This document shows positions 1 to 64,000 of a stretch of DNA of 64,000 nucleotides, piece by piece. This DNA comes from Arabidopsis thaliana (Eukaryota > Streptophyta > Magnoliopsida > Brassicales > Brassicaceae). The notes under the pieces were generated by a model that ran no database searches, was not told the origin of the DNA, and saw nothing but the letters and a program-made list of their open reading frames with translations. Where the stretch lies: contig NC_003070.9 of NCBI RefSeq assembly GCF_000001735.4, positions 27,823,971 to 27,887,970 of the forward strand, written 5' to 3'. The translations under genes and the position numbers were made by a program. Each line of letters opens with the position of its first letter. The stretch's first letter is position 1.

Positions 1-494
1 TCGCCGGAGATTATTCCATATTTTCGGGAAACCCAGAAGCGATAGTAAGAATATAGTTGGAGAGATATTTTCGTAGCAGTCAATGAGAGTAAGAAGATGA
101 TGGAAGGAGGAAGACGGAAGCTTTACCAGAAATCACTAGAGAAATCAAACAGTAAACCACTCATACCAGATTCATTTGAAAATTGAATTTTCTTCGGTTA
201 TTGATTGAGTCACCTGGTTTATCCATCTTTGTACCGAACCGAGACATATACGATATAAATTAAACCAAATTTGGTTTATACTTTGGTTCATATTGCTCTT
301 ATTTACGATGAACCGAACGAAACCGAAATTGGATTAGTGAACCATTGCGAGCCGTTAGTCCACGTAATGACTTTGACCGTCACACGTCACTCACGGTGAA
401 GCAGTGACGACGTGGAAGAAACTCAATCTCTTTCTTCTTCACCTTTTTTCTTTTTCTTCGCACTGGAAAATTCCGCAGGTGAGAGAGAGAAACA
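1..494. other. Upstream flank of SPPA, probable 5' region of a divergent neighbour
   Basis: No convincing open reading frame is present. Positions 1-180 have the purine-rich, moderately GC look of a transcribed leader when read on the minus strand, so this may be the 5' untranslated region of a neighbour outside the window. Around 260-300 there is an AT-rich stretch with a short palindromic AACCAAATTTGGTTT element. The last 70 bases are pyrimidine-rich and then GA-rich, as is common in Arabidopsis 5' leaders, and lead into the SPPA start codon. Confidence 0.35.
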
Positions 495-3400
495 ATGGCG
501 AAGCTACTTCTTCTTCACGCGCCTCATGTAATACCTAGGTTTAGCAGCAGTAGTAGTAGATCACTGGTCTCCGCAGCGGCTTTATACAGAAGACCTCTCC
601 TCGTGAATCCCCAATTTTCCCATATCGGACCTCGTCTTCATTCTCCGTACAATCGGAGATTCTCGGCTCGAGCCTTCGACGATTCACCTGCTTCCTCGGC
701 GGAGATGGAGAAAGAGAAACAGGAACAGCTGCTGGATGGAGTTTCTGGGAAAAAAGATGAGGACTATCCGACCGGAGAAATGGAGTATGAGAATAGGAAC
801 GCGTGGGAGATTTTTGTTGTGAAGTTTCGGATGTTATTTGCTTATCCATGGCAGCGTGTTCGTAAGGGAAGCGTCTTGACCATGACATTGCGCGGCCAGG
901 TTTCGTTCTTAGACGCTGATTTTAGTAGTAGGACTGTAAATTTGTGGTTCCGGTAGCATTTATAGTGAACTTAGTTGACTCGGAAGGCTACATTCAAATT
1001 TTCTGTTGTTATGATCTCCTTTGCGAGTAGAATCCTTATTGGGGTTCTTGTTATATCCTCTCTGTATGATCTACAGTTAGGTTGAAATTGGATTTTTGTT
1101 TCTCCATTTTTCAGATCTCTGATCAGCTAAAGAGCCGTTTCAATTCTGGGCTTTCTCTGCCTCAACTCTCAGAAAATTTTGTGAAAGCGGCATATGATCC
1201 TCGTATTGCTGGAGTCTACCTTCACATTGATCCTTTGAGTTGTGGGTGGGGAAAGGTTGAAGAAATTAGAAGGCATATCTTGAATTTTAAGAAATCAGGT
1301 TACTCCTGAATCTACATTATCTATTGAATATCAGAGTTTATAATTTTCCAATTGTGTTCATACATGCTTCCTGTGACCTAATCATACACATCTTGTTAGG
1401 TAAATTCATTGTTGGATATATCAGCATTTGTGGGCTAAAGGAGTACTATCTTGGATGTGCATGCAACGAGCTCTTTGCCCCACCTAGTGCCTATTCCTTT
1501 CTGTATGGTTTGACTGTTCAAGCATCTTTTCTTGGCGGTAAGGGATTGTCTTCTTTGGCTCAATTTCTCACTTCAAAAGTGGTCATTAAATATCGTTCAA
1601 TGAAATCTTATGCACTCATACTGTGTGCGGACCATCCTTCATTTGTTGAGAAAGCTGTTGTTGAACCGCTACTCGGCCTCTTTTGTAATTTAATGTGATC
1701 ATATCTCACTTCCCTGTTCTCGTTATCAAAGGTCCTTAATCGGATTTCAATAATTACAATTTTACAAAGCAGTAATTGGCACATTTATCGTGAACTAGTT
1801 ATTTTTCAAAAATGTAGGTGTCTTCGAAAAAGTGGGGATTGAACCTCAAGTACAAAGGATTGGAAAATACAAAAGTGCTGGAGATCAGCTTTCTCGCAAA
1901 AGTATATCTGAGGAAAATTATGAGATGCTGAGTGTGCTTCTTGATAACATATATTCAAATTGGCTGGATGGTGTTTCTGACGCAACAGGTGCTAGATTTG
2001 TTCACAATGTTGTTATGGTTATAACATTTTAGTTCTCCTGAATGGCTTCTGCTTAGAACTATGCAGGGAAAAAGCGAGAAGATGTTGAAAATTTCATCAA
2101 TCAAGGAGTTTACGAAATCGAAAAGCTCAAGGAAGCGGGGCTGATAAAGGATATTCGCTATGATGATGAGGTAATACCATTTCTATTCTCTTATGTAGAT
2201 TAGATTCAGTACCTTCTATGTAATCCCAGAAGCCAGGAGTGATGATTCTTGTTATTCAGTCCTTTATCATGAACTTTTTTCCTTGTGGATCTTTTGGTAT
2301 ACTCTCAAAATATTGGGATGGATTAGTTATCATACTTATAAAGATTCCCCTATAAATCTATACAAAGGGAATTAGATTCCGGCCCAGAACTCCTGCTGAT
2401 CTATATAAATTACTTTGAATGTACCTGCAGGTTATAACGATGCTGAAAGAGAGGCTTGGAGTCGAGAAAGACAAAAAGCTTCCTACTGTTGATTACAAGT
2501 AAATGATTCTTACTATATGGAATTGTCAAATTGAGGCTTACTGAATCTAGAGCTATTATCTTTGCAGTACTCTTGGCGCAAGCCTTATACTATTAGGTAT
2601 TGTATACATAATGGTTCCTAGTTGGTTCCTGCATTGGTGGGTAATCTTGATTTAGAATTAGTGTGATTTAGAGTCTGTAGCCGTACAGACTCGAAATCGT
2701 AATTCAACAAAGTGTAGGATAGATATGTCTTCTTCTTTGTTTCTCATTGTGGGAGGAATTAAATTTTGGCAATTTTATAGTAAATGATGCTATGCGTACT
2801 TCATAAACTTTTAAGTTTTCTGTTTTTTATAAACTTGTATGTAAACTTTCCAGGAAAGATTTTTGGATATTGTTTTACTTCGCTTATTGCTTCATGCGGT
2901 TTTATCAATTTTACAGTAACATGAAGATATTCTCGATTGAAATACTTTATGCAGGAAATACTCAGGTGTTAAGAAGTGGACTCTTGGTCTAACTGGCGGC
3001 CGAGACCAAATAGCTATTATTAGAGCAGGGGGAAGCATTTCTCGGGTTAAGGGTCCATTAAGCACTCCTGGTTCAGCTATCATAGCAGAACAACTAATTG
3101 AGAAGATCCGCAGTGTTAGAGGTAGGTCTGTTTATTACGTTTTCATCTACTAGTGTGCTGTTGTGTTCGTCAATAGCAGCTCAGAACTTTATTTCCTCTT
3201 TCTTTTGAAGAGTCCAAAAAATATAAGGCTGCCATCATCCGAATTGACAGTCCAGGAGGTGATGCTCTCGCTTCTGATTTGTAAGTAGTTATATTGATTG
3301 TCAGTGCTGTATGATTTTACCTACAATATACTCGTATGATTTAACATTTCTTGAATTGTTTGGTTCACCTTCTAACATGATACACTCAGACCCATTACTT

Positions 3401-4837
3401 TTATATATTTTTCGTCAATGGAGGTTAGAAGTTGAAGCGCTATCTTTTAAATCAAGAGAATGGGTTAAGAATGCTATATTGAGCATCTAGTAACTTGCAA
3501 ATACGATATCTATCTAGCCTAGAGGTCATGTGTGGATTTGAATTTAATAGCTTTGGAAATCCTTCTAGGCTTTATTATAATCTTCATTATTCATAATGGT
3601 ATACAGAATGTGGAGGGAGATCAAACTACTGGCTGAAACAAAACCCGTCATTGCGTCAATGTCAGATGTGGCAGCAAGTGGAGGCTACTACATGGCAATG
3701 GCTGCAAACGCCATTGTTGCTGAAAATTTGACATTAACTGGCTCAATTGGAGTTGTCACTGGTGATCTTTCTTTTTCTACTTACCAAAGAGAAAGTTTTG
3801 TGCTCTGAATCTTTGTACAACTATCTCTTTCACCCAGTCGCCATGCTTGATTGCTTCTGTTTGTTCTTCTTGTTGCAGCAAGATTTACCTTGGCCAAACT
3901 ATATGAAAAGATTGGCTTCAACAAGGAAACTATATCTAGAGGAAAATATGCTGAGCTTCTGGGGGCTGAGGAAAGACCTTTAAAGTGAGTGACCTCACTC
4001 TGTTTATTACAACGATTTTACTTAGTTAGGCTCTAACCGTCTAAGACTTCTTTGTCACCCAATTGATGCCAATTTGGTTTTTCTCTTTTTGTCAATTTCG
4101 ATTCTCGAAACTACTCTTGTAAGAACCTATAGGTTCCTTTCATTCACTATAATAACAAATGTATGCTAACAGGCCAGAGGAAGCAGAACTGTTTGAGAAG
4201 TCTGCACAGCATGCATACCAGCTTTTCCGAGATAAAGCAGCCTTATCAAGATCGATGCCTGTATTTGTTCCAATCTTGTTTTCTTTCTTGTATTCCTATG
4301 CTTTTTCAAGACTAAATATTTATTCTTACCATGTTCCTAGGTCGACAAGATGGAAGAAGTTGCACAGGGCAGAGTGTGGACCGGTAAGGATGCTCATTCT
4401 CGTGGTCTAATAGATGCTGTCGGTGGGCTGTCCCGAGCTATAGCCATTGCTAAGCAGAAAGCTAATATTCCTCTTAATAAGAAGGTTGGCCTCTCAACTC
4501 TCTTTTACTTCAGTGAACTCATCTTTGTAACAAATCTTTAAAACTTGAGAAGGCATTAAGTAGATGATATATGATTTTTGGCTTTTGCTTGTGGTAAATA
4601 CAGGTAACTCTTGTTGAGCTTTCAAGACCTTCTACATCACTACCAGATATCTTAAGCGGTATAGGAAGCTCGGTGATTGGAGTTGACAGAACATTAAAAG
4701 GACTGCTCGACGAATTAACAATCACCGAGGGAGTTCAAGCTCGTATGGACGGAATCATGTTTCAGCAACTTGGCCGAGATTCTTTAGCAACTCCCATCAT
4801 TGATATGCTTAAAGATTACCTCAGCTCTCTCAGATGA
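495..4837 (+). CDS. SPPA: SPPA, chloroplast signal-peptide-peptidase-like serine protease (13 coding exons, 677 aa)
   Basis: Exons: 495-899, 1115-1298, 1400-1537, 1818-1988, 2067-2170, 2431-2498, 2955-3121, 3211-3280, 3607-3761, 3879-3984, 4173-4260, 4341-4484, 4604-4837; 2034 nt, 677 aa. This is an S49-family (protease IV/SppA) membrane protease of thylakoids, reported as light-induced. The first 65 or so residues are Ser/Arg-rich, like a transit peptide. Two S49 domains follow. The N-terminal one carries the general-base lysine in GKYKSAG (about Lys261). The C-terminal one carries the nucleophile in DVAASGGYY (about Ser460). Both catalytic residues of the long bacterial SppA type are therefore present and the enzyme should be active. 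It stands alone, upstream of the strictosidine-synthase-like cluster. The start is the first ATG after a GA-rich leader. Intron 6 holds a possible cassette exon (see findings). Confidence 0.95.
2568..2636 (+). other. Candidate in-frame cassette exon inside SPPA intron 6
   Basis: Inside the 456-nt intron between exons 6 and 7, a 69-nt stretch is preceded by a good acceptor (CTTTGCAG) and followed by a plausible donor (GTGGGT). It has no stop in the SPPA frame and its phase (2/2) would add 23 codons without shifting the frame. The encoded stretch ([18 protein letters not shown] and flanks) is strongly hydrophobic, like a membrane span. The known protein length of 677 aa excludes it. It may be chance. 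Confidence 0.3.
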
Positions 4838-5026
4838 TTCCGACACTAGTACTGAATCTCATTTGAATGAAACTAAAGAAACCGATGAAACATCTTTAAA
4901 GTCAAACATTCATAAATAAAACGAAAATGATATCAAACAAGTTTCAAGTCTTAAACGTACGTTTCAGCTAATCTCGAAGATATATATATATATATATATG
5001 TGTGTACTTCCCTATTAGAAACAATA
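4838..5026. other. Spacer after SPPA with a TA microsatellite
   Basis: This holds the 3' untranslated region of SPPA and, at 4981-4999, an uninterrupted TA dinucleotide run. No gene is seen before the small ORF starting at 5027. Confidence 0.5.
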
Positions 5027-5173
5027 ATGAAGAGCTCAATGAAGAATATTATCTTCTTCGTAGCCTTTCTCTCAATTTCTGCCATTTCCTTAGCTGAGGA
5101 GAATGTTGAAGATTGCATAAGAGCAGAGATTAGGTTATACAAATTAATTCTTGAAATTTGTAACCATCTTTAA
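5027..5173 (+). CDS. Candidate small secreted peptide (48 codons)
   Basis: The ORF runs from ATG at 5027 to TAA and encodes 48 residues. Residues 1-23 form a textbook secretory signal (MKSSMK, a hydrophobic core IIFFVAFLSISAISLA, then acidic EENVED). The short mature part has two cysteines about 15 residues apart. I recognise no family. It lies only about 120 bases from the stop codon of SS3 on the other strand, so a longer spliced version has little room. An alternative second exon starting near 5200 would add only a few codons. The signal-peptide character argues against pure chance, but transcription is unproven. Confidence 0.35.
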   Translation: MKSSMKNIIFFVAFLSISAISLAEENVEDCIRAEIRLYKLILEICNHL

Positions 5174-5295
5174 AAAAAATCATATTTATTTGAACAGAAT
5201 CAACATGAGCGTACATTGATCCGTCAAGACTTTGTAACCATATTTATTTCGATTCAATCACTTTAATTCTAACCCATACTAATAACATGTTCACT

Positions 5296-7431
5296 TTAAA
5301 GCTTAAGAATTCCGGCGAAAGGACCAAAAAGAGCTCCGATGTAAAGCTGTCCTTTGTATTCGTTAACTTCACTAACCAAAGTATCCCCAAACTTGTCTTT
5401 TAGGGGAATGGTCTGAAGCACTTTACCGGCAGAACTGACTTTAACCGCCGAAGGGTTTGTCGGTCCGGTGGCTGAGTTCACGACCGAAGCAACCCAAAAG
5501 TTTCCAGTAGAACCGATCCTCTTGATGTTGTCAGGGTTCGAGACCGAGTTGGTGAAGTCTTCAGAAGTACCAGCTTTGGATCCTTTGATCCAATACCTCT
5601 TGATGTTACTTTTTGTGAACTGACCAACCAGCACGAATGAACCATCTGAGCTAACGGCACATCCGGCTGAGCCGCTAAGACCTTCCATCAATACAGTCAC
5701 GACCTTTTTTGATGGATCGTATTTGAAGAACTTACCGGTCGAGTCTTTTGTTGCCACTGCTTTCAACACATCCCTGCATATGCATCATAATCAATATTAG
5801 TAATTAAGTAATATCATTTGATTAATTAACCGATTCAAATGAAAATGTTAAAAAATGGTTTATCGTAATTCGTAATTAGAACAAAAAGCATCAAAATTAA
5901 TTTGGCTCTAACTAAAGAAATACACTATAAGCTTTTTATTGAGTGATCACAGCAACAAAAAAAAACTTTCGATTTGATTAAAAAACAAAACTTAGAAAGG
6001 GAAAAAAATCATTTAAGATGATTTTTATATTAAAATAGAAATATTTACTTTGTTCATAAATTATATGATAAGTGTATTTATATATTTACGTATAGAAGGG
6101 AAAAATAAAACTGTACCTAGGGCCAAATGTTGAGCTGAAGGAAGTGAAATAGACGACGCCGGTAGTGGGATCTACGTCAAGCCCGTCAAGAAACAAAAAG
6201 GGCTTGCCGCCGACACTGTCGGCGATCTTCTTAGCCAAACCCCCACGGCGAGGGATGACGTGGAGACCCAATGCAGCATCTGCGACGTAAAGATCACCTG
6301 TTTTCGTGTTGAAGGCTATTCCGGCTGGTCGACCACATTTTTCGACGTTAGTGGTTCCAAGTGCTCCGTCGCACAACGAAGACTTCCTGAAGTAAATCGA
6401 ATCAAATTTGTTAATATTTGATAGACAAACAAAAAAATGAAAAATAAAAAATTAACACATAGTTAAATATGATTCTTATATTTGTATAGCTCCACACGTA
6501 TTTGACAGCAATGCGGATGATATTAATGCTAGCGTGTGTTTAGCCTGTTACAATGTTTGTTTAGGACATTCTATTTTGTTAAATTAAAGATGATTACATT
6601 TATACATCCTATACATACATTAATCAACAATTAGTATTTTGAATATTATACGAGTACATAATAATTCTTGAAATTTAAAAAAAAAAAAAAAAATTAGGTC
6701 GAATGAAAAGAGAAATAAAGGGCACTCAGTTGATGAATAAATTAATTTAAAGTAGGTTGCATGGAGGCAGTAGCCCACCAAAAAAAGTAGGTTGCAGTTA
6801 TTTCTGAATCTCTAGTGCACGAAATCTTTAGATCATCATTACATGATTGACTCTGAGGTTTGTATTTGACAACAAAGTTTTCCCATTTGTGTATGTCAGA
6901 TCTGATTTCGAGTTTATTTTTACTTCATTGTCTTATGTGACATGAGAAGATATATAATGTTATTTTTTATTTTATTTTATAACTATAAGATAACTAGACA
7001 AGTTTATTTACCAAAACAAAATGAAAAGATAATGTTGTTACGGATTTAGTAATATAAAAGGTTCGTATCATTATCATGAAGTATATGGAAAGAATTCTGA
7101 TTTGCGTATCAAGCTCTTGATAACATTGAATTCAAATGCATAAGAAGCATATATAAGTAAATGAAAAAGTAATGATCTTGGAAACTTACGAAGAGTTTGT
7201 GATCTGGGCAAAGTCGACATAACCTTTCTTTGGAAGATATTTTAGGATTTTACCGCCGGTGACTCCGGTGTAGAATCCTTTTCCGGTGGAATCAAAAGCG
7301 AAAGCTTCAGGGCCTGTTCTGTTTCCTGGCACCGGAAGTTTTTGAAATGATGACTTTTTGGTTGAGAGAACAGATGAAGAAAATGAGAGAAGAAGGAGAA
7401 GAGAAATCAACGAGACAAACGACCTCATCAT
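5296..7431 (-). CDS. SS3: SS3, strictosidine-synthase-like secreted beta-propeller protein (3 exons, 329 aa)
   Basis: Exons on the minus strand: 7431-7190, 6386-6117, 5773-5296; 990 nt, 329 aa. The protein starts with a secretory signal peptide (about residues 1-23, Leu/Ser-rich core). It then has the strictosidine-synthase/SMP-30-like six-bladed propeller fold, seen in GPEAFAFDSTGKGFYTGVT near the start and in DGLDVDPTTGVVYFTSFSS, DGSFVLV and NFWVASV as blade motifs. Two cysteines around CDGALG and KCGRPAG probably form the conserved propeller disulphide. Brassicaceae do not make strictosidine, so the name reflects fold only. A hydrolase or other secreted or vacuolar role is likely, and the substrate is unknown. 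It is the first of three tandem copies with identical intron positions. A TATA box lies 54 nt upstream of the start. A second in-frame ATG directly follows the first. Confidence 0.93.
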
Positions 7432-7484
7432 GTTTCTTTGGTTGTGTTCTTTTTATCTATCTCTTATCTGTATGTATGTATGTA

Positions 7485-7492
7485 TATTTATA
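7485..7492 (-). promoter_or_regulatory. TATA box of SS3
   Basis: The minus strand reads TATAAATA here, 54 nt upstream of the SS3 ATG, which fits a short Arabidopsis leader. The same octamer occurs at a similar distance in front of SS2. Confidence 0.6.
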
Positions 7493-8461
7493 GATTTATT
7501 TTTGGAATGTTACCTTTTTTGAAATTTCCTTATATTAAGACATCTTTTTTTTTTTTTTTTTCTAAAGTTGACAATAGACAAAGTATTTATAGAAACAAAT
7601 CAAACTAAAATTAGTAATTAATATTGAATATAAATCAAGAAACAAATACGCCTAAATTACGTTAGTTTTAAGATTAATTAGAAGTAGATTGATGAAAAGA
7701 TACTACACATTATCTTAGGAACATTTCATTAAATGTTTTGACATTTACTTTTCTTGATTCACTAGTAAATGCGGTAGCGGAAATGGAAAGCAATTTGATT
7801 TGCATTGCTTCTGCATTTTGTACCATGCATAAAATATTATTATGGTCTATATATGTATAGTGTGGATTGTGGAATTTTTTTTTCTCTAAAGCGTGCACGA
7901 AAATCACATATGATGATAGTGCAAAATAAACCGTCTCACCGTACGACACCGCACACTCTTGTTTTTTTAATCACCACCATTCACATTTCACACCTTCGAG
8001 ATCTTATGACATTAAAATGGTCAAAATGGATGTACCTATATAAATCGGCCGCATTCTAGTATCTTACTTTATAGTTTATATATTGATACTATAAGAATGA
8101 CGGTTCTATCTACTAACGTGTTGTATAAAAGTCAATGTATAAACGTGTGTACATATCGAATTATAGATCATATTTTTTTTTAGTATAGATACTTAATTTT
8201 TCTTGTTTTTCGTCTTTATGAAGTAAAACAAAGGGTGAAAACAAAGAAAACCAAAGCCTTAAGAACTAGAGATAATCTCTTCGAAAATATGAAACAATAA
8301 GTAGTAGTAGCCTATTCAAGGAATCACCGAACAATTGTGTCACCCACGTAACAAGCAGGACATTTGAGGGGATATTATTATGGTTAAAATAACTGTAAAC
8401 AGACCTTTCAAAATGATATCAAAAATGGTAATCACCAAAGAACCATATAGTTGATACCAAT
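7493..8461. other. Spacer between SS3 and the second SSL gene
   Basis: AT-rich spacer with a T homopolymer at about 7546-7561. Short reading frames on both strands here show no recognisable protein. It should contain the SS3 promoter and the 3' untranslated region of the next gene. I see no RNA gene or mobile element. Confidence 0.5.
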
Positions 8462-10047
8462 TTAAAGTTTCATGACTCCGGCGAAAGGTCCAGTAAGAGT
8501 TCCGATGTAAAGATGGCCGTTGAACTCGTTGACTTCACTAAGCAAAGTATTCCCAAACTCATTCTTGAGGAAAATGGTCTGGAGCACTTTTCCATTAGCG
8601 TCTAGTTTGACCGCCCTAGGGTCGGTAGGCATAACAACCTTGTTCACGACAGAGGCGACCCAGAAATTTCCGGTAGAACCTACCCTCCTGATGTTGTCGG
8701 GGTTCGAGACAAGACTTGAGAAGTCTTCAATAGTTCCAGCTTTGGGCCCTTTAATCCAATATTTCTTGATGTTACTCTTTATGAACTCGCTAACTAGCAC
8801 GAATGAACCATCTGAGCTCACTGCACAACCAGCAGCACCACTTAGACCTTCCATTAACTCAGTCACGGCTTTGGTCGCTGGGTCGTATTTGAACAGCTTT
8901 CCGCTCGCGTCTTTTAATCCCACTGCGATTAACACTTCCCTACATTGCATAACCAACAATTATTTTAGTACACATATTAAATAACATGCATATATTACCA
9001 TCTTCTATAATAAGCATTTAAAAGTTGATTTTGAAAGAAAAAAATATACTACAACTTAATTACTTGAAAAAATTATTAGTAAACCAACATAATTAAGAAC
9101 GTTTTTTTTCTAATAACAGTTTTGTAAATTAATAATTTTGTCCTTTCCTATATATATACTAGATTTTTAAAAAGAAGGAATTTATAGCATTATATATGTA
9201 ATTGTACTATTGCCTATCTATAATAACTCGTTCATAATAAGGTTATAGTGTTATAGATGAATAAATATGTAAGAAAATTAAACACGTTACCGGGGTCCAA
9301 ACTTGGAACTGAAGGAAGTGAAGTAGACGACGCCGGTGGTGGGATCAACATCAAGACCGTCAAGAAACTTGAAAGGCTTTCCGTCAACACTGTCGGCCAG
9401 CTTTGTGGCCAAACCTCCTGCGGGAGAGATAACGTGAAGACCCAACGGAGCATCGGCGACATAGAGATCACCTGTTTTGCTGTTTAAGGCTATTCCCGCT
9501 GGTCGACCACACTTTCCGGCGAAAGCGGTTCCTAATGCTCCGTTGCACCATGCCGAGTTCCTAGAGTAATCAAACCGATTAAAAAATATTTCTTAAAAAA
9601 TGCAGCAATACAAATATTTTGTTACAATATATATACAACAATTTAAAATAATAATGAGCCAGATACGTCTTAAGAATATTAGATAATAATTACTATATAA
9701 AGAAACAAGATCGTTAATTAGATAACAATTGATATTTGATAAGAAAAAGATTCCTTAAACCAGAAGCATGATCTTGAAAAGTTATAATCTTGGAGATCCT
9801 AAGAAGGAGACACTTACGAGGAATCTGTGATCTGGGCAAAATCGACATAACCCTTCCCAGGAACGTACTTGAGGATTTTACCACCGGAGACTCCGGTGTA
9901 GAATCCGCCGGTAGAGTCAAAGGCGAAAGATTCAGGGCCTGACCTCTTGTCAGGCACCGGAAGTTTCTGAAAAGAAGCATCATCGGAGAAAACAGCCGAC
10001 GAAAAAGAGAGAAGAAGAAGAGAAATCACAAAGACAAACGACGCCAT
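8462..10047 (-). CDS. Strictosidine-synthase-like protein, AT1G74010 type (3 exons, 325 aa)
   Basis: Exons on the minus strand: 10047-9818, 9560-9291, 8939-8462; 978 nt, 325 aa. This is the middle member of the tandem trio. It has a signal peptide (MASFVFVISLLLLSFSSAVFS), then the propeller with the same motifs as its neighbours (GPESFAFDS near the start, DGLDVDPTTGVVYFTSFSS, KCGRPAGIALNS, GNFWVASVV). It differs in losing two residues in the first blade and in scattered changes in the last exon (for example IEDFSSLVS). Exon 2 (270 nt) and exon 3 (478 nt) match SS3 exactly in length. Likely secreted or vacuolar. The reaction is unknown, and pathway claims based on strictosidine synthase would be unsafe. 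Confidence 0.92.
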
Positions 10048-10118
10048 GATCGTATCTTAATTAAGTCTATGAAGGTAAAATTAGTACACGAATGATCTCT
10101 ATGTGGGTGTATATGCAC

Positions 10119-10131
10119 ATATATATATATA
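10119..10131 (-). promoter_or_regulatory. TATA-like run upstream of the middle SSL gene
   Basis: An AT repeat about 72-84 nt upstream of the ATG can serve as the TATA element (the minus strand reads TTATATATATATAT). The assignment is by position only. Confidence 0.35.
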
Positions 10132-11318
10132 AAATAATAAGGTAAATACTAAATAGAAATTTCCTTTTTTTTGACGTTACCAATAACACGAAAAAGAAAA
10201 GATCTACTGTTCCGTAAATAAATGGATAAATTCTTTTTCTGGGGATTTGACAGCTTTTCTTCAGACTATGATTGATAGAATGATTCTTTTATGTTAGGAA
10301 GAAAATAGGCAAAAAATATAAAGCAAACAAAAACACGAGTAAAAGGAAAGAAATGTAAATATTGCATGTACGAGGATTTATAAAATTAACAGAAATAGCA
10401 ATGTAAAGCATGGTTATCTTATATTATTGGAAAATTGATGATTCTTGCATAGTATTTTCAAATTTTAGATAGCTTAGGATATTTTTACAAAAAAATTAGA
10501 TTGTTCACAGTTTTCAAATATTCATATATTGGTTTTAAAGATTAAATCCTTTTTTTGTATAATGTAATGTTCATTATACAGCTAGCTCAACCCGGGACCC
10601 CTCTCTTGTTCCTTCCTTCGCTTTCAATTAGAGCGTTCGTATATGCGACAATGATATGGTAAAAAAAACTAAAGATGATCCGGGAAGACAATATTAGAAT
10701 TGTTAACTTTTTGACGCTCAAGCTACAATAAGAAAACGGGACTAGTTTTACTAGTTAGAGGACAAAAAAAGCGAGAAAAATTGGAAGTGTCTAATGCGAC
10801 ATTTGTTGAAGTTTGACTGGTGAGCTTTAATAAAGTGGGTACAATAGACAAAAAGTCTTCAGACAAAGAGTACGACTCGACGCCCATGATATAACCGAAA
10901 ACTTTTGTAAATGATCATGAACGAAAAAAAGGTGTACTTGTCTTCGACGTAAGGTTGGAGATCTTATTAATTAGCGTGTGGAATTCGTGTGTGTGTGGTT
11001 GGACCTTTTGAACAACATTTGTCAACATGTCTTATTTCATACCTTCGGATCTCCCCTCTCTTTTGTCCTCTTTTCACTATCTAGAAGTACTCAAAAATCA
11101 AAATACATGGGAACGTGATATCTGATGGTGACTGAAGATCAAATGTTACGCTTGCCTTTTGAAAAAAAATATCAAATTAATCAAACACTATACAAGATAA
11201 CCATGCTTTAAATTGCTATTTCAATTAAGAGATCTAAGTGGTTATTTTATTCAGAAATAAATAAAAAGCTCATATATATATATTATTGTAACACATCGGA
11301 TGCATTCAAATAAGAGAT
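10132..11318. other. Spacer between the middle SSL gene and SS2
   Basis: No gene is seen. A 16-bp direct repeat, TAAGAGATCTAAGTGG, occurs at 11226-11241 and again at 11311-11326, and the second copy contains the SS2 stop codon. The rest is AT-rich, and a short GC-richer patch near 10585-10620 resembles no feature I know. Confidence 0.45.
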
Positions 11319-11326
11319 CTAAGTGG
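11226..11326. repeat. 16-bp direct repeat spanning the SS2 stop codon
   Basis: TAAGAGATCTAAGTGG is present at 11226-11241 and 11311-11326 with no mismatch. The second copy includes the TAG stop (minus strand) of SS2. Confidence 0.6.
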
Positions 11327-13307
11327 CAGGACAAGAACCCTTTTCGAGCTTAAGAATTCCAGCAAATGGTCCGGTGAGAGTTCCTATATATAAATTGCCC
11401 TCGAATTCGTTGACTTCGCTGAGCAGAGTGTCTCCAAATTTATCTTTGAGAGGAATTGTTTGAAGAACTTCACCATTAGAGTTAACTTTGACTGCTGATG
11501 GGTTCGTAGGTACGATGATCTTGTTCACCACTGAAGCGACCCAAAAGTTTCCAGTAGAGCCAATTCTTTTGATATTGTCAGGGTTTGAGACTGAGTTGGT
11601 GAAGTCTTCAGAAGAACCAGCTTTGGGTCCCTTGATCCAATACCTCTTGATGTTACTTTTTGTGAACTGACTAACCAGCACAAACGAACCATCTGAGCTC
11701 ACTGCACACCCGGCTGAACCACTTAGCCCTTCCATCAGTACAGTCACGACTTTGGTCGATGGGTCGTATTTGTAGAGCTTTCCGGTCGCGTCCTTTAACC
11801 CCAATGCAATCAACACTTGGCTGCATACATAACCAATAAACAGAATATTCAATATATAGCAAATATTATTTGAGAAAGTACTTTCTTTACCAATTAAAAT
11901 CAATTTGTGGATAAATAATTTGGAATATTATTTTATTTTCTGTGGAAAGCAGTAACATATATGTAAAGGTAAATAATTTTCATTTTTAAAGCCAAAAAAA
12001 AAAAAAAATCCATTGCCATTTGAGTTTAAATTTAGAGTTTCGATTCAAAATTTAATTTAAACTAAAACAATTAATTTATGTATAGAAGAAGATAGAAACT
12101 TTACATTGGGGAGAAGCGTGAGCTGAAGGAAGTGAAGTAGACGACACCAGTAGTGGGATCAACGTCAAGACCGTCAAGAAACTTGAAAGGCTTTCCGTCA
12201 ACACTGTCGGTGATCTTCGTAGCCAAACCACCGGCGGGAGAAATAACGTGAAGACCCAACGGAGCATCGGCGACGTAAAGATCACCTGTTTTCTCGTTGA
12301 ATGCTATTCCTGCTGGTCGACCACAGCGTCCGGCTAAAGCCGTTCCAATAGTACCATCGCACCATGAAGAGTTCCTAAAGTATTCAAACCAAAAAACATT
12401 TTAAGAACAAGAGAAACAAATAACCATGAACTTATAAGAGTTCCCATGTAGTATAAAAATGTTTTTGATTAGTACAACAACAAAATTATATGTTAGTATC
12501 CATAGGTATCATGTGTATCTTAGTTTTTGACTCTTTTTCACGTGGAGGCATGTGTGTGTGTGAACGCCGAGATGCGTTTTGGTCACCTAAACCGGTATAT
12601 GACAGATTGCTAACGTAAGCCGATAAAAACAAGGAACTAAAAAAGGTTGCTTTTCGTCCACTCGTCCCTACATGAATTCTTTTACGGGTGGACAAAATTG
12701 AGTAAGTATCATCCATTATTTGTAATATACAACACATGTAACAAGATTTCACATGTGAAATTTTAATCAAGTTACATGATAAGTAGCTTAGAGGAGTTTT
12801 TAGATTATTTCCTTAAGAAACCATAAAATCATCATCTCGTAACTTCAAATAGTCCAAAAGAGAATCGGATTAAAATGCGGATATGATATATTTTTTGTAA
12901 AAATAAGAAGGCTATATCATCTCTGATCAGTCATAAATCATAATTCCATAATATTGTAGCCATAAAGAAACGAGTGTTAATAAACGAATGCCATTTAGAT
13001 TCCAATTTCAAAACCCCCAGAAGAAGCATAATCATCAAAAAGTTATGATCTTAGAAAAGAACAAGACTTACGAGGATTCAGTGATCTGGGCAAAGTCAAC
13101 ATAACCCGTCTCGGGGAGGTACTTGAGGATTTTACCACCGGAGACACCGGTATAGAACCCTTTACCGGTGGAATCAAAAGCGAAAGCTTCGGGACCTGAC
13201 CTAGTTTCCGGCACCGGAAGTTTCTGGAAAGAAGCGTCATCGGAGAAAACCGCCGATGAAAGAGAGAGAAGAAGAAGAAGAGAAATCATGGAGCAAAACG
13301 ACGTCAT
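11319..13307 (-). CDS. SS2: SS2, strictosidine-synthase-like secreted beta-propeller protein (3 exons, 335 aa)
   Basis: Exons on the minus strand: 13307-13072, 12374-12105, 11820-11319; 1008 nt, 335 aa. A signal peptide (about residues 1-22) is followed by the same propeller as SS3: GPEAFAFDSTGKGFYTGVS, KDATGKLYKYDPSTKVV, GSAGCAVSSDGSFVLVS and LYIGTLTGPFAGILKL are visible. It differs from both siblings at the exon 2/3 junction (SPIQV instead of GPR followed by D/E-V) and by an eight-residue C-terminal tail, EKGSCPAT, after the point where the others stop. A TATA box lies 65 nt upstream. Tandem duplication explains the trio. The name is historical, and strictosidine formation is not expected in Arabidopsis. 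Confidence 0.93.
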
Positions 13308-13371
13308 ACCGTTTCTTTATCGCTCAATTATTCTCAAATGAGACTTTCTTGTACTTTGTAGTCGTTACGAA

Positions 13372-13379
13372 TATTTATA
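13372..13379 (-). promoter_or_regulatory. TATA box of SS2
   Basis: The minus strand reads TATAAATA, 65 nt upstream of the SS2 ATG, matching the octamer before SS3. Confidence 0.6.
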
Positions 13380-15494
13380 GGTTTGATTATTTAACTTTTC
13401 TTTTTCTTTTTTGATTAATTTTTAAGAAGGTTTCTTATTTTGTAAATTAAGTTGATGGCACACGTTATGCTCGTCGGATTATTTTATTAGTGAAGAGATT
13501 AGAGTTGTTTCTCGGGGTTTCTTGACAGATTAAGTTGCACATGGAACAAAAAGTCAAATAGTTGCAATCCACGTACATTGCTGATTTTTGGGGTAGACGT
13601 ACGACTGTCAACGCAAGATCGCAAACGCATGGTCTAAAAATTTATGTACTTGTGTCTAAGATTGATTAGAAGTAGGTAAACTTTTTTTTGATAAAGTAGA
13701 AGTAGGTATTTAGATATCAGAAAATATATACAAGTGTAATTCCAAGGAGCAGTTGATTACAAATAAATAAAATACATATACTTTTGAGAAATACCCTAGA
13801 ATATTTGCTTGGATATTAAAAAAAAAAGGAAATTTAAGATTTTTGTGATATTGAAAGGACCAAATGGATACTGTTAATAAATCAACCGGTCGCATAGTCG
13901 CATTCAATGATCTTAGTCTTGTTGATCAAATATTGACGATCGATGCGTTTATCATCAAACATCAATTGCAAATTGTAAACACAAACGTAAAACGTCAATA
14001 ATATGGAATGTTTTATGTTTACTGTTTGCGTTTACAATTTACAACTACTATGTGGTTAAGAATAAATTGCGTATATAAACACACAATTTTTTTTATTTTT
14101 TTTTGGGTGCAAAATACACAGGATTTCAAAGCAATGTTTCTAGTCTTTCAAAATTCCGATGTATTATTACATTCTAGCATATAGACCATAATAAACAGAA
14201 GATATAATATTATGGTCCATATGTTGGGTAAATAAAATGCAAATGCACAAAAAGAATCATAAGCTTATCCGATTTTTGACCTCCCAATATATCATTATTT
14301 TTCAATAAATATAAAGATGGACGTACATATTGGTTGCTATCACTATCAGACTTGATGGATAGCTAATAAATTGGTCACCAAAGATCCGTAGCCACCTTTT
14401 TTTGGCGGGGCTGGCATAACCTGAAACGATTTGGTTTCGCTATTTTTATGTTAACCAGTACTTTATCTTAATTGTTTATCGTAGTTGTGGCCTTTATATT
14501 TTGCATTTTAAATACTGAGCTTCCAAGTTAAATGTTAGTGTTTTGTGCTTATACATTGTGAGAACTTCAAATTAAGAAGTTTTTTTCAACTTTTTTTTGT
14601 TGCAAACCGTATGATTATTTTGATTTGTTAAGAAAATAAAAGGTACTACAAAGAAAAGGGGAATATGTTATCATCAATTAACGTTGTTGTTTCTTGGTGG
14701 TTCATGTCCATGATGATGGCTTGATTTTATGCTTAATGGCGAAATCAAATTTAAACACGGAAAATAACTACTACGTGACTCAAATGTTTTCCCCATTAAG
14801 GCCATTACGTGTTATACTCAACTTTATCATTAAAATTTAAAATGGTTAACTTCAAAGCCAAATTGGCGTAAGGATAATAGAACTTGCTCACAGCTCCACA
14901 TAATTTCCTTCAGATCCGAAGTCTTAATCGTTAGAATCAGAGGTTTTTCTCCATTACGATTTAATTTTCAGTTTTGTTTGGGATTATTCGAAATTGATTA
15001 AATTATTTAAAAAGATGTAAATATTTTATCTATAAAGAAATAATATACATAAATTGTTAATTTGTTTTTCTTTTTGTATCTAGTATTTTGTTAATTGTAT
15101 ATTTGTTTTTTGTTCCGTTTAGCTGAAGGAATAACGCCAACTAATTTGTTCGTTGACCGACAACTATGCCAATACCATTGGCTCAAGCGTGAACAAGTTT
15201 TCTAATATTAAGTAACACGAATGAAACACTCTTCTTAATCATTGGAACAATCAAATCGACATATCTCTGAGCATCTGATTAATCTGAAAAACGCTTTGGT
15301 CGATCCATGTTTATATCGGTATCAATGACATTACAACAGAAGACTCAGTGAAAAAGCTGTTCTTTTATTTGTTTTTGTAGAAAATCTGATACTTTTCAGA
15401 GACAGCTACAACGGAGCTGATACTAGGAGGACCTCATTTGGTTTCACCTAATTCTGTAAGCAAAAGCCGCCAATGAGTGCCTTTCTCGAATTTC
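13380..15494. other. Two-kilobase spacer between SS2 and ENO1
   Basis: AT-rich, with no reading frame that looks coding on either strand. It contains an imperfect fold-back at 13970-14040 and, at its far end, the 3' untranslated region of ENO1. The two flanking genes are both on the minus strand, so the SS2 promoter lies in its left part. Confidence 0.5.
13970..14040. repeat. Imperfect inverted repeat (fold-back)
   Basis: The left arm AAATTGTAAACACAAAC and the right arm, whose reverse complement is AAATTGTAAACGCAAAC, differ by one base, and weaker pairing continues inward. The loop is short, so the element could form a hairpin or be a MITE remnant. No target duplication was found. Confidence 0.45.
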
Positions 15495-18287
<2,793 letters not shown>

Positions 18288-21200
18288 ATGGAGTCTTCGA
18301 TTCTCAAAAGCCCTAATCTCTCTTCACCATCGTTCGGTGTACCTTCAATTCCCGCCTTATCCTCCTCCTCCACCTCACCATTTTCATCTCTTCATCTCCG
18401 ATCACAGAACCACCGTACCATCTCTCTTACCACCGCCGGAAAATTCCGTGTCTCGTATTCTCTCTCCGCTTCTTCACCTCTACCACCTCATGCTCCTCGC
18501 CGTCGTCCCAATTACATCCCTAACCGTATATCCGATCCCAATTACGTCAGAATCTTCGATACAACTCTCCGAGACGGTGAACAGTCTCCCGGAGCTACAC
18601 TAACCTCCAAGGAAAAGCTCGATATCGCTCGTCAATTAGCCAAGCTCGGAGTCGACATCATCGAAGCTGGATTTCCCGCTGCTTCAAAAGACGATTTCGA
18701 AGCTGTTAAAACCATAGCTGAGACTGTTGGCAATACCGTCGACGAAAATGGCTATGTCCCTGTAATCTGTGGTCTCTCGAGATGTAACAAGAAGGATATT
18801 GAGACGGCTTGGGAAGCTGTGAAGTACGCTAAGCGGCCAAGAATCCATACGTTTATTGCCACTAGTGATATTCATCTGAAGTATAAGTTGAAGAAGAGTA
18901 AAGAAGAAGTTATTGAGATCGCTAGGAACATGGTTAGATTCGCCAGAAGCTTGGGATGTGAAGATGTTGAATTTAGTCCAGAAGATGCCGGAAGGTAATA
19001 GTTTTGTTGTAAAATGCCGTCATGGAATGTTCTCAAGTTCCTTTTTTTTTGGATTCGATGGTATTTTAATGTATTGATGGTCCTTTATTAGTAGCTGATT
19101 CTGCTAACGTGAAATGTTTAATTGGTGGCCAGATCGGAGAGAGAGTACTTATACGAGATTCTTGGTGAAGTGATCAAAGCTGGAGCAACCACTCTTAACA
19201 TACCTGACACTGTTGGTATAACCTTGCCTAGTGAGTTTGGTCAGTTGATTGCTGATATTAAAGCTAATACTCCTGGGATCCAAAATGTTATAATCTCTAC
19301 ACATTGTCAGAATGATCTTGGACTCTCCACCGCCAACACTTTATCTGTATGCCATTTTTTTTTTCATATTTGGTTGGATCGGGTTAGCTGTTAGAAGTTA
19401 TTACTAACATGTCAATCTTTTTTTGAATTCAGGGTGCACATTCGGGCGCGAGGCAAGTGGAAGTGACTATCAATGGAATTGGCGAAAGAGCTGGAAACGC
19501 TTCATTGGAAGAGGTCAGATATGAAAGCCTCCTGAAGTAGCTTCCTTTCCATAGTTACTTAGATATTATGCTACATACTAAGGCATTATGACTTTTGTGA
19601 TTTTCAGTTTATGATCTCATAGTGAACTGCATATAAATACTTAAATTATTTCTTGAACATTTTATTCTTACTGTGTAGGTTGTCATGGCCATAAAATGCC
19701 GTGGAGATCATGTCTTAGGAGGCCTATTTACTGGAATCGATACCCGGCACATTGTTATGACAAGCAAGATGGTACACATTTTGAACTTCATTCTTAACTC
19801 TGTGGAAACAAAAGTATATTTTTCTTATTTGGCGATTTTCCTTTTTTTTAAGGTCTATTCTCATTTTCTCAGGTTGAGGAGTACACTGGTATGCAAACGC
19901 AGCCCCATAAGGCTATTGTAGGAGCAAACGCCTTTGCGCATGAAAGTGGTATTCATCAGGTCAGTTAATCAATCGTAATTTATGCTATTCTTAGTGTCTC
20001 TGTGACTAAAGTCTGCTTCACTTTTTTATTAAACGGGAGAAATGTAACTCTCCTAGTCTGGAATTTTAGTTCTTGCAAGATAAACTTACCCTTATAGCAT
20101 TTACTCAGCCTGAAAAGAATTTAATGAAGGAATCATCATTAGGTTCTCAACTCTTGACTTGCATATTTACTCTTTCAATCTTCTGCATAACTTAGTTAAT
20201 GAGTATTGTTTGGTCTTTATTCATGCACTCTATTTAGGATGGAATGCTGAAGCACAAGGGTACCTATGAAATTATGTCCCCCGAAGAGATTGGGCTTGAG
20301 CGATCAAATGATGCTGGCATCGTGCTGGGAAAGCTTAGGTATGGAAGTTTTGTTGTTCAGACTGATATTCCAAATGGGCTTGTCTTGTTCAAACCAATGC
20401 TTACATACTATTTTATCCAGTGGGCGTCACGCACTGAAAGACCGTTTAAATGAGGTACATGTCTTTACCCATATCTATACTTGCTGTCACCATATTAGGA
20501 AGAAAATGTTTTCTTATCATTTTTTTACATTTTCAGCTCGGTTATGTCCTGGATGATGGGCAGCTAAGCAACCTTTTCTGGCGTTTCAAAGCTGTGGCAG
20601 AGCAAAAAAAGGTAGTAAGAACCTCAAAGGGCACTGGTTTGGGTGCTGTTCCCAAATTTTCAAGCATTTAGTGTCCAATTATATGATGATGCAGAAAAAA
20701 TTGGAGTTTTTGCTTTAGAAAAAAAATATAAAATTAGTGGGTTTGCATAATGTCTCTTGATTGTCTTTGTTCCTTGGTGATACAGAGAGTTACCGATGCT
20801 GACTTAATAGCTTTAGTATCTGATGAAGTGTTTCAGCCAGAGGCTGTCTGGAAACTCCTGGACATGCAGGTGAATAGTGGATATGAGATTTGTTTTCTCT
20901 CTTTACTTGTTCTAACTTCTTCTTTAGTCAATTCTTATTCTTATGCTGATTATGGAAAGTGGGAGTGTAGATAACTTGTGGAACTCTCGGTCTCTCAACA
21001 TCTACTGTAAAACTTGCTGACTCCGATGGCAAAGAGCATGTAGCTTGTTCTGTTGGAACCGGACCTGTAGATGCAGCTTACAAGGCAGTTGATCTTATCG
21101 TTAAGGTACTTCTTTTGCTAGGATTGCCGATTATATATATATATATATATCAATGATTACTTGTTTAATGCTGATCATTAGCTATGCATATACAGGAACC

Positions 21201-21596
21201 TGCGACTCTGCTTGAGTACTCGATGAATGCAGTAACAGAAGGCATTGATGCTATTGCAACCACACGGGTTCTAATCCGCGGAGACAACAACTACTCATCA
21301 ACAAACGCGGTAACGGGTGAATCTGTTGAAAGAACTTTTAGGTAAATTCATTTTAACTTCATCATCCTTGTTTGAAACTTGAAACTAATCTAGCAACTGA
21401 AGCTAAAGAAAAGAATCGCAGTAACTACTCTGACTCACTGAGTTTGGGTTCTTACAGTGGAACCGGAGCAGGAATGGACATTGTTGTGTCGAGCGTTAAA
21501 GCTTATGTTGGAGCTTTGAACAAAATGTTGGGTTTCAAAGAACACACCTCCACTTTAAGTAAAACCCCTTTGGAGACCAACGAAGTCCCTGCCTGA
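18288..21596 (+). CDS. IPMS2: IPMS2 (MAML-3), 2-isopropylmalate synthase of leucine synthesis (12 exons, 631 aa)
   Basis: Exons: 18288-18994, 19133-19346, 19433-19513, 19679-19771, 19873-19959, 20238-20338, 20421-20454, 20537-20611, 20786-20869, 20971-21105, 21196-21341, 21458-21596; 1896 nt, 631 aa. It condenses acetyl-CoA with 2-oxoisovalerate, the committed step to leucine, in plastids. A Ser/Pro-rich transit peptide covers about residues 1-80. The catalytic TIM barrel begins with [13 protein letters not shown] (about 90-102, the DRE-TIM metallolyase motif), then HCQNDLG (about 293-299) and GIGERAGNA. Exons 9-12 encode the C-terminal LeuA allosteric domain for leucine feedback. Methylthioalkylmalate synthases of glucosinolate synthesis lack that domain, so this copy is IPMS and not MAM. 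AT1G74040 is also listed as IMS1. Intron 10 carries a TA microsatellite. Confidence 0.95.
21131..21150. repeat. TA microsatellite in IPMS2 intron 10
   Basis: An uninterrupted TA run in the intron, likely length-variable between accessions. Confidence 0.8.
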
Positions 21597-22041
21597 AGAA
21601 AATCTTACCTGCAAATCTCAGAGATCAAATCACAATTTAGATGAGTAAACGTCTAAAAGATTTTTATTTTTTGTTACCGTTATTGTTTGTATAAAAAGAA
21701 TATGAGTTTTGGTTTACTAAAATAACTATGATATAAAACAGAGTATTTGGTTAAAACATTGAAACAAGAACAAATTTTCTATAAATAGTGAAGGCATTTG
21801 CCCTAACAGGAACGACCGTTGAGCAATCTTTTAACTACCAAAACTAAACTAAACTAAGATAAGATTTATTTCGTAATTGTTACCTTCCATGACAAACAAA
21901 CCAAAAGACAACAGAAACTTGGCCAGAAAAGTTTTAAGAACTCGTTCATCTCCTTGATTCAATCTCTTTTAAAGAAACTCCAAATTTTCAAACAACAATT
22001 CGCTTGAATACAAAAGGTTTTACGTTCCCCAAGATTCAAAA
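21597..22041. other. Spacer between IPMS2 and TET17
   Basis: The 3' untranslated region of IPMS2 is followed by the TET17 promoter. No other gene is seen. The genes are in the same direction, with 445 bp between stop and start. Confidence 0.5.
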
Positions 22042-22870
22042 ATGTCAGAAGTGCGAACTGGATTCCTAACCATGACAACAATAATCTTGATAAGTATAGG
22101 CCTCACAATGATGGGAACAGGTCTATACCAAAAAACAACAATGTCTTCTTGCATCCGAGAAACCTCAAGCCAGTTCACGTTACTCGGTCTGCTTCTTCTG
22201 CTGATTCCTCAGATCGGTCTATACGGAATCTGTTGCCGCTCCAAACGCCTTTTCAATTTCTTCTTCTACGGCATGGTTGTGCTCATTATCATTGTATCTT
22301 ATTATTCAATCAAATGTTCCATTTACAACACCACTTTTGGCATAGCTAAGAATCCCGCCAAGGACAACCGTACCGTGCCACAGTTACTTGGTAGGTTGGT
22401 CTCTAAGGAGAAGTTCGAGAAAGTAACCTATTGTATCATTCACAAACATGACTGTAATTACAATGCCAGCAAAAACAGCAATGTTTGGGTAAGTTTTGAA
22501 TCTTTTTACTATTAATAAGAGACATGTCTATATGAAAATGTGCATGCTTATATTTAGGATATATGTGCAGAAGTATTGCTGTGCACAACCGGTGGGATGT
22601 GGGACCATAACGATGTTCGACAAGCCAGGCGAGTGGAGTTGGAAACATCAGTATGAACGGAACCAAGTTCCAGAAGAGTGTTCTTATGAGTATTGTTTAG
22701 ATTGCAGAGGCTGCCAACTAAGCATCTTAAAAGCCATTGTTCATCAATGGAAATATCTCTCGATGTTTGCTTACCCTGCTCTAGTCCTTTCCTGCATCAG
22801 TCTTGCTATAGCTTGGTCTCTCAAGGAGACTATCCACGAAAACGAAGATTATCGAGGTTCTTATAGTTGA
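22042..22870 (+). CDS. TET17: TET17, tetraspanin (2 exons, 248 aa)
   Basis: Exons 22042-22488 and 22571-22870; 747 nt, 248 aa. Tetraspanins organise membrane microdomains. The layout is the family one: membrane spans at about residues 8-28, 42-62 and 70-92, a large extracellular loop (about 93-215), and a fourth span (about 217-238) with a short acidic cytosolic tail. The loop has the plant tetraspanin cysteine signature: a CC pair at about residues 152-153 (KYCCAQPVGCG) and further cysteines in CSYEYCLDCRGC. Cysteines after the second span (GICCRSKR) are likely palmitoylation sites. The single intron sits immediately before the CC motif. The family usually runs to about 270 residues, so this member is slightly short. 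By synteny its closest relative should be TET16. Confidence 0.88.
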
Positions 22871-23285
22871 TCTATGATTTAATCCTAGAATACTTACTTC
22901 AAATTACATCAAAAAGTGTCAGATTTGTAGAAATGCCTATAGAAAACGGTGAATGATTTTTGAATGAGATAACGCCAATGTTCATGTAGCTTGCACATAC
23001 ATACCATTTTGATGTTTATTCTATATTTATGTTCAATTTCATACCGAGTTATATAGCATAACGATCCCCTTTTTTTTTGACAATAATTATCCCATTTCTA
23101 TCACGAACCACGCTACAAAGCTCACAATCAAAAACAGGATCGATAGTTTGTCCATACGTAAGAACAGAGAATGTATAAGCCAAAAATTGTATGTGTTCAG
23201 TGAACAAGAACAAAACAACCATTTAGAAGGTAAAACACTTCAGGAGACAGATACTCTAGAGACCTCAGAAAAAAAGTAATGAAAT
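22871..23285. other. Convergent spacer between TET17 and the first RPL6
   Basis: It holds the 3' untranslated regions of two convergent genes. From about 23100 onward the sequence resembles 25890-26062, the 3' flank of the other RPL6 copy, so the duplicated unit includes this flank. Confidence 0.55.
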
Positions 23286-24731
<1,446 letters not shown>

Positions 24732-24807
24732 TCAAGGAAAAATTTTCCGGCTGAGAGTGGATAGAGGAGAGAGTTGAGGCTGAGGATAGGTGAATTTGAA
24801 GACACTG

Positions 24808-24849
24808 AAACCCTAATTAAATTTTAGGGCTTTCTTGGGCTCATGGGCT
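24808..24849 (-). promoter_or_regulatory. Telo-box and two site II elements upstream of the first RPL6
   Basis: AAACCCTAA at 24808-24816 is followed by TGGGCT at 24836-24841 and 24844-24849. This telo-box plus site II combination is the known signature of Arabidopsis ribosomal-protein promoters and coordinates expression in dividing cells. It lies about 100-140 nt upstream of the start codon. Confidence 0.8.
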
Positions 24850-25308
24850 TTACAATTATATCGGCCTTTTAATGTGGACCGTAACATGCATAATAGGATT
24901 TGTTTTTTCTTACAACTTTGTAGTATTAAATCTTTTCACCTAAAACTATTTTGACAGGATGATAAAAAAATCAGAGTTAGAGAGTAGTTTATCTAAAAAC
25001 TCAGGCTAATAATCCCCACACAATTTGACCAACGCCAAAATCAGAGCAAGACGATTCCTTCACCTGTAAGAGTGCAATGGATCACATATATCATTTATAA
25101 TTAGTTTGAGACGCTTTTGATGAAGCTGATGAGGATTTCTCCGCTTTATTCACCTTTACATGTCCTTCTTCAACAAACATTGGTCGGCTTAAAAGCTCTT
25201 CAAAAGATCAATGTGCACATGCCTATGTATATATATACTAATGACCCCGTTACTCAATCAACAAATATTGAATCTTGATCACCGAAAACCAAAATTTCAT
25301 TAGATTCA
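24850..25308. other. Divergent spacer between the first RPL6 and the small membrane-protein gene
   Basis: AT-rich. Just upstream of 25309 is a leader with TATATATATA at about 25229-25239 that may act as the TATA region of the rightward gene. Nothing else is recognised. Confidence 0.4.
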
Positions 25309-25743
25309 ATGGCTATGGCTAGTAGTAGTAGCAGCTCGTCATTGTTTCCTATCCAACAACAACCTCAACAACAATTAGGAGGCAATGAGATCACACCTAT
25401 GGCTACCAATGCCAATCTAATCGCAGCACCAAACGCTCCAAACCATTACTCTTCCAGCTCCATTGGACCCTTCTTCGCTGTCATATCTGTTCTCATCATT
25501 CTTGCTGTTCTCTCCTGCTTCTTGGGTCGATTCTGCGCACGGAGCCGCCAGAGAACTGGTCTAGTGGCTGAAGTCAATCCGTTGGAGATGATAAAGAGTG
25601 GTGGGCTTTTAGGTTGGCTGAGACGAAAATGGAGACGGTGTTTGGCCGGAGATGTTGAGGCCGGAGCTAAAGTTGCTGATTGTGCTAGCAAAGAAACACC
25701 TAAAGATAATGATCAAATTCGTCTAGAAGCACCTCCAGCTTGA
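25309..25743 (+). CDS. Hypothetical single-pass membrane protein, AT1G74055 type (144 aa)
   Basis: A single uninterrupted exon of 144 codons. The N-terminus is low-complexity (seven serines, then a Gln/Pro run). One strong hydrophobic segment sits at about residues 53-71 (PFFAVISVLIILAVLSCFLG), followed at once by basic RFCARSRQR, which predicts a single span with the C-terminus in the cytosol. The C-terminal half has a basic patch (WLRRKWRRC) and then an acidic, polar tail. Small plant proteins with this layout exist, but I do not recognise a named domain and infer no function. It sits between two RPL6 copies and is read against them. The start is the first ATG after a plausible leader; a second Met two codons later is equally possible. 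Confidence 0.7.
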   Translation: MAMASSSSSSSLFPIQQQPQQQLGGNEITPMATNANLIAAPNAPNHYSSSSIGPFFAVISVLIILAVLSCFLGRFCARSRQRTGLVAEVNPLEMIKSGGLLGWLRRKWRRCLAGDVEAGAKVADCASKETPKDNDQIRLEAPPA

Positions 25744-26062
25744 TCTCGGTGCATGTGACAGAGACTAGTAATAAGAGTTTCAATATTCGAAGTAGATTGT
25801 AAGCTAAACTATATCATTATTGCAATGTTATTTTCAATTCTCAATTTCATCACTTCGTCATGACTTAAGCATTACTAGAATCTTGTGAAAAGTTCTCCTT
25901 CAAAAACAGGATTGATAAATTATCCATATAAGACAGAAATCCAGATAGCAGCAGCCAAGATTTTATGTCTCTGGTCAGTGGACGAGAACAGAACCAACCA
26001 GTTGGAGTGTAAAACTTCAGGAGACAGATACACTAGAAACCTCAGAAAAAAAGTAATGAAAT
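25744..26062. other. Convergent spacer after the membrane-protein gene
   Basis: It holds 3' untranslated regions. The part from about 25890 resembles the 3' flank of the first RPL6 copy. No additional gene is seen. Confidence 0.5.
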
Positions 26063-27365
<1,303 letters not shown>

Positions 27366-27440
27366 TCAAGAAGAGACTTTCCGGCCGAGAATAAATTGGG
27401 TAGTGTAGCAGAAGAGGATAGGTCACATTTGAAGACACAG

Positions 27441-27471
27441 AAACCCTAGGGGATGCGTGGGCTCGTGGGCT
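27441..27471 (-). promoter_or_regulatory. Telo-box and two site II elements upstream of the second RPL6
   Basis: AAACCCTA at 27441-27448, then TGGGCT at 27458-27463 and 27466-27471. The order is the same as before the first RPL6, with tighter spacing, so the promoter was included in the duplication. Confidence 0.8.
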
Positions 27472-27778
27472 TTAGAGTAAATTCGGGCTTTATTATGGAC
27501 CGAGACAGTTTTGTTTTGGGCAAATAGAAATAGTAGAAATTGTTTATTACACTCTTTAATATCCAGTTAAGGCCCAAGCAATTCAATTCTGTGGACTATG
27601 CTCCGGCCTAACCGCGCAAGACAACAATTTCTCAATCACACGCTTATAATTACTCAATTGATAATGTAGTTCCACCAAACCACCATGGCTGCAATCTTTC
27701 CATGTGGTTGATGTGCTTAACAGTTTAAGTTGTCTTGCATAGCACACAAAAAACGTTGCCAACAAACAATGAGCTCAT
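27472..27778. other. Spacer between the second RPL6 and CYP26-2
   Basis: About 300 bp between the RPL6 promoter and the stop codon of the next minus-strand gene. It should include that gene's 3' untranslated region. Nothing else is recognised. Confidence 0.45.
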
Positions 27779-28891
27779 TCATAGAGTTTGTGACTCGATC
27801 AAACCACAATTGGTGACTACAACCTTAGAATAAGGCCGGTTAAACCCTCTCTCCGCCACCACAGCTCTCTTATCTCCGATCACTTTAGCCACCCTGTTCA
27901 CACCACCAGAACCACAATCACAACCCTTGATCTCAAAAACACAAGTTAAATCCAACGGTCAGTAATATATTACCTGAAATAAGGAGATGAAGTGTTATCC
28001 CTCACAGTCTTCACTTCTCTCATCTTCTCAACAACTCCCATTCCTTCCAAAACTTTCCCAATCACCAAAACCGAATCCTCCAGCTCCGGCGAATCAACCG
28101 CCGTTATAACAAACTCCGTTCCGTTTGGCCCCACCGCAATTACCTCTTCTTCGACCACAAGCTTCCCATTCCTTGCCACAAGCTTCGTCTTCGGCGGCGG
28201 TTTCGACGGATCTCTCACCACGATTCCAACGCTTCCCGCCTTATTTACATTACATATCTCTCCTCTCTTCCCTCTCTCCCACTCTTCAATTAGGTTTTGG
28301 AGACTCCCCACCGCGGCGGTGGCACGCTCGGCATCGACACCGTACGATCTAATTCCGCCGTGTTGGACATAACCTGGCATAATCTTCACAAAATCTTTTC
28401 TCCGGTAAGTAATTCCAGCTTTCCCGCTTACAATGCTACTGAATCTAGCTGTTCCCGCCGGTACATCGTCTCCGTATAATCCGATTATGATCCTCCCGAT
28501 TGGTTCGCCGTCGATTGACACGTCGATGAACGCTTTCTTAGTCGGAATCTGGGGAAAATTGGAAACAGAAATCGAATTAATAAGGAGACATTGAAATTGA
28601 AATCCAGTTTATAAACATTTTCCTTACTCTGTTTTCGCAATTTGTGAGATTAGGGTTAGCAATTGTATCTGCTTGAGCTTTAGAGAAGTCGAGCAATGGC
28701 GTCAGAGTTGTTTGAGTGGTGAGGAGTAGAAGCAACGAGGATTTACTAAGATTCCGTCGCGATAATTTGCAGTTTCGTTCCAATGACGGAGGTGCTCCTA
28801 CGGTGGTTCTACGGTTGTGTTGCGGTGGCTCTATAGGTGACGGTAGAAATTTAGCGGATGGGGACAAAAGTTTTGCATTGGGTTGCATCAT
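27779..28891 (-). CDS. CYP26-2: CYP26-2, thylakoid-lumen cyclophilin-like protein (3 exons, 317 aa)
   Basis: Exons on the minus strand: 28891-28628, 28548-27974, 27893-27779; 954 nt, 317 aa. The N-terminus is a two-part lumenal targeting signal: a Ser/Arg-rich transit part, then a twin arginine (SRRN, residues 44-47), a hydrophobic stretch and an AQA cleavage site near residue 74, which suggests import by the Tat route. The rest is a diverged cyclophilin fold: GRIIIGLYGDDVPAGTARF, RKDFVKIMPGYVQHGG and VLEGMGVVEKM match the family. The usual catalytic arginine is lysine here. The segment aligned with the WLDGKHVVFG block reads ELEDSVLVIG, so the Trp and His are missing and peptidyl-prolyl isomerase activity is doubtful. 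Two ATGs open the frame; the first is used here. Confidence 0.88.
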
Positions 28892-29051
28892 TTTGTCTAC
28901 CTGATGAAACTGTGTGTCATCATTGGTGGAGGGAGATAGATAATTAACTAGATTTCGTGGATAAGGAATCGAAAGTTAGCCGTTTCATTTCATGTCACAC
29001 AAACGTAACCAATCGGATTTATCATACTTCTCATTTTATTAATCTTTTAAA

Positions 29052-29090
29052 AGCCCAAACTAAAGCCCAAGCCCATATACAAAACCCTTA
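29052..29090 (+). promoter_or_regulatory. Three site II elements and a telo-box
   Basis: AGCCCA (site II on the other strand) at 29052-29057, 29064-29069 and 29070-29075, then AAAACCCTTA at 29081-29090. This is the layout of translation-apparatus or snoRNA promoters. It lies about 160 bp upstream of CYP26-2 (minus) and about 35 bp upstream of a 24-codon plus-strand ORF, so its target is uncertain. Confidence 0.65.
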
Positions 29091-29122
29091 TTCATAAGTA
29101 AGAGAGAGACTACTACTTCACG

Positions 29123-29197
29123 ATGGCGGGTCGTAGGAAGACCGAAGACTTGAACTTGCCAGTCGTCAAAGAGTTTGGTTGCTTTGGCCCTTTGTGA
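29123..29197 (+). CDS. Very short ORF behind a ribosomal-type promoter (24 codons), possible relic
   Basis: ATG in a good context (ACGATGGCG) opens a 24-codon frame, MAGRRKTEDLNLPVVKEFG and five more residues. It is basic at the start and not recognised. The telo-box and site II elements immediately upstream are typical of genes for translation proteins or snoRNA precursors. It may be the surviving 5' end of a lost gene, a real microprotein, or a chance frame in a non-coding transcript. No later exon was found. Confidence 0.3.
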   Translation: MAGRRKTEDLNLPVVKEFGCFGPL

Positions 29198-31623
29198 AGT
29201 CTATCTACTGCGTTTGTAATTTTCTCAAAAACAAATTTGAAATTCGTTTTGATTGTATCATTTTATTGACAAAAAAGCTTTGGTGTTTGCTTTTTACTAC
29301 TGATCTCGCACGCAAAATTAATTTAGTCAACAAATTTCGCTTGCCTAAAACTAAGTTAAAACTTAAAAACAAAACAATAACTATGAAACAAAAAAAAGAA
29401 AGATAATAAGAACATCTCCAATGGTTTAAATTATATACTCGTTTTGGAGAATTGGAGATGCTCTAAGTTCGAGCAAGCTTTAAGAGGAGTCCGATCTAAT
29501 TGTCTTTTCAATTATTCTCCATTAAACAAATCAAGCTATGGATGGAATCGTTGAAACTGTTTGTTTACTACGTATGATGCTATCATCGTATCTCCTGTAT
29601 CGGAATAGCTCTTGCCTTTTGTAGTGTACGGACTCATTGGGTGCAAGTCTAGTAATGAAAATTGAATTTTTGAAATAAGTATACTGTATTCAGCGTTGCT
29701 CTTCCAAAAGAGTATGAGTATCTTCAGTTAACTAAGCAACAAATGATTTTTCAAAGGGAATAATGCTTTTTAGTCTAAATTTTTTTAAAAACCGTGGAAA
29801 ATTATAAGGTAGAAAAGCTGTGATTATTTTCTTTCCATTTTGTGGATATTTGATTCAGCTAAATGCTGTCCAGGTCCAGTGTTTGAGCGACCAAGTTGTA
29901 GTTTATATTTTTGTCATCAAATCCAAACGACCGTAATATTGGTTACTACAATTTTCCACTTTCCTCGAATCTTCAGTTTTCGTATAACACCATACCGCCA
30001 ACAATTTGTTTAGAACCGTTTTCTATTTCTTATTATTATTTGCTTTTGTCGTTGAAATGCGTTTTAGTTTTTCAATTTGCTTGTTAATGTTTTAAATTCA
30101 CCATCTTGTCTTCTTCCTTAGAAAAGTCTCGCACTCCATCTTTTACAGTTGATTTTATTCCGACAAAAATACATTACACGTACTCTTTCTCGTTTCGGAT
30201 TATTTGTTTTTGTATGGATTTTAGTTTTCCATCTCTCGAGGTCAGCTTTTTTTTTTCCACAACTCGTGAGACGTGGTGACTTGTGACTTTTTTGACAAAT
30301 CTTACTCTGGCGAATGATTTCTTTATTTGTCCGAAATATTGTCTAGCAGATGAGAAAATTCAGCTGAAAAAAAAAACAGTAAAATAGTGTACATCTACTT
30401 CAGCGTTGAAGCATAATTGTTGAATAAAACGAATGTATCCTTTATCAAAATATCTTTTGTCTATTACGTTGTCATCTAAATTACTGTATGATGTTAAGTT
30501 AACGTGGGATATTTATCGATCTTTTTTTGGCAAATATTATTTAATCTTTTGTTATTTAAATGAGAGTTCTTTAAATTTGTCACATTAAAATTCATTAATA
30601 ATAACTAATAAATAGTGCATAGAAAACTTACAAAATAATTTTTTTAAGACAATTTTATTTTCTAAAAAATCAAATAATAAGAAATAGAGGAAGTATTACT
30701 TTCCAAAAAAACTAACTTGACCTACATTAGTATATAAACTTCAAAACAAATAATTGAATATCATTGGTTTAAAATTATAGAAAAATATAAATCACAAAAC
30801 TAATACATTTCTGATCAGTTTTAATCACAAAAACTAATACATTTTTTTAATTTGTGTGTTTTTCTATAAAATCAATTAAAAATGAACTATATGGCAATAT
30901 TGAATTAAAACAAGTGGCAAGAATTTAATTGTGTAATTTATGTTAGAGATCAAAATTTTCTTTCCAGAAATTCTGTGTACAATATATATTCACTTTAGAA
31001 GTTTTAACTAACAAAAACAAATTTGTTTTTAAACAAAAGAAAAAAAAATTGTGAGAAATTTAATATGAAATATCTGGTTATACAATTAGAGATTAAACAG
31101 CATTATAGATAAATAAATTATATACTAGTATGAGTTTTCAGCCACACACAAAATAGTTTCTGTCTTTCTGAACCTTGAAAGGTGGTACATTTCATATTTT
31201 CCTAAGAATATTTTTAAGTTCGTCTCCAAAATTCCAGAACTTCCATAATATATATAAAATACTATTGTTAATGTTATATTATTTTTTCCTATTTTTAATT
31301 GTTCCAACATACTATTGAACGTTTTAAACAGTATTATCTTATATGTTTCATGAATTCCAAAACTAATGTGGATTTTAGTCTATAACGATTCGATATTAGT
31401 AAAAATGATGATTACATTGGCTAAAAGAATTAAAAATCACTGGAGTAATATATTGTATAATTTGGTAATGATAAATTTAATTCATAGGAGAAACAATATA
31501 TGGCTAGGTAAGAAATAAAGAATACGTACAAGAACCTCCATCTCAATTTATTTTCCACTGACAAAGTCTACACATTTTAATCAAATGAGATATTTATTTA
31601 TAACCAATGAAAAACTACAAATC
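29198..31623. other. Long AT-rich spacer upstream of MYB122
   Basis: About 2.4 kb with no coding-looking frame. It includes a 54-bp hairpin at 29410-29463 and, from about 30560 on, very AT-rich DNA with many A and T runs. The right end holds MYB122 regulatory sequence. Confidence 0.5.
29410..29463. repeat. Short inverted repeat, MITE-like hairpin
   Basis: The left arm GAACATCTCCAAT and the right arm ATTGGAGATGCTC are inverted with one mismatch across about 28 bp. Termini of this kind recur in plant genomes as tiny fold-back elements. No target duplication was made out. Confidence 0.5.
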
Positions 31624-31629
31624 CACGTG
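31624..31629 (+). promoter_or_regulatory. G-box upstream of MYB122
   Basis: CACGTG lies about 375 nt upstream of the MYB122 ATG. G-boxes bind bHLH factors such as the MYC2/3/4 group, which are known to co-act with glucosinolate MYBs. Use of this site is inferred. Confidence 0.4.
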
Positions 31630-31877
31630 TCAAACACTTGAAAACGACGGCGTCGGCTACACACGAGCCATGCCAAATCAAGATAAAAAGCTCTACGTTC
31701 CTTCTTTAAATTTCTTACTTGGCTGAACATACAAAACTCCCTCTTCTCTATCTTCTTCATCTTAAAGAAAAAATAAGAGATATTCGTAAAGAGAGAACAC
31801 AAAATTTCAGTTTACGAAAAGCTAGCAAAGTCGAGTATCGAGGAATAACAGAATAAGACGTATCTATCCTTGCCTTA

Positions 31878-31970
31878 ATGTTCTTACCAAAAGATCTAGT
31901 CCTTTCTTTGTATGATCGATCCATCACAAGCCCACAACAACAACAACTACATCTCTTTCTCTATCTCTAG
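31878..31970 (+). CDS. Upstream ORF in the MYB122 leader (30 codons)
   Basis: A complete ATG-to-TAG frame of 30 codons (MFLPKDLVLSLYDRSITSP and a Gln/Leu-rich end) stops 31 nt before the MYB122 start. If the transcript begins upstream of 31878 it would be read first and could reduce MYB122 translation. I found no family for the peptide. Confidence 0.35.
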   Translation: MFLPKDLVLSLYDRSITSPQQQQLHLFLYL

Positions 31971-32001
31971 CTTCTATTATTAATACATTCAAGAATCAAG
32001 A

Positions 32002-33462
32002 ATGGTACGGACGCCGTGTTGTAGAGCAGAAGGGTTGAAGAAAGGAGCATGGACTCAAGAAGAAGACCAAAAGCTTATCGCCTATGTTCAACGACATGGT
32101 GAAGGCGGTTGGCGAACCCTTCCGGACAAAGCTGGTATGTATTTATTTTACTTCAATTATTATTATTATCGCTAATTAATTTGGAATATGCAATCAGCTT
32201 TTAGTTGCATCTAATAATTTAATGCTTTTAATCATTATGAAATTATTATAGGACTCAAAAGATGTGGCAAAAGCTGCAGATTGAGATGGGCGAATTACTT
32301 AAGACCTGACATTAAACGTGGAGAGTTTAGCCAAGACGAGGAAGATTCCATCATCAACCTCCACGCCATTCATGGCAACAAGTAAGTTTTAACTATATAA
32401 TGATGACCATCGACAGGCCTAAGGACAAGAACATAGGCACACATTTTTATATATTTTTTCATAACATATATATGTCATATGATGTACGACTGATTTCAAA
32501 TTATTAATATGATTTTAAATAAGGATTACAGACGAAAAGATTCTTTAATGTTATTATAAAATAATTTGACTGGACGCAATAATTTAGCTAGCTAGGATGT
32601 AAAGGTAGAAAAAAAATATCCTTTAATAATCCACAAAATGTGTATTCCTAAAGTAATGGTATCTAGTGAGGATTTGGTATGTAAATATACACATTTGCTA
32701 ATAAATAATGTTTTGTTGATTAGATGGTCGGCCATAGCTCGTAAAATACCAAGAAGAACAGACAATGAGATCAAGAACCATTGGAACACTCACATCAAGA
32801 AATGTCTGGTCAAGAAAGGTATTGATCCGTTGACCCACAAATCCCTTCTCGATGGAGCCGGTAAATCATCTGACCATTCCGCGCATCCCGAGAAAAGCAG
32901 CGTTCATGACGACAAAGATGATCAGAATTCAAATAACAAAAAGTTGTCAGGATCATCATCAGCTCGGTTTTTGAACAGAGTAGCAAACAGATTCGGTCAT
33001 AGAATCAACCACAATGTTCTGTCTGATATTATTGGAAGTAATGGCCTACTTACTAGTCACACTACTCCAACTACAAGTGTTTCAGAAGGTGAGAGGTCAA
33101 CGAGTTCTTCCTCCACACATACCTCTTCGAATCTCCCCATCAACCGTAGCATAACCGTTGATGCAACATCTCTATCCTCATCCACGTTCTCTGACTCCCC
33201 CGACCCGTGTTTATACGAGGAAATAGTCGGTGACATTGAAGATATGACGAGATTTTCATCAAGATGTTTGAGTCATGTTTTATCTCATGAAGATTTATTG
33301 ATGTCCGTTGAGTCTTGTTTGGAGAATACTTCATTCATGAGGGAAATTACAATGATCTTTCAAGAGGATAAAATCGAGACGACGTCGTTTAATGATAGCT
33401 ACGTGACGCCGATCAATGAAGTTGATGACTCCTGTGAAGGGATTGACAATTATTTTGGATGA
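32002..33462 (+). CDS. MYB122: MYB122, R2R3-MYB activator of indolic glucosinolate genes (3 exons, 333 aa)
   Basis: Exons 32002-32134, 32252-32381, 32724-33462; 1002 nt, 333 aa. The N-terminus has the R2 repeat (about residues 14-64: [23 protein letters not shown] in part, with its tryptophans). The R3 repeat follows (about 67-115, [42 protein letters not shown] in part), with the third Trp position of R2 and the usual substitution at the first of R3. Introns sit at the two standard R2R3-MYB positions. The remaining 215 residues are Ser/Thr/Asp-rich and probably hold the activation region. It belongs to subgroup 12 with MYB34 and MYB51, which turn on tryptophan-derived glucosinolate synthesis, and the conserved start [17 protein letters not shown] agrees. 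Two of that pathway's sulfotransferase genes lie 6-8 kb downstream. Confidence 0.93.
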
Positions 33463-35717
33463 GTTATATTGATGATGATGAAAATTTGCATTTGGCATGT
33501 AAATCAATTAGAGTTTGATTTGCTATGGTGTTTTTAGTTTGTGTGTGTAGTGTGTTTCGACCGTTTGTGAATTTTGACGTTGTTAGCTTCATAAGAAACT
33601 AAAATTGATAAAACTTTAGAATACTGAATCTGAGACAAAGAAAAAATTAATTCACAAATATTATGTTCATTTATCAACATTCAGATTATCATAATTACTA
33701 TTTTTGTTGGTTTCGTACGTATAATATTGTTCAACTATTGGTTTGATGGCTCACGAGTGGACAAGCTAAGCTAACCGCCACAACAAGCAGGTGAGTTACA
33801 TGATAATAACTGATATATACTATATAAAAAGATTATCTTTTCGGTTCCACTTTTCTGTTTGTCTTAATTATTGATTCAACTGTTCCACTTAATTAATTAA
33901 ATTATGAAATCTGCATATATATTAGAAATCACAAACAACATTAGGCAGATTTGTATATTTTTTTAAAACATTTTCTATTAAAAAAAAGTTAAGTAATAAT
34001 AAATATATCTCAAAATATGTTTAATTACTAAAAGGACATTTTCCGAGAGCACATGTTGACCATGATATGTTTGTGCATGCATGTTAATAGATGCAAATAT
34101 ACCGTCGAGCCGCAATATATACAGTATCATTATCATTTGATGTGTCTCATTTGATGCATGTCATGAGTATAGGTGGAATGTCTATGTTACGGAAACGGAA
34201 TACTGATTCAAAAGGACAAACTTTATCCATCAGTAACGTTCATCTAATTTTTGAATTGAGCATAGACAAATCTAATTTTTGAGATAATGTTTTGTCTATC
34301 ATCACGATTCACGTCTGGTTTGAACCCCCCCCCCCCCCCACATTAACCTAACTACTCATGTCGAACGAAAAACGTTTAGGCAAATCTTTGCAATACAGTT
34401 CAACACAACGTCGAATATATAATTAGCGTGGCTATTTAAACTTTCGACTAATCGAAAAAGAAATTCTACTATAATTCCCACAATCTAAATTAAACATTGG
34501 ATATAAGTACAAATCTTATCTAGAGCATGGTTCGGTGGCTTCGTGGAAACGAATGAAGGTATAAAATATACTCAAAACTTTTTTCCGAATTGATTGCCTG
34601 ATTGGTTTGACCAACTAGTGGTGTTTGATCATGTATACCAATCATCTTTAGAAGCCAAAACCATTTATTGATAATATTTATGGTACATATACATAAACCA
34701 TAAATAATTTGCTTCATATAGCATTGAACTTGTAAACGTACGGGTTCCTACAGCCGCTTATACGATGATTACATTCGAGAGTCGGAAGCTGCCGCAGTTT
34801 TATTCCTTTAAAGATTTTTTTTGAAAATTGTGTCTTTTTTTTTTGTTTAGTTAAGGTTAAAATAGTTTCTTACATTACATGCAAAGATAAATTAAAAATT
34901 GCTTTGTGGAAATCCATGTTCAAAAAAATTGATTCATCAACCATGTACGACAGTGTTCATTACGAGAAGAGTTGTTGAGGGAATTAGAAGATTCGACTAC
35001 AACATACAAATTGATCTGCCAGTTACACGTTAGGTCCATCATTTATACAAAACAATCTGTATCATATGGGCTCCCTAATTAATAAACATGTGTGCATAAC
35101 TCTCTGAAAGAATGAAACATCGACATCATTGTATGGGCATAGTAGTTGAAAATCCATAAAGAGATCTCTCTACTTCACCAAATCTAATACATTTAAGTGA
35201 ACAATGTTGTTTGTAATCAACTGCGACAAAAGATACAAGAAGAAATAGAACCACTTTTGTCGAGGAAGGTGCTGAGTAGCATAGGACATGAGATGTGATT
35301 TCACTTTTTAAAAACCAAATCACGTTTTGTTGTTTATTAATGTTTACACTTATAGTATTCCATTATGATTGATTATGGAGGGAGAAATTAAGAATCAAAG
35401 ATATCTTGTGGGAATAAGTATAACTCTATTTGTTAATTGTACCAAAAAAAACCAGCTTTTCAAATAATCCCGTAAAATGACAAGTGGAAGGAGCCAAAGT
35501 TGAAAGTTAGTAAATAATTATGCAAATGTTGTTGAGTCCATTATGCAAAATGTTAAGTTGGAATTTACGTCATGGATCATTGAAATAGTCAACAGTCTCA
35601 CACAAACACGTGCCATCGCCATAGGCCCATAGACTACCATTAATTCTACTCAATGACTCGTTATCACACCCACATCAATATGCAACATGTAATTTTCTTA
35701 ATTCCCAAAATAAATAA
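33463..35717. other. Spacer between MYB122 and the hAT-type element
   Basis: This holds the MYB122 3' untranslated region and then AT-rich DNA. The only unusual item is a run of 15 cytosines at 34325-34339. Short frames on both strands look random. Confidence 0.5.
34325..34339 (+). repeat. Homopolymer of 15 cytosines
   Basis: An unbroken C15 tract in otherwise AT-rich sequence. Such long C/G runs are rare in this genome and are prone to length change and sequencing error. Confidence 0.85.
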
Positions 35718-36879
35718 GATGTATGTAGGGGTGTAAAAATTGGTCAAAATTCATGCGTCAACTCAACTCAACTCAATTCATGAACTCTAATGAGTTGAAA
35801 TTTTTGACTCAAATGAGTTGATGGATCAAATGAGTTGATGAGTCATTTGGTTTGATGAGTAAAATAAGTTGGGTTGTAATGGTTAATGATTTCAATGGGT
35901 TACCCAATTAACCCATCAAGTTTTGTAAAACTAAATTAAACCAACTAAAATCTCTAAACCAATGCCAATTTAAGTTTAACCAACACATCTAAACCAATTT
36001 AATAAAATTAATATTTTTCCAAATATCTTAAATATACAAGCGATGAAATTGAGAAAAAGTAAACTCGTAATTTTTCCACAAAAAAACATAAAACCGTGAT
36101 TTTTCCGCCAAAAACGTAAACCCGTGATTTTTCCGCCAAAAACGTAAACCCGTGATTTTCCCGCCAAAAACGTAAACCCGAGATTTTCCCGCCAATAACG
36201 TAAATCCATAATTTTTTTGCCAAAAACGTAAACCCGTAATTTTCCCGCCAAAAACGTAAATCCGTGATTTTTCCGCCAAAAACATAAACCCGTGATTTTT
36301 CTGCCAAAAACGTAAACCCGTGATTTTCCCGCCAAAAACGTAAACCCGTGATTTTCCCGCCAAAAACGTAAACCTGTAATTTTCCCGCCAAAAACGTAAA
36401 CCCGTAATTTTTCCGCCAAAATCATAAACCCATGATTTCCCCGCCAACAACGTAAACCCGAGATTTTTCCGCAAAAAACGTAAACTCGTAATTTTCCCGC
36501 CAAAAACGTAAACCCGAGATTTTCCCGCCAAAAACGTAAGCCCGTAATTTTCCCGCCAAAAACATCAACCCGTAATTTTCCCGCCAAAAACGTAAACCTA
36601 TAATTTTCCCGCCAAAAACGTAAATCCGTGATTTTCCCGCCAAAAACGTAAACCCGTAAAAAGTGGAATCCGTAAATAACCTTAATTTGATGATAATGAA
36701 TTACTAATGATAATTATTTATTATTGTTTATAATAATATTTAAAATGGGTTAACCCATTTAACAACTCAACCCATCAAATAAATTAAATGAGTTGGATCA
36801 ACCCATAACTCATTTAACTCTAAACTCATTTGATTTTGAGTTGAGTTGGGTTACCCATTTTTACATCCCTAGATGTATG
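35718..36879. mobile_element. Non-autonomous hAT-type element with 8-bp target duplications
   Basis: The element spans 35726-36871. Its ends are inverted: the left reads TAGGGGTGTAAAAATTGG, and the right, reverse-complemented, reads TAGGGATGTAAAAATGGG. It is flanked by a perfect 8-bp duplication GATGTATG (35718-35725 and 36872-36879), which is the size made by hAT transposases. Subterminal regions on both sides are rich in repeated AACTCA/TGAGTT words, the kind of array hAT transposases bind. There is no transposase frame; the middle is filled by a 28-bp minisatellite. Confidence 0.88.
36058..36660. repeat. Minisatellite, about 21 copies of a 28-bp unit
   Basis: Units of 28 bp share the core CCGCCAAAAACGTAAACCCG, with small variations (TGATTT or AATTTT between cores). 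Because 28 is not a multiple of 3 and the unit has few stops on the minus strand, several long overlapping minus-strand frames arise; they are artefacts of the repeat. The array lies wholly inside the hAT-type element. Confidence 0.9.
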
Positions 36880-38037
36880 ATATAGTTCAGATTCTTCTAA
36901 AAATATATGAAAGTAAAATAATTATTGTACGTTTAGTTTGTTTTTCCGGGGATATATTAAAAAAGATAAAATAAAATAAAGATATGGAGACTTTAATAAT
37001 TAATATTGTGGATATTTTTGTCAAAAACAGAGAAAAACTGAAGGCTCCGAACTTCACAAGCACTCCCACATTAATGGTCCAATGGGCCCAACCAATATGG
37101 GCTAAGACCAGCAAATAAAGAAAAATGAGAAACTGAAGGATGGATACTCGAGTCAAGAGTCAAGTGGAAGGAATCCAGGGCAACATCACATGTCACTCTC
37201 TAGTCTCTCCTCCATCTCTCGATTAATCCCAGCAAGATCCTACTTGTAAGTTGTATTTCTCTCGTTCCCTCTCACTCCTAGTTAAAATCGCATGCTTCGA
37301 TTGATGCTTAGACTAGTGTTTAGCTTTGATCATTCGTTGTGGAATTTCGTGAAGGGGAAAACAACAAATTGTGATACCTAAGACTTATCACTGCATGTTT
37401 ATAGGATTTTTATTAGCCCTTAGCCATCAGAACAAGATCAGAAAACTATAAAAGTTTCAGACTTTAATAAAAGTGACATTTTTTTAGTCACCAACGAACA
37501 GTAACCTGCTGTGATTGTTGTCCAAGGACGAAGAAATTGAGGACACTTCATGTCTTCTTTGTTCCTAGCTCTACCTCTGAAACCGTCAGACTCCATAGGT
37601 TCTTCATGAATTGCTTAGAATGAAAAGTCCATTGAAATGATACTTTTTTGTTCACATTGTTTTTTTTGGGTCTGTGTGGCATGTTAGATCCCTCCAGTGG
37701 TCTGTGTATTGATTATCATTGTGCCTTAATTTCGGGTTTGGTTTAGGTAGAAATTTCCTGATGTTGTGTGTGGATTTTCCAGAGGAGTGAATATACTTTA
37801 CCAGGTCTGATAAGAAACTCTAAATGCACCTTACTCTCATTTGGTATTAAGCTATTTAGCTCTGTTTTGCTAGTTAGGACAGTGGAGTTCCAATTGCTTG
37901 AACTAGTTCCCAGTTATATTGTCTCCCCATCCTCATTTGCACATTTGTATCATTTGATAATCACTATAGAAAACATTACTATTATTTTCATGTCTGTTTC
38001 TTTAGAGGACTTACTCTCATCTTCTTATATTTAATAG
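36880..38037. other. Left flank and possible first exon/intron region of the GAUT relic
   Basis: No coding frame is recognised. Around 37195-37245 a leader-like CT-rich stretch ends in a good splice donor (TACTT before GTAAGT). The next acceptor in front of recognisable GAUT-like sequence is at 38036-38037. This may be what remains of the promoter, leader and first intron of the decayed gene. Confidence 0.35.
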
Positions 38038-38545
38038 GAAGGAGACGCAATAGTTGAGAAGGCATCATATGACCGTACAAATTTCACTGAGAAGGCAACA
38101 AGCGCTTCCGCGTACTCCTGACAATGTTAGATGACACTTGCCAAAACTTATGTTTCTATGACCAAAGAACACAGTAATCTTCGTTTAGCTTCTGCTCAAT
38201 AACACAAAAATCAGAAATTGCCGCTTCTGCTCTCAAAAGCTGCAATCAAAAGATGACATATAACGTTAGCGGAAGCTCAGCCTGTAACTATCGGCTTATC
38301 AGCTCTACTCTTCAAGGAACCACTACAACCTAGCCACCACAATGATGACCATGAAATCTCACATCAAGAACCTTACCGTTCAGACCACATTGTTTGGACA
38401 ATCTGTTGCTAAGGCCATACCAAAGACCCTAGAGTGCTCGGTGGTCGAGCTGACATCAAACTGGTTAACAGAGCCGTCTCTTCAGGAGCTAGTGGATGAG
38501 AACATAAACTCAACTAGACCCGTTGACAACAACCTCGGGAAGTAA
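38038..38545 (+). pseudogene. Degenerate galacturonosyltransferase (GAUT11-like) relic
   Basis: Read in shifting frames, the plus strand gives a chain of segments in the right order for the middle of a GAUT11-type protein: TNFTEKATSASAYS, then MTLAKTYVSMTKEHSNLRLA, LPLLLSKAAIKR, a stop, ITLAEAQPVTIGLSALLFKE. Then comes the longest intact piece, TTMMTMKSHIKN, followed by VQTTLFGQSVAKAIPKTLEC, ELTSNWLTEPSLQELVDENI and RPVDNNLG. Stops and frameshifts interrupt it at several points, a short stretch after MKSHIKN is deleted, and the catalytic glycosyltransferase-8 half is missing altogether. GAUT enzymes build pectic homogalacturonan in the Golgi; this copy cannot. An acceptor-like TTTAATAG precedes 38038. 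Its place between MYB122 and SOT18 equals the place of GAUT11 between MYB51 and SOT17. Confidence 0.8.
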
Positions 38546-39032
38546 AAACCTTACTGGGACAGGTACACTCGAGCCATTCTTATTTGCAAGATTGTATCAC
38601 AGCTTAAAGCACTTGAAGAGTTTGTTTTCTTCATCAAGTCATTACGAAAATAGATATCTAGATACTTACTTAATCAGGTTGAATCTTGTACATTAAATTG
38701 TAGACCTTATAACAGCAGCAGATTCAGATTTCTGCAAGTGAAGAGTGTAGTTTATAGTTGAATAGATTACAGATAAGAGCCTACCTTTTGGCCAATTTTT
38801 TATAGATTAACAAATCATATAGTATTTAAGTTATAAACTCTCTGTCTCTGAGTGCGTTTTCTACTTTAAGCATGTGCACACCAAACCAACAACCTGCGAA
38901 TCACATATTAACACGTGGGTAAAAATAGCTGCATTACTAAAGCCAATCTGATCTTTGTCCAAACACAGACCATCATCACTCATTTCCTACAGAACTCAGC
39001 ACAATTCTTTCAAATTCTCTTTCTAATCTTCA
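38546..39032. other. Spacer between the GAUT relic and SOT18
   Basis: AT-rich, with nothing recognised beyond a likely SOT18 leader in its last 100 bases. Confidence 0.45.
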
Positions 39033-40085
39033 ATGGAATCAGAAACCCTAACCGCCAAGGCTACGATCACGACCACGACCCTACCGAGTCACGACGAGAC
39101 CAAGACAGAATCAACAGAGTTCGAGAAAAATCAAAAACGGTATCAAGACCTCATCTCCACGTTTCCTCACGAGAAAGGCTGGAGACCGAAAGAGCCCCTG
39201 ATCGAGTATGGTGGTTACTGGTGGCTACCGTCTCTCCTCGAAGGTTGTATTCACGCGCAAGAGTTCTTTCAAGCACGACCCAGTGACTTCCTCGTCTGTA
39301 GCTACCCAAAGACAGGCACCACTTGGCTCAAAGCCCTGACTTTCGCCATCGCAAATCGTTCCCGCTTCGATGATTCCTCCAACCCTCTCCTGAAACGTAA
39401 CCCTCACGAGTTTGTTCCTTACATTGAGATAGATTTCCCTTTCTTCCCTGAAGTTGATGTTCTCAAAGACAAAGGGAACACTCTGTTTTCGACTCATATC
39501 CCATACGAGTTATTACCTGATTCGGTTGTGAAATCCGGTTGTAAGATGGTTTACATATGGAGAGAACCAAAGGACACTTTCATCTCCATGTGGACTTTCC
39601 TTCACAAGGAAAGGACAGAGCTTGGACCTGTCAGCAATCTTGAGGAGTCTTTTGATATGTTCTGTCGTGGTCTGTCTGGGTATGGTCCTTATCTTAATCA
39701 TATCCTGGCGTATTGGAAAGCATACCAAGAGAATCCAGATAGGATCTTGTTCCTCAAGTACGAGACGATGAGAGCTGATCCTTTACCGTACGTGAAGAGT
39801 CTGGCTGAGTTTATGGGTCATGGATTCACAGCCGAGGAAGAGGAGAAAGGTGTTGTTGAGAAAGTGGTGAATCTTTGCAGCTTCGAGACGTTGAAGAATC
39901 TTGAAGCTAACAAAGGGGAGAAAGACAGAGAGGATCGTCCTGGTGTTTACGCGAATAGCGCGTATTTCAGGAAAGGAAAGGTGGGAGATTGGTCGAACTA
40001 TCTGACTCCGGAGATGGCTGCTCGTATAGATGGGTTAATGGAAGAGAAATTTAAGGGCACCGGCTTGCTTGAACATGGTAAATGA
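39033..40085 (+). CDS. SOT18: SOT18, desulfoglucosinolate sulfotransferase (single exon, 350 aa)
   Basis: One uninterrupted exon, 350 aa. It transfers sulfate from PAPS to desulfoglucosinolates, the last core step of glucosinolate synthesis, in the cytosol. The PAPS 5'-phosphosulfate loop YPKTGTTW is at residues 91-98, the catalytic histidine at about 155 (FSTHIPYELLP), and the 3'-phosphate-binding region in YIWREPKDTFISMW. The C-terminal RKGKVGDWSNYLTPEMAARID closes the domain. No transit peptide is seen. From the literature, SOT18 and SOT17 prefer methionine-derived (aliphatic) substrates. It is 74100's nearest relative and faces it tail to tail with 433 bp between stop codons, so the two arose by an inverted tandem duplication. 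The start gives an N-terminal extension about 12 residues longer than in SOT16. Confidence 0.95.
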   Translation: MESETLTAKATITTTTLPSHDETKTESTEFEKNQKRYQDLISTFPHEKGWRPKEPLIEYGGYWWLPSLLEGCIHAQEFFQARPSDFLVCSYPKTGTTWLKALTFAIANRSRFDDSSNPLLKRNPHEFVPYIEIDFPFFPEVDVLKDKGNTLFSTHIPYELLPDSVVKSGCKMVYIWREPKDTFISMWTFLHKERTELGPVSNLEESFDMFCRGLSGYGPYLNHILAYWKAYQENPDRILFLKYETMRADPLPYVKSLAEFMGHGFTAEEEEKGVVEKVVNLCSFETLKNLEANKGEKDREDRPGVYANSAYFRKGKVGDWSNYLTPEMAARIDGLMEEKFKGTGLLEHGK

Positions 40086-40518
40086 ATGACTAACTCTTGT
40101 TCCGAGCAATGACTGATCTTTATATGCTTTGTTTACAACATAAGTTTGCTTCTTATGTTAGTATGGCTCCAAAATGTATTAAGTTATATAGTGGAAGAAT
40201 AAATGTTGCTTGTGTTTCTATCCAAATGCATTGGTTCTATAAACGGAATTGGCTTTGCAATGCCTTTGTTTAACATCATTCATCTTTGCCTAATGTATGC
40301 AGAGTCAACTCCTTTGATTCTCTTTTTCTTCTGTGATTAAATCCAATGTTTTCGGATAGGTATTAAATCAAGCATTTAGGATCATAAATCGAAATATCTT
40401 TCTCTTGTTGTAAATAAGATGATACAGACAATAATGAGAATACAGAACCAAACAAAGCAAAACAGAGCATCCTCTGTTTCGCCGCACCAAATAACAGAAG
40501 GACCAGAATAAAACACAT
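40086..40518. other. Convergent spacer between SOT18 and SOT16
   Basis: 433 bp holding both 3' untranslated regions. Overlap of the two transcripts' ends is possible but cannot be read from sequence. Confidence 0.5.
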
Positions 40519-41535
40519 TCAGTTATCATGTTGAAGCAAGCCAGTATCTTTGAATTTCTCCTCCACTAAGCCATCAATACGAGCAGCCATCTCAGGAGTC
40601 AAATAATTAGCCCAATCTCCAACCTTTCCTTTCCTAAAATACGCGCTATTCGCATAAACAGCAGGACGATCCTCTCTTTCTTTATCACCTTTGTTAGCTT
40701 CAAGATTCTTCAACGTCTCAAAGCTACAAAGCTTCACCACTTTCTCAGCAACACCATTCTCCTCTTCCTCATCAGTGAATCCATAACCCATGAACTCAGC
40801 CAATCTCTTCACAAAAGGCAAAGGATTGGCCCTCATGGTCTCGTACCTAAGGAACAAAATCCTATCTGGATTCTCTTGGTAAGCTTTCCAATAACCCAAA
40901 ACATGATCCAGATAAGGACCATACACAGATAAACCTTTACAAAACATATCAAAGCTGTCCTCAAGACTCGCTAATTGACCTTCTTGAGACTTCTCCTTGT
41001 GTAAGAAAGTCCACATGGAGATGAAAGTATCTTTCGGGTCTCTCCATATGTACACCATCTTACAACCAGAGTTCACAATCGAATCGGGTAATAACCCGTT
41101 TGGGATATGAGTAGAGAAAAGTGGGTTCTTTCTGTCTTGAAGAACATCAACGGTGGGGTAAAACGCGAAGTCGATCTCAACGTAAGGGACAAACTCGTGA
41201 GGGTTTCGTTTGAGGAGTGGGTTTGCGGCGTCGTCGTAACGAGAACGATTGACGATTGCGTAAGTTAGTGCTTTGAGCCAAGTTGTACCGGTTTTTGGGT
41301 AGCTACAGACGAGGAAATCAGTTGGTCGTGCTTCGAAATGGTCTTTAGCGTGAAAAAGACCTTCGAGGAGACATTCTTGCCACCAGTGTCCACCGTATTG
41401 GGTTAAGATCTCATCTGGTCTCCAGCCTTTGCTCTTTGGAAGTGTAGCGATGAAATCTTGATACTTCTTCTGGGTTTTCTCGAACTCTGTGAGTTCGACG
41501 ACTTCGGATCCGTTTTGGGTTGTCTTTGATTCCAT
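40519..41535 (-). CDS. SOT16: SOT16, desulfoglucosinolate sulfotransferase (single exon, 338 aa)
   Basis: One uninterrupted exon on the minus strand, 338 aa. Family residues are all present: YPKTGTTW at 79-86 (PAPS loop), catalytic His at about 143 (FSTHIPNGLLP), YIWRDPKDTFISMW, and RKGKVGDWANYLTPEMAARID near the end. From the literature this isoform prefers tryptophan- and phenylalanine-derived desulfoglucosinolates, so it acts in the branch controlled by MYB34, MYB51 and MYB122. It is intronless like SOT18 and convergent with it. A TATA box lies about 103 nt upstream of the ATG. A minor role in stress and auxin-related phenotypes has been reported (coronatine-induced 7). Confidence 0.95.
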   Translation of the reverse strand: MESKTTQNGSEVVELTEFEKTQKKYQDFIATLPKSKGWRPDEILTQYGGHWWQECLLEGLFHAKDHFEARPTDFLVCSYPKTGTTWLKALTYAIVNRSRYDDAANPLLKRNPHEFVPYVEIDFAFYPTVDVLQDRKNPLFSTHIPNGLLPDSIVNSGCKMVYIWRDPKDTFISMWTFLHKEKSQEGQLASLEDSFDMFCKGLSVYGPYLDHVLGYWKAYQENPDRILFLRYETMRANPLPFVKRLAEFMGYGFTDEEEENGVAEKVVKLCSFETLKNLEANKGDKEREDRPAVYANSAYFRKGKVGDWANYLTPEMAARIDGLVEEKFKDTGLLQHDN

Positions 41536-41637
41536 TGCGGATGAGATCGAGTGAAGGGAGTCAAAGAGGATGAATCGGGAAGGTTTGTTAGAGTTGTGGA
41601 AGATGGGATTGAGATTCTTGAGAGATGAGAAAATGGG

Positions 41638-41644
41638 TTTTATA
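41638..41644 (-). promoter_or_regulatory. TATA box of SOT16
   Basis: The minus strand reads TATAAAA, about 103 nt upstream of the start codon. Confidence 0.55.
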
Positions 41645-42696
41645 ATAGGAAGAAAGATTTAGGTAGGTGATGATGATGGCTCGATAAGGGTCGCATCAGT
41701 TGAACAAACCAATGTAAAATTATTGAATTTAGTTGGTAAAATTGAATTTCATTTTTATTAGCAAGTTATATTGAAAACTCTATATAACACTAGGAAGTAG
41801 ATTTTAGATTTATTTACAAGACTTTAACAAAAAAAAAAAAAATTAAGGTAAGCAAGTGATTGTATGAAAAAAAATTTGTAAGTAGAGAAGAAGTGGTTGT
41901 TGGTACTAAAAAAATCACGTTTTAGAAATGGAAATTAGCAGGTAGAGAGAGGCTTGGTTGGTTTGGCTACGTTATTGTGTTCGGTCCACGTTTATCTCTA
42001 GGCCGTTGCTGAATTTCCCTGCAGCTTCCAAGCCCCTTGTACACTTTATTTACTAATTAGAAAAGGCTCCACTTCTTTGCCAAAACAAAAAAGAAAGAAA
42101 AGGCTCCTATCTATTATGGAATGTCAGAGGCCTATGCAGTCCTGTCCATTAGAAAAGCCCATATATGTCTACATGTAACCCCTTCGTTGAGATTATTTTA
42201 GGAGTGTGCAATTTACACATTGCATAGCAAAAAATATTATTACATCAAACATATAATCTTGGGATCCGGTTTGTCACATATATAGCACACAAGTTTAGTT
42301 GTGACTGTGACTCCATGGCCGCATAAAAGGTTTTAGACATTTTTCCACAACAAAGATGGACGGACCCATAGTATTTAGATTTGAATTTTAGTTGCAATTA
42401 TCAACAATTTAATATGTCTATCTGTTATATATATAAAAATAAATAACTGCTATTATAAAATTATGTATTAAGAGTAAATAAAATACATTGATTAGCATAA
42501 ATTAAAATTTCAGAAATGGAACTTTATTAATTTGACTTTTGTATATCAAATCCGGTACAAGTTTTAGTATACTAATCATTTAGATGTGGAGGTGACAGAA
42601 AAAAAAAAATCACTAATTAGGAAATCTCACATGGGCAGTCAGACAACCCAGAGAGATAAACAAAGTTGCATAATTTGATAGTCTGTGAAACCCTAC
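41645..42696. other. Spacer between SOT16 promoter and CYP78A10
   Basis: About 1 kb of AT-rich sequence holding the SOT16 upstream region and the CYP78A10 3' untranslated region. No gene, RNA or element is recognised. Confidence 0.5.
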
Positions 42697-44398
42697 TTAA
42701 CCCCTAGGGATTGCCTTGCAGACAAGAGTGTTCTTCATCTCCAAAGATAGCTTCAAAGTCTCACTCAAATCCACTTCACCACATGAGACCCACTTATAGC
42801 TTCCTAGCAACTGAGCTAGCCATAGCTCCACGGTGGCTAGACCCATTGACTTGCCGGGACAGACCCTACGTCCAGCACCGAAGGGAGCAAGCCTCAGATC
42901 AGATCCCATGATGGGGAAGTTATTACTTTCTTGCGCACCAAGAAACCTCTCTGGTTTATACTCATGAGCTTCCGGCCAGACCTTTTCATCGTGGGTTATA
43001 GCCCACATGTTAACCATCGCAGTGGTTCCTGCGGGTATAAAGTGAGTCCCGATCTGAGTATCGTGAATGGAGAGACGAGCCCATGAGAGGAGAGGACCAG
43101 GTGGGTGCATCCTTAGGGTTTCCTTGACAATGGCACGAACGTATGGGAGCTTGGGGAGGTCTGAGTCTGTGACTTGACGTCCCGAGTCACCCACGATACA
43201 ATCGATCTCGGCCTGCGCCTTGGCTTGAATGTCAGGGTGAAGAACCATCCTCGCAAGGATCCATTCCAAGAGAATCGCCACCGTGTCTGTTCCCCTAAAA
43301 ATCATTTCCTATACAACAACAAAAAAATGTTTAAATTATGTTATTTACTTATTTACTCCTTAACCCACGTGTATACATGTAAGTACTTGTGGTTACCCAA
43401 AGGACTGCGATCATATCGGAGTCAGAAAGTTTGCTGTTGCCGTGCATGCCAAGTAAGACATCTACAAAGTCATCATCATAAGTGCTCTCTTCAGGATTAT
43501 CACGAAGTGACCTCTTTGATTTGTGGTCATTGATTATCTTACCGACGAACACATTCACTCTACCGACCAAACTACGACATCTTCTCCTCACACCTTGTAA
43601 ATCTAACCATCTCATTCCAGGGAAATGATCACTCCAGTTGAAGATTCCGAGCAGCTCATAGCCTTCAGACACCAAATGCTCCAACTCATTGCTCTCTTTC
43701 GAGTAGACAATACCTTCGTTGAAGTTGTATGTTTTACCGAAAACGCTAGACATCACGTTGTTGAGTGATCCGAAATGCAAGATCTTTTTTATATGCACTT
43801 CTCCATAACACTCCATTGCGTTCTTGATCTCTCCTACCATGTTTTGCCCGATTTTTCGGCGGGACTCGCCAGAACTGAAGATCCTCTTAGGGCTGAAGAG
43901 ATGGGTAGAAGAGATTCTCCTCAACTCTCTCCAGTAATCACCAAAGGGAGCAAACCCCATGGCTCTATCAAAGAGCAGCTCGTAAGCAGACTCTTTCACT
44001 GGCCGGTCTGCAAAAGCAGAGCTGTTTAGAAGCTCTTTCGCGGTCTCTGGTTCGCTGGTTATAACAAACCGGGTTGACCCTACGGAGAACGCCATGAGAG
44101 CTTTTGCTTTGCAAGTGTCAGCAATATTGGCGAGGATTCTGTGTGTTAAGGCGTTGTTGACAAAAGCCAAGAGGAGGCCAAAGATGGGGAGACCAGACGG
44201 GCCGGGAATGGCAGGTCCGGTTTTGGACTCAGGTCGGGTATGGAAACGAGCTTTGTAGAGTGCCCAAGCAAAGCCACCTGGAGTCAACCAGAAAACGAAA
44301 AGGGAGATGAAGAGGAAAATGCTGAGACAAAGCTCGAGACTTGGAAATGGAGAAGATCCAGAACGAGAAGCGAAGGAAAGATACATATCAATAGTCAT
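42697..44398 (-). CDS. CYP78A10: CYP78A10, cytochrome P450 monooxygenase (2 exons, 537 aa)
   Basis: Exons on the minus strand: 44398-43397 and 43308-42697; 1614 nt, 537 aa. An ER-anchored P450 of the plant-specific CYP78A family, whose members (KLUH/CYP78A5 and others) promote organ and seed growth through an unknown mobile product. An N-terminal membrane anchor lies at about residues 20-45 ([20 protein letters not shown]), followed by the proline-rich hinge [10 protein letters not shown]. The I-helix is [13 protein letters not shown], the K-helix ExxR is KETLR (about 396-400), and the PERF motif is KPERFLG. The heme loop is [11 protein letters not shown], with the axial cysteine at about residue 484. 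The single intron lies just before the I-helix oxygen-binding stretch, the standard CYP78A position. A TATA box lies about 96 nt upstream. All key residues are intact. Confidence 0.95.
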
Positions 44399-44493
44399 TT
44401 TCTTGAAGAAGAAATTATGGATTTTTAGTTAGCTAGTGAGAGCATAAGAGAAGAAACAGTTGGTGATGATTGGGACAGTGCATGAGAATGTAA

Positions 44494-44501
44494 TTTATAT
44501 A
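44494..44501 (-). promoter_or_regulatory. TATA box of CYP78A10
   Basis: The minus strand reads TATATAAA, about 96 nt upstream of the start codon. Confidence 0.55.
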
Positions 44502-47500
44502 GTGGAGGATTTTAACTAGGGTTAGATGGATTAGATAGAAAGTCCAGTTAGGTACCCTTTAACCATGGTCAAGACATCGCACCGCTTTTCTTCATTCTAA
44601 TTTGATGGATTTACCCCTTTTTGCATGGTTTATACATGATTTGGTTTACATGACATCCGAGTGAAGCCATTGTATACCTACAGGCTCCATATTTTTTAGA
44701 AAGTGCTTAATGAATGTACCAATAATTTGTTATATTAAAAGTTCAATAACAATTGTTATCACGTAATCATTCTTCGTTACTTTTCTACAACATTTAGATT
44801 ATCGTCTACGTACGGAACATATTTCTTCGAACGTATACCAAAAATTCCCAAAGAGAGAAAAAGGCTGTGTGATAGAAGTCACTAAATCAAAGGAATGTTT
44901 CATCATGACCAAAAATCTTAATAATAGGAGTTTAAAACTAAGTATATTATTTTCATGTAAATAAATTAGAATATATATAGTTCTTACTGAATGTTAGAAG
45001 TTATATAACTTATATTGAAACAAAAACAAAATAAATCATTCAGTTTATTCCAATGACGAGAAAGAACAAAAGATAGAAACCAATTCCTCTATTAAATAAG
45101 AGATTCGGTGAACTAACTAAAATATAATTTCCATTTTGTTCTATTCATTTAACTAGAGGAAAAAACATATTAAAGAAACCTCATACTCTAATAAGAGATT
45201 TTTTTTGTTAAAACATATCTAATAAGAGATCAGCAGATCAGATGAATAAGTTAGAACTTAAAAACATAGACTGTATATAAATATAAAGATATATGCATAA
45301 GAAAAAATATTCATTTATTTACTACCAATTCCTATACCACCTAGTCAATAAATCTTACGGACACCGATACGCTCGCAGTCAAGTGGATCTAGCAATGTCG
45401 GACCAGATATTCTTTAATATTTTTCCGAGGACTAGATAATGATGATCGTTAGTTGTTCTGATACTTTTTAATCGATAATGCATGTAATTAAGAACGAATC
45501 AAATATTAGAATGTATATCGCGAACTGGTAGAGAATAATATCCTTTTTCGCGCAAGGGAAAGTCAGTTACCGGTGGAAGGAGGAAGATATACAATATGGT
45601 CGGTTAAATTTTAGAATATGATTCGACTGAAATGTGAAAGAGTTATATAGGGTTGGCTACCTATTTGGACGTTTAGGAAGTAAAAAAAGGCTACAGCTTA
45701 AACTAGCATATATGTACATGACTATTTTGATGTACATAGTAACATATAGGTCAACACGGTCGAGTACGATATTATTGTGTGTTCCGACTTCCGACCATCT
45801 CATAAATCAATGAAAAATGTACTCAGCCATATCTCGCTCATTCGATACCACGTGTGTAAGACTACATAGTGCTTTACTGTAGTTTCTAATTTTAAAAGAA
45901 ATGGATCATGGATGGGATAATGAGCAGAATTTTCAATACTTGAATTCAAATTTGCCCGTAAATACTGTATGATTTCTACCTAGATATTCCATTGGGAATC
46001 CACCAAAATTAATAATGGAATCGTTAACCAACAAGATGGATTTGCTTCCCTTTGACCCAACAAAAAAGTCACTGTTTCCTCATTGTCTCTTTAAAACGCA
46101 CATGACTCGACAGTGTCGGTCCTTCATGCGAACTTATACTACTATTTTAATAAATTCTAAAAGTAAAACCGTCCGGGGGATGGCTTATATTATATAGTCT
46201 AGTTTATAGACAGAAACTGATATAAATCAACTTACACAGAGGTTTGATTTACATTCAATGGTCATATATTATCAGTTACAAGACTATTGAAGAAACATAG
46301 TAAGAGAAAGAAGATGAAGTAGGTGCAAGAGGGAAGAGTCTGTTTATAGAAATTTAATTCAGTTGGTTATAAACTCATAAGTCTTTGTAGTCTCATAATT
46401 TGTTTGATCTTGTTCCATATTGGACTCTTCAAAAGAACTTAATGGTAATTGACTAATTGACCACTGTTTTCTCATAACTTGCTCAATGGATATTAAATCC
46501 AGCGCTGGCCTGTAAATCAATGTGCATAATTGCATCATTCATATTCAACTAGTTTGAGTTGAAATTTGATATACATATCATCAATTACGTCACGAAACAT
46601 AGTAATATGGTGGCCATGGACGATGCAGGGTATGGACCAAACAAAGCATCGACCTCGTTAACCACAAAACTGTCTCCCTTGAACATTGATACCACACACA
46701 CAGTGACACAAATATATGCCATATGAAATTGAAAAAAAAGCTCCATATATACGTATGTATAATAAGGTCAAAGGTTGTCTAACTATAGAGACAATATAAG
46801 CTGGCTTGTGGTGATACTTAAGGACAAAGCAAATGTCACAACTCACAAATCGGGTGTGTCTTTTGTAAGTTAATACTATTAGTCCATTTCTAACAGAAAA
46901 CCGTTGTTAAAATACGTTGACCAAGTCAAAGATGTTATTTGACCAACTGTCGCTTCTTACATTACAAGCCTTTTAACACTTGGTCTTTTTTTTTTTTTTT
47001 TTTTTAGAGTATAAGTTTCGTTTTTTAAATACTTCTTGTTATTCACAATAATTTTTATTGAACCATGTAATCTATCTATGTATAGAAAAGTTTAATTTTC
47101 TCTATAATTAAAATCTTCATGGAAATTTAATATTGCATTTCAATTGATTTTACTTACATAATTAACTAGTAGTACAATTTGTGATTGATTAATACATATA
47201 TAACACCAATAACTCTCTTCTTCATTAATACATAAATAACACTAGTTACCAATAACTCTCTTCTTCTTCTTTTTTTCTCCAATCACCCTCTTGGAATAAA
47301 TAAGATTTAACTGATTAACTTCTTCCCATTATACAGATTTCATGACTTACTGACTCATGTATAACCAATTCTTCCATACATAAATCTAAGTTTCTTGTTA
47401 ACAGAGCTTTTACGTAAAACATTTGAAAATAATGTTTAAGAAAAAAAATTGTTGGAAACAAATATTTTTGGTATAAATGCCAAAAACAAATGGTTTGTCT

Positions 47501-47952
47501 GGGATGGATCACGGAACAGATGAATCGGCCTAGCATAAAAGTTGCCAAAACGGGCTACTAGCCGGCCTGGCTCGGCCCACGTAACATCCCTAACTAGTAG
47601 TTACAGTTGGAAGTTGGAACATGGCACTTGACTTTTTAGAACCAAAGTCCAATTACATTTGCTCAGCAAATCTATCAGGCAGAGACATGGAAACGAAGGC
47701 AATGGCATTGGTAGATGTCTTCCCAAGATGCACAACGAGAAGTGAGCATGGCTTATTCAGGAGTATGCATTGTCCTTTGAATAATCAAGCCATGAACTCG
47801 AGCGAGTTGAGATCAGATTCGATAGTCACTGAAAGTTCCTGATAACCCATATCAATTCAGAGCAGCTCATAGCAAAGTGAGGGAGCAAGAACCCTCTAGA
47901 GAGTGGCCGATCTCTTTCAATCTAGTAAGAGGCAAGTCCAAGATCCAACATA
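44502..47952. other. Large spacer between CYP78A10 and the mTERF gene
   Basis: About 3.4 kb. It has a T run at 46988-47006, a short imperfect tandem duplication at about 47190-47275 (AATAACTCTCTTCTTC occurs twice), and a possible transposon end at 47540-47590. Frames such as 46015-46197 and 47621-47842 look random. The rightmost 100 bases belong to the mTERF 3' untranslated region. Confidence 0.45.
47540..47595. mobile_element. Possible terminal fragment of a hAT-like element
   Basis: A GC-rich GGCCTGGCTCGGCCCACG stretch runs into ACATCCCTAA, which resembles one terminus of hAT elements, including the one at 36862-36871. No second end or target duplication was found, so only a fragment is claimed. 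Confidence 0.3.
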
Positions 47953-49290
47953 CTAAGCAAGTGACTCTATAAAGGACTTCATGTTCTGCACATCTTCTTT
48001 TGTTGTTAGATTGCTAGGCGGCTTCATAAGCTTCCAAAGCCCTGCGGGATGTCGTTTATTCACTCGGACATTCTCTTTTCTCTTTCCAAAGATTCTTTCA
48101 CACTCTGGGTATGGCATCACGTACAAATTATAAAATCTTTTCATGCTTGGTTTGATCAAACCTTTCAATCCAATATCACAGCCAAGCCCACCTTTTAGTT
48201 TCAAGTAATCAATGACATTGTACCGTGGAACGATCTGCTTCTGAAGATTAACCCCTAGATACTCCGGTACATCAGCTAAACAATTGATATGAAATCCCAT
48301 TCTGTTAGTTAAAAACTCAATCTTCTTCTCTATATCCTCTATCTCATATAAGATCACCCTCGGCTCTTTCCATACAACCTTGAATGCATCTCTACGAATC
48401 AACCCGTATTTGCATAAACAATCAACTCTGAGCTTCACTTCAAACCCAGCACGAAATGCTCCTTCGCTGATTATACTAACTCTAATCACTTCCCGGCATT
48501 TCAATGTGTTGATCAACTCCAAACACCGCGGAAGCTCACCTAACTCCAAACCAAGAACTCTCGGTTCTCTAGCAATCTCTTTCTTTACATCATCCTTACT
48601 AAACCCCATCTTCATGAACTCATCAAGCAATGGCTTAAGTCTAGTCTCAGTACCAATCCCTAGAACTTCAGGAAAAACGTGAAAGAACCTCTCAATGTTA
48701 TCTCGAGCAATGCCAATTCCAACTAAAAACTCAATCTTCCTACGAATTTCAATCTCATTCACTAAAAGAACACCAGGGAATGAACTTAAAATCCTACTCA
48801 CAGTACTATCACAAAACCCTAAACTCTTCAAAACCCTTACGCACTCATTAAACTTATCTGGACCAATCCCAATTCTACTAGAATGTTCAAGGACGCTCTT
48901 AATCGCAGAAGATGAGACGACACCGTGTTTACCGCAATTAGACAGAGGAACTCTCCATTTCCTCAGAAACTCTGATCGCAGAACATTAGGGCAATCGGAA
49001 ATCAACGAAACGAGTGATTTCTGAGGGATTTTCAATGACAATAGGATGCCGAGAGAAATTTCGGTTTCTACTAAGTCCGAATTCAATAGGTGATTGTTTC
49101 TTGAGAGGAAGTGCTGAAGAGAAGAAGGAGGGAAACCATACCTCTGAAGGAGATTCGCGAGTAAAATTCGTTTCCTGTAGTGAGATTGATTGATAGGTGT
49201 GAGAATTCGTGAGGATAGTGATCGAATCTGGTTGAATAGGGTTATTGGGTAGTCACGGAGATTGATGAAGGTTTTGAGTTTTGAGGCCAT
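47953..49290 (-). CDS. MTERF15: mTERF-family organelle protein, mTERF15 type (single exon, 445 aa)
   Basis: One uninterrupted minus-strand exon. The ATG at 49290 (MASKLKTFINLRDYP) gives 445 aa, which matches the described mTERF15. An upstream in-frame ATG at 49317 would add nine residues (MSALKLNKK). The N-terminus is basic and Ser-rich with little acid (RSLSSRILTPINQ), as in a mitochondrial presequence. The rest is a chain of mTERF helix repeats with the recurring pattern of Leu, Gly-Ile and Pro: KSLGFCDSTVSRILSSFPGVL, VGIGIARDNIERFFHVFPEVL in part, MGFSKDDVKKEIAREPRVL. They form a nucleic-acid-binding superhelix. mTERF15 (AT1G74120) is reported to be needed for splicing of mitochondrial nad2 intron 3. 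It is divergent from the first rhomboid gene across about 430 bp. Confidence 0.9.
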   Translation of the reverse strand: MASKLKTFINLRDYPITLFNQIRSLSSRILTPINQSHYRKRILLANLLQRYGFPPSSLQHFLSRNNHLLNSDLVETEISLGILLSLKIPQKSLVSLISDCPNVLRSEFLRKWRVPLSNCGKHGVVSSSAIKSVLEHSSRIGIGPDKFNECVRVLKSLGFCDSTVSRILSSFPGVLLVNEIEIRRKIEFLVGIGIARDNIERFFHVFPEVLGIGTETRLKPLLDEFMKMGFSKDDVKKEIAREPRVLGLELGELPRCLELINTLKCREVIRVSIISEGAFRAGFEVKLRVDCLCKYGLIRRDAFKVVWKEPRVILYEIEDIEKKIEFLTNRMGFHINCLADVPEYLGVNLQKQIVPRYNVIDYLKLKGGLGCDIGLKGLIKPSMKRFYNLYVMPYPECERIFGKRKENVRVNKRHPAGLWKLMKPPSNLTTKEDVQNMKSFIESLA

Positions 49291-49716
49291 TTTTTTATTT
49301 AGTTTCAAGGCACTCAATCACTGTACGAAGGAGGAAGAAAGACGATGACGACGTGTACAAAATTAAGATTATTATTTGTACCCTCAATGTTTCATCTTAT
49401 TCCGAAAATGCCACCCACTATTTGTTTTGTAAGACATTTAACCTTGTCTTGAGTGGGATTGTGGTTTAGAGATGGGAACGTCATGGTTTAATGAAAGTTG
49501 GAAGTTGTATATTTACAATTTCCCTAAACCGGAGGGAATCTTTTGTTTACCTAAAAAAAGAAAGTTGTTACTTCTTGTTACATTTACATCACTATTTTAT
49601 TGCACTTAAAAGACCTGAGTTTTTGAAACACACACTTTTCATGAATAATCAGAAGAAGTTGATGCTATTCTCTTATTTTTGCGCCATTTGGTAAAACATT
49701 TGAAATTAGTTTCGAA
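49291..49716. promoter_or_regulatory. Divergent promoter region of the mTERF gene and the first rhomboid gene
   Basis: 426 bp between opposing start codons. From about 49461 rightward it resembles 52721-52957, upstream of the second rhomboid gene, so this part belongs to the tandem duplication unit. Confidence 0.5.
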
Positions 49717-51927
49717 ATGCATGCGATTTTCTGTCGCAGGGTCGCCGTCGGTTGCTCTTCCCCGCAGCTAACCAAATTGGTGACGAAGCAGGCGAGCCAG
49801 AGTCGCCATTCCCTGAGCCATCTTCTTCCTTTTGATCTCTCTTCCCGCTTTGTTCCTCCTTATGTTGTATCACGATCGGCGAGAGTTCATGGATTCTTCG
49901 CAGGGAAGTTGGGAAACACCAATCTGAAGCTGAAATTCGGAAATGTTATGGAATCTAGAGCTGGGTTCTTCAGTTCTGAGCTTCCTAGTCATGGATTCGA
50001 GTCTGGTGGTTTTACTGGGTTTCAAAAACGTGGATGGTATCGTTTCTTTTCCTCTCCCTTTTTGTTTTTCAAAGTAAAGTTGGAACCTTTCCTAAGAAAA
50101 ATTCTGAGTTCCCCTTTCTCTATGGTCCTCTGTTTTATATTGTACCTATTTGTTTCCAAGTAAAAACTACATTTTTCAAAGATAAATTTGTCTTCACCAT
50201 AAAATTTCTGGGTTTGACAGGATTTATTTGGTAAAGCATCGACCTTTTTTCACAACTCTCTTTAGCTTTTCTGGTCAATTGTACGTTTGGCTCTTCCAAG
50301 TAAAAGACGTGTCAGGATTCAGAGAAATTAGTAGGCTTTTTTTTTCTTCCATTTCTGCGTAGTTCTTGATTTTGAGCAGCACAAAGCTCTTTTGATGCTT
50401 TTCTCTTTATAGATAAGACATAGAATAGCAAGCTGGACACTGTTTAGACCTTCTCCTTTAAAAAATTGTTCTCCTACATCAAAAATCTTAGATTCTTTAC
50501 CTGCTCCATTTGATTTTGGATACTAATACCAAAAAGAAAAAACCACTTTATTGGTTTAACTCTGGCAGGAAGTCTTGGATTAATGGAGCTAATGGTGTAG
50601 TTTTTGGATTGGTAATAGCTAATGCTGCTGTATTTACAATGTGGCGGGTTTTAGGCAAGGACAATATGTGGATGGTGAAGAATTTTATGGTCTGACCTCA
50701 TCAAATTCTAACAACTTTTTTAAAAATAAAAAATCTACATGTATTATTAACCATATGGTATTTGGACAGTTATCAAGGTACAGTTTTATGACTGGACGTA
50801 TACACACGCTGATCACTTCGGGTTTCAGTCATGTTGGAGCCACTCATATCATCTTGAATATGATGGGGCTTTGCTACTTCGGAGCCAGAGTAAGATTTTT
50901 TCCTTGTTTCCATATATTAATTTTCGTAAACGAAATGAGAAATGCTTTCATTTGTTTCCTATGAAGTATGAACCGGCTACTTACACTTAATCTGGCTCAT
51001 CTAAGGACCGTCCTTAGTTCGTTTAAAAAGAAAAACTTGCTACCTATTGATCTTTATATCGAATCCCATTTGTTCTTAGATTGCAAGAAGCTTTGGGCCG
51101 CGCTACCTTTTGAAGCTCTACTTTGCTGGAGCACTTGGTGGCTCTGTTTTCTTCTTGAGTAGTCATGCTCTCTCGGTTATATCACTCAAGGTATAGTGCA
51201 ACAAGCATAATTTTCTCATTTTCCTAACCATGCTAGGTCCACAGATGTGTAGTTTTTCCAGTGCATTTGTACTACGTACATGTTCTCTATGTGTTTGTGA
51301 GGTTTAGACGAAATGCTTTACCTTTGTTATTGGTTAATCAATCATACAGGGCCAAAGAGTTGTCCCTAAGGATCAATTAAAAGTCCCCATTGGGAAGCTG
51401 GTATGTTTTTTCACTCATCCAGTTAAATTATTTTTTAAAAGTATAAACAGACTGGAACAGAGATGCACACGCTCATGTTTTGGATGGTCAAACTCTTTCC
51501 AATTTGTGTACAGGGTGCTAATGGACCTGTGTATGCCATTACGCTTCTCGATATGCTCCTTTACCCAAAAGTTACTACATACTTTGGGTTGATGCTCCGA
51601 GTGCCTGTATTTGCTGTAAGGTCTCTCTAGATACTCGTCATAATGAGTGAAACGTTTCTGAATCATCTAAAATACTCTCACTCTCTTAATCTTCAGGGAA
51701 TCTATAGCTTAGGACTCAACATTATAAAGATGCTAGAGGTGTGTATGATGTGAGAATCTAATCCACATTTGCTTTGAGACTATATGACTATATCTTAAAC
51801 CAGACCAACTTTTTTGGGAATGCAGGGGAAAAACAACAATACCTTGACTAGTTTGGATCAGTTGGGAGGAGTTGTAGTTGCAGTCATTGCGTGGGCAAGG
51901 ATAAGGAAAGGTCGATTCTGCTACTGA
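49717..51927 (+). CDS. RBL16: RBL16-type rhomboid-like protein lacking catalytic residues (8 exons, 322 aa)
   Basis: Exons: 49717-50036, 50569-50689, 50770-50889, 51080-51190, 51350-51400, 51514-51615, 51697-51738, 51826-51927; 969 nt, 322 aa. It is related to the mitochondrial rhomboid RBL12. The first 60 residues are basic and hydroxylated, like an organelle presequence. A soluble linker follows, then about six membrane spans: NGVVFGLVIANAAVFTMW, a second with FSHVGATHIILN, which keeps the oxyanion-side His and Asn, then YLLKLYFAGALGGSV and others. The serine motif GxSG reads GANG (Asn244 instead of Ser). The helix-6 catalytic histidine position reads DQLGG (Gln301 instead of His). It therefore has the fold but not the dyad and should be a pseudoprotease. 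The symbol is from memory. Confidence 0.88.
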
Positions 51928-52957
51928 TTGATTATTTTACTTTCTCCATCAAACCTTGGACTTGCTGCAAAAGATTCATATAACTTGTCCCATCATTATA
52001 CTACTGGAGTACTGGTTATGTTAAACTTTGTGACAATGAGATTATTATTATTACTATTTTTTACGTTTGGCCTGCACATTTTGGAAACCTTCGTTTCCAA
52101 AGTAAACTAATTCTTATTCTCTTGTCGTCAAAATTTGAACATTGAAGATTATCTTAAGGTTATTGTCTTGACATTTATTCCAAGTCTTCTCACCAAGCTA
52201 TTGTTTTCTTTTGAAGTCAATCACAAGGATTATACAGAAAAACAACGAATTATCTATTCCTTTAAAATAGACAAACCTAAACTATAAAGACTAAATCCTT
52301 TTTCCTTACAAATAGTACTAACATGCAAATAAATACTTATGAGAATATCCAAAAAGATTATAAAAAATTATTGTGAAAAGACAAATGCAAATTTTTCCTC
52401 ATTTTGTCAAGTTGAGGATCTTTGTGACTTTGTTTAAGTTAGCCGTTTTATAGAGAACAGAGAGAGAGTAGATTCTAGTCACTTGGGTACATTCTAGGAA
52501 TTGTTCAGTGTCCAATTACATAATTGTTTTGATGTCGAGTAAATCTCATTATGTGAGTTTGTGAAAGACTACTTAACCGATTTCTAGTACAAGATTTGAT
52601 GGTGAATTTGCTTTGATTCTTCTTTTACACTATTGCGGTTGCAGCAATAGCGAGAAGATGAATAATAAGATATAGCAGTTTCTGGTTATGGTTACTTGAT
52701 AATTTGATGTATGTAAATTGTGATTTTGGAGATGGAAAAGTTATGGTTTAAATTTACAACTTTCCTAAACGGGAATGAGCATGTGATTTTATTTTATTTT
52801 ACTAGTGTTTAGTGTGACGTCACTTTTGATTGCACTAAAAAAAAGGTGACGTTTTTAACACACATACCTCATGGTGTCTCATGACAATAAAACAATCAGA
52901 AGTTCATGCATTTGGTATAAAAAATTGAAAATTTATTCCGAAGAAAAAGGAGAAAAA
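51928..52957. other. Spacer between the two rhomboid genes
   Basis: The part at about 52128-52255 resembles 55845-55960 downstream of the second gene, and about 52721-52957 resembles the sequence before the first, so the spacer holds the end of one duplicated unit and the start of the next. No other gene is seen. A longer in-frame ATG at 52871 exists for the second gene. Confidence 0.55.
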
Positions 52958-55614
52958 ATGCATGCGATTTTCTCGAGCTTCTCTCGCAAGGTCGTCGTCA
53001 ACGTTGGTGCTTCTTCGCAATCGCAGCTAACCAAAATGGTGAAGAAGAAGCCAAACCAGAGTCGCCATCTTCTTCCTTCTCGCCTCTCATCTCCTTCTTC
53101 AGTACCCCACTTTGTTCCTTCTGCTGTATCGCGATCGGCGAAAGTTCATGGGTTCTTCGCTAGCAAGTTGGGAAACACCAACCTAAAGCTGAAATTTGGA
53201 AATGTTATGGAATCTAGAGCTGGGTTCTTCAGTTCTGAGCTTCCTAGTCATGGATTCGAGTCTGGTGGTTTTACTGGGTTTCAAAAGCGGGGATGGTATG
53301 GAATCGTTTCTTTTCGTCTCTCTTTTTGTGATTTTGCTGGGTTTCAAAGTAAAGTTCGAAGCTTTCCTAAGAAAAGTTCTGAAATTTCTGAGTTCCTTTT
53401 CTCTATGATCCTCTGTTTCTCGTTAGCTAAGTAAAAGTCTACATTTTTCTGAGATAAACTTGTCTTCCGGATGAAATTTCTGGTTTTGATTTAGGGTTTA
53501 AACAGAGTTTCTGTGGTAAATTATCGACCTTTTTAAGCTTTTCTGGTTAAGTACACGTTTGGCTCGTCCAAGACATACGACATGTATGAGAATTTCAGAG
53601 AAGAAGATGAGAAATTAGTAGGCTTTACTTGCTATTTTGCCATTTCTGTGTAGTTGTTGATTTGAGTAGCGCAACGTTCATTTGATGATTTTCTCTTTAT
53701 AGATAGACTAGCAGCTCGACACTGTACACACCCTTCTCATTAAAACTTTGTTCTCCAGATATAGAAATAACATCAGAATCTTAAAATTCTTCACCAGCTC
53801 TAGTTGATTTTGGTTTGTGTTTTCCTCTGGCAGGAAGTCTTGGATCAATGGAGCTAATGGTGTAGTTTTTGGACTGGTAATAGCTAATGCTGCTGTATTT
53901 ACAATGTGGCGAGTTTCAGACAGGAGCTGGATGGTGAAAAATTTTGTGGTCTAACATATTACTGCTAAGCTCTTGTCTTGGATTTGGTTGATCTTTGATA
54001 TGTTTGAACCTTGATTTTTGAGCAGCTATCAACGTACAGTTTTACGAGTGGATATATACACACGCTGATAACTTCGGGTTTTAGTCATATTGGTACCAGT
54101 CAAATCATCTTGAACATGATTGGAATCTCCTACTTCGGCTCCAGAGTATGAATTATCTTTCCTTGTCGTTTCTCCATAGAAAAATGCTTCTCAATATTCG
54201 ATTTTTGTAAATGAGATGAGAAATGCTTTCATTTGTTTCCTATGAAGTGGCTACTTTCACTTTATTGGAGACACATTCACTAATAGCTAATATACTTAAG
54301 AAAGAAAAGTCCTTAGCTAGATACTATTAAGTCGGTTCTTTTTGGGAAATTTGCTACCTGCTGATCTATCCATTGAATTAACTATTTATCTTCATCTCTA
54401 AAATCCATTGTTGCTATTAGATTGCAAGAACCTTGGGACCGCTCTACCTTTTGAAGCTGTACTTTGCTGGAGCACTTGGTGGCTCTGTTTGCTTCCTGAG
54501 TTATCACGCCCTCTTGGCTACACTCAAGGTATATAGCAAGTTTCCTTAAATCATGCTATAAAAAAGCTTTTAAAAGAATAACTCTCTTTTATTGATGATT
54601 AGAAAACTCTCTCAAAAACTAAACACCAAAGCTCTTTTAATGTTTTCTCTTATGTTTGCCACAACTCAACAAACATATATATAGGGTTAGCACACACTGC
54701 AATTTCCTATTCCTAGTCCTACATGAATTAGGAAACTCCTTTTTTCCTTTTCTTCTTGAACTAGATAATTACTCTTTTTGACATAACTTAAACCGACTTG
54801 TTTAAGTTGTCTTGGGCTTCAAGACTTGAAGCTTACCCAACAAGGTCCACAGATTGATAGTTTCTTTCATTGATCATGTTGCATTTCATTTGCAGTACAT
54901 GTTATATGTGCAAAACGAAGTTTTGAGGTTTAGACTAAATGATTTTACCTCTGGAGATTAAACGAAATGCTTTACCTTTGATATTGGCTGGTCAATCATA
55001 CAGGGTGAAGGAGTTGTCATTAAGGATCATCAATCAACAGCCCCCATTTCGCAGCTGCTGGTATGTTCGTACTCACCTAACTAAATGATTTGTCTGAGCA
55101 TGAACAGACTTGGTTGATAGATATAGAGAGTGAGACGAAAATGCACATGCACTTGTTTTTGGATCACCAAATGCCGATGAGGTAAACTCTTTCCTATTTG
55201 TGTACAGGGTGCTGATGGATCTATGTTTGCCATCGCGCTTCTCGATATGTTCATCTACCCAAAAGTTACAACATACTTTGCGTTGATGCTCCGAGTGCAT
55301 GTAATGTTTGTAAGAACTCTCTACATACTCTTCTTATTGAGTGAAAGTCATGTGAACCAACTAAAAAACTCGCACTCTTTAATCTTCAGCGAATCATAAA
55401 CTTAGGAGTCGAGATTTTAAATATTCCAGAGGTGTGTATAATCTGAAAACCTAATCCGCATTTGCTTTGAAACACTATATATGACTATCTCTTAACCATA
55501 ACTTTTTTGGGAATGCAGGGGGGACCGAACCATATCGCATCGAGTTCGGGTCAGTTGGGAGGAGTTGTGGTTGCTGCCATGGCGTGGGCACGGATAAAGA
55601 AAGGTCGATTTTGA
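52958..55614 (+). CDS. Second rhomboid-like pseudoprotease, AT1G74140 type (8 exons, 325 aa)
   Basis: Exons: 52958-53295, 53834-53948, 54026-54145, 54421-54528, 55004-55060, 55208-55309, 55390-55431, 55519-55614; 978 nt, 325 aa. It is a tandem copy of the gene at 49717-51927 with the same eight exons. The N-terminal 110 residues are nearly identical over RAGFFSSELPSHGFESGGF, while the membrane part has drifted further. The serine motif reads GADG (Asp249), the catalytic histidine position reads GQLGG (Gln306), and one conserved loop histidine is also lost (SHIGTSQ instead of SHVGATH). It is thus more degenerate than its neighbour but still an open frame. Intron 4 has a 285-bp insertion absent from the sister gene. 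The start matches the sister gene; an upstream in-frame ATG at 52871 would add 29 residues that the sister lacks. Confidence 0.85.
54558..54842 (-). mobile_element. LTR-like insertion in intron 4 of the second rhomboid gene
   Basis: The sister intron reads straight from CATGCT into AGGTCCACAG; here 285 bp intervene. Read on the minus strand the insert begins TGTTGGGTAAGC, a start typical of Ty1/copia long terminal repeats, and contains AAAACTCTC/AACTAAACACC-type words common in such LTRs. The other end is not clean and no 5-bp duplication is visible, so it is best called a partial or solo LTR. Confidence 0.5.
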
Positions 55615-56557
55615 TACTGAACTGATTTGCTGCAAAAGATTCAGTGGACCTGATCATCATCATGCAAGTTATGTTAAACTTCGTGACAAATGAGATTTTT
55701 GTCAACATTTTTTCGTTTGGGTTGGACTTTTGTTTTGTAAACTGAAACCAAGAGATCAATTTGATGGGTTTGGACCGTTTGGTTACATTGGAAACTATTT
55801 TTTTTTCTCTCTTTATCGTCAAAATTGGAACTTTTATTTGAACATTGTAGATTATCTTAAGGTTAATGTCTTGACATTTATTCCAAGTCTCATCCCCAAG
55901 ATATGGTTGTCTTTTCACGTCAATCACAAAGATTATATAGGACAAACAATGAATTTTACTCCATTAACTGCAAAAATATTCAATATATTTCCTTTGACAA
56001 TTTTCTATTTAACTATGCCGTTACGTTAATTTCTTTTAGACTTTTACCATGTTATTATTAATTTGTGTATGTAACAATTAATTACGGGTACCACGAATTA
56101 CTCATTGGACACATAGACTTTAAGGTAAGAAAGATTACTCATTGGATTATTTTTGTTGTTGTTGTTGACATCATTACTCATTCGAATTAAAGCTCAACAT
56201 AAAAAAGTAAAGAAGGCTCCGTTTATCACGAATCAGTCCATTTATTCAGTTACGTCGTCGCACCATTGTTTTAATTTCGGTAACTGTTTCTTTTTTTTTT
56301 TCTTTTCTTTTGCAGTAACCATTGTTTCAATAATCGTGTATTAGAGTGTATATACTTTAATACATTGTTATTAGAGAAAAACCTAAAGCAAAGGAATCAC
56401 CTTTATATTCCTCTGTATCGCCATTACCATTAAAGAAATAATTTTGGGATTTTGGATTTTCCTCTTCTCGTCTTCAATTTTATAATCTTCTATTCCACAA
56501 AACCCTTAATTTTCCCGCACTTTCTCAACGCAAAGGAAGGATCTTTCTTCCAAGACA
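55615..56557. other. Spacer between the second rhomboid gene and the kelch gene
   Basis: The left part is the duplicated 3' flank (to about 55960). Further right are T-rich runs and a CT-rich leader before the kelch start. Nothing else is recognised. Confidence 0.5.
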
Positions 56558-59500
56558 ATGAGGTGGGAGAGGGTCCAACAAGTGGGTCTCGGTGATTCTT
56601 CTTCTTTCGGCCCCGGAAAGAGATGGGGACACACTTGTAACGCCATTAAAGGCGGCAGATTTCTCTACGTATTTGGTGGCTTTGGCAGAGACAATTGCTT
56701 AACAAATCAAGTTCATGTCTTCGACGCTGGTTAGTATCTTTTCTACAAATATCAGTTCTTGTGCGTCGATTCTCTTAGTGGGTTTTGCATAAAGTCTTAA
56801 TCTTTGAGGATCTCTGTATGTATCGATGATTTTGTTCAATTTGCTCGTGCGGTAGACCCCACTCCCACAAACTTATCTTATTTTGTTGCAAATCTTGATC
56901 TTTTTCCTTTGTCCTTTAGTAACCTACTCAATGTTTCTTTCTTTGTTATACCTTACTTGAATGATTTGGACTTTATGATCCTTTTTCAAGATTTAATATA
57001 TACTATTTGTTGGGATGCTATTTTGTGGTTTACTCGTAGTCATGTTTTCAAAATTTTCATTGTTGAAACTAGTCTCATTTGTGGCAATTTTGTTGCAGAG
57101 ACGCAGATATGGATTCGACCTGAAATCAATGGCGTACCGCCCTGCCCGAGGGACAGTCATAGCTGTACAACAGTTGGTGATAACCTTTTTGTGTTTGGTG
57201 GTACTGATGGGACCAAATATCTCAACGATGTGCACATCCTTGATACTTGTAAGCTCTTCCATCGTTTCTTTTGTTACCCGGTTAGATTAAAAAAATGCTT
57301 GTGTTAACTGTTCCTGGTTTGACGTTTTTGAGTTTGAATCCAATTCTTTGTTTTTGGGTTTGCTTCTCTTTTTTTGTGTGTGGTAGATTCACACACTTGG
57401 ATACGTCCGGATATTAGAGGGGAAGGACCAAGGGTTAGAGAGGCTCATAGTGCAGCGCTTGTTGACAAACGTCTTTTCATATTTGGCGGCTGTGGGAAAT
57501 CTTCTGATTCGGATGATGAAGTATTCTATAATGACCTTTACATACTTAATACAGGTATACTGCTTAGGCTGCTTTTTTTAGTTTCCATGTTAATCCTCTT
57601 CATATATTATCTATAGTCAACTGATATGGAATCTGAGAGAGATTAGAGAATGGGCATTTTTCAACTGACTCCTTATGTGAGCATTGACATACATATTGGA
57701 TGTTAGCCACAATGTGCATTAATTTTTGAATTATAAAAATTTGATGTCATTTTCGTGGAGGCATGCGTGTAACTGAACCGGCTTTAATCTTGTTTAGAAA
57801 CTTACATGTGGAAACGTGCTGTAACATCTGGGAAACCGCCCTCTGCACGAGATAGCCACACTTGCTCAGCGTGGAAGAACAAAATCATTGTAGTAGGTGG
57901 TGAAGATTTGGATGACTATTATCTCTCTGATGTTCATATCCTTGATACAGGTGCAAAAATCATTCTTTAAGCACATCTTGTAATGCTTGTGTGTATTTCT
58001 TCTGATATTCTGGTTCTGTATTTTCAGATAAATTTGTTTGGAAGGAATTGAAAACTTCAGGACAGGTGTTAACACCTCGAGCCGGTCATGTAACTGTTGC
58101 ACTTGAGAGGAACTTATTTGTCTTTGGAGGGTTTACGGATTCTCAAAATCTTTATGATGATCTATATGTGCTTGATTTGGGTATGTAACCAAAAGCTTCA
58201 CTAATGACAAGCCTTCAATTCTCAATAGTCTCTGAAGTCAAAATAATTATTATTGTTGGGTTGTCTCTGTAGAAACGGGTGTATGGTCCAAGGTTGTTGC
58301 TATGGTAGAAGGGCCATCTGCTAGATTCTCTTCTGCAGCGGTTTGTTTAGATCCTTACAAGGCTGGTTCGTTTTTCTTTGTTGGTGGCTGCAATAAGAAT
58401 CTTGAGCCGTTGGATGACATTTACTACTTACACACAGGTTTGTTAGGACCTATCGGGTTTTCTCTGATTCTTCAGTATCTGTAGCTAATATTCTGTATTT
58501 GGTTATAGCAAATTTGCTTTTGTGCAAGGTTGCTAATTATTCTCCTAATCTTCTTTGCTTATGGCTAATAGAAGGTAGATACGATGTCCGGTTTCATCAA
58601 AATCCAGGGAGATCGTCTCTAAGGAAACAAATGAAGCTAAAATGCCAAGGGCAGGAATTAACTGTGGCCAAAACCAACATTGACCATGGTGTGCTAACAT
58701 GAACTCTTACTTTAATCGACATTATCTTGGGAACAAAAAATGTAGCATTTATTGTATACGGTGTTATTGTAGGAAGAGAGAATGTCCCTTTGAACATTGG
58801 CTATATTGATCAAAGAAAACCGATGTTTCAAGCCAGGGTTACTGAAAACGCCCCTCTAGGTTACACTATAGAAACGATCATTGATGGAAAGGTTCTTCGC
58901 GGTGTTTTGTTTTCAAACAGACACAGCTCTGTGCGAATTGCAGATTCAAGCATTAGTAGTAGGCAAGTGTTAGTTATTATTCTCTTTTTTGCTTAGGTTA
59001 TAGTTTCTCTTGTGTCCCCTTTGTTCTAAAGCATGGTTTATTTGTGATTGTTAACAGGGAAAGGCCTGCTACGTCAGATGGAGATTGTGATCATAGAGCA
59101 AAGATACCAAGAACTTTTAGCAAGGATCCAGCTGGTAGTAGCCAACAAGCTGGTCCTACTGATCCTTCTGATGATACTAACAAGAAGGTTGCAGATTCAA
59201 ATGATACGGACACACCCATGATTGACACTGTCGATGCTAATGTGAACATGGAGGGAACACATGAAGCAGAAACCGCTGCCGTTACCATTGATGCCAAAGA
59301 TCAAGATGCTTCTCAACTCGATAAGGTGTGACATTATCTACAACAGCTTTTGCTATTTAGAATGATGCTGTTTCTTACCAGAATTTATATATGGAATACT
59401 TTGCAGGGGATTGTGAACACAGATCCATTACCGGTTTCTCATGATCAGGTGAATGTGATATCAACAGATGCTGCAAAAGCTGATCCTGGAGTAGATTCAT

Positions 59501-59656
59501 CGACACGAAAGCAAGGTGAAACATGAAAATACATGATTAAGCAGTTCTTTCTTAACAATTGAGTAATAAGTCTTACTCATCCCTTGGATTCAAACAGAGG
59601 AGGGAACATCTGCTGAAGAAGATGCAAACGTAGGGCCGCAACCACAACAGCATTAA
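56558..59656 (+). CDS. Kelch-repeat / galactose-oxidase-fold protein (11 exons, 567 aa)
   Basis: Exons: 56558-56729, 57099-57248, 57387-57554, 57798-57950, 58028-58180, 58273-58437, 58572-58688, 58773-58962, 59058-59325, 59407-59515, 59598-59656; 1704 nt, 567 aa. It corresponds to AT1G74150. About six kelch blades fill residues 1-320: RWGHTCNAI with LYVFGGFG, RDSHSCTTVGDNLFVFGG, REAHSAALVDKRLFIFGGCG, RDSHTCSAWKNKIIVVGG, RAGHVTVALERNLFVFGG and RFSSAAV with FFVGG. Each of exons 2-6 encodes about one blade and all have phase-1 borders. The C-terminal third is unlike kelch: a basic part (SLRKQMKLKCQGQEL) and an Asp/Thr/Glu-rich disordered tail. Intron 8 uses a GC donor (AG then GCAAGT); only this keeps the frame. 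The domain suggests a protein-binding scaffold. No enzyme motif is seen, and the partner is unknown. Confidence 0.9.
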
Positions 59657-60873
59657 CATCAGGAAGGATCTTTTTGAGGGGGATGTACAGTAAGTAGTAG
59701 CTGGAGATAGAATTTGGTTTAGAAGCTAAGTAGAAGAAAACTAATGAATTGCAGAAGAAGCTAACATTTGAATTGAGGTCTTTTGCTTCTTGTTCTGTAT
59801 TTGGTTTCAAATTTGCATTTAAAAAACATTTTTCACACAGCTTACATAATCACCAGAATTAATCTGATTTGGACAAGCAACACGCACGTAAACAGAGTAA
59901 AATTACCTTTGAAGAAACTTTACAGGTGGAATAAGGCATTAACTTATGGCTTATTAAAACTCTTCGGATTGAGTCTCTGGTTCTTTAGCAATAAGTTTTG
60001 CTTTTATATGATGTGACAATATATAGACTTTAATTTGTTTTTTTTATATAGAAAAGATCTCTTGCTTTTTTACACCAACTATAGAAATTAAAGTTTGACA
60101 TAGATCTTTGTAATGATAGTTAACGACTTAACGTAAACCATTGATCAATAGATACAAAGTAAAGAGACAAAAATTCGATGATTACAAGTTTTTGACAAAT
60201 CATTAACGGCGAGAAACCATGTGCCTCGATGATTGAGCATTTTTAATCTTTGACCAAAGACCACTTTAGCTTTTACTTATGCAACTTGTTTTTTTTTTTT
60301 CCGAAAACCGCTTTACTTATGCAACTATTAACTTTACATATATACTCTATTATGTGTAGCTTTAGAAATTGTTAATTATGATACTATGGAGTATCTATAG
60401 TACAGTCATACACATCTATGCACAAAATAAAAATAAAAATAAAAAATTATGTTTATACACGTTCGGATCCAACGACAAAAAAGAGTAAATGCTAAAGAAA
60501 GCAGAGAGATACACGAGATAATCACTTTAAGGGATTGCTATATTACCAACCGTAGTTATTTCTCTCATTAATTCATAACCAATTTCTTTGACATGTCTTA
60601 ATGCTTTTGTTCTTTTACCAAATACGTACGTTTTTCTTGTACTAGCTATTTCCATGGAGAAAAATGCTATAATTTCCAATTAGCATCGTTAGTTAAATTC
60701 ATAACAATGTTAATATGTCAAAAATAAAATACATAATTGTGTGATACGAAAAAAATATAATTTGGAGATGAGGTATATAGAAGTCCAAATTATCTTTGTT
60801 GGCAAACCCAACCACTAAAGGATGTATATACTTCAACTAATTTTGTGACTAATTAACATATTTTGTTAAAAAG

Positions 60874-60897
60874 TATATATATATATATATATATATA
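60874..60897. repeat. TA microsatellite
   Basis: An uninterrupted TA run of about 12 units in the spacer. Confidence 0.85.
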
Positions 60898-62396
60898 CAC
60901 CCATTTGGTTTCTTTACTTACTACGACGTACTACTATACGTACCTTTTATATCTTTCAAACTCTTATTTTATCCTCAATATTGCTTTTAATAAGTTCCAT
61001 GCAAAAGACAGAAAGAGTTTCACTATTTTTTGTTTAAGAAAAGAGAAAGAGTTCCACTAAGAAGAGAAAAATAAACATTTCGCGACTTTTAAAGCTCGAG
61101 ACACCCATTTTTTTTGTTGTTATTTCGTGGCTCCAAATTGCATTACATAAATCATGAATATTCAGTAAAGTTAATAATGCTTTTTAGTAACTATTTTATG
61201 CTTTTCTTTTTTACATGTATTGTTTTGTTTTAAGTAACGTAAGAAATTACATTACCCGATTTAGGCTACTAGACTCTCTATAGTATACGCCACCTAGTTG
61301 AGTTAGAGAAAGAAAAGTCAAAAACAATTTATGTGGTTGTCAATTATGGATAATTAAGAGTCGAAAATGACACGAAAAAGAACAACAAGAATAAGGTGTT
61401 GAGATGAAAAAACTGGAGACATTTCGACGTGAGAAATCTATAAAGCGAAAGGGAACAGAGAAATGACAATTTTTTTGTTTCAAGGACAAAGAAGCAGAAA
61501 TTGACTAATTAGCTTTTAAAGAAAAAAATACATTTTGGGGGAAAATATGGAAAAAAGTATTTCTAAATTTTACTTTGGTTACGCAGTTTTCCCTACCTAT
61601 GCGGGTGGTAATTTAATGCACATCCGTGACCTCACCGGCAAATATTAAAGACCAAAAAATTGTGAAGGTCTTCTAATTGTAGTAGATTCATACATTTTTA
61701 TATCGTTTTGATGGTGATGTTAATCAAACTTAGTGCTCAGATAAAATGTTTAAATTAATATCATGCCGTAATCTTAGTTCTTTTTTGTTTTTGTATGAAT
61801 TTTAATATCCGAGTCATAAAAAAGCCAAGAATTAACGTCTGTTTGTTATGATATATTGTTAATTATTCTAACTTGCCGACAGTTTTTAGCATAGAAAAAA
61901 AGATCTCACTGAGTTGATCAAAATGCAAATAAAATCTTACCAAGAACATTATACTTATATGTGAAAAGTTGTATTTGGTGTGATTATGAAGGAAGATACT
62001 AGTGATAATTTGTATTTCAAGTTTCAAATCCATGATCTTTAATAAACATAAATTTGGTGACAGAAAACCAAAAAAAATGAATCATTCTCTGGATATGTTG
62101 ATGACCTGACACAGAGGTCACATGCATCTAGGAGAAGTAAAAAACAGATCCACTCTCTCACATGCTTTTGTGAGATGTAGAGCCTCTGTATCTCCACACA
62201 CACCCCTTCTCCAATGTCTCTCTCTTTTACTCTATTTTTCTTTTATTACCTATTTAATATGATAATCTAAATAAGTGGTTTTTTTGCTCACATTTTATTT
62301 AGGAAAAAAAAAAAGAATCCTGCCATTTTCCAATAAGGAACCCCAGTCCCCATATGTGGCTGAATTTCCGGTTTGTTCTCTGAGCAGTTATAGCAG

Positions 62397-62416
62397 TGAG
62401 AGAGAGAGAGAGAGAG
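62397..62416 (+). repeat. GA microsatellite in a 5' leader region
   Basis: A GA run of about ten units. GA/CT repeats near transcription starts are common in plants and can act as BPC-factor sites; that role is inferred. Confidence 0.75.
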
Positions 62417-63193
62417 TACAAAACAGAGGAACATTTAGTCTCTTCTTGGATCTGTAGGAGATTCCTTTGTTCCTTTCTTTCTTTAATCTCTCTTCTTCTT
62501 GATTTGGCGGTTTCTTTGCTTTCTGCAACTCTTTCTTTTCATTGGTTCTGTAGATTTAAACTCACACATTCCGTGTTTTAGGACAACAAACTTCTCAGAC
62601 AAAAGGGGCACACATGTTCTAGTGTTCTGTTTATGGTTTAGTAGTTTATTGAAGATTGGATCTAATTACCAAAAGGGTTTTTATCTTTCTCCCTCCTTTT
62701 GTCTTCAGTGGAATCTGGGAATCTTAGGTTTGTAAAAAGGTTTAAACTTTATTTCCTTTTTAAGATCCGTAGGTTTGATTGCTGTTAGTGTAGGACTCAG
62801 ATTAATTTAGGGGTTTTCTTGAGCTTTAATTAAGCTGGAGAAGACAATGGGTTTCTTCTGATTTGAAATCTTAAACGGTTTTTTTCTACAAAGAGAAGGG
62901 CTAAAATTTTGGAGTTTTATGAATATGGAAGGTGCGTCATTCTCGTTATAGTTTTAATGGTGGTTACTGTTTGATGATGGAGAAAGAAAAAAAGAAAGCT
63001 TTTAAAGTTATCTCTTCCAAATTATTGCAAACACATCATTGAGGCATAAAGTTTGGGTTTTTGGGAAATCAGTAAAGGGGAACACATCATAGAAGAAAGC
63101 TTTCAAAGCCAAAAAGAAAAAAGGAGAAGTCTTTTTGAATCTTTAAGTAGAAAGTTTCCGGCGCCGGAGAATTGTTTTTGTGATCTGTAGAAA

Positions 63194-64000
63194 ATGGCTG
63201 CGAAGCTTCTGCATTCATTGGCAGATGATAGTGCAGATCTGCAGAAGCAAATTGGATGTATGAATGGGATTTTTCAAATCTTTGATCGTCACCATGTTCT
63301 TACTGGCCGACGAAAAAGTCTTACTTTAGGTAAATTAATAATTACTATATATTTATATTGTTTGATAATTTAAACACTCTCTTCTGATCTCTATGGTTCG
63401 TGTCCAGTAGTCGTTGACTTGTATATGGTCACATATGTTATTCTTACATCCATGTGTTTTTGTATGTTTATTCTTCTCTGTTTTTGTTTTGGCTCTTTAT
63501 CTGCCAATGGAGTGATTCTTTCATTAACCAGGTCTTGTTATAGTCTCAGAGATCTAAAGTTATGGTTGTTACTTTTTCTTTCTCAGTTGTGTTGATCTGC
63601 CGAATCTTTTGGTTAGATTTAATTTTTCCCTTATGGCCGGTTTTTTCTTGCTAGATTTTGACTTTTATTAACCTTTAGGCTCATGGAGTTTCCAACCAAA
63701 TGTGATAAATTCAAGTTTGACTAGCAGGTTCTTGTAGGTTTTATTAAACGTCTCTCTCAATGCGTAATCGGGTGTTCCTTGTTTGAGAGTTTTGATATGA
63801 TGCTCATGCTTGTTTTATGTGCTTGTTGCAGGTAATGGAAATGCCATTAACATCAATTATGAAAGAGACTCTGTTGATACAATTTATCAACAAAAAGAAA
63901 CTGTAAGTTGGTTCTTTTGCCAACCATCTACGATTTCATTCATATACAGAGGTTTTCTATAAGATCTAAGGTTCTTGCATTTCAGTTTCAGGACTCCAAC
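63194..64000 (+). CDS. LNG4: LONGIFOLIA/TRM-family protein, 5' part only (partial, cut by window end)
   Basis: Exons seen: 63194-63329, 63832-63902, and 63986 onward, open at the window edge. The first residues, MAAKLLHSLADDSADLQKQ and then IGCMNGIFQIFDRHHVLTGR, carry the conserved N-terminal motif of LONGIFOLIA/TON1-recruiting-motif proteins, which act on microtubule organisation and polar cell elongation. Position after the kelch gene matches AT1G74160 (TRM4, also called LNG4), partner of LNG3 in the duplicate block. Introns 1 and 2 have standard GT-AG borders. The third exon has two possible acceptors 6 nt apart (TTCAG at 63981-63985 and again at 63987-63991), both in frame, so two-residue variants are possible. 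Most of the protein lies outside the window. Confidence 0.85.

Follow-up and report, generated by a model that had tools for sequence, protein, structure and literature searches.

Tandem PARL-type rhomboids AT1G74130 and AT1G74140 of Arabidopsis thaliana lack the catalytic dyad, keep their reading frames and show weak amino-acid constraint

Do two neighbouring rhomboid genes whose products lack the residues of a working protease still have a role, or are they decaying? The question arises from a 64,000-nucleotide stretch of Arabidopsis thaliana DNA (the window; NC_003070.9, positions 27,823,971 to 27,887,970), in which an earlier note had described a tandem rhomboid pair with open frames. Gene models confirmed this description: copy 1 (49717..51927, + strand) has 8 exons encoding 322 aa and copy 2 (52958..55614, + strand) has 8 exons encoding 325 aa, with no internal stop in either and GT..AG borders in 7/7 introns of each. 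Both belong to the rhomboid superfamily, scoring above the curated cut-off (22.6 bits) of the Pfam Rhomboid profile (PF01694) with 50.4 bits for copy 1 and 45.3 for copy 2; their paralogue RBL12 scored 94.2. We take copy 1 to be AT1G74130 (RBL16) and copy 2 to be AT1G74140. These locus numbers agree with those in the excerpts available of PMC1560137.

Gene models and alignment identified both products as inactive PARL-type rhomboids, with the catalytic dyad lost at exactly the positions that the earlier note had given. In columns placed by alignment with RBL12, not by a solved structure, exon 6 of copy 1 (51514..51615, +) reads G-A-N-G, with Asn244 (AAT) where RBL12 has G-A-S-G (Ser AGT), and exon 6 of copy 2 (55208..55309, +) reads G-A-D-G, with Asp249 (GAT). 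In the last core helix, where RBL12 encodes its catalytic His by CAT, we found Gln301 (CAG) in exon 8 of copy 1 (51826..51927, +) and Gln306 (CAG) in exon 8 of copy 2 (55519..55614, +). Both copies are thus devoid of the Ser of GxSG and of the His, which are described as required for rhomboid catalysis (PMC1560137, in excerpt). Copy 2 has in addition lost the His of the HxxxN motif: its exon 3 (54026..54145, +) reads QIILN, with Gln (CAA) in the column of His173 of copy 1 (HIILN), where copy 1 and RBL12 have CAT. This change, from SHVGATH to SHIGTSQ, had been noted before as the loss of a loop His; the substitution is real, but the residue lies in TM2 rather than in a loop, as judged from the alignment with GlpG of H. 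influenzae (2nr9, E=0.0042), the sole match of a three-sequence profile against solved structures (E up to 10), which spans TM2 and the following part and pairs this His with that of GlpG HILFN. RBL12 searched as a single sequence had no match among solved structures at E<=0.01.

An alternative splice form or alignment might have restored the dyad, and we looked for one around exons 5-8. The stretches scanned in both genes contain neither GxSG nor HxGG in any + strand frame, and each retention of one intron or skipping of one exon that we tried led to a shorter protein; on these grounds we rejected alternative splicing as a way to regain the dyad. The same frame scan recorded one AHFG downstream of the copy 1 stop. 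It is very improbable that the pair remains active in some unorthodox way, using Gln together with Asn or Asp instead of His and Ser: GxxG still has its Gly residues, Gln is common to both copies and a 2025 review names 'Atg74130' among catalytically active proteases, in a passage that gives no residue-level support and contradicts other sources, but this reading conflicts with the described requirement for Ser and His, with the difference between the copies at the Ser position and with the weak constraint on exons 2-8.

The history of the pair is best read against RBL12 (At1g18600), a mitochondrial PARL-type rhomboid and segmental-duplicate paralogue that has the same 8-exon structure as both copies and retains GASG, HLGG and the HxxxN His. 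The window is largely collinear with the RBL12 region and matches its order from a presumed sulfotransferase gene through the rhomboid gene(s) to a presumed kelch-type gene, together with further flanking segments. Exon structure, this collinearity and identities over ungapped columns of 165/310 (53%) for copy 1 and 168/310 (54%) for copy 2 group the pair as PARL-type in the sense of RBL12-like, the comparison having been made with RBL12 and not with animal PARL. Consistently, the pair was placed in clade III with At1g18600 (PMC1560137, in excerpt). Given this collinearity, the inactivation of the pair followed the segmental duplication. As the earlier note had held, the His loss, with Gln (CAG) in both copies, appears to predate the tandem duplication. 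It had also remarked that the Ser replacements differ, which they do, and the codons refine the point by favouring Asn as the common ancestral state: the series AGT in RBL12, AAT in copy 1 and GAT in copy 2 offers a shorter path from Ser to Asn before the duplication and from Asn to Asp in copy 2. The codons thus suggest an order in which Ser and His disappeared first, the gene was then duplicated in tandem and Asp arose last. At its end, exon 1 of copy 1 carries 89 bp (49939..50027, +) that are identical to their partner in copy 2 (53198..53286, +); this is the longest identity between the copies, of a length reached in 0/5000 permutations, and is probably a short gene-conversion tract.

The earlier note had left two outcomes for the pair, a binding or regulatory role or relaxed decay, and had proposed dN/dS on the two copy branches as a check. 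In branch tests covering three sequences (copy 1, copy 2 and RBL12), omega for the two copy branches was 0.73 overall (p=0.10 vs 1) and 0.83 in exons 2-8 (p=0.45), not significantly below 1 (0.70 and 0.78 for the two copies separately), and the RBL12-plus-stem omega of 0.34 lay below that of the copy branches, with p=0.002 overall and p=0.015 for exons 2-8. Amino-acid constraint after duplication is thus weak. Frames and splice sites were nonetheless preserved beyond neutral expectation. All coding indels between the copies (7/7) keep the frame, whereas 6/29 intronic ones are multiples of three (Fisher p=2e-4), and the rate in introns predicts about 19 coding gaps that shift the frame; over the divergences tried, the neutral chance per lineage was 0.017-0.075 of keeping the ATG without a premature stop and 0.026-0.106 of keeping all 28 splice-site bases. 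This frame and splice-site evidence rejects plain pseudogenes of the duplication's age. Amino-acid changes in exons 2-8 were milder than neutral (hydropathy P=0.001, BLOSUM62 P=0.011), and those in exon 1 were no milder (P=0.45 and 0.56, respectively); a crude split by hydrophobic segment (53 codons), to which we give no weight, gave P=0.04 for hydropathy and P=0.36 for BLOSUM. Over the whole protein the copies differ at 92 amino acids, against a neutral expectation of 108 (P=0.004), and the NG86 pairwise omega was 0.65 (bootstrap 0.48-0.92). Frames and splice sites have thus been retained under weak amino-acid constraint, which decides only in part between a role and decay.

These data bear directly on relaxed decay, in which inactivated duplicates of little or no function drift towards pseudogenes and still have open frames by recent luck or as a remnant. 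Such decay would account for an omega since the tandem duplication that is inseparable from 1 and exceeds that of RBL12-plus-stem, and for the loss of the HxxxN His in copy 2; it sits poorly with in-frame coding gaps, intact splice sites, conservative hydropathy changes in exons 2-8, a pairwise omega whose interval stays below 1 and the deficit of amino-acid differences, and we regard it as possible but rather unlikely. We give somewhat less credence still to decay confined to one gene, with AT1G74130 alone functional and AT1G74140 a degenerating tandem copy. In favour of this, copy 2 scores below copy 1 with Pfam and shows the additional HxxxN loss and an expanded intron 4 containing a repeat fragment, and the functional reports found concern At1g74130 (PMC7065720, in excerpt). 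Yet the two branches carry 59 and 59 unique nucleotide changes and 23 and 20 amino-acid changes, their omegas are similar and the frame of copy 2 is intact.

The published record, available to us in excerpts, is centred on the first gene. Powles and Ko (2018; PMC7065720) described AT1G74130 as an inactive rhomboid of the PARL type that occurs in L, M and S splice variants, and Powles et al. 2013, cited there, already carried 'inactive' rhomboid in its title. According to PMC7065720, the three variants interact with Tic40 at differing levels and shift the cleavage ratio of Mgm1 in yeast, M and S alone lowering the uncleaved-to-cleaved ratio and variant pairs raising it; the assayed variants are C-terminally shortened, and the assays are heterologous (yeast, bacteria) and from one laboratory, with Mgm1 ratios from two experiments. 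At1g74140 figures in the same text just as one further plastid rhomboid, and we found no experiments on the AT1G74140 protein in the excerpts of PMC7065720 or PMC1560137. A plastid location was assigned to both gene products by one group (PMC7065720), and a review gives RBL16 as predicted mitochondrial, unverified, so that a mitochondrial site should not be presumed. The inactive state of AT1G74130 was therefore in print by 2018, and the finding is real but largely known; branch analysis, the order of Ser and His loss and the identity tract were not found in the excerpted account of At1g74130 in PMC7065720.

Two other groups of non-proteolytic rhomboids offer a comparison. Animal iRhoms, to which the earlier note had likened the pair, are also rhomboid-type proteins without protease activity, proposed to regulate by binding, and bear the signature GPxx plus His (PMC7065720, in excerpt); both copies lack that signature, having GANG or GADG plus Gln, so that the likeness extends at most to mode of action and not to kinship, the pair grouping with PARL-type RBL12. 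KOMPEITO (At1g77860) is an Arabidopsis rhomboid-like protein also thought to be non-proteolytic, with a mutant phenotype in callose and the pollen wall (PMC9180352); it falls in clade I (PMC1560137), unlike the pair. The 2022 KOMPEITO paper claims the first functional evidence for a catalytically inactive plant rhomboid (PMC9180352, in excerpt), which implies that its authors did not count At1g74130.

On balance, we lean towards two PARL-type pseudoproteases, derived from the inactivated duplicate of RBL12, that bind rhomboid clients or active rhomboids without cutting. The single ancestor of the pair would have been the segmental-duplicate partner of mitochondrial RBL12, which keeps its dyad, and would have undergone Ser to Asn and His to Gln changes before duplicating in tandem. 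The proteins most likely still insert into the inner membrane of plastids or mitochondria, where they may bind transmembrane segments of the clients of active rhomboids, or associate with active rhomboids themselves, and so alter the share of client cut versus kept without cutting. Client binding, which we infer as the most likely mechanism in the plant, as we would infer any function of AT1G74140, is favoured by the replacement of the dyad in both copies and its retention in RBL12, by the collinearity, the maintained frames and splice sites and the mild changes in exons 2-8, and by the Tic40 interaction and Mgm1 effects reported for AT1G74130 (PMC7065720, in excerpt). Against it stand the copy-branch omegas, the changes in exon 1 and the limits of the heterologous assays. 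A more elaborate version, which we consider unlikely, makes the pair a regulator of intramembrane proteolysis in organelles, built from two genes for dead enzymes: after the segmental duplication, a PARL daughter gene would have specialised as a non-cutting partner and then split into co-existing Asn/Gln and Asp/Gln versions that form complexes with, or compete against, a plastid rhomboid or RBL12.

RBL12 did not process the yeast substrates, and a 2025 review, in excerpt, states that no substrate of plant RBL12 had been identified. With RBL12 bearing both residues and two dead tandem copies in one genome, the three genes form a tidy system for the question of how a membrane protease, once duplicated, becomes a pseudoenzyme.

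The two tandem rhomboid genes, which we take to be AT1G74130 (RBL16; copy 1, 49717-51927, + strand) and AT1G74140 (copy 2, 52958-55614, + strand), each had eight exons, GT..AG introns and an open frame in our gene models, with products of 322 and 325 residues, respectively. Their paralogue RBL12 (At1g18600), taken from the same genome, had the same 8-exon structure, carried both GASG and HLGG, and resembled both copies at the N-terminus upon alignment. The available text of PMC1560137 lists At1g74130 and At1g74140 as each other's most recent duplicates and groups them with At1g18600, in agreement with our assignment of the pair; RBL12 is described as mitochondrial in the published passages.

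The gene models and RBL12 codon columns bore out the observation of an earlier note, made from the sequence alone, that two neighbouring rhomboids lack the catalytic dyad, with Asn244/Gln301 (copy 1) and Asp249/Gln306 (copy 2) exactly where it had placed them. The Ser codon was AGT in RBL12, AAT in copy 1 and GAT in copy 2, and the His codon was CAT, CAG and CAG, respectively. Copy 2 had also been said to have lost a loop histidine; this residue was indeed replaced (CAT in RBL12 and copy 1, CAA in copy 2), but it is not in a loop, being the HxxxN histidine of TM2: in the profile alignment to GlpG of H. influenzae (2nr9; E=0.0042), its column fell on the His of HILFN. From the codon columns and the GlpG alignment, therefore, copy 2 is without three active-site residues (Ser, His and the HxxxN His) and copy 1 without two.

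The NG86 Ks was 0.29 between the copies and 0.94 and 0.91 between RBL12 and each of them, and the tandem duplication is much younger than the split from RBL12. Parsimony favoured the proposal that the His was lost before this duplication, the Gln (CAG) being common to both copies. The Ser replacements had been noted to differ, as they do (Asn vs Asp), but the codons AGT/AAT/GAT favoured a stepwise Ser to Asn to Asp route over two independent Ser losses, one of which would take two base changes. Under parsimony, Asn (from Ser) and Gln (from His) were already in place when the tandem duplication occurred, and copy 2 later replaced its Asn by Asp.

Similarity between the units came in three pieces (49,715-52,251 vs 52,956-55,955; blastn, E<=1e-5), which together extended from near the ATG to points 324 and 341 bases beyond the stop codons; none was reported upstream of either ATG at this threshold. 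At the end of exon 1, 89 bases were identical (49939-50027 vs 53198-53286) in genes about 77% identical overall (exons and introns); none of 5000 permutations, which presume even divergence, gave so long a run, and the tract is probably a recent gene conversion between the copies. Intron 4 measured 475 bases in copy 2 vs 159 in copy 1, and in copy 2 held a repeat fragment (54561-54740) with 13 matches among those listed (75-94% identity, contigs C2-C5, the window lying on C1).

Comparison of translated frames of the window with 26.5 kb of the RBL12 region gave matches in the same order at 32-33 kb, 38 kb, a 39 kb gene (presumably a sulfotransferase), the rhomboids, a gene from 56.5 kb (presumably kelch-type) and 63 kb. 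Collinearity was incomplete: an opposite-strand, sulfotransferase-like gene at 40.5-41.7 kb matched the same single RBL12-side gene as the 39 kb gene did, and 41.7-49.6 kb had no match in that 26.5 kb stretch, including a long single-exon frame directly upstream of the rhomboids on the opposite strand (47953-49317, - strand), presumably of mTERF type. Two tail-to-tail genes (39027-40082, +; 40522-41658, -), which we take to be sulfotransferase-like, had a relative beside RBL12 and a mutual NG86 Ks of 0.85. We read the block as a segmental duplicate of the RBL12 region, presumably from the alpha whole-genome duplication. The neighbouring sulfotransferase pairs had NG86 Ks values of 1.24 and 1.08, of the same order as the rhomboids' 0.94/0.91 and not identical to them. 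The single clear Populus orthologue of RBL12 in the available text of PMC1780054 agrees with a later duplication.

The evidence on decay of the pair was divided between maintenance and relaxation. Gaps between the copies were multiples of three in 7/7 coding and 6/29 intronic cases (Fisher one-sided p=0.0002; the counts hinge on the alignment), and no frameshifting coding gap was seen where about 19 were expected at the intron rate. In neutral simulations at 0.08, 0.105 and 0.13 substitutions per site, 7.5%, 3.1% and 1.7% of lineages kept the ATG and had no premature stop, and the neutral chance of keeping 28 splice-site bases was 0.106, 0.053 and 0.026. Amino-acid differences between whole proteins were fewer than under neutrality (92 vs 108, P=0.004), a deficit that lay chiefly in exon 1 (29 vs 38, P=0.007). 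Changes in exons 2-8 were milder than neutral (hydropathy P=0.001, BLOSUM62 P=0.011), and those in exon 1 were not (P=0.56 and P=0.45).

On the side of relaxation, a three-sequence codon model gave an omega of 0.73 on the copy branches vs 0.34 on the RBL12 branch, which includes the shared stem and is rough because its Ks is high (2dlnL 9.46, p=0.002); for exons 2-8 the values were 0.83 and 0.38 (p=0.015). Copy-branch omega was not significantly below 1 overall (p=0.10), in exon 1 (omega 0.60, p=0.09) or in exons 2-8 (p=0.45), and without the first 60 residues it was 0.68, with 1 still allowed (lnL -2116.91 vs -2118.39). Between the copies, NG86 omega was 0.65 (bootstrap 0.48-0.92), and 0.72 (0.45-1.14) in exons 2-8, where the 63 amino-acid differences did not fall clearly short of the 69 expected under neutrality (P=0.11). 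Each copy had 59 unique base changes, so that the branches were equally fast, with 23 and 20 unique amino-acid changes. The earlier interpretation, a binding or regulatory role or else relaxed decay, was partly supported: frames and splice sites are maintained, but amino-acid constraint is loose.

The phenomenon itself is already known. In the available passages of Powles and Ko 2018 (PMC7065720), At1g74130 is an inactive PARL-type plastid rhomboid, with three splice variants that all lack a key C-terminal glutamine and differ in their level of Tic40 interaction, and At1g74140 is counted as a further plastid rhomboid. There, the uncleaved-to-cleaved ratio of yeast Mgm1 went from about 0.7 to 0.45 (M alone) or 0.39 (S alone), and rose to 0.81-1.09 with paired variants. 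The 2006 text of PMC1560137, as available, notes catalytically compromised Arabidopsis rhomboids with a possible regulatory role, and does not name this pair as inactive. Elsewhere, in excerpts, the mitochondrial location of RBL16 is said to need verifying (PMC8847149), no RBL12 substrate is identified (PMC12344103), RBL12 is not found in the FTSH4-SLP1 megacomplex (PMC13365137), and KOMPEITO is claimed as the first functional evidence for a catalytically inactive plant rhomboid (PMC9180352). A 2025 review (PMC12615303, in part) tabulates RBL16 without substrate or role, while its text cites a 2011 paper for 'Atg74130' as a catalytically active protease, which the residues (GANG/Gln301) and PMC7065720 contradict. 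The published passages on the pair hold no test of the AT1G74140 protein.

Our analysis adds the codon-based order of losses, the HxxxN His as third lost residue, collinearity with the RBL12 block, the divided constraint result and the probable 89-bp conversion tract; these were not found in the literature passages, and we do not claim that they are unpublished. Most likely, the two proteins would act by binding, either to membrane helices or to active rhomboids, and would alter the fate of clients without cutting them, the support being heterologous data, on AT1G74130 only. In our reading, both copies have been retained as proteins whose membrane-compatible sequence is loosely constrained, a pattern to be expected of a membrane protein that does not catalyse; the importance of either is only putative.
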